Source: Planctomycetaceae bacterium
GTDB lineage: Bacteria > Planctomycetota > Phycisphaerae > Phycisphaerales > SM1A02
Direction of reading: 5' to 3'
Length of the DNA stretch: 35,856 nucleotides
Assembly: GCA_002683215.1 (NCBI GenBank)
Contig: NYSY01000105.1
Span: 1 to 35,856, forward strand
Under the pieces are notes generated by a model, which did no database searches, was not told the DNA's origin, and saw nothing but the letters and a program-made list of their open reading frames with translations. The translations under genes and the position numbers were made by a program. Positions 1 to 35,856 of the stretch are shown piece after piece; position 1 is the stretch's first letter, and each line of letters starts with the position of its first letter.

Positions 1-111
1 CTCGATGCTGGAATCACCACCCTCGAGGGCCGCGTCGATGATGCGGCAGGCCGCCGAAGTGACTTCGGGGCCGATGCCGTCGCCGGGAATGAGAACGGAG
101 CCGTGTTGCAC
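1..111 (-). CDS. Isocitrate/3-isopropylmalate dehydrogenase family protein, N-terminus only (truncated by window edge)
   Basis: Reverse complement from GTG at 111 reads VQHGSVLIPGDGIGPEVTSAACRIIDAALEGGDSSIE...; LIPGDGIGPEVT is the family N-terminal signature. AGGA lies about 8 nt upstream of the GTG. Not in the ORF track because it runs off the edge. Confidence 0.82.
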   Translation of the reverse strand, partial: MQHGSVLIPGDGIGPEVTSAACRIIDAALEGGDSSIE

Positions 112-242
112 GCGTGGATTCCTGCCGGTGGTGGTGACGAGCCCGGGGCCGGTTCGCGGCGCGAACCATCTTCGCCTCGGGCCTGAAAGGATACGCGACC
201 GGCACCTCCCCCGGCGCGGGTCGGGTCCGCTAGGGTGTCCGA

Positions 243-1511
243 ATGCCCGGATCGGAAGGACATCCCGTGGACCTCGCGGTGATCGGAGGCGGCATCGCCG
301 GACTCTGGATCCTCGATGCGGCGGTTCGCGCGGGTCGGAACGCGATCCTCGTCGAGGCGTTCGAACTTGGTCACGGACAAAGCGTCGCGGCGCAGGGCAT
401 CATTCACGGCGGGCTCAAATACACCCTGCGCGAGCGGGACCTCGACGCGGCGGGCGCGATCGCGGACATGCCCGGATTCTGGCGGGATCGGCACGATTCG
501 GGCGACGGGGACGGGCCGGATCTCCGCGCCGCACGGATGAGCACGCCCTGTACCTGGATGTGGCGGACCGATTCCCTGGCCTCCCGATTGGGAATGCTCG
601 GGGCCAAGGCCGCGCTACGGACCCGGCCCGAAACGGTGCCTGAAGCGGATCGCCCGGCCTTGCTCCGGGCCGCATCGGGCGCGGTGCTGCGGGTCGCCGA
701 GCCGGTGTTCGACACCCGATCCGTCCTGGGGGCGATCGCCGACGCCCACCCCGGGCGGATTCTCGGCGTCGATGGGCCCGAGGGAATCGAGTTCGCCTCG
801 GCCGGAGGCCGCGTCGAGCGGATGATCCTTCGGTCCGGCGGCGGCGAGGTCGCGGTCCGTCCAGCCGCGGTGGTGCTGGCGGCGGGGGTTGGAAACGAAG
901 GGCTGCTCGCTCGACTGGGCCTCGATGCCGAGGTGGCTCAACGCCGCCCGCTGCACATGGCGCTCGCACGCGCTCGCGACCTTCCCGAGTTCCACGGGCA
1001 CTGCGTCGACGGGAACAAGACCCGGGTCACCATCACCAGCGCCCGGGACGACGCGGGAAGAACGATCTGGCAGCTCGGAGGCGATCTCGCCGAGCGTGGC
1101 GTCGATCGTGACGAGGCCATGCAACGCGACGCGGCCTTCACAGAGCTACGCGGCGTCCTCCCCGCCCTGGATCTCGATGGAATCGATGATCTCGAGTGGT
1201 CTTCGTATCGGGTGGATCGAGCGGAGCGACGAACGCGGGCGGGGCTCCGCCCCGACGACGCCGAAGTCATCTCGCTCCACGGCGGTCGGCTGATCACCGC
1301 GTGGCCGACCAAGTGGGCGCTCGCTCCGAGGCTCGCCGCGGCGGTGCTCGAAGCGACGGAAGGCTTCACGGGCTCGGGCGAGACGTCGGCGGGGTCCGAC
1401 GGTCTTCCCACCGATTTCGAAACCCTGCGGCGACCCGGGATCGCGGCCTTTCCATGGGAGGAGCGATCGTGGACCAGCCATCACGACGTCGTCTCGGCCG
1501 CACGGGCCTGA
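243..1511 (+). CDS. FAD-dependent oxidoreductase (DAO/glycerol-3-phosphate dehydrogenase-like)
   Basis: N-terminal dinucleotide-binding motif VDLAVIGGGIAGLWILDAAVRAG, then GQSVAAQGIIHGG; C-terminal LHGGRLITAWPTKWALAPRLA. Confidence 0.8.
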   Translation: MPGSEGHPVDLAVIGGGIAGLWILDAAVRAGRNAILVEAFELGHGQSVAAQGIIHGGLKYTLRERDLDAAGAIADMPGFWRDRHDSGDGDGPDLRAARMSTPCTWMWRTDSLASRLGMLGAKAALRTRPETVPEADRPALLRAASGAVLRVAEPVFDTRSVLGAIADAHPGRILGVDGPEGIEFASAGGRVERMILRSGGGEVAVRPAAVVLAAGVGNEGLLARLGLDAEVAQRRPLHMALARARDLPEFHGHCVDGNKTRVTITSARDDAGRTIWQLGGDLAERGVDRDEAMQRDAAFTELRGVLPALDLDGIDDLEWSSYRVDRAERRTRAGLRPDDAEVISLHGGRLITAWPTKWALAPRLAAAVLEATEGFTGSGETSAGSDGLPTDFETLRRPGIAAFPWEERSWTSHHDVVSAARA

Positions 1512-2254
1512 TGCCGAGTCCCATCGGCTTCGGCGCCTTCAAGATCGGCCGGAACGAAGGCGCCAAGTACGAGCACGCGTACGCGCTCCCCGACGAGGAG
1601 GCGTGCGATCGTCTTCTGAATCAGGTCCTCGATCTGGGGATCGATCTCGTCGACACCGCGCCGGCCTACGGCTCGAGCGAGGTGAGGATCGGTCGTCACC
1701 TCGCCTCACGGCGAGACGAATTCATCCTTTCGACCAAGGTGGGCGAGACGTTCGCGGATGGGGTGGGGCGATTCGACTTCTCGGCGGAGGGGGTTCGGTC
1801 GAGCATCGAGCGAAGCCTCGATCGGCTCGCCACCGACCGGCTGGATCTGGTGTTCGTCCATTCCAACGGCGATGATCTCGACATCATCGAGAAGACCGCG
1901 GTGCTGGACACGCTGGTAGCGCACCGGGATCGAGGCGATCTTCGGTTCATCGGTTTCAGCGGCAAGACCGTGGAGGGCCATCTGCGTGCCGTCGAGTCCG
2001 GCGTGGTCGACTGCCTGATGGTGGAGTACCACTCGCTGGACGAACGCCAGGCGGTGGTGATCGACGCCGCCTCGGCCAACGATGTCGGCGTCGTGATCAA
2101 GAAGGGGCTCGCCTCCGGCCGACTCGCGCCCGAGCGGGCGATCCCCCACTGTCTTGCGCCGTCGGGGGTGTCTTCGATGGTCGTTGGTTCACTGACCGCG
2201 GGCCACCTCGAACACGATCTCGCGATCGCGTCGAAGGCCCTGGCGAGCGCCTGA
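1469..2254 (+). CDS. Aldo/keto reductase
   Basis: RRRLGRTGLMPSPIGFGAFKIGRN, VDTAPAYGSSE, FILSTKVGE, LVFVHSNG. Probable GTG start at 1469 with GGGAGG 7 nt upstream; the track ORF from 1196 is over-extended. Overlaps the preceding CDS by 43 bp. Confidence 0.83.
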   Translation: MDQPSRRRLGRTGLMPSPIGFGAFKIGRNEGAKYEHAYALPDEEACDRLLNQVLDLGIDLVDTAPAYGSSEVRIGRHLASRRDEFILSTKVGETFADGVGRFDFSAEGVRSSIERSLDRLATDRLDLVFVHSNGDDLDIIEKTAVLDTLVAHRDRGDLRFIGFSGKTVEGHLRAVESGVVDCLMVEYHSLDERQAVVIDAASANDVGVVIKKGLASGRLAPERAIPHCLAPSGVSSMVVGSLTAGHLEHDLAIASKALASA

Positions 2255-2255
2255 A

Positions 2256-2774
2256 TCAATCGCTCGGGCCTGCGTCCGAACCGGGTTCGGCCTTCGAGCC
2301 GGGGTCGACGCCGGTCTGGCCCGGTCCACCCGCCTTGAAGTGCATGAACATGTCGGGAAGGCGTTGCAGCGGAATGCACCACCCGCCACGGGTGTCGTCG
2401 AACAGGATGCCGAAGACGCCGACCCGCTGCAGCGCGACGATCCGACGCACCGCCGATTCCACCTTGAAGGAAAGGATCGAGGGTTTGTCGCCGATGGCGA
2501 GCACGCCGTGCTTTCGAGCGTATTCGTCCGCGCGGCCCTTGGCCGTGAACGCCATCGCAAAGGGCTTCTTGTCGATGATCACCGCGAGCGGTTGGACGTT
2601 TGGAAACTTCCCGGTTCCCACGAAGTACCACCGGGGCAGTGCGAACGCCATGGCCCAGAGTTCGTTGAGGACCGACGTGTCGTTCCGGCCTTCCATCGCC
2701 AGCTCGTCCATGCGGGTGGGGAGCAGATCCGCCGCCAACCGGTCCGCCTCGTTCGATGCCTGTGGTTCACTCAT
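2256..2774 (-). CDS. Hypothetical protein (172 aa)
   Basis: Intact ORF; start overlaps the stop of the upstream LysM gene (ATGA, 2771-2774). No family recognised. Confidence 0.7.
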   Translation of the reverse strand: MSEPQASNEADRLAADLLPTRMDELAMEGRNDTSVLNELWAMAFALPRWYFVGTGKFPNVQPLAVIIDKKPFAMAFTAKGRADEYARKHGVLAIGDKPSILSFKVESAVRRIVALQRVGVFGILFDDTRGGWCIPLQRLPDMFMHFKAGGPGQTGVDPGSKAEPGSDAGPSD

Positions 2775-4282
2775 GGAATCCGAAGCTCCATGCCCACCGT
2801 GAGCCGCGCGGGATCATCGCCGATCGCTTCACGATTCGCCTCGTGGATCTCCTGCCAACGGGAGGCTTTGCCGAGATACTCCGCCGCGATGTCGCTGAGC
2901 GTCTCGCCGGAGCGGACCACGTGGATCACCACCCCGGTCGCGGTCGGCTCGCCCCGCTGGATCGCCAGCGGCGTGTCCTTCGGAGGGAGCTTGATGACCT
3001 GCCCGATCTGCAGTCGGATCGGGTCGACGGTCGGGTTCGCGATCGCGATGAGCGACTGCTTCCGAGGGTCGCCGAACCAGTCCTTGGCGATGCCTTCGAA
3101 ACTGTCTCCGGCCTGAATCGTGTAGCTGGTGTACGCGGAAGCCGGGAGTTCGGCGGCGGATCGTCCCGATCGATCGTTCGTGTCCGAAGCCCCGAGGATC
3201 GCATCGTCGCCGATCTCGATCGATTCGGGTTCGGGCGTGCCCGGGCGTCGCATCAGTTCACCGCGGAGTCGGGCGGCGATCCACCGGGCATGCTCCAGAT
3301 CGAATCCGCCGTTGAGCCGTCCTTGATTCTGGATCGCCACCTCCAGCGGGGGCATCGAGACGACTTCGCCATCGACGATCCACGCCACGGTGCCGCCCAC
3401 CATCGCGAAACTCGCCTCGCGGACTTCATCGACCGCGTCACTCTCGAGGAGGAACGCGACCCGGGGGCGCCCTTCGTTGTTCTCGAAGGCATCCGCATCC
3501 GAGATGCGGCCGTCGAGTCGAAGGCCGAGCAGGTCGTCATCCCGGACCAGCAGGAACCGCCCCTCGCCGGTCGGCGTGGCTCGGATCCCGGTCACGATCC
3601 CCTGCAACTCACCGTCGCCGCGAATCGAGCACCAGGTCGCGATCGGAACCCAGGCGGTTCCCTCCGGTCCACTCGGTCGCGGATCGATCGAAGCGACGAG
3701 GTTCGACCGTGCCGTTTCGGCGTCGACCGCCGGATCGCCGGGGGAGACGGCCTGAAGCAGGTAGATTCCGGAGGCCCGCACGCCCTGGCTTCGACCGAAG
3801 GGCGGCGTCAGGGGTTCGGTGGCGATTTCGATCGCGGGATCGATGGTGGTTTCGGGGTCGGTGTCGATCGAGGCTTCCACCGCGACGTCGGCGGTCGGTG
3901 TGTCCGCCGCATCCATCGAGGGTTCCGACACCGCGGGTCCGGATGATTCGGCTTCGGTCGCCACATCGATCGCGGAAGGCGACGAGTCGGGCATCGCGTC
4001 GTTGGATGACCGGGGCAGTTCCGCGAGCCCGGCGTTCGAGGGGGAAGCGGGCTCGGTGTCCCCCGCCTCCGCAACCTCCGGCGGGGTCGACGCCGCGGCC
4101 TCTTCCGGCGCGATGCTCGGTGCGGTGGCGGGGTCGGCGGGCGGTTCGACCAGCACGGTGGGATCCCGCGTGATGTTCGCCTCTTCGGATCGATCGCCGC
4201 CCTCGAGGTTCGCGAAGTAGAAGCCGATGGCGATCAACGCCACCAGCAGCAGGGCCACGGTGAGTCGGAGTCCGCTGGTCAT
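2771..4282 (-). CDS. Membrane-anchored LysM-domain protein
   Basis: N-terminal hydrophobic segment LRLTVALLLVALIAIGFYFA, Pro/Ala/Glu-rich linker, two C-terminal LysM-like repeats (YTIQAGDSFEGIAKDWFGDPRKQSLIAIANP... and HVVRSGETLSDIAAEYLGKASRWQEIHEANR...). Confidence 0.85.
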   Translation of the reverse strand: MTSGLRLTVALLLVALIAIGFYFANLEGGDRSEEANITRDPTVLVEPPADPATAPSIAPEEAAASTPPEVAEAGDTEPASPSNAGLAELPRSSNDAMPDSSPSAIDVATEAESSGPAVSEPSMDAADTPTADVAVEASIDTDPETTIDPAIEIATEPLTPPFGRSQGVRASGIYLLQAVSPGDPAVDAETARSNLVASIDPRPSGPEGTAWVPIATWCSIRGDGELQGIVTGIRATPTGEGRFLLVRDDDLLGLRLDGRISDADAFENNEGRPRVAFLLESDAVDEVREASFAMVGGTVAWIVDGEVVSMPPLEVAIQNQGRLNGGFDLEHARWIAARLRGELMRRPGTPEPESIEIGDDAILGASDTNDRSGRSAAELPASAYTSYTIQAGDSFEGIAKDWFGDPRKQSLIAIANPTVDPIRLQIGQVIKLPPKDTPLAIQRGEPTATGVVIHVVRSGETLSDIAAEYLGKASRWQEIHEANREAIGDDPARLTVGMELRIP

Positions 4283-4301
4283 TTGGAAGCCTCCCGTCTG
4301 C

Positions 4302-4322
4302 GCCGGCCCGGGTGGGGCCGGC
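4302..4322 (-). terminator. GC-rich hairpin downstream of secDF (possible weak or Rho-assisted terminator)
   Basis: GCCGGCCC-GGGTG-GGGCCGGC perfect 8-bp stem in the secDF-LysM gap; no U-tract. Confidence 0.3.
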
Positions 4323-4385
4323 CCATGGGTTCGTTTCGAATCCGACGAGGCGACGGATCCGAGGTTCGGTTGCCTCCGACCGGGG

Positions 4386-7300
4386 TCAACCGGTCGAGAG
4401 CGAGGTCGAGTCGCGAGGCCTGGAATCCTCGGGCTCCTTGGCGCCGACGCTCCAGGTGAGTGGTGCCGCGATCACGACCGAGGAGTAGGTCGCTGCGACC
4501 AGGCCCACGAAGAACGTGAAGGCGAACGGCCGGATCCCAGTACCGCCGAGGGAGTAGAGCACGATCGCCGAGGTGATCGTGGTGCCACTGGTCATGATGG
4601 TGCGGCTGAAGGTCTGGTTGATCGAATTGTTCACCACGCCGCGCGACGCATAGCTGAGCTTTCCGCGGTTCTCGCGAATGCGGTCGAGGATGACGATGGT
4701 GTCGTTGAGCGAATAGCCCACGATGGTGAGCAGGCCGGCCACGACGTTGAGATCGATGCGGAATTCATCGAGAAGCCGGAAGCCCCCGATGGAACGCTCG
4801 CCGATGGTGAGACTGAGGGCGATCGCACCGAGACAGATGCTGATGTTGAAGACGAGGGCCGCGATCGCGCAGACCGAGTAGCGAAGCGAACCGAAACGGA
4901 ACCAGATGTAGACCAGCATGCCGAGCAGACTGAGAATCACCGCCACGATCGCGCTGGCCGCGAGGTTCTGGGCGACCTTCGGCGAGAAACTGGACTGGTC
5001 GAGCGTGGCTTCGCGGGTGAGTGCCGCCTGAAGGAGTTCGTACTCCCGCTGGGCGAGACCCCGGTCCCAGGTTCCGAGGGCGACCTCGAAGCTCGAGAGG
5101 GTGTCGTCGAAGACCATGACCGCGATCTCGCGGTGGGCGCCCTGCTCGGCCTTGTCGAGCCCGACGATCTCGACGTCGCGGCCGGCGGTGTCCGCGAAGT
5201 CTGGCTGGTTGCGCATCCGCTTGATGCGCTCCGCCGCGTCTTCGAGGGTGATCGGTGGCGTGATGCCGTCGATGACCACCGCGACGCCGCCGCGGAAGGC
5301 GTCCACCTGGATGCCTGCTCCATCGCGTCCGATCGATTCGCCGAGCGTCTTCCGCTCCAGGGAGAAGGTGTGGGGGCTGTGGTCGGGATCGTCTTCGGCC
5401 GCGAAGTGCACGGGCTGGGTGACCGCGAGCTCGTCACCGAACCGGTCGACGATCGCGGCCACGATCGCGTCCGCGATGTTCTCGTCCTCGTTCATCCCCG
5501 GCGGGTTGGCGACCTTGATCTGGAAGCTGGCGGCTTCACTGTCCGCGGTCGTCGTGCCGACGGTGAGGATCGTCGCGTTCGAGAGCTGGGCGAGGGTCGG
5601 ATCGTCCGGATTCTCGTCGCCGATGGCGTGGATCCGGTCTTCGACGTCGCTGCGGGCGAGCAGCAGGCGTCCTGCGAGTTCCCGCTCGGTGCCGGCGTTG
5701 TCGCCGGCCTCCGCTCCGCGGGTGGTCATCTTGACGCTCACGCCACCTCGGAACTCGGTCTCCAGCACGTCGGCGCCACGCGAGATGAAGAGCGCGAGCG
5801 AACCGATCGCGAGGATCGCGCTCAGGAACAGCATCGGGCCTCGGACCGAAATCCAGTCGATCTTCGGTTCGAGCAGGCGGTGAATCGAGGGGAACACCGT
5901 CGGCAGCATCGGAAGCGACCGGATCTTGAAGACCTCGGTGCAGACCGCGAACAGCACCCGGCTGACGAAGAGCGAGGTGAAGAGGGTCGCGAGGACGCCG
6001 ATCGACAGGGTCAGGGCGAAGCCCTTCACCTCCGTCGCGGCGGTCTGGTAGAGGATGAAGCAGACGATCAGGTTCGTGATGTTGCCGTCGAGAATCGCGC
6101 TCGAGGCCTTGCTGAATCCCAGCCGGATCGAATCTCGGAGGTCCTCTCCGTTGTTCACCAGCTCCTCTCGGATGCGTTCGAAGATGAGCACGTTCGTGTC
6201 GACCGCCATGCCGACGGTGAGCGCGATGCCCGCGAGCCCGGGCAGCGTGAAGGTTCCGTCGATCATCGCCATGATCCCGAAGATCATGACGGCGTTGATC
6301 ATCAGCGAGATGTCGGCGATCAGTCCGGCACCGAAGTAATACAGGATCATGATCAACGCGACGATGCCCACGGAGATCGCGACGGCTTCGAGGCCGCGGA
6401 CGAGGTTGTCCTGGCCGATCGCCGGTCCCAGGATGCTGGTCGAGATCGGCTCGCTGCTCAGCCGTGCTTCGAGGCTCCCGGCGGCGAGCACGCGGATCAG
6501 ATAGGTCACTTCGGCTTCACCGAAGTTGCCCGAGATGATGCCGCTCGAACCGATGGCGGAGTTCAGGTTCGGGGCGGTGTAGACCTCGCCGTCGAGCACG
6601 ATCGCCATCGGCTGGTTCACGTTCGGGGACGTGAGTCGTCGCATTCGCGAGCCGCCGGCGCTGTCGAGGCCGAAGGACACCGCGGGTCGACCGAGGTCGT
6701 CGATCGTCCGGCCGGCTCTGCGGATCGCCCACGCGTCGCCATCGGTGTGCGTCATGCTCTTTTCGGGCGTGACGTAGAGGAGGATGTACTGCTTGCCGTC
6801 CTTCGCCGCCGCGATGAGTCCGTAACGGTTCTTGAAGTACGAGACGGGATCGGCCAGCAGGGCTTCGATCGTCTCGGGCTTGTCCTCGTCGGTCCATTGC
6901 TTGAGATCGTTGATCGCGAACCAGCGTGCGATCGGGGAATCCGTGTTGTTGGGCCCCCGCTCGGCGAGCTGCTCGCGAAGGAGGGTGACCGGCACGTCCA
7001 TGGCGCCGTCCCGGACCGCGATTCGGAATTCGAGGACTCCGGCGCCACGAAGCAGCCGCTTGAGATCCTCGGGGTCGTCGAGTCCGGTCCGTTGCGCCTC
7101 GAAGGCGGCGTAGTCCGAGCGAAGGCTGCCGATCTCCGACTTGAGGTGCGGGAACTCGGCTTCGAGTTCGGCGAACGCGACCGCCCGTTCACTGCTGGAA
7201 GCGTCGAGTTCGCCGTCCTCGCCACGCTTCTTCGCGACGCCGTTGAGGGCGAGGATGTTGAAGAGTCGGTCGTCACCGAAGGTCTGGGAGAGAATCGTGT

Positions 7301-7886
7301 TCTCGAGCGTCTCGACCGTGATCTCGGATCGGGCGATTCGATCGAGCAGACCGTCGACCGTGGTCGCATCGACCGGGTCCGCGGCTTCCGCGATCGTGAG
7401 CTCCGCACGGGCGGCACGGGCGTCGTTCCACGCCGTCTGGAGCCGCTCGAATTCGGCCCGACGGGCGTCGGTGCCCCCGAACCGCGCCGCGGCGTCGCCG
7501 GCCTCCAGGGCCGCTTCGAGCTGGCTCGGTCGGATGCGGGAGACGGCGAGCAAGCCCTCGAGCGAATCCCGATACGTCTGCTGCAGCGCCCGGACGTCGT
7601 CGTTCGGAAGCGGCATCACCACTTCGATCCGGTCCCGACCGACCGGCTGCATCGCGATGTCGAGGATGCCCTGCGGGTTCACCCGCTGCTTCAACACGTC
7701 GATGGTCTGTGCCAGCACCTCGTCCGGATCCGAGTCGTCCGCGACCTTGACGGAATAGATGAGGCTCACGCCGCCCTGGAGATCCTTGCCGAGCCGGATC
7801 TTCGTCTTCGGTGGATAGACCGAGAAGACGCAGACGCCGACGATCAAGCCGATCAGGATGAGACAGAGAGGGATGTAGTTCTTCAT
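4386..7886 (-). CDS. secDF: Protein translocase SecDF fusion
   Basis: SecD motifs GKDLQGGVSLIY, LKQRVNPQGI, AVDTNVLIFERIREEL, FSKASSAILDGNITNLI; SecF motifs LETEFRGGVSVK, GYSLNDTIVILDRIREN, SINQTFSRTIMTSGTT. Confidence 0.95.
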   Translation of the reverse strand: MKNYIPLCLILIGLIVGVCVFSVYPPKTKIRLGKDLQGGVSLIYSVKVADDSDPDEVLAQTIDVLKQRVNPQGILDIAMQPVGRDRIEVVMPLPNDDVRALQQTYRDSLEGLLAVSRIRPSQLEAALEAGDAAARFGGTDARRAEFERLQTAWNDARAARAELTIAEAADPVDATTVDGLLDRIARSEITVETLENTILSQTFGDDRLFNILALNGVAKKRGEDGELDASSSERAVAFAELEAEFPHLKSEIGSLRSDYAAFEAQRTGLDDPEDLKRLLRGAGVLEFRIAVRDGAMDVPVTLLREQLAERGPNNTDSPIARWFAINDLKQWTDEDKPETIEALLADPVSYFKNRYGLIAAAKDGKQYILLYVTPEKSMTHTDGDAWAIRRAGRTIDDLGRPAVSFGLDSAGGSRMRRLTSPNVNQPMAIVLDGEVYTAPNLNSAIGSSGIISGNFGEAEVTYLIRVLAAGSLEARLSSEPISTSILGPAIGQDNLVRGLEAVAISVGIVALIMILYYFGAGLIADISLMINAVMIFGIMAMIDGTFTLPGLAGIALTVGMAVDTNVLIFERIREELVNNGEDLRDSIRLGFSKASSAILDGNITNLIVCFILYQTAATEVKGFALTLSIGVLATLFTSLFVSRVLFAVCTEVFKIRSLPMLPTVFPSIHRLLEPKIDWISVRGPMLFLSAILAIGSLALFISRGADVLETEFRGGVSVKMTTRGAEAGDNAGTERELAGRLLLARSDVEDRIHAIGDENPDDPTLAQLSNATILTVGTTTADSEAASFQIKVANPPGMNEDENIADAIVAAIVDRFGDELAVTQPVHFAAEDDPDHSPHTFSLERKTLGESIGRDGAGIQVDAFRGGVAVVIDGITPPITLEDAAERIKRMRNQPDFADTAGRDVEIVGLDKAEQGAHREIAVMVFDDTLSSFEVALGTWDRGLAQREYELLQAALTREATLDQSSFSPKVAQNLAASAIVAVILSLLGMLVYIWFRFGSLRYSVCAIAALVFNISICLGAIALSLTIGERSIGGFRLLDEFRIDLNVVAGLLTIVGYSLNDTIVILDRIRENRGKLSYASRGVVNNSINQTFSRTIMTSGTTITSAIVLYSLGGTGIRPFAFTFFVGLVAATYSSVVIAAPLTWSVGAKEPEDSRPRDSTSLSTG

Positions 7887-7960
7887 TTGGGAGATCGGCG
7901 AACGTTGGGGGTGGAGGCTGGATGGGCGGGTTCACGACCGGTCGGCGGCATGCCGGCTGA

Positions 7961-8382
7961 TCATTCGGACTCGAGCACCTGCTGCACGGCGTCGCGCCCG
8001 AAGGTCATCCGAGTGTTGCTGCTCTCGTCGACCTTGAGTACGACGGTATCGGTGTTCAGTTCGACGACGGATCCGATCACGCCACCGATGGTGCGGATGC
8101 GGTCGTGCTTCTTGACGCTGCTCAGGAGGGCTTCACGCTTCTTGCGTTCCTTCCGCTGTCCGAAGACGCTGAAGAGGATCATCACGAGGATGAGCGGCAG
8201 GAACATGAAGAGCAGGAAGTCACCGCCGCCAGCTTCGGTCTGGGCGGCGGGATCACCGCCGGCGGCGCCGTCGGTGGTGAGTGTTCCCGTTCCCTGGCGT
8301 CCCAGCGGAGGCGGGTCCTGTGCGAAGACCGCCGGCATGGCGGGCGGGAAGGAGATCGTGAGGTCGGCTTGGTGGGAGGCGA

Positions 8383-8386
<4 letters not shown>
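7961..8386 (-). CDS. yajC: Preprotein translocase subunit YajC
   Basis: From M at 8386: LLFMFLPLILVMILFSVFGQRKERKKREALLSSVKKHDRIRTIGGVIGSVVELNTDTVVLKVDESSNTRMTFGRDAV. Lies between tgt and secDF; 4-bp overlap with the tgt stop. Confidence 0.92.
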
Positions 8387-9644
<1,258 letters not shown>

Positions 9645-9648
<4 letters not shown>

Positions 9649-10898
9649 CGTCGAGAAGCCTCGCGAAGGGTCTTCTTCTCCTTCGATGTGAGACTCTGCA
9701 GGCCGTCGGCATGGATCTTCGCGAGGATCCGATCGATTTCGCTGTCGGCCACCTTCGAGCCACCCGAGCCGCGCACCTTGCCCGCCCGGTAGGCGGCGCC
9801 GCTCCGGCTCGTGGGGTCGTACCGGCCGAGGAAGTCGAAGAAGCCGTGGAGGCTGTGCGGGTGACGGATCAGCCAGAATCCGGCGACCGCGCCCCCGATG
9901 TGGGCCGCCTCGCCGCCCGCGTTGTCACCGCCGAAGAGCACCGAGAACAGCGCCAGTCCGACCAGGCCGTAGGCCATGGTCGAGAGTTTCATCGGGATCA
10001 CGAAGAACAGAAGCACTCGCGCATTCGGCATCAGGAACGCCGAGGCGATCACCACGCCGAACACGCCGGCGCTCGCCCCCACCAGCGGAAGTCCGGGGTC
10101 GTTGACCAGAAGCACCGGGAACTCGCGTCCGGTGAGCTGCAAGGCGGTCCAGCCCGCGAAGTTCAGAAGCAGGTAGGCCGCGGCACCGGCCATGCCGCAG
10201 AGCAGATAGAAGGCCAGATACCGCTTTCTTCCCAGGTACTGCTCGACCATGCTCCCGAAGAAGTAGAGCCCGATCATGTTGAACAACAGGTGGGTCAGGT
10301 TCGCGTGCAGGAACTGAAAGCTGATGAACCGCCAGAACTCGAAGCCCCGCAGGCCCCAGAATTCATCGAGTTGGAGGAGCGCCCTCGCCGTGGAAAAGTA
10401 GCCGTAGGCCCAGATCGGCCCCTTGATCGCGACCTCTTCGAACAGTTGGACGGTCCCCTTGCGGGTGGCGCCCGCTTCGTCCCGGATCGTGTACGTGCCC
10501 GTGGCGAGCTTCGGCCCGTTTTCGGTCGCCTCGATGATCGGTAGAGAGTAGAAGCCTCGCGGGTTCGAAGGCAGTCCGGGAATCGCGGTGGGCCTGCCGC
10601 CGGGCGGTGCCGCGGTGAAGACGGGCCAGCTTCCATCCTTGATCTGCGTCAGGGACGGAAGTCGCAGCGCCGTCCGGTCCACCGGATCGAGCACGGCCCC
10701 TTCCGGAAGGCCTGGGGCCATCGAACGGAGCGGGGCGATGGTCGCTGGAAGGAACTGATCGAGCACGAACACCGCGATACAGATCGTGATGATCCAGCGG
10801 TTGATCGACCACTGACGTGGGCCACCCCCGCCTCCACCCGGGCGGAATCGCCCCGGCTCGCCGCTCTGCCTCGCGTAGTCTCGGTCGTAGACGCCCAT
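9645..10898 (-). CDS. Rhomboid family intramembrane serine protease
   Basis: FWRFISFQFLHANLTHLLFNMIGL, active-site Ser motif GASAGVFG, His motif AAHIGGAVAGF. Confidence 0.92.
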
Positions 10899-10926
10899 GG
10901 AGGGCGGATTCTAACCAGCGAACCGA

Positions 10927-12012
10927 TCAGCGGTCGGAATTCCCCGGGTCGCTCGGAGCGGACCCGTCACGGCGTCGCTGGGTCGCGGCGTCGAGCACCG
11001 CCCGTTCGGTCTCGTCCAGTGAGGCCAGGCCGTCCGTCTTGATCTTGGCGAGGATCCGATCCATCTTCATTTCGGCGGCGTCGACTTCCGCGATCCGGCG
11101 CTCTTCATGCTGACGACTGGCCTCCGCATCGGCCTCCGCCGACTGCTGGTCGAGCAACGCATCGAGTCGAAGGTCGATGACGTCCGGCGGCCCCCCACCG
11201 ACCGCATCGGCGGCCGCTTCCAGCCGCTGGTGTTCGCGATGCAGGCACGCGGCGGAGAGCAGGGCCACGAGGACGAGGACGGCGTTGAGGGCGAGGATGC
11301 CCACGATGCCGAGTACCACGGTGGTGGTCACCCCGACCCGATGCGCGTAGCGGCGGGCGCGGGCATTGCCGACCCTCGGCTGGATGACCGCTTCGAACAT
11401 CGCGGCGCCGCGGAACGGCGGCGCCGGGAGCAGGTTCGCGCCACTCACGAGAATCGCGGCGACCCCGAACAGGTAAAGCGATTCGAGCCATGCGGAGGTG
11501 GCGACCTCGGGCGAATAGATGCCCGTGAAACCGAACGGATCGGGCGATGGCGTCACGTTCGTCTCGAGGAGGAGCCCCGCCATGGCGGCGACGGCGAGGA
11601 AGAGCGTGACGAGGGGGCCGGATACGGCGATCAAAAACGCTGATCGCCAGTCGGCCGGCATCGCGATCGCCTCCATGCCACCGAGGGGTTGGAGGATGAC
11701 TTCGGGCATGTCGCCACCCAGCTGTCGCGCCACGAGCATGGTCACGCACTCGTGAATGAAGACGCAGCCGCACAAGGACGCAAGAAACACCGCGGCGGGC
11801 AGCGGACCGAGGAGGAAACTGGAATCTCCTGCGAACCATCCGGCCCGGAAGAGGATGGTCACGACCGTCCCGAGCAGCACGGCGTGCGCTCGAAACACGG
11901 TGCCGCCGAGGCGGAGCACCGGGACCGACCAGGTCAGGGGATCTCCGAACCGCGGGGTGGAGGCGAAGTTTCGGAGATCGCCGCCCGTGGAGCGGCCGCC
12001 GTTCATCTTCAT
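10927..12012 (-). CDS. M50/site-2-protease-like membrane protein, probably inactive as a metalloprotease
   Basis: Multi-TM protein with FIHECVTMLVARQLGGDMPEVILQPLGGM and ANLLPAPPFRG at the positions of HExxH and the LPxxPLDGG motif. ATG at 12012 overlaps the upstream Nudix stop (ATGA). Confidence 0.75.
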   Translation of the reverse strand: MKMNGGRSTGGDLRNFASTPRFGDPLTWSVPVLRLGGTVFRAHAVLLGTVVTILFRAGWFAGDSSFLLGPLPAAVFLASLCGCVFIHECVTMLVARQLGGDMPEVILQPLGGMEAIAMPADWRSAFLIAVSGPLVTLFLAVAAMAGLLLETNVTPSPDPFGFTGIYSPEVATSAWLESLYLFGVAAILVSGANLLPAPPFRGAAMFEAVIQPRVGNARARRYAHRVGVTTTVVLGIVGILALNAVLVLVALLSAACLHREHQRLEAAADAVGGGPPDVIDLRLDALLDQQSAEADAEASRQHEERRIAEVDAAEMKMDRILAKIKTDGLASLDETERAVLDAATQRRRDGSAPSDPGNSDR

Positions 12013-12608
12013 GCCGGCCATGCGGCACCTCCCGCCTGCCTGGCTCGGAACAGGTGCCATGCGGTGATGCTCTTGCCGTCGTCGAGGCTTCCGTCGAGGA
12101 TCGCGGCATCGATCGAGGCCGGTGACATCGGGACCACCTCGATCTCCTCGCCCGGTTCGAGGCGACGTGGGACGGGTTCAAGCCCGGTCGCGACGAAGGC
12201 GTGCATGCGTTCATCACAGAATCCGGGACTCGTGTAGTACGCGCCGATCGCGTCGATCCGGCCGGCCCGGCGTCCGACCTCCTCCTCGAGCTCCCGTCCG
12301 GCGGCGAGGTCCGGGCGTTCGTCCGGTTCGAGCTTCCCCGCGCAGAATTCGAGCAACATCCGTCCGACCGGGAGCCGCCCCACCCGGATCATCAGGATGG
12401 TTCCGTCGGATTCGATCGGGATGACCGTGACCGCGCCCGGATGCCGGACGACGTCCTTTCGAATCCGCCGGCCTCCGAGGTCGAACTCCCGGCGTTCGAC
12501 CCGGATGACGGGGCCGACGTGCGTGACCACGGTTTCGCTGTCGGAGCCGGCCGGGAGCACCTGGCTCCCGGTCCCGAGGTCATCATTCGATTCGTGACGC
12601 GTTTGCAT
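12009..12608 (-). CDS. Nudix hydrolase (ADP-ribose pyrophosphatase-like)
   Basis: Nudix box GKLEPDERPDLAAGRELEEEVGRRAG; GAYYTSPGFCDERMHAFVATGL. Start ATG (MQTRHES) at 12608; the track ORF extends falsely into mlaF. Confidence 0.88.
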   Translation of the reverse strand: MQTRHESNDDLGTGSQVLPAGSDSETVVTHVGPVIRVERREFDLGGRRIRKDVVRHPGAVTVIPIESDGTILMIRVGRLPVGRMLLEFCAGKLEPDERPDLAAGRELEEEVGRRAGRIDAIGAYYTSPGFCDERMHAFVATGLEPVPRRLEPGEEIEVVPMSPASIDAAILDGSLDDGKSITAWHLFRARQAGGAAWPA

Positions 12609-12636
12609 CTGACGCTCCCTTGGGGATGATAGCTTC

Positions 12637-13464
12637 ATGCCTGCGGCTTCCGAGGAAACAAAATCACCGATCGTGTCCCTTCGGGGGATCGAGAAGACCT
12701 TCGACGGCCGTCCCGTGCTCCGAGGGCTCGATCTCGAAATCGAGACCGGGCGATCGCTGGTCATCATGGGGCCGAGCGGATGTGGAAAGAGCGTCCTCCT
12801 CAAACACATCGTCGGGTTGCTTCGGCCGGATTCGGGCGAAGTCCGCTTCCATGGCCAACGCATCGAGCGGATGAAGGAACGTGGGCTGCAACCCATCCGG
12901 CGGCGGATCGGATTTCTCTTCCAGGGCGCCGCGCTCTTCGATTCGATGACGGTCCGTGACAATGTCGCCTTCCCGTTGCTCGAGACCGGACAGGCCGGAC
13001 CGGACCTCGAGGATCGCGTCCGCGAGACCCTCGACCGGGTCGGGCTCGCGGACACCCTCGACAAGATGCCGGCGGAGCTCTCGGGCGGCATGCGAAAGCG
13101 GGTCGGGCTCGCCCGGGCGATCGTGCTCGAGCCCGAAATGGTGCTCTACGACGAACCGACGACCGGTCTCGATCCGATCCGGGCGAACGTCATCAACGAC
13201 CTGATCGTCCGGCTTCAACGGGAGCTCAACATCACCAGCGTCGTCGTGACGCACGATCTCGACTCCGCCTTCCAGGTCGCGGACCGCATGGTGCTTCTTC
13301 ACCGGGGACGGGTTCGAATGGACGGTACGCCCGACGTGATGCGCCACACCAGCGACCCGGTGGTGAGGGCGTTCCTCGAGGGCCGTGAAATGATCGATGC
13401 GCCAGACGGTGATTCCGATGCGGGTGTGCAGGGATCTGCAGAACCTGAGACACTGGGGACATGA
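12637..13464 (+). CDS. mlaF: ABC transporter ATP-binding protein, MlaF-like
   Basis: Walker A GPSGCGKSVLLKHI, LSGGMRKRVGLARAI, VLYDEPTTGLDPI, VVVTHDLDSAF; followed by an MCE gene. Confidence 0.87.
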   Translation: MPAASEETKSPIVSLRGIEKTFDGRPVLRGLDLEIETGRSLVIMGPSGCGKSVLLKHIVGLLRPDSGEVRFHGQRIERMKERGLQPIRRRIGFLFQGAALFDSMTVRDNVAFPLLETGQAGPDLEDRVRETLDRVGLADTLDKMPAELSGGMRKRVGLARAIVLEPEMVLYDEPTTGLDPIRANVINDLIVRLQRELNITSVVVTHDLDSAFQVADRMVLLHRGRVRMDGTPDVMRHTSDPVVRAFLEGREMIDAPDGDSDAGVQGSAEPETLGT

Positions 13465-14465
13465 AGGACCGGTACAGAGACGCCATCATCGGCCTGGCGG
13501 CCATCGCCGGGGTCGCGGCCTGCGTGACGATGCTGCTCGCATTCGGATCGCTGCGCGAGATGTCCCAGAACTCCTACGAAATCACCGTTCGCCTCAATCG
13601 GGCGGGTGGACTGCGTTATGGCAGTCAGGTGACGCTCGACGGCGTTCCGATCGGCGTCGTGGAGAGTGTGGCCCTGGAGATGGAATCCCAGCGGCCGGTC
13701 CGGCTCCAGTGCCGGCTCGAGGAGTGGGTCCGGATTCCCGTCGACCATCTCGTGCAGGTCGAAACCGCACTCATCGGCGGGGGCACCCGACTGGCCGTGA
13801 TGTCGCTCGACCCCGTCGCAGGCCGGGCGGTCTTCGCCCCTGCGTCCGTCCCGACCCTCTCGGGCGAATTCCTGTCGCTGGATGAAACCCTGGTACAGGC
13901 GCTCGATTCGAAGATGCTGCCGGTTACCGAGAGCTTCCGAGAAGTCGGGGCGCTCGCGGGCATCTATGGCGATCTCGGGCAGCGGATCAACGAGATGATG
14001 GCGGCGGACGCTGAAGACGAGGCCGGGCTCGCGGCTTCAGTGGTGCGAATCAACCGCACCCTCGCCGAGGCCGAGCGTGCATTCCAGGCCGCGGGCGACT
14101 GGCTGGCGGACGAGCAGCTGCAGGAGGACGCCCGGCAGGCGGTCTTCAAGGCCAACCTCTTCATCGAACGGGCGTCGGAAGCCGCGGTGGCGGCGGGCGA
14201 ACTGGCGACCGACCTCGGACGCGAGGCGCCGGCGTTGCTCACCCGGCTGGGCACCACCGCGGAGTCGGTCGATCGAACGCTGGCCGAGGTCCGCGGGGTC
14301 CTCCGGCAGATGGGCGACGGCGGAGGCACGATCGGAAGGCTCCTGCAGGACCCCGCCCTCTACGAGGATCTGAACGACGCGGCGCGCCGACTCGACGTCA
14401 CGCTCGCGACCCTTCAAAGCCTGATCGAGGCGGTGAAGGCGGAGGGCGTCAAGATCGAGTTCTAG
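13461..14465 (+). CDS. MlaD/MCE family substrate-binding protein
   Basis: N-terminal TM helix then MCE motif YEITVRLNRAGGLRYGSQVTLDGVPIGVVESV; C-terminal helical region. ATGA overlap with mlaF. Confidence 0.87.
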   Translation: MKDRYRDAIIGLAAIAGVAACVTMLLAFGSLREMSQNSYEITVRLNRAGGLRYGSQVTLDGVPIGVVESVALEMESQRPVRLQCRLEEWVRIPVDHLVQVETALIGGGTRLAVMSLDPVAGRAVFAPASVPTLSGEFLSLDETLVQALDSKMLPVTESFREVGALAGIYGDLGQRINEMMAADAEDEAGLAASVVRINRTLAEAERAFQAAGDWLADEQLQEDARQAVFKANLFIERASEAAVAAGELATDLGREAPALLTRLGTTAESVDRTLAEVRGVLRQMGDGGGTIGRLLQDPALYEDLNDAARRLDVTLATLQSLIEAVKAEGVKIEF

Positions 14466-14617
14466 CGGGCCGGCGTTTCACCTCGCTCGACCCGCGAATC
14501 CCCTCCGGATCCCCACCCTCCCGCCCGTTCCGTCGCCCGCCCGGCGGGCCACGACGTCGACGCGCCTCGAAACCAATCGCTGATCGTCGAAACCACGTCA
14601 CCGGGAGCCGGCCGCCG

Positions 14618-14657
14618 AAAAAAGAAAACGGGACCGCGGCATCCGCCACGGTCCCGT
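14618..14657 (-). terminator. Rho-independent terminator of the OmpA-like gene
   Basis: Stem ACGGGACCG/CGGTCCCGT (14628-14657) followed in minus orientation by TTTTCTTTTTT (14618-14628), downstream of the stop at 14699. Confidence 0.88.
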
Positions 14658-14698
14658 CGGTCGATCGGGTTCGTGCGATTCATCGCACGCTCGGGTGA

Positions 14699-15325
14699 TC
14701 ACTCGTCGGTGATGACCGAGACCTCGACTCGTCGGCTCTTCGACTTCGAGCCCAGCGGCACGTCCGGTCCGAAGGTCGCATAGCTGATCGACTCGTCGTC
14801 GAAGCCCTGGCTGTCGAGATAACGGCCGACCGCGTAGGCCCGTTCGAATCCGAGGTGGTAGTTCGACTTGAACCCCGACTTCTTGATCGGATCGGTGTCG
14901 GTGAAGCCGGTGATTCGGACCTTCGCATTCGGGAAGGACCGTTGGACTTCCGCGGCGATGTTCTTGAGCGTGGACTTGGCCGCGCTCTTGAGCGACGTGC
15001 GTCCCGAGTCGAACAGGACGTCGCCGTCGATCCGGACGACCATCTCGCCGCCCGACTGGAACACTTCGACGCCCGGACCGAAGGCGGTGGCGACGGGCTG
15101 CGCCGAGTTCTCCTCGGCGAGCGAACTGGCCTCCCCGAGTTCGTACTCGAGCTGCCGGCTCCGGGCCTCCGCGTCATCGAGATTCTTCTGGGTGCTGGCG
15201 AGGTTGTCACGCAACTCCCGGTTCTCGTCGAGGAGCGCCTGCTGGTTGGTCTTGTTGCCCGTGTCGCAGCCGGCCATCGAGGCGGTGGCGGCGAGCACGC
15301 CGATGAGGAGAAGTCGTCCGTGCAT
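14699..15325 (-). CDS. OmpA/Pal-like lipoprotein with coiled-coil segment
   Basis: Signal peptide with lipobox ASMAGC; heptad-rich region; OmpA-like region VRITGFTDTDPIKKSGFKSNYHLGFERAYAVGRYL...KSRRVEVSV. Confidence 0.87.
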   Translation of the reverse strand: MHGRLLLIGVLAATASMAGCDTGNKTNQQALLDENRELRDNLASTQKNLDDAEARSRQLEYELGEASSLAEENSAQPVATAFGPGVEVFQSGGEMVVRIDGDVLFDSGRTSLKSAAKSTLKNIAAEVQRSFPNAKVRITGFTDTDPIKKSGFKSNYHLGFERAYAVGRYLDSQGFDDESISYATFGPDVPLGSKSKSRRVEVSVITDE

Positions 15326-15474
15326 GTCGTTGAATCCTTCCGTAATCACCTTCGGCGTACCAACTCGAAGGGTCTTCCTTGACTCGGGGAGGGGGCGTCC
15401 GCGGCCCCGCTGGAATCACAATCCGAGGGAATCCGTGATTTTTCGAATTCCTGTCGGAGTGTATCGCGGGCTGG

Positions 15475-16695
15475 TCAGTTCGGGGGCTGGAGGAGCATCC
15501 GCTGCAATTCGTCCACAAAGGGCCGGGCGACCATCACCAGCACGGTGGCGGCGGCAAGATGAGGCCCGTACGGGAGTTCCCGCGTCGAGCGTCCCCGCAG
15601 GGTCGCCACGAACCGGGTCACGGCGATCCAGGCCAGCGCGATGAACGGTGCGAGAAAGAAGATGCGGATCGGATCGATCCAGCCGAGCGCGGCCCCGATC
15701 CCCGCGAGCAGATGCACGTCGCCCATCCCCATCGCCTCTCGGCCGAAGGCGAGCGTGCCGAGGATCCTGACCGCCCAGACCAGCCCCCCTCCGATGAACC
15801 AGCCAAAGGCGGATGCCCCGAGGACCTCGAGGAGGTGCGGCGGCGCGGCTTCGGATCCGAGGAGGAGGTGGATCATCCAGCCGACGAGTCCGCCCAGCAC
15901 GATCGGAAGCAGGAAGAGGATCTCGACCCCCATCTCCCGCCGTCCGTGCGGATACTCCGCGAGGACATCCCCCTCCGGGACGTAGTCCTCGTAGTCGGCG
16001 AAGCTCCGTCGGATCCGCCCGGTGCGAAGAAGGAAGCAGCCGATCAGCGTTCCCCCGGCCGCCCCGAGGGCGATCCAGATCACGAGCCAGGACGCCAGCG
16101 GAATCGGGAACGCCGCGACCACCGGCGAGGGAGATGGAACCAGGGCCTGGAGCGTCCAGCCGGCGAACGCGGCGAGCGTCATCGCGGTCGTGATCCCCGC
16201 GGGAATCAGGAACGTGCGGGCGTCGACGACGGTCGCGGCGACGAGCGCACTGAGCAGCGCGACCATCACCCCGTAGGCCGGCCATGCCGTTCCGAAGCGG
16301 GTGATCGTCCACCAGTCACCGCCGATGTCGGCCACCCAGGAGCCTCGGGGCGGCCAGAAGAGGATGAAGTAGACCGTCGCGAAGAGCGCCCCCATCAGCA
16401 GTTCGACGAGCGGATACTGAACGCTGATCCGCCCTCGGCACCGACGGCATCGCCCGCGGAGCATGACCCAGCCGATGATCGGCAGGTTCTCTCGCCAGGT
16501 GAGGCGCCAGCCGCAACGCGGACACCGGCTGGGCGGGCTGACCACGCTCCGGCCTGCCGGGAGCCGGTACACCACGACGTTGAGGAAGCTGCCGACCGAT
16601 GCGCCGAACGCGAAGAGGAAGATCGCGGTCGCGAGCCGCGGCGACCAGATCACCAGCCAATCCGGCAGCGTGCCCACCAGGCCCAGGACCGTCAT
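15475..16695 (-). CDS. Prepilin peptidase (A24 family)
   Basis: CPRCGWRLTWRENLPIIGWVMLRGRCRRCRGRISVQYPLVELLMG, VVDARTFLIPAG, FGREAMGMGDVHLLAGIGA. Confidence 0.92.
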   Translation of the reverse strand: MTVLGLVGTLPDWLVIWSPRLATAIFLFAFGASVGSFLNVVVYRLPAGRSVVSPPSRCPRCGWRLTWRENLPIIGWVMLRGRCRRCRGRISVQYPLVELLMGALFATVYFILFWPPRGSWVADIGGDWWTITRFGTAWPAYGVMVALLSALVAATVVDARTFLIPAGITTAMTLAAFAGWTLQALVPSPSPVVAAFPIPLASWLVIWIALGAAGGTLIGCFLLRTGRIRRSFADYEDYVPEGDVLAEYPHGRREMGVEILFLLPIVLGGLVGWMIHLLLGSEAAPPHLLEVLGASAFGWFIGGGLVWAVRILGTLAFGREAMGMGDVHLLAGIGAALGWIDPIRIFFLAPFIALAWIAVTRFVATLRGRSTRELPYGPHLAAATVLVMVARPFVDELQRMLLQPPN

Positions 16696-16728
16696 CGGGA
16701 TGGCCTTTCGGCGCGTCGCCTCATCGAA

Positions 16729-16983
16729 TCAGGCGTCCTCGCCCGCATCCGAGTCATCAGCCTCGAGCTCGACCTCCGCGATCTCGGTCGCGGCGGCGTC
16801 GAGAATGGAGCGGCATCGCGTGAGCAGCGCCCGGCCGCGGCCGTACGCTTCGAGGCTCGCTTCGAGTGGAATGTCGCCCTCCTCGAGCCGATCGATGATC
16901 GATTCGAGTTCCGACGCGGCCTCCTCGAAGCGGAGTGGTTCGGTGGAATCCTCTTCGGCCGGCTGGTGGGTCTTCTTCGCCAT
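16729..16983 (-). CDS. xseB: Exodeoxyribonuclease VII small subunit
   Basis: FEEAASELESIIDRLEEGDIPLEASLEAYGRGRALLTRCRSILDAA; directly downstream of xseA. Confidence 0.92.
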   Translation of the reverse strand: MAKKTHQPAEEDSTEPLRFEEAASELESIIDRLEEGDIPLEASLEAYGRGRALLTRCRSILDAAATEIAEVELEADDSDAGEDA

Positions 16984-16995
16984 GTCCGGATCCTA

Positions 16996-18516
16996 TCAGG
17001 CCCCGGAGTCCGAACCCGAAGCCCCACGGACCCGATCGACCGTCGCATCGAACTCCCCTCGGGCCAGTCGGGTGGTGACGCCGGCGCCCGCGTCGAGGCC
17101 CGAGGCGTCCCGGATCGGACGGCCTTCGGCGTCGAGGGTGAGCGAATAACCTCGGTCGAGTACCTGTTCGGGTCCGACCGAGACCAGCCGCCGGGACGCG
17201 TGCTCGACGAGGGTGCGGTGACGTTCGAGCAGCGTGGCCATGGCGCGATGAAGCCGATGGGCGCCGGATTCGATCCGGCTCACGGCCACCGCGGCTCGAT
17301 TCCGAGGGGATGAGGCGGCGAGTCTGGATTCCGCCCGGGTCGTCCGCGCCGCCGCCAGGTCCAGGCGATTCCGAAGGGCGGCATCGAGCCGGGTCCCGAG
17401 TTCCCTCGCCCGGCGGAGATGCGGATCGACCAGCCGCTCCGGGCGTCGAAGCAGTTCGTGGCGTGCGGCGGCGGCGAATCTGGCGTCCGCGCGTTCGAGT
17501 CGCCCCGTGACCAGCATCCGCAGGCGTCCCAACCGTGCCTCGAGCACGCCACGATGCTCCCGGGCATCCGGCACCAGCTGCATCGCGGCCTGGGTGGGCG
17601 TCGATGCGCGGGCATCCGCCGTCAGCTCGGCGATCGAGGTGTCGGTCTCGTGCCCGATGGCGGCGATCACGGGCACCGGCGATGGTCCCCCGCGCCGATG
17701 TCGTTCGATCGCCCGCTGCCGGGAGTGGTGGATCGCGTCGGCGACCGCGCGTTCGTTGAAGCACCAGAGGTCCTCGATGCTCCCGCCGCCCCGGGTCACC
17801 ACGATCGCGTCCACCCCGAGCGCCGCGGCCTGATCGCGGGCGGCATGGATCGCGCCGGCGATCCGCGGGGTCGCGGCGGCCCCCTGCACCGGCACGTGGT
17901 GCATCAGCACCTCGAATCCCGGCCATCGCTGGCGGGCGGTCGCTTCGACGTCTCGGCGGGCGGCGCCGTCCCGGCTGGTGATCATGAGCAGTCGCCGCGG
18001 AAACTCCGGCAGCGGCAGCCGGGCGGCGGGGTCGAAATATCCCTCGTCGGCGAGCGTCGACTTCAGCCGCTCGAATCTCCGATGGAGATCACCCTCGCCT
18101 TCCGCACGCAGCCGGCTCACGATGAGCGAGAGCCGACCGCCGCGATCCCAGTACTCGAGCCGACCGGTGGCGACGACCATCTGCCCGAGCTCCGGGGTCG
18201 CGCACTCGGGGTCCAGACGCCGCCGCTGCGAGAAGAACGAGCAGCTGATCTGGGCGTCCGTGGCGTCCTTGAGCGTGAAATACCAGTGCCCGGAGAGCCG
18301 GGGGGAGCCGACTTCGCCGAGGATGTTGATCTCCCGACCACCGTCGAAATCCTTCAGCGATCGATTGAGCAGCGTGACCACCTCGCGAACCGAGTAGGGA
18401 CGAGGGGCCGCTGGCACCGGCGGTGACGCGGGCGGGTCGGGGTCCGCCCCCGCGGACTGCACGAACAGCATCGCGTCGGTGATCGATCTTCGAGTCTTCT
18501 GAGGTCGCTTGGCCAC
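16996..18516 (-). CDS. xseA: Exodeoxyribonuclease VII large subunit
   Basis: YSVREVVTLLNRSLKDF...ILGEVGSPRLSGHWYFTLKDA, VVTRGGGSIEDLWCFNERAVADAI, VIAAIGHETDTSIAELTADARASTPTQAA. GTG start at 18516; an internal start is possible. Confidence 0.94.
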   Translation of the reverse strand: MAKRPQKTRRSITDAMLFVQSAGADPDPPASPPVPAAPRPYSVREVVTLLNRSLKDFDGGREINILGEVGSPRLSGHWYFTLKDATDAQISCSFFSQRRRLDPECATPELGQMVVATGRLEYWDRGGRLSLIVSRLRAEGEGDLHRRFERLKSTLADEGYFDPAARLPLPEFPRRLLMITSRDGAARRDVEATARQRWPGFEVLMHHVPVQGAAATPRIAGAIHAARDQAAALGVDAIVVTRGGGSIEDLWCFNERAVADAIHHSRQRAIERHRRGGPSPVPVIAAIGHETDTSIAELTADARASTPTQAAMQLVPDAREHRGVLEARLGRLRMLVTGRLERADARFAAAARHELLRRPERLVDPHLRRARELGTRLDAALRNRLDLAAARTTRAESRLAASSPRNRAAVAVSRIESGAHRLHRAMATLLERHRTLVEHASRRLVSVGPEQVLDRGYSLTLDAEGRPIRDASGLDAGAGVTTRLARGEFDATVDRVRGASGSDSGA

Positions 18517-18560
18517 GGACGTATGCTACGTCTCCGAACCGAGCCGCACCGGATCCCGAG

Positions 18561-20672
18561 ATGACCGACGTTCCAGCGATCAAGATCGACGACGCGATCG
18601 AAGCCGTTCCCGGCGTGGGGCCGAGGACCGCGGCGACCCTGCAACGGCTCGGCATCGGCACGATCGGGGACCTCCTCGACCACGTTCCGATCCGCTATGA
18701 GCAGGAGCATGCCGAATCTTCGATCGCCGAGGTGGACGCGTCGATCCCGGACGAGGACGGGACCACCGCGAACATCGCGGTCCGCGGTGAGATCGCGGCG
18801 ATCAAGGTCCCCCCCGGTCGTCGGCCGAGGATCGAAGCGACGCTCGAGGACGCCTCCGGCCGGATCCAGCTGGTCTGGTTCAACGCTCCATGGCTTCGGA
18901 ACAAGCTTCGGCCCGGGATGGAGGTCGTCGCGGAAGGCCGGGCGAAGCGGTATCGCGGCTACCTCCAGCTCGCGAATCCGCAGTGGCGGACGGTGGAGGA
19001 CAGCGAGGACCTTCCCGCCCGGGACGCTCGACTGCGCCCCGTCTACGGCGCCAGCGAGGATCTCCCGAGCCGACGGATCGAGGAGTTCATCGAACGGATC
19101 CTCGAGCCCGTGACGGCGACGATGCACGACCCGCTTCCCGAGCGGTTTCGGCATGCCCGCGCGCTTCGGCCGCTCGGCGAAGCCTATCGGGCCATCCACC
19201 GGCCGGACTTGCGCCGCGACGCCGCGGACGGGCGTCGACGGCTCGCCTACGACGAACTCTTCCTGCTTCAGCTCGGGGTCATGATGAAGCGGCGGCATCT
19301 TCGCTCGACCCTCACCGCCGCCGCCCTCGAGAACACGCCGGACATCCAGTCCCGGATCCGGGGACGTTTCCCCTTCGAGCTGACGCCGGATCAGGTCCGG
19401 GTCTGCGGGGAGATCGGCAACGACCTCGCCCGGACCATCCCGACCAATCGGCTGCTTCAGGGGGACGTCGGTGCGGGCAAGACCGCGGTCGCCGTCCATG
19501 CGATGCTGCTCGCCGCGGCCCACGGCCACCAGGCGGCGCTCATGGCCCCGACCTCGATTCTCGCGGAACAGCACCATGCTTCGATCGGACGAATGCTCGA
19601 AGGGGCGCCGCTCGAGATCGGACTGCTGACCGGATCGACGCCGCCCGCCGAGAAGCGGCCCCTGCTCGAGCGAATCGCCGATGGGAGCCAGCGCTTGCTG
19701 GTCGGGACGCACGCCCTGTTGTCGGAGAAGACGGCGTTCGCGGATCTCGCGCTGGTGATCATCGACGAGCAGCACCGGTTCGGGGTCGAACAGCGTTCGC
19801 GACTTCGTCGGCCCAATCGGGAGGGCCGGGTTCCGCACGTCCTCGTCATGACCGCGACCCCGATTCCCCGCACCCTGTCGCTCACCGTGTTCGGGGATCT
19901 CGACGTCTCGGCGATCCGGGAGTTGCCGCCCGGACGGTCGCCCACCGTGACCAGGGTGGTCGCGCCGAGCAAGGCACCGGACGTCTACGGGTTCCTCGCC
20001 GATCGCGTGGCCGCGGGCGAGCAGGGATTCGTGGTGGTTCCGGCGGTCGAGGAATCCGACGCGGGTCTGGCGGACGTCGAGAACCACCGCGCGATGCTTG
20101 AAGCGGGCCCTTTGGCGGGGCTCCGTCTTGCCGGCGTGCACGGTCGGATGAAGCCCCCGGAACGAGAAGCGGTGATGAACCGGTTTCGCGCCGGAGAGAT
20201 CGACGTCCTCGTGGCCACCGTGGTCATCGAAGTGGGCGTCGACGTCCCCAATGCGACGGTGATGGTGATCGAACACGCCGAGCGATTCGGGCTCGCCCAG
20301 CTTCATCAGCTCCGCGGCCGGGTCGGCCGGGGATCCGCCCGCGGGGTCTGCGCGCTGATCGGCGAGCCGACCACCGAGGAGGGACGCCGTCGTCTGGAGG
20401 CGATCGCCTCGACCGATGACGGCTTCGAGATCGCCGAGCTCGACCTCGGCATCCGCGGCCCCGGCGAACTCTTCGGGGCCCGCCAGTCCGGACTCCCACC
20501 CTTCCGGGTCGCCGATCTCCTCGCCGATCTCGATCTCCTGCGGGTCGCCCGGGAAGACGCTTCGAGCTGGATCGAGGACGACCCCCGCCTGCTGGGGCCT
20601 GATGCGGTGGAACTTCGGCGGCAACTGCTCGACCGATACGGTGCGACCCTCGGCCTCGGCGACGTCGGCTGA
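18561..20672 (+). CDS. recG: ATP-dependent DNA helicase RecG
   Basis: VPGVGPRTAATLQRLGI wedge region; LLQGDVGAGKTAVAVHAML; MAPTSILAEQH; VIIDEQHRFGVEQR; MTATPIPRTLSLT; QLRGRVGRG. Confidence 0.95.
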   Translation: MTDVPAIKIDDAIEAVPGVGPRTAATLQRLGIGTIGDLLDHVPIRYEQEHAESSIAEVDASIPDEDGTTANIAVRGEIAAIKVPPGRRPRIEATLEDASGRIQLVWFNAPWLRNKLRPGMEVVAEGRAKRYRGYLQLANPQWRTVEDSEDLPARDARLRPVYGASEDLPSRRIEEFIERILEPVTATMHDPLPERFRHARALRPLGEAYRAIHRPDLRRDAADGRRRLAYDELFLLQLGVMMKRRHLRSTLTAAALENTPDIQSRIRGRFPFELTPDQVRVCGEIGNDLARTIPTNRLLQGDVGAGKTAVAVHAMLLAAAHGHQAALMAPTSILAEQHHASIGRMLEGAPLEIGLLTGSTPPAEKRPLLERIADGSQRLLVGTHALLSEKTAFADLALVIIDEQHRFGVEQRSRLRRPNREGRVPHVLVMTATPIPRTLSLTVFGDLDVSAIRELPPGRSPTVTRVVAPSKAPDVYGFLADRVAAGEQGFVVVPAVEESDAGLADVENHRAMLEAGPLAGLRLAGVHGRMKPPEREAVMNRFRAGEIDVLVATVVIEVGVDVPNATVMVIEHAERFGLAQLHQLRGRVGRGSARGVCALIGEPTTEEGRRRLEAIASTDDGFEIAELDLGIRGPGELFGARQSGLPPFRVADLLADLDLLRVAREDASSWIEDDPRLLGPDAVELRRQLLDRYGATLGLGDVG

Positions 20673-20697
20673 CGGACGCGACCCGTAGGATGTCGGC

Positions 20698-22452
20698 ATG
20701 AGCACCAACGAAGACATCGGGGCCATCTTCGAGGAGATGGCGACGCTCCTGGAACTGACCGGGGCGAATGGATTCCGCGTCAACGCCCACACCAAGGTGG
20801 CCCGGGTGGTCGAGGGGCTCGCTTCGGATCTCGGCGACATCGCCCGCGGTGAAAAGGCGATGGCCGAACTGCAGAAGCTCGACGGCATCGGCAAGTCCAG
20901 CGCGGAGAAGATCGTCGCGTTCGTGGCGAACGGTGCGGTGCCGGAGCTCGACGAACTCCGCGCCGCAGTGCCCGACGGACTCCGAACGGTGATGCAGGTG
21001 CCGGGTCTCGGCCCCAAGACCGTCCGACGTTTCTGGCAGGAGGCATCGGTGGAATCGCTCGCGGATCTCGAAGCCGCCCTCGCCGACGGCCGGCTCGAAG
21101 CCCTGCCCCGGATGGGTCGGAAGACGATCGACAACATCCGGGCGTCCATCGACTTCATGAAGTCCGCGGGCGACCGTCGGCGGTTGGGCGTCGCGCTGCC
21201 GCTCGCCGAACGCGTGGTGGCGGTGATGGAGGCGGTGCCGGGCATGCGGCAGGTCGCGTGGGCCGGAAGCCTCCGTCGGGGACAGGAGACCATCGGTGAC
21301 GTCGACATCCTGGTCAGTACCGATGATCCAGAGGCGGCGAGCGCCGCGTTCCGGGAACAGCCGGGGGTGAGCCGGGTGCTCGTCGCGGGCGAGACGAAGT
21401 CGTCGGTGCGGCTCGAAGAAGGGATCCAGGTCGATCTCCGAGTGGTTCCCGAGGAGGTCTGGGGTGCGACGCTCCTGTATTTCACGGGCAGCAAGGATCA
21501 CAACGTCGCGCTTCGGGAACGCGCGATCGCCCGAGGGCTCCGGCTCAACGAGTACGGTCTCTTTCCCGAGGACGACGAGGCGGCGCCGCCCCAGCAGCGC
21601 GGCATCGCGCCCGTGGCCGCCTCGAGCGAGGCCGAGATCTACGAGGCGCTCGAACTCCCGTGGATTCCGCCGGAACTCCGGGTCGATCGGGACGAATTCG
21701 ACCGCGCGATTCCGGAGGACCTCATCACCGTCGAATCGATCCGGGCCGAACTCCACAGCCACACCACCGCGAGCGACGGCAGGCTATCGATCGATGAACT
21801 CGCCGAGGCCGCGATGGCCGCCGGTCGTGAGATCCTGGCCATCACCGATCATTCCCGATCCAGCGCCCAGGCCAACGGACTCGACGTCGATCGCCTGCGG
21901 CGGCATGCGGACGCGATCCGCGAGGCCGATGCGCGGATCGACGGCATTCGCCTGCTCGCGGGCAGCGAGGTCGATATCCACGCGGATGGTTCGCTCGATT
22001 ACGAGGACGACGTGCTCGCCTCGCTCGACGTGGTGGTCGCGAGCCCGCACGCGTCGCTCCGGCAGGAACCCGCGGTCGCCACCGCCCGCCTCTGCGCCGC
22101 CGCCCGACACCCGCTGGTGTCGATCATCGGCCATCCGACCGGACGCATCATCGGAAGCCGAAAGGGACTCGAGCCCGACATCGAAGCGGTGATCGCCGCG
22201 GCGATCGAGGGCGGAACCGCGCTGGAGATCAACTCGAATCCGCTCCGACTGGATCTTCGCGACATCCATGTCCGGGCCGCGGTCGACGACGGATGCCTGA
22301 TCTCCATCAACACCGACGCCCACCGCGCCGAGCATCTGCAGTACCTTCGCTACGGGGTGCTCACCGGTCGACGCGGCCGGTTGGAGGCCGAAGGCTGCAT
22401 CAACGCGTGGGAACCCGACCGACTGCTCGCCTGGCTCGCGCGGGGACGCTGA
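20698..22452 (+). CDS. polX: DNA polymerase/3'-5' exonuclease PolX
   Basis: HhH repeats; pol X nucleotidyltransferase motif AGSLRRGQETIGDVDILV; PHP domain ELHSHTTASDGRLSIDELAEAA, AITDHSRS, INTDAHR. Confidence 0.94.
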   Translation: MSTNEDIGAIFEEMATLLELTGANGFRVNAHTKVARVVEGLASDLGDIARGEKAMAELQKLDGIGKSSAEKIVAFVANGAVPELDELRAAVPDGLRTVMQVPGLGPKTVRRFWQEASVESLADLEAALADGRLEALPRMGRKTIDNIRASIDFMKSAGDRRRLGVALPLAERVVAVMEAVPGMRQVAWAGSLRRGQETIGDVDILVSTDDPEAASAAFREQPGVSRVLVAGETKSSVRLEEGIQVDLRVVPEEVWGATLLYFTGSKDHNVALRERAIARGLRLNEYGLFPEDDEAAPPQQRGIAPVAASSEAEIYEALELPWIPPELRVDRDEFDRAIPEDLITVESIRAELHSHTTASDGRLSIDELAEAAMAAGREILAITDHSRSSAQANGLDVDRLRRHADAIREADARIDGIRLLAGSEVDIHADGSLDYEDDVLASLDVVVASPHASLRQEPAVATARLCAAARHPLVSIIGHPTGRIIGSRKGLEPDIEAVIAAAIEGGTALEINSNPLRLDLRDIHVRAAVDDGCLISINTDAHRAEHLQYLRYGVLTGRRGRLEAEGCINAWEPDRLLAWLARGR

Positions 22453-22460
22453 GACGACGA

Positions 22461-22491
22461 GCGGGCGGTGACGTGACCGTCGACCGCCCGC
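22461..22491. terminator. Hairpin between convergent polX and lpoB (candidate bidirectional terminator)
   Basis: GCGGGCGGT GACG-TGAC-CGTC G ACCGCCCGC: 9-bp stem, one-nt bulge, 4-bp stem, tetraloop; no U-tract. Confidence 0.5.
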
Positions 22492-22527
22492 CTTCGGATC
22501 TCGTCACCGCCTCGGCGGTCGGCGGGA

Positions 22528-23112
22528 TCAACCCTTCGAGTTCTTCGCGTTCCGCGTTCCCTGCTTGGTCACTTCCGCCTCGCCGCTCCACGCATCCAGG
22601 CTTTGCGCGGTGTTCACGAGGTTGAGCTGGAAGACGAAACTCGATTGCTTGGTGGAGCCCGCGGAGGCTCGGATCTCGAGGATCTTTCCGTTGATCACGA
22701 AGTAGGGAAGCCGCGGGGCGTCGTCACCCGCCTTGAAATCCTCGTAGTCGGCGACCTCGTTCGCCCGGGCGTCGCTGCTGGCGAACGCGACCTTGCCGGA
22801 CTGCTGCAGCGCGATCTTGATCTTCTGGGTGAGCAGGTCGGTGTCGATCCGTTGGGTCGTGTCGTTGATGACGCGGGTGACCTCGACGCGGGCCGGCTTG
22901 ACCGGCGCGGTATCGAGGGCCCCGCTGGCGAAGAGCTGCTGCAGGACCTGATCGGCGGCGTTGGACCAGTCCTGGACGTCGATCTGATCGATGGAGACGA
23001 TCTTGTCGCGATCATCCGTCACCACGCGGGCGTTCTGCTGACAGCCGGCGGCACCGAGGGCACCGAAGGCGAGGGCGATGACGAAGGGGGATCGGGAGAG
23101 GAAGTGATTCAT
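22528..23112 (-). CDS. lpoB: Penicillin-binding protein activator LpoB-like lipoprotein
   Basis: Lipobox GAAGC; DWSNAADQVLQQL, RIDTDLLTQKIKIALQQSGKVAF, YFVINGKILEIRA...SFVFQLNLVN...WSGEAEVTKQG. Confidence 0.82.
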   Translation of the reverse strand: MNHFLSRSPFVIALAFGALGAAGCQQNARVVTDDRDKIVSIDQIDVQDWSNAADQVLQQLFASGALDTAPVKPARVEVTRVINDTTQRIDTDLLTQKIKIALQQSGKVAFASSDARANEVADYEDFKAGDDAPRLPYFVINGKILEIRASAGSTKQSSFVFQLNLVNTAQSLDAWSGEAEVTKQGTRNAKNSKG

Positions 23113-23131
23113 GAGAAGCTCCGAAGCCGGT

Positions 23132-23509
23132 TCAGTTGGCGTTGGTGAGGGTCAGGCGGAAATCGGCGGCGCGGGGGTCGGTCGCGGTCGCGGTGATCGT
23201 GACGAACGCGCCAGCGGGCACCTGCTCCTGGCGGAATCCCGTGGTCGGACCGAAGAGCATCCGGCCTTCGGCGTCGAGGAACTCGAACTTGTAGTCGAAA
23301 CGGGTGTCGAAGGGCAGCGTGTTCTCCACCTCCACGTCGATTCGAAGAAGGTCGTCGCTCACCTCCGTCTCCCGGACCACCCGGATGTTCGCGTGGCTCG
23401 AGAGCCAGCCGTCCTTGCTGATCCGCTGATTCGACGTGACGGTGTTCGCGTAGCAACCGGAGAGCAGCAACACCGCGAGGGTCACCAGCAGGCAGGGAGA
23501 GGATTTCAT
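23132..23509 (-). CDS. YcfL-like (DUF1425) lipoprotein
   Basis: Lipobox LLLSGC; 125-aa protein ending in DYKFEFLDAEGRMLFGPTTGFRQEQVPAGAFVTITATATDPRAADFRLTLTN; adjacent to the lpoB-like gene as in E. coli ycfL-lpoB. Confidence 0.72.
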   Translation of the reverse strand: MKSSPCLLVTLAVLLLSGCYANTVTSNQRISKDGWLSSHANIRVVRETEVSDDLLRIDVEVENTLPFDTRFDYKFEFLDAEGRMLFGPTTGFRQEQVPAGAFVTITATATDPRAADFRLTLTNAN

Positions 23510-24981
23510 CGGAACGGTCCTTTCGACGGAGAATCGGGGGCGGACGGATGGGCTGACGCGAGCGTGGCGGGTTCGCCCGTGAGTTTGAACGAATGGGCGA
23601 TCGCGGGTCCGCCGGCTCGAACGCTTCGAATCACGATCATGGCGTCTCGGTCCGCGGGCACGTCGATCGCGTGCCTTCCGGCGTCACCGTCGATGATCAC
23701 GCGTCCGTCGGCCGGGGCGGGGATTCTCGCGACGGCGTAGTACCGGGGAAGCGTGCGCCAGGTCCGAAGATCCGCGATGGTCGTGGCGTATCCGTACACG
23801 TTGGTCGCGACCATCGTGGCGAGCAGCGCCCAGCCGTTTTCGGTCTGCTGGGCCGCGAGGTTGGCCGCGAGCGAGGCCGCGGCCTTCGCCACCGCCGATG
23901 CGATCGCCCGTCCCGTGATCAGCGGCAGCTGGGCCTGGAATTCGTGGGCCACCACGCTGCCCATGTCGCAGATGATGGCGGTGTTCGCCGTCGCATCGCC
24001 GCCACGGATCTGCGCGCCGGTCGCCGCGCCGCCGACCTGCACCAGCTTCGGGAGCGCGATGCCGATGAAGGGCATCTCGGGAATGAACGCGGGAATCCGG
24101 AAGGACACCTCTTCGCGGCGGGGCGCGAAGCCGCTTTCCAGGATCACCCAGGTCTGCGGTGATCGGACGCCGGACTCGATGAACGCGAGATCCGAATCGA
24201 CCGCGGGATTGTCACCGAGGGTGCCCCGCACCCGCCGAAGAAGGTCGATCGCGCGGTTTCGATCGCCGGATCCACCGCCGTCGACGTGGAGAAGCACCGC
24301 GGTGAGCCAGTCCGTGAAGGGATTGGTCCATCCCGCGTACGGCTTGAAACGCGCCTCCAGATCCCCGTAGGCGGCTTCGAATCCGGACTGGAAGTCCGAA
24401 TCGTTCTGAATCCGGGTCAGATCCTCGTGGTTCTGCGCCATCTGCACGCGAGCCGCTTCGATCTGCTCGGCGAACCTCGCCTCCGCATCCTCCTGGGCAA
24501 ACTGGGCCCGCTTGAGTTCGACCCGCGCCGAATCGGGATCGCCCAGGGCCAGGGCGTCGAGGGCCCGCAAGGTCGCGCACATCACCCGGTCGTACGACGT
24601 CCCGACGTAGTCGAGGGCCCGTTCGTTCACCGCCACCGCGGCGAGCGTGTCGACGAAGGTCGGTGAACCGGGATCCGCGGTCCGCTTCATCGTGTCCCAG
24701 GCCCGGCCGAGCGTGGCGTCGCTCGCATCGTGTCGACCGGCGATTCGCTGGACGGTCCCCAGTTCGAGCGCGTCGATGATCTCGTTTCGAACGGTATCGT
24801 CACTCGCCACGCGTTCCGCCGAGGTGACCGCGGCGTCCCAGCGGCCCGACTCGAGATCGGCGAGATAGCCGCTGGCGCGGTCGTTGTGATTCGCGCAGCC
24901 TGCGAATCCACCGCACGCGACCACGGCGGCGAGGCGGGCGCCCGAACGACGCCCTCGTCGACTGGGTCGACGTCGAATCAC
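23506..24981 (-). CDS. COG3014-like lipoprotein
   Basis: From GTG at 24981 (GTGA overlap with the upstream stop): VIRRRPSRRGRRSGARLAAVVACGGFAGCANHNDRASGYLADLESGRWDAA...; lipobox-like FAGC. The track ORF to 26157 is over-extended through the neighbouring CDS. Confidence 0.68.
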   Translation of the reverse strand: MIRRRPSRRGRRSGARLAAVVACGGFAGCANHNDRASGYLADLESGRWDAAVTSAERVASDDTVRNEIIDALELGTVQRIAGRHDASDATLGRAWDTMKRTADPGSPTFVDTLAAVAVNERALDYVGTSYDRVMCATLRALDALALGDPDSARVELKRAQFAQEDAEARFAEQIEAARVQMAQNHEDLTRIQNDSDFQSGFEAAYGDLEARFKPYAGWTNPFTDWLTAVLLHVDGGGSGDRNRAIDLLRRVRGTLGDNPAVDSDLAFIESGVRSPQTWVILESGFAPRREEVSFRIPAFIPEMPFIGIALPKLVQVGGAATGAQIRGGDATANTAIICDMGSVVAHEFQAQLPLITGRAIASAVAKAAASLAANLAAQQTENGWALLATMVATNVYGYATTIADLRTWRTLPRYYAVARIPAPADGRVIIDGDAGRHAIDVPADRDAMIVIRSVRAGGPAIAHSFKLTGEPATLASAHPSAPDSPSKGPFR

Positions 24982-27107
24982 CAGCGATTCCAGAAAGAGT
25001 TCCACTGCTCGATCACCGGCGCCTCGTCGGTGTCGACTCGAATCGATTCGTCCCGTCGCTGATCGATCCGGAATCCACTCTGCCGCAGGAACTGGGCGAA
25101 GCCGCGAATCCTCGCCACCTCGGCCGCGGTCAGGGCCGCGTCCCGTTTCAATCCCTCGAAGATGGCGGCGTTCTCGACCCAGCGACGACGTTCCGCGTCG
25201 TCGAGTCGAAGTCCGACGGAAATCCGCTGGGGCGCGGCTTCGGTGCCCTGCAGAACCATGATCGAACGACTCCAGGCCTCGGCACCGTTCCGGGTGATGG
25301 TCATGCGGTGCGGCCCGCGTTGCGCGGCGATCCCGCACGGGGTCGTGCAGACGACGAATCCGTCCATCGCGACCTCCGCGCCACCGACCAGGACCGGCAG
25401 ATCCGTGCTGGTGATTCGCCAGCCGTCCTCGCCGTCGGGGACGATCTCCGGAACGCTGAGTCCTTCGATGATCACGTCCACCTTCAGGTAGCCGAGCTCG
25501 GGTCCCGCCGCGTCGGCGCCTCCGAACAGGGCGCCGGCATCCGCCCGCAACTGGCTCGCGATGGTTCGGGACGCCTCGGTGTAGAGCCGACCCGCCAGAT
25601 CCTCGTCGATCTCGACCCGCGCCGCACCGCCGCCATCCGAGGCCATCGAACCGGTCCGGACGGTGAAGTAGTCCCCCGCCTCGGCGGCACCGGTCCCGCT
25701 CGAAAGCAGCCGCCAGCCACCACGGAGGACGGTCTCCTGCATGCTGGTTCGTCGGCCGTTGACTTCGACGCGACGAACCTGCCGATCCATGGTCGCGAGA
25801 TCCACCAGCATCACCGAGCGAGCCCCCACCGCCGCGGCGATGCGGACGATGGACGCGTCGGACTCGATCGCCGCATCGGCTTCGCCGGGCCGGATCGACG
25901 CCACCAGATCCGCGGGTCGGATCGCCGCGACGCCTTCCGCGGCGAGGGCGCCGCCGATGTTCGCCGACAGCGCCGTCGCGGTGTTGGCGGGGAGTCCCTC
26001 GACTTCGCCCCGGACCACGATCGCGACGGGCCCGAGGGACGCGAGTCCTTCCAGAACGCCGGATCGGCTTGCTGCGGCACCATCGCGAATCCGATCGCCC
26101 GACGTCGCGGGGGCGGGCCGGGTTCCGGCCGCGGCATAGTCCGCGGGCGGAGTCCAACCGGCGGGGGCCGGACGGATCACGTCACCCTTGTCGGCGTCCC
26201 CCCCGCTGAGACGGGCTCGCGAGAAGCGCGGACCGACGTTCGACACCACCACGGCGCCGCGTTCCGTCTCGTCGTATCCGAGCGTCTCCCCCGTGTCCGG
26301 GTCGATCAGCGGTTCGCCTCGTGAGGAGACGATCCAGGTCGACCCCTGCTCCACACAGCCGCCATCGCCGCGATTGAAGGTGACGACACCGCTCCCGACC
26401 GCCAGCACGCTCGCGGGATAGGCGGTGTCGAGCACGCGACAGGTGACCATCGCCGAAGCCTCGGCGGCCACCTCGCCGATGAGGCGATTCGTGGCGTCGC
26501 CACCCTTCGGCATCGCGCGGTCGTTCTCGTCCGCGGCGTTCGATCGTTCGATCGAGACCGTGGCGGTCTCGCCGACGACACCCGTGGTGGTATCGAGGAT
26601 CTCCACCGAAAGCCCGAGTCGGATCGTCCGTCGCTCGACGGTTCGTTCGATGCCGTCGAATCGACGGGTCCGGGTCATGTCCTCGAAGTCGACGATTCGA
26701 GGCACGGCGAGCCAGCGGACGCCCGCGACCCGCAGGGAGCGAGCCGTCGATGGATCGTCCGCGTCGATGAATCCCGACGCGGCGAGGCTCTGCTCGGCGA
26801 GGACGGTGTCGAGCCGGGAGCGGGTGACCATGGTGAATTTCCGGGTCGCCGCCAGATCCGTCGCGAGCCGGGCTTCGATCGCCTCCTGGAGTCGGGCGAG
26901 GCCCACCGCGCGGCCCTCCGCCTCCGCGGCGACCTCGGTCGCGGCCGCGATGTCGACCGGGCCGACCGCCAGGGAATCGGGACGATTCGCCGCGCCGTTC
27001 CCGAGGCCGGTCTGGGCGGTGGCGGCGGAACAGGTCGCGGCCACGAGCGTGGAAAGCAGAAAGCGCGACCAGCGGCGGCGGGTCCCGGCAAGGGCGTGAT
27101 TCGGCAT
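24978..27107 (-). CDS. Secreted CsgG-like protein with a possible C-terminal PEGA-like segment
   Basis: Signal peptide from M at 27107 (MPNHALAGTRRRWSRFLLSTLVAATCSAATAQ); N-terminal region LQEAIEARLATDLAATRKFTMVTRSRLDTVLAEQSLAASGFIDADD; C-terminal VLVGGAEVAMDGFVVCTTPCGIAAQRGPHRMTITRNG. Confidence 0.6.
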   Translation of the reverse strand: MPNHALAGTRRRWSRFLLSTLVAATCSAATAQTGLGNGAANRPDSLAVGPVDIAAATEVAAEAEGRAVGLARLQEAIEARLATDLAATRKFTMVTRSRLDTVLAEQSLAASGFIDADDPSTARSLRVAGVRWLAVPRIVDFEDMTRTRRFDGIERTVERRTIRLGLSVEILDTTTGVVGETATVSIERSNAADENDRAMPKGGDATNRLIGEVAAEASAMVTCRVLDTAYPASVLAVGSGVVTFNRGDGGCVEQGSTWIVSSRGEPLIDPDTGETLGYDETERGAVVVSNVGPRFSRARLSGGDADKGDVIRPAPAGWTPPADYAAAGTRPAPATSGDRIRDGAAASRSGVLEGLASLGPVAIVVRGEVEGLPANTATALSANIGGALAAEGVAAIRPADLVASIRPGEADAAIESDASIVRIAAAVGARSVMLVDLATMDRQVRRVEVNGRRTSMQETVLRGGWRLLSSGTGAAEAGDYFTVRTGSMASDGGGAARVEIDEDLAGRLYTEASRTIASQLRADAGALFGGADAAGPELGYLKVDVIIEGLSVPEIVPDGEDGWRITSTDLPVLVGGAEVAMDGFVVCTTPCGIAAQRGPHRMTITRNGAEAWSRSIMVLQGTEAAPQRISVGLRLDDAERRRWVENAAIFEGLKRDAALTAAEVARIRGFAQFLRQSGFRIDQRRDESIRVDTDEAPVIEQWNSFWNRW

Positions 27108-27297
27108 GATGGCCTCCAGAAGCACCGGACGCGGGATGCGTCGGCGTTGGTATGTTCGGCGTCCGGCGACGCCGGGTCAACCATTCGTGCGTATATACTC
27201 GGGGGTTCGTGTCGATCGGTCCCCATCCGGTCTTTCGCGATCACTTCCTCCAACACGCCCTCCACCACCCCCTCCACCACCCCCTCGCGACACATCG

Positions 27298-28794
27298 ATG
27301 CTCGACGCTCTTTCCGACCGATTCAACGCCGCGTTCCGAGGCCTCTCCGGACGCGGTCGGATCTCCGAAGCCAATGTTCGAGAAGCGATGCAGGAGGTCC
27401 GTACCGCGCTCCTCGAAGCGGACGTCCATCTCGACGTCGTGAAGTCGTTCTGCAAGGACGTCATCGACGATGCGGTCGGCGCCGAGGTGATCAAGAGCCT
27501 CAAGCCGGGCCAGCAGATGATCGAGATCGTCAATCAGCGGCTCGTGGATCTGATGGGCCCCGTCGATTCGCACCTGATGCTGGTGGAGCCGGGACCGACC
27601 GTCTTCATGATGTGCGGTCTTCAGGGCAGTGGAAAGACGACCACCTGCGGCAAGCTCGCGGCCCTGCTCAAGAAGCGGGGCAAGCGGGTCCTCGTCGTGG
27701 CCGCCGACCTGCAGCGCCCCGCGGCGGTCGAGCAGCTCCGGATCACCGTGGAGGGCGTCGAATCCTCGGCCCCGGGATCCGGTGAGGTCGCGTTCCACGG
27801 CGAACCGGAACAGTGCGCGGAATACGGCAAGGCGGTCGGTGCCGCGGTGGGCGTGTGCCGACGCGGCGTCGAACGCGGCCGCAAGGAGAAGTTCGACGCG
27901 GTGATCCTCGACACCGCCGGCCGACTCCACGTGAACGACGAACTCATGAAGGAGTTGGAGGCGGTCAACCGGACCCTCACGCCCCATCAGGTGCTGCTCA
28001 TCGTGGACGCGATGACCGGTCAGGACGCGGTGAACAGCGCCAAGGCGTTCCACGAGCGACTCGCGGTCGACGGCGTGATCCTCACCAAGTTCGATTCCGA
28101 CACCCGCGGTGGCGCGGCGATCTCGGTCAAGCATGTCACCGGTGCGCCGATCAAGTTCATCGGCATCGGCGAGAAGTTCGACGCGCTGGAGGAGTTCCAT
28201 CCGGAACGGATCGCGGGTCGGATCCTCGGCATGGGCGACGTGGTGAGTCTGGTCGAGAAGGCCCGTGACGAGGTCGACGAGGCGGAAGCCGAGAAGATGG
28301 CCGAGAAGCTCTCCAAGGGGCAGCTCGACATGAACGACTTCCTGAAGCAGATGCGGACGCTTCGGCGCATGGGACCGATGAAGCAGCTGCTCGGGATGCT
28401 CCCGGGGGTCGGGTCCGCCCTCAAGAACGTCGACATCGACGATGCGCAGTTCGATCGCCTCGAGGGCATGGTCAATTCGATGACCGCCACCGAACGGGAG
28501 GACGTGAAACTCCTCGGGAAGAACAAGAGCCGGAGCCGAAGGATCGCCAGGGGCAGCGGCACCCAGCCGGCCGAAGTCGGCCGCCTCGTGAAGCAGTTCG
28601 AGATGGTTCAGAAGATGACCCAGCAGGTCTCCGGGATGGGCATGAAGGGCAAGCTGAACGCCGCCCGCGAGATGGCGGGCTCAGGAGGGATGCCCGGCAT
28701 GGGTGGGATGCCGGGCCTCGGCGGCAAGGGCTCGACGAAGACGCTTGGTGTGAAATCGGGCTACAAGAAGCGGGCGAAGGGCAAGCGACGCTGA
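27298..28794 (+). CDS. ffh: Signal recognition particle protein Ffh
   Basis: MLDALSDRFNAAFRGLSGRGRISEANVREAMQEVRTALLEADVHLDVVKSF; GLQGSGKTTTCGKLA; VILDTAGRL; TKFDSDTRGGAA; M domain MRTLRRMGPMKQLLGMLPG. The track ORF from 27106 includes non-coding leader. Confidence 0.95.
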   Translation: MLDALSDRFNAAFRGLSGRGRISEANVREAMQEVRTALLEADVHLDVVKSFCKDVIDDAVGAEVIKSLKPGQQMIEIVNQRLVDLMGPVDSHLMLVEPGPTVFMMCGLQGSGKTTTCGKLAALLKKRGKRVLVVAADLQRPAAVEQLRITVEGVESSAPGSGEVAFHGEPEQCAEYGKAVGAAVGVCRRGVERGRKEKFDAVILDTAGRLHVNDELMKELEAVNRTLTPHQVLLIVDAMTGQDAVNSAKAFHERLAVDGVILTKFDSDTRGGAAISVKHVTGAPIKFIGIGEKFDALEEFHPERIAGRILGMGDVVSLVEKARDEVDEAEAEKMAEKLSKGQLDMNDFLKQMRTLRRMGPMKQLLGMLPGVGSALKNVDIDDAQFDRLEGMVNSMTATEREDVKLLGKNKSRSRRIARGSGTQPAEVGRLVKQFEMVQKMTQQVSGMGMKGKLNAAREMAGSGGMPGMGGMPGLGGKGSTKTLGVKSGYKKRAKGKRR

Positions 28795-28846
28795 TTCGCC
28801 GCTGCTTCGTCGCCGTCGACCCGCGGGAGCCACTCGAATCCATCGA

Positions 28847-30265
28847 TCAGCCGACCGGCAGTGGATCGACCGCCCGACCTTTTCGCCACGCCTCGATTCT
28901 CGGCATGACGACCTCCGCGAGGATGATCTTCACGCAGGCCGCCGCCGGCACCGCGAGCAGCATGCCGTAGATCCCTGCGAGCGTTCCACCCGCGAGCACC
29001 GCCACCACGATGGCCACTGGATTCAGGTTGGTGACCTTGCCCTGGATCAACGGCGTCAGCACCCAGTCGTCGAGGCTCTGGCCCACCATGTAGACCGCGG
29101 TGGGCCAGACGAGGATCCCCCACCAGACCATCCGTTCGGACTCCGGCAGCGAGAACTGGTCGACCGCGAGCAGCGTGACCGCGACCGGAACCCCGATCAC
29201 CGAAAGATAGGGAACGGCGCAGAACACGCCGACGAGCAGGCCGAGCGCGAGGGAATAAGGAACCCCGACGATGAGCCAGCCGATGGCGAAGATCGTGCCG
29301 AGGATCGCGCTGATCACGAGCCGGCCGCGAACGAAGCCCGCCACGGCGCGATCCATCTCCCGGATCAGGTGCCGCACGCGATCCCGGTTGTGATCGGGAA
29401 TGAAGTCCTCGCCGAAGTCCAGCACCCGCGGGTAGGCGGTGGCGAAGTAGAAGAAGTAGAACGGCACCAGAAACACCAGCAGGCCCAGTTCGATCGATCC
29501 CAGGACGAGCCCCCACACCTGCTTCGCACCGGCCCCGACGACCCCCAGGGCCGAAGCGCCGAACTTCTTCGCCCGATTTCGCTGTTCCATCTCCGCGATG
29601 TCTTCGCCGATGAGGCCTCCGGAAAGCTGGCGAGCCACCTCTTCGCGGACCATGGCTTCGATTCGCGCGTCCTCTGCCTGCGCCGCCGTCGATGCGTCAG
29701 CCTTGTCGAGCGCGGCAGGCGCCGCGTCGGCGGCGACGTTCGTGGGCCGGTCCGAGGCCGGCGGCGTGGCGGCGTCGTCCGTGGTCGCGTCGCCGAAAAC
29801 CCGGGCCGACCAGGGGATCTTCTCCTCCAACCACGAGATCCCGTCTTCCGCCTGGGTGCGTATCTCTTCGGGGAGAAGGGTCACGCCCTTGTCGAGGAGA
29901 TCCGCATACCGGCCGCTGCCGGCGCCGGAGATGAACGAACTCGTCTGGCCGATCACGAGGAACAGCGTGGGCACGACGACCGTCACCACGCCGAGCATGA
30001 ACAAGGCGAGGATCAAGGACACCGCGGCGGTCCTCGACCAGTGAAACCAGCGTTGCATTCGTTCGATGACCGGCTCGAAGAGGTACGCCAGCCCCAGCGC
30101 GATCAGGAGCGGCACCGTGATCGCGCTCATCGCGTACCCCAGCCAGAGGATCGCGAGCACCGTGGAGACGAGCAACACGTCCCGGATCGCCTGGATCTGC
30201 CAGATGTGGAGCTTCGAGGCGTCGACCGGTTTCTCGTCGGGCGTCGGGTTTGGATTCGATTCCAT
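28847..30265 (-). CDS. AI-2E family transporter
   Basis: Multi-TM protein: VPLLIALGLAYLFEPVIERM, LVFLVPFYFFYFATAYP, GRLVISAILGTIFAIGWLIVGVPYSLALGLLVGVFCAVPYLSVIG. Confidence 0.87.
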   Translation of the reverse strand: MESNPNPTPDEKPVDASKLHIWQIQAIRDVLLVSTVLAILWLGYAMSAITVPLLIALGLAYLFEPVIERMQRWFHWSRTAAVSLILALFMLGVVTVVVPTLFLVIGQTSSFISGAGSGRYADLLDKGVTLLPEEIRTQAEDGISWLEEKIPWSARVFGDATTDDAATPPASDRPTNVAADAAPAALDKADASTAAQAEDARIEAMVREEVARQLSGGLIGEDIAEMEQRNRAKKFGASALGVVGAGAKQVWGLVLGSIELGLLVFLVPFYFFYFATAYPRVLDFGEDFIPDHNRDRVRHLIREMDRAVAGFVRGRLVISAILGTIFAIGWLIVGVPYSLALGLLVGVFCAVPYLSVIGVPVAVTLLAVDQFSLPESERMVWWGILVWPTAVYMVGQSLDDWVLTPLIQGKVTNLNPVAIVVAVLAGGTLAGIYGMLLAVPAAACVKIILAEVVMPRIEAWRKGRAVDPLPVG

Positions 30266-30274
30266 CCGGGCAGC

Positions 30275-30733
30275 CTAGCCGCTGCTGCGATCCGAAGATC
30301 GCTCCTCCCGCCGGATCTCCAGGAGGCTCTTCTTGACCGCCGCCGGTTCGAAGACCGTGGCAAACGGGCGTACGCCGAAGAAATCCTCGAGCACGTCGTC
30401 GTCGGTGCGACTCATCATGCCCTGCTCGATCATCGCGAAGACGATGCGACCGAAGTCATCGGTTCGGGTGATGTTCCAGTGCCGAAGGACCGCTTCCGCC
30501 ATGAGGCCGTACTTCCGAATCGAATAGTCGAGCAGGCCGAGGCTCAGTTCGCGGCCGTCGACATGCCGGTCTTGAACCTCGTCCTCGTCGATCGGGCCCT
30601 CCGGCATCTCGCCGTGCAGGCTGCGGACGGTGTGGTCGAGCCCTTCTCGAACGAAAGCGAACGCCTCCATCGGGTAGGGCGCCGCCCCTTCCAGGGCCGC
30701 TCGGAGATCGGGTTCCTCGTTTGAATCGCTCAC
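30275..30733 (-). CDS. Minf_1886-like uncharacterised family protein
   Basis: GTG at 30733: SDSNEEPDLRAALEGAAPYPMEAFAFVREGLDHTVRSLHG...HVDGRELSLGLLDYSIRKYGLMAEAVLRHWNITRTDDFGRIVFAMIEQGMMSRTDDD. GTGA overlap with the upstream amidohydrolase stop. Confidence 0.78.
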   Translation of the reverse strand: MSDSNEEPDLRAALEGAAPYPMEAFAFVREGLDHTVRSLHGEMPEGPIDEDEVQDRHVDGRELSLGLLDYSIRKYGLMAEAVLRHWNITRTDDFGRIVFAMIEQGMMSRTDDDVLEDFFGVRPFATVFEPAAVKKSLLEIRREERSSDRSSG

Positions 30734-32091
30734 GGGGTCATCGTATCCGACGAAGGCGTGGGGACGCGACGGGACGCTGGTCCGCCCGCGGCGATCCCGC
30801 GGTCGGGGCCGAGCAGCCACCGCGGCTTCGATCGCCCTTCGAAAAGCCCCTCGATCGGCCGCGCCGGATCGGTGGTGATCGCAAGCAGGCCGGCGACCGG
30901 CCCCGGATCAAGGGTGAAGGCGGCGGGATCGAGCCCCAGCCCCCTCGCACCCGCGGTCGTGGCCATCCGCATGAGGGCCGTCGGATCGACGTCGGTCGCC
31001 TCCGGCCGCAGCAGACGGATTTCGTCGAGGGTGCCGAGGCGTCCCGGCGTGTCGAGGCAGGGCATGCCGTCGGTTCCCAACGCGACTTCGACCCCCGCCT
31101 CCAGTAGTGATCGCCAGGGGTGGCCGACGCGGCCGGGACGTGGATGGCCGAGGAATCTCGAGGCGCGAGGGCAGAAGACGACGGTGATTCCCGCCCGCGC
31201 GAGTCCGTCGAATCGGCGGTGGCGCACCTCTTCGGGCTCCCCCGGCTCCGATGGGTAATTGAGATGCGCGACCAGCCAGCGGCCGGCGGGCGACGTTTCG
31301 AGCAGCTGGTCGATCGGGTGTCGACCGGAGACCGCGACCATTCCGGCATCGTCGGTGATGCCTCCGATCCGCCGGAGCAGATCAAGGAACGGCCCGGTTC
31401 CGCTGGTGGTGAACATCGCTTCCGCGGGGGTTTCCGCGAGATGGGTCGAAACCGGCCGACTGGTCTCGGTGGCGGCGGCGTAGACCGCGGGGCCGCAACT
31501 GTACGGTGCGTGCGGCTGGATTCCGATCCGGAATCCGGGGGATTCGAGCCGGCGGCCGAGGTCCGTGTCGAAACGCCGGATCGCCGAGACCGCCGCCACC
31601 TCGCGACGGCCGATCCCGAAGAACTCGATGAAGGCGGTCCCGGCGAGCCCGGATTCGGCAAGGGTCGCCGCCGCGATGAGTTCCCGGTCCCCGCTGATGT
31701 CACCGATCGCGGCGACCCCACCCGCGAGCGATGCGTCGACGCCCGCCCGGACCGCCTCCGCGATGTCATCCTGAGCGGTCGGCCGAAGGGTGCGGATTCG
31801 ATCGAGCCAGGCGTCGAAACCGGCGTCGCAGGGAACCGGCCCGATTCCGGTCAGATCGAGATGGGCGTGCGCATTGACCATCGCCGGGCAGACGATTTCG
31901 GTGGGAAGTTCGACGATCCGGTCCACGCTCGGGACCCCGATGGCCTCCGGCGTGTCGATGGCGACGATTCGGGCGTCCTCCAGCAGGATCGTCGCCGGCG
32001 CGGCCGCCCGGGACGCATCGATCGCGGCGGCCGCGCGGAGCAGAATCCGCCCTCTTCCGGGGATCGCGTCGCAGGGTTCAAGCGGTCTCAA
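30730..32091 (-). CDS. Amidohydrolase family protein (deaminase-like)
   Basis: VCPAMVNAHAHLDLTG metal-site motif; STHLAET; VALGTDGMPCLDTPG. No ATG or GTG is well placed upstream of the conserved start; TTG at 32091 is proposed. The track ORF extends to 32238. Confidence 0.78.
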   Translation of the reverse strand: MRPLEPCDAIPGRGRILLRAAAAIDASRAAAPATILLEDARIVAIDTPEAIGVPSVDRIVELPTEIVCPAMVNAHAHLDLTGIGPVPCDAGFDAWLDRIRTLRPTAQDDIAEAVRAGVDASLAGGVAAIGDISGDRELIAAATLAESGLAGTAFIEFFGIGRREVAAVSAIRRFDTDLGRRLESPGFRIGIQPHAPYSCGPAVYAAATETSRPVSTHLAETPAEAMFTTSGTGPFLDLLRRIGGITDDAGMVAVSGRHPIDQLLETSPAGRWLVAHLNYPSEPGEPEEVRHRRFDGLARAGITVVFCPRASRFLGHPRPGRVGHPWRSLLEAGVEVALGTDGMPCLDTPGRLGTLDEIRLLRPEATDVDPTALMRMATTAGARGLGLDPAAFTLDPGPVAGLLAITTDPARPIEGLFEGRSKPRWLLGPDRGIAAGGPASRRVPTPSSDTMTP

Positions 32092-32231
32092 CGGTTCGGC
32101 CGATCCTTTCCAGTGACGGCGGGGCAGCGATCCGCCACTCGATCTACACTCTAGGAGACGGATGGTACGGTCGCCCGGTGACCGCCCCCCGTTCCTCTTT
32201 CGACTGCTCCGACCTCTCCGGAATTCCACCG

Positions 32232-33068
32232 ATGCCACGACGCCGCCTCCTGCTTCTCGCGCCCATCGCCCTCTCCGCCGTCGGCTGCGTGCCGCAGGAG
32301 AAGTACGACGATCTCCTGAACGCCTATCGCGCTGAAGAACGTGAGGGTGTCCAGTCGCAGGCGGAACTCGATGCGATGCGGCAGAACGAGTCCATGCTCC
32401 GCGGCCAGCTCCAGAAGGCGGTCACCGACCTCGACCGGGCGATGTCACAGCTCGAAGATCAGAACGGCGAGATCTCGCAGCTCCGCGGCGACTTCGAAGC
32501 GATGCTCGAGACGGTCAGCGGTCTGGACACCGGTCCCCTGCCGGCGGATCTGAACGCGGCCCTGGTGCGCCTCGCCTCGCAGAACGAGCTGCTGGAGTTC
32601 GACGAGCGAACCGGCATGCTCCGATTTTCGAGTGATCTGACGTTCGATCTCGGGTCGACGACGCTCAACCCCGCGGCGAAGCAGGCGATCGGCGCACTCG
32701 CCAACATCCTCGAGGGCGAGGATGCGCTGGCCTTCGAGATCCGGGTGGTCGGGCACACCGACAACATGCCGATCAGTCGACCCGAGACGAGGGCCAAGCA
32801 CCCCACCAACATGCATCTTTCGACCCACCGGGCGATTTCAGTGCGGGACGCGCTGGTCAAGGACGGCATCGCGGCCAACCGGGTCCAGGTGGCCGGTTAC
32901 GGCGAATTCCGACCGGTGGCCGAGAACGGCAAGCGTGGTTCCGCCAACAACCGCCGCGTCGAGATCTTCCTGACCCCGATGCCCGCGATCGTGGAGATCG
33001 TGGAGTCCACCGCCGTGGAGGTGGTCGAGTCCCCATCCACGCGGGTGGACGAGGAACCGTTGAAGTAG
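32232..33068 (+). CDS. OmpA family lipoprotein (coiled coil + OmpA domain)
   Basis: ATG at 32232: MPRRRLLLLAPIALSAVGC lipobox; QEKYDDLLNAYRAEE coiled coil; EIRVVGHTDNMPISRPETRAKHPTNMHLSTHRAISVRDALVKDGIAANRVQVAGYGEFRPV...NNRRVEIFL. Confidence 0.9.
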   Translation: MPRRRLLLLAPIALSAVGCVPQEKYDDLLNAYRAEEREGVQSQAELDAMRQNESMLRGQLQKAVTDLDRAMSQLEDQNGEISQLRGDFEAMLETVSGLDTGPLPADLNAALVRLASQNELLEFDERTGMLRFSSDLTFDLGSTTLNPAAKQAIGALANILEGEDALAFEIRVVGHTDNMPISRPETRAKHPTNMHLSTHRAISVRDALVKDGIAANRVQVAGYGEFRPVAENGKRGSANNRRVEIFLTPMPAIVEIVESTAVEVVESPSTRVDEEPLK

Positions 33069-33129
33069 CAGGGCACCCGCGGCTTCGAACCCGGCCCACC
33101 GGGATCGCCCCCGTTTCTTCCTGACAGAC

Positions 33130-33169
33130 CAGCACGCCGGCGTCGCCATCAGGCCACGCCGGCGTGCTG
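33130..33169 (+). terminator. Intrinsic-terminator-like hairpin downstream of the OmpA-family gene
   Basis: Perfect 14-bp stem CAGCACGCCGGCGT / ACGCCGGCGTGCTG with 12-nt loop, followed by ATGTTTGG (weak T-tract). Confidence 0.65.
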
Positions 33170-33368
33170 ATGTTTGGAAAATCGGAATGAACGCCTTGTC
33201 GTCCGGTAGGTCCCCTCCTACGCTTCGGACCGAAGACTCAGGGGTGTGGAATCACTGAACAAATGCAGAATTAGCCTTTTCGATGGGATTCAGACCCCCA
33301 TTGAGGCTAGATTGAACTCCGGACGCCCGATCCCCGCAGGCGATTTCTGCGCCCCTAGTCCAAGTACG

Positions 33369-33388
33369 ACCCCGGTTTCGGGGTTTTC
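33369..33388 (+). promoter_or_regulatory. Terminator-like hairpin in the leader of the large secreted protein
   Basis: ACCCCG-GTTT-CGGGGT followed by TTT (TTTT from 33384), about 60 nt upstream of the ATG at 33446. Confidence 0.45.
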
Positions 33389-33445
33389 CCTCGCGTTCCT
33401 CCATTCCCGCACCATCGAGATTTCTCTCGAGGAGTAACAGACCCA

Positions 33446-35856
33446 ATGACCCGATCCCTCGCCCTGCTGACCGCCCTCGCCGCCACCAGTGCTGCGTCCG
33501 CCGGTATCGCCGACGTTCGGATGAGTGAGTTCCGCATCGCCCAGCCAGGTCTCGACGTCGATCAATACGTCGAACTGGTCGGTGAGCCCGGCACCTCGCT
33601 CGACGGCCTCCAATTCGTCGTGGTCGGCGATCTGGAAGGCGCCTTCCCACCCGATCAGAACGGTGGCGTTGAAATCGTCGTGGATCTTTCGGGCGTCATT
33701 CCCGAGGACGGCATCTTCCTGCTGGCCTCGCCGAGCTACTCGCTTGGTGGCGCGGACCAGATCGCGAACCTCGACTTCGAGCCGGGCGAGAACCTGACCT
33801 TCTTCATCGCCGAGGGCTACGGCGGGATGGTGGGCGACACGGTCGATGCGAATGCCGACGGCATTCTCGACAAGGGTGCGATTTCGGTCGTTGACTCCCT
33901 CGCGGTCCTCGCCGATCAGGACCCGGACGGATTCGGCTCGGAGTTCTACTACAGCGACACCACCATCGGCCCCATCGCGGGTTTCTCGCCGCTTCACGGC
34001 TGGCGGTGCAGCGACACCCTCGTCTGGCGTCCGGGTTCGGACGCGGTCGGTGGCGTCAATGAAACCCCGGGTCTGCCCAACGCGACCTGTGACGGCGGCG
34101 GTGGCCCTGGTCCGGACGGTTTGATCCTGAACGAACTTCGGATCGACCACTCCGGCGCCGACAACGACGAGTTCTTCGAGCTCAAGGGTGATCCGAACGC
34201 TTCCCTCGACGGGTACGCGCTGATCGCGATCGGCGACGGCGCCGCCGGCAGCGGGGCCATCGAGAGCATCTCGCTCCTCGACGGCTACCAGCTCAACGCC
34301 GAAGGCTACTTCGTCGGTGCCAAGAGCACGTTCACCCTCGGAATCCCCGACGGGATCTTCGACGATCTGCAGTTCGAGAACAGCGACACCGTCACCATCT
34401 TCCTGGTACTGAACTTCACGGGCGAACTCGGCGGCGACATCGATGTCGACGATGACGGCGTGATCGACGCCTTCTTCTGGGACGAGATCGTCGACGGCGT
34501 GACGATCCTCGAGACCTGTGAAGAGCCGCCCACCACCACGGAGTGGGGGTACGCCGCGGTCGTGGTGCCCCCGGACGGCATCTACGCGGCCGGCGGCATC
34601 TTCCGATGCGAACCGAGCGGTGACTGGACGATCGGCGGATTCTCCTTCGGCGACTATTCCCAGGAGCACACCCCCGGCACGATGAACATCGAATGCGACT
34701 CCGTCGGTTGTGGCGGACTCGCCCGCAGCTGCTTCGAGGCCCAGGACGGCCCCGGCTGCAGCGACATCGTGATCTGCGAACTGGTGTGCGAGGCGGACAG
34801 CGCCTGCTGCTCCGCGGAATGGGACAGCAACTGCGCCAGCCTCGCGAACGCCTACCTCGCGGACGGTGATCCGCCGGCGGTCGCCATCAACGAGTTCCGC
34901 ACCAAGCAGCCCGGTGGTGACGACGACGAATACGTCGAGATCATCGGCGACCCGGGTGAGAGCCTCGACGGCTTGAGCGTGGTGTTCATCGGTTCCGACG
35001 GCTGCGAACCCAACGGCGTCGTGGTCCACCAGTACAACCTCATCGGGCAGACCATCCCCGGCAGCGGCTACTTCGTGATGGGTGATCCCACCCTGAGCCT
35101 CGGAACCGGTTCCCCGGACTATCCGATCGACATCGAGATCATCGACGGCGGAAATCTCACCGCCGCCCTCGTCTGGAACTTCGTCGGTGCCCGCGGCGGC
35201 GATCTCGACGTCGACAACGACTGCACGCTCGACGCCACCCCGTGGGCTTCCACGGTCGGCGACGTGGTCGCGATGATCGGTGATTCCAGTGGAAACTGCG
35301 TCTACCTGAACGCGATCGAGGTCGGCCCGGACAACATCTACACGCCCGCCCACGTCTACAAGTGTGCGAGCGGTGAATGGGACTTTGGCGCATTCGATCC
35401 CTCGCTCGGCGTCGACACGCCCGGTCTCGCGAATCTCGAGTGCGGGGCTCCGCCCGCGCTCTGCGGCGATTCCGCCGCGGGTGACTGCTTCGAGATCGGT
35501 TCCGCCGGCTGCGACGACGAGGTCTGCTGTGACCTGGTCACCAGCCTCGATCCCTTCTGTGCGACCGATTCGTGGGATGAGACGTGCGTCTCCCACGCGT
35601 TGAACATGTGCCTTCCCCTCGGGAATGCCCCGGAGATCCGCATCGCGGAGATCCGGATCGACCAGCCTGGTGCCGACGTCGACGAGTTCATCGAGATTCG
35701 TGGCGAGCCCGGAACCGCGCTCGACGGCGTCTCCGTGCTGGTCGTCGGCGACGGTGCGGGCGGCTGCGGCAGCCTGGAAGTGGCCGTGCCCCTCGGTGGC
35801 GTGACCATCTCCGGAAACGGCACCGCCCTGGTGTCCACCGATTCGTTCACCCTCGC
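33446..35856 (+). CDS. Large secreted modular protein with lamin-tail-like (LTD) repeats and Cys-rich modules; 3' end beyond window
   Basis: ATG at 33446 with GGAG upstream; signal peptide MTRSLALLTALAATSAASAGIADVRMSEFRIAQPGLDVDQYVELVGEPGTSLDG; frame stays open to the window end with four copies of an ExRIxQPGxDxDExxEIxGePGxxLDG module. Absent from the track because no stop lies within the window. Confidence 0.9.
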   Translation, partial: MTRSLALLTALAATSAASAGIADVRMSEFRIAQPGLDVDQYVELVGEPGTSLDGLQFVVVGDLEGAFPPDQNGGVEIVVDLSGVIPEDGIFLLASPSYSLGGADQIANLDFEPGENLTFFIAEGYGGMVGDTVDANADGILDKGAISVVDSLAVLADQDPDGFGSEFYYSDTTIGPIAGFSPLHGWRCSDTLVWRPGSDAVGGVNETPGLPNATCDGGGGPGPDGLILNELRIDHSGADNDEFFELKGDPNASLDGYALIAIGDGAAGSGAIESISLLDGYQLNAEGYFVGAKSTFTLGIPDGIFDDLQFENSDTVTIFLVLNFTGELGGDIDVDDDGVIDAFFWDEIVDGVTILETCEEPPTTTEWGYAAVVVPPDGIYAAGGIFRCEPSGDWTIGGFSFGDYSQEHTPGTMNIECDSVGCGGLARSCFEAQDGPGCSDIVICELVCEADSACCSAEWDSNCASLANAYLADGDPPAVAINEFRTKQPGGDDDEYVEIIGDPGESLDGLSVVFIGSDGCEPNGVVVHQYNLIGQTIPGSGYFVMGDPTLSLGTGSPDYPIDIEIIDGGNLTAALVWNFVGARGGDLDVDNDCTLDATPWASTVGDVVAMIGDSSGNCVYLNAIEVGPDNIYTPAHVYKCASGEWDFGAFDPSLGVDTPGLANLECGAPPALCGDSAAGDCFEIGSAGCDDEVCCDLVTSLDPFCATDSWDETCVSHALNMCLPLGNAPEIRIAEIRIDQPGADVDEFIEIRGEPGTALDGVSVLVVGDGAGGCGSLEVAVPLGGVTISGNGTALVSTDSFTL

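Follow-up and report, generated by a model that had tools for sequence, protein, structure and literature searches.

A putative catalytically dead site-2 protease next to an intact rhomboid in planctomycetes, with Arg or Lys at the sites of lost zinc ligands

Does the M50-like gene at 10927-12012 of this planctomycete DNA still encode a protease and, if not, what could its product do beside a rhomboid protease? The window, i.e. the whole stretch of 35,856 nucleotides that was analysed, carries this gene in a cluster whose features are collected in Table 1. A preliminary description had proposed that the second His of HExxH is replaced by Thr (HECVT) and the ligand Asp of NLLPxxPLDGG by Arg (PPFRG), and that both metal-binding motifs are apparently lost. 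Translation of the reverse strand confirmed the two replacements, in the FIHECVT stretch (FIHECVTMLVARQLGG) and in the NLLPAPPFRG stretch (NLLPAPPFRGAAMF), respectively. The motifs are thus lost only in part, as His87 and Glu88 are retained and only the second His and the Asp are replaced. In site-2 proteases (S2P), zinc is liganded by both His residues of HExxH and by the Asp of the DG motif. Since the residues aligned with these ligands are H87, T91 and R201, the standard zinc site is absent. Of the motifs that mark a site-2 metalloprotease as active, the HExxH of a transmembrane helix is replaced by HECVT (HExx(T/N) in nine species) and LDG/NxxPxxxxDG with its Asp ligand by PFRG (in the same number of species). 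An alternative HExxH that could be the real site was looked for in the membrane domain and none was found, the only other HE being located in a linker. A separate M50 protein with HELGH is present elsewhere in the same genome. An in-frame ATG is also found upstream, at 12060; two orthologues align from residue 1 of the protein as given here.

Table 1. Features of the M50-rhomboid cluster in the window
Feature	Position	Strand	Evidence or remark
M50/S2P-like pseudoprotease (putative), 361 aa	10927..12012	(-)	translation and PF02163 scan
Peptidase_M50 domain, residues 76-233	11314..11787	(-)	PF02163, 44.1 bits
H87-E88, first ligand and glutamate of HExxH, both kept	11749..11754	(-)	
T91 in place of second His ligand	11740..11742	(-)	Thr/Asn across genus and sister genus
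R201 in place of LDG Asp ligand	11410..11412	(-)	Arg in 9/9 species, two genera
DUF6576-like C-terminal tail, residues 316-342	10987..11067	(-)	20.5 bits
Rhomboid protease, 28 nt downstream of the M50-like gene	9645..10898	(-)	GASAG Ser and His intact; DUF6576 tail
NUDIX hydrolase-like, overlaps start of M50-like gene	12009..12608	(-)	own start estimated; motif GRELEEEVGRRAG in translation
tgt (queuine tRNA-ribosyltransferase-like), next in cluster	8383..9648	(-)	translation
secDF, fused ORF	4386..7886	(-)	

The hydrophobic architecture of an S2P had been described as kept, and this was corroborated at the level of family and predicted fold. The protein matches PF02163 with 44.1 bits, above the curated cut-off of 27.2, as do all 62 of its aligned relatives. 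The profile of this 62-sequence family matches mjS2P of Methanocaldococcus jannaschii (3B4R) at 137 bits, with the motifs in register with HELGH and PMDGG. The AlphaFold2 model has a pLDDT of 90, and Foldseek returned 3B4R first (TMt 0.73-0.76) and SpoIVFB second; a different fold is ruled out by this match to S2P structures. The S2P fold was predicted for two degenerate lineages. The best reading of sequence and model together is that 10927-12012 encodes a catalytically dead site-2 protease.

The gene is found in seven of the eight sampled genomes of the window's genus. HExxT or HExxN together with PFRG occurs in all seven of them and in both species of the sister genus, so that the conservation expected among close orthologues is seen in nine of nine species from two genera. 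A sequencing error or a single-strain mutation is ruled out by these altered motifs common to nine species. Orthologues with an intact HExxH at the same column, which would have spoken for such an accident, do exist, with LDG and at the same locus, in other genera of the family; none occurs within the two genera. The loss is therefore lineage-specific, and similar losses arose independently in other lineages. The dN/dS ratio (NG86) of the gene is about 0.16-0.24 within the genus. Degenerate M50 genes overall give 0.14-0.24, whereas most intact relatives range over 0.05-0.17 and the adjacent rhomboid gene over 0.06-0.11. Fixed motifs and low dN/dS indicate an old change that has become fixed and is maintained by purifying selection, of slightly lower strength than that acting on the intact enzyme. 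Catalytic residues are thus gone from a gene under purifying selection, as in an intramembrane pseudoprotease, and the view of a selected pseudoprotease rather than a decaying gene gains weight from the fixed motifs, the open frames and the dN/dS values. When related loci were searched for, close relatives were limited to two MAGs at about 80%, from Phycisphaerae and Planctomycetia, and the one other match, in Streptomyces, was remote.

In 162 homologues, the residues in the His1, Glu, His2 and Asp columns of the site were read: 96 have HEHD, 64 lack at least one metal ligand, one has HDHD and one is incomplete. The degenerate sites comprise RERD (25 proteins; genera g3, g92, g124, g137 and g81), HETR/HENR (9; His-Glu-Thr-Arg being the site of the window's genus and its sister genus), HDRA/HDRP/QDRP/ADRA (10; His-Asp-Arg-Ala/Pro in genus g11), HERT/HERP/HERA (6; genus g6), HEKD/HERD (9; family f4) and REHD/REKD/REGD/KERD (5). 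Arg or Lys occupies at least one of the three ligand columns in every one of the 64, to be compared with a background of 0.35% of cells in the remaining core columns of the helix. An acidic residue is retained in the Glu column of all 64 (Glu in 54, Asp in 10), and all have an open reading frame. A second set of 30 homologues was chosen by low profile score, with sites unseen, after the Arg/Lys rule had been formed. Twenty of these had lost a ligand and the rule was obeyed in 20/20, 12 of them coming from five genera for which there was no earlier degenerate example. The number of cations at the site equals that of acids exactly in 52 of the 64 degenerate proteins, a correspondence spread over too few independent lineages for inference. 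Two further observations concern early states of the site. Genus g69 (L246, L249-L253, L257, L259) has intact HEHD beside altered REHD, REGD, REKD and KERD, which makes it well suited to studies of how ligand loss begins. In the HDHD protein (L247; G293, genus g122) all three metal ligands are present and the catalytic Glu is Asp; judged from its sequence, it is possibly a zinc-binding but inactive intermediate.

Loss of metal ligands in the S2P of this planctomycete group is recurrent, having happened several separate times, although the trees differ in the count. The Ffh+SecDF tree (30 genomes) requires at least five losses even when weak branches are collapsed. The rhomboid tree, which covers more genera, requires at least 6 at branches with support of at least 95, 11 at branches of at least 80 and 14 when fully resolved. 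The M50 tree alone, poorly resolved at depth, supports 1-5. A lost His became Arg or Lys in about 23 of 27 lineage changes, as counted by hand. In GC-rich DNA, one step commonly turns a His codon into an Arg codon, with an expected share of 20-46% of His missense changes under a simple model; mutation thus explains part of the pattern, and Arg alone is unsurprising. Even with Arg at 46%, the chance of about 23/27 is 3e-5. What exceeds the mutational expectation is this lineage-level frequency, together with the occurrence of Lys, the changes from Asp to Arg, and the fact that cation and acid persist while other lost ligands drift.

These data bear directly on relaxed decay, according to which the M50 protein is no longer needed, Arg is merely the easiest mutation of His and the gene is heading for deletion. 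Such decay would fit the favoured mutational outcome, the deletion of the gene between NUDIX and rhomboid genes in several sister genera, and the faster divergence of the membrane domain in degenerate lineages (between-genera identity of 26%, versus 40% among intact M50 proteins). It accounts poorly for open frames and a retained acid in every one of the 64 proteins, for dN/dS of 0.14-0.24 against 0.05-0.17 in intact ones, and for an Arg that stays constant throughout genera in which the other lost ligands vary (A/T/P, H/Q/A). Furthermore, a single step does not suffice for Asp to Arg, as in the window's genus, or for His to Lys, as seen elsewhere. We therefore regard decay as unlikely.

The reading that we favour, as probably correct, is that the window's protein is a metal-free pseudo-S2P carrying a cation in place of Zn2+ and serving the rhomboid encoded beside it as a non-catalytic partner. 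The side chain of an Arg or Lys would take the place of Zn2+ and pair with the buried Glu and, where it is kept, the Asp. In the window's genus, this putative ion pair would be R201-E88, with T91 where the second His was, and the cation probably assumes the electrostatic role of Zn2+ beside Glu88. Such a cation-acid pair could keep the membrane core neutral and folded without metal. That charged residues are conserved across genera in a buried site, and that the LDG Asp is retained in most degenerate lineages, might also be expected if a metal-free or otherwise liganded site (e.g. Arg/Glu/Asp) still acted on membrane substrates by a different chemistry. Unlike a conserved active site, however, the composition varies by lineage (HETR, RERD, HDRA, HERT), and we know of no family with a centre of the Arg/Glu/Asp type, which further counts against it. 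Continued catalysis of this kind thus appears very improbable.

What a non-cutting S2P might do is suggested by its neighbourhood. The preliminary description had pointed to an intact, co-oriented rhomboid nearby and had considered a regulatory or chaperone role conceivable; the Ser and His of this rhomboid are indeed in place. The order M50 to rhomboid is found across the bacterial order, the rhomboid gene usually lying 16-160 nt downstream on the same strand; the two are adjacent on one strand in nearly all loci with a contig long enough. Whatever the state of the M50 protein, the rhomboid Ser is intact in 157/157 and the His in 153/153 readable cases. The NUDIX-like gene keeps its order relative to M50 in relatives, and secDF is near the pair there as well. 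In the window, SecD and SecF appear to be encoded together, by a single ORF of 1166 aa close to the two protease genes. The gene at 8383..9648 (-) is one that we take to be tgt. Among 15 genomes with no detected M50, NUDIX directly precedes the rhomboid gene in 10, indicating that M50 was deleted there (L140-L143, L145, L146, L149, L151-L153; genera g5, part of g11, g14, g15, g17, g23); the other five have a contig edge, no recognisable NUDIX, or the gap of G114. This member of the window's genus is unusable as a case of gene loss, tgt, rhomboid and M50 all being missing, probably by an assembly gap. As the deletions fall in genera of the same family, one locus shows intact, degenerate and deleted states. 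Several genera have the rhomboid and no M50, hence the M50-like partner is dispensable.

The C-terminal tail provides a second link. In the window's protein the match to DUF6576 (PF20216) is below the cut-off (20.5 versus 27.3 bits); in aligned M50 relatives it is found in 61/62 at E<=0.01, with a best value of 5e-10. The rhomboid at 9645-10898 ends in DUF6576, the tail motifs being DRILxKIxxxGxxSLxxxER in one protein of the pair and DRILDKxxxxGLxSLTxxEK in the other. Between-genera identity of the tail is 48% for intact and 46% for degenerate M50 proteins. Among open-licence papers we found no literature on DUF6576, and none on M50 together with rhomboid in planctomycetes. The tail and the gene order tie the M50-like protein to the rhomboid, and its most likely job would then be to bind, present or withhold rhomboid substrates; scaffold and tail may assist the active rhomboid non-proteolytically, by handling its substrates or by gating. 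Kept fold, buried acid, compensating cation and tail taken together, the dead S2P is most simply viewed as a scaffold. Adjacency and a common tail fall short of proof of an M50-rhomboid complex. The pseudoprotease could instead act independently of the rhomboid, for instance in export alongside secDF or, like plant EGY3, as a stabiliser of membrane proteins, the synteny being that of an old operon. The presence of tgt and secDF in the cluster and the EGY3 precedent (PMC9355673, PMC10978774) are consistent with this, but the DUF6576-like tail is shared with the adjacent rhomboid specifically, and we consider such independence quite unlikely. A gene that stays intact beside a working rhomboid, with Arg or Lys where zinc was bound, suggests that the protein persists for a role other than cutting, as a partner whose own charge replaces the metal. 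The wider proposal, that S2Ps repeatedly become metal-free pseudoproteases in which Arg/Lys neutralises the buried Glu/Asp and the scaffold becomes a regulatory subunit of the adjacent rhomboid, is put forward tentatively, as plausible rather than probable.

If the cation-for-zinc rule is true, it accounts for the loss of a buried metal site from a protein that stays folded, and it offers a sequence signature for finding other pseudo-metalloproteases. A further suggestion from the locus is a possible module of two proteins, an S2P-like one and a rhomboid, that have the DUF6576-like tail in common. Because one syntenic locus offers states from intact through partly and more strongly degenerate to deleted, the path from enzyme to pseudoenzyme is traceable and testable. 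Much is known about rhomboid-class pseudoproteases. Replacement of a zinc-ligand His by Arg is known from at least one of the carbonic-anhydrase-related proteins, which are soluble and have a fold unrelated to S2P. No Arg-for-metal precedent was found in the accessible parts of a paper on the metal-site pseudoenzyme PID-5, and the passages that a term search brought up in a review of bacterial S2Ps (PMC10202637) contained no pseudoprotease. Among open-licence papers we found no S2P pseudoprotease other than plant EGY3, which is weak evidence of absence.

Compared with known systems, the window's protein resembles mjS2P in fold and motif positions (TM 0.73-0.76, 137 bits); mjS2P has intact HELGH and PMDGG, whereas here Thr stands for the second His and Arg for the Asp. 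SpoIVFB (8VJL), the second-best fold match, is a bacterial S2P that differs in being an active enzyme with intact HELGH/PLDGG and in having no DUF6576 tail. EGY3, a chloroplast S2P pseudoprotease of plants reported to stabilise other proteins (PMC10978774, PMC9355673), is likewise an S2P homologue without the zinc motif that was retained in evolution; the accessible parts of these papers mention no Arg/Lys-for-zinc pattern, rhomboid neighbour or DUF6576 tail. Its authors describe it as confined to plants (PMC9355673), and together with intact orthologues of the window's protein in the same bacterial order this suggests a separate origin. Finally, the iRhom rhomboid pseudoproteases (PMC3149277) are also inactive intramembrane proteases, retained as regulators of active intramembrane proteolysis. 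Their fold is different, and the roles are distributed otherwise in the window, with a dead S2P beside a live rhomboid.
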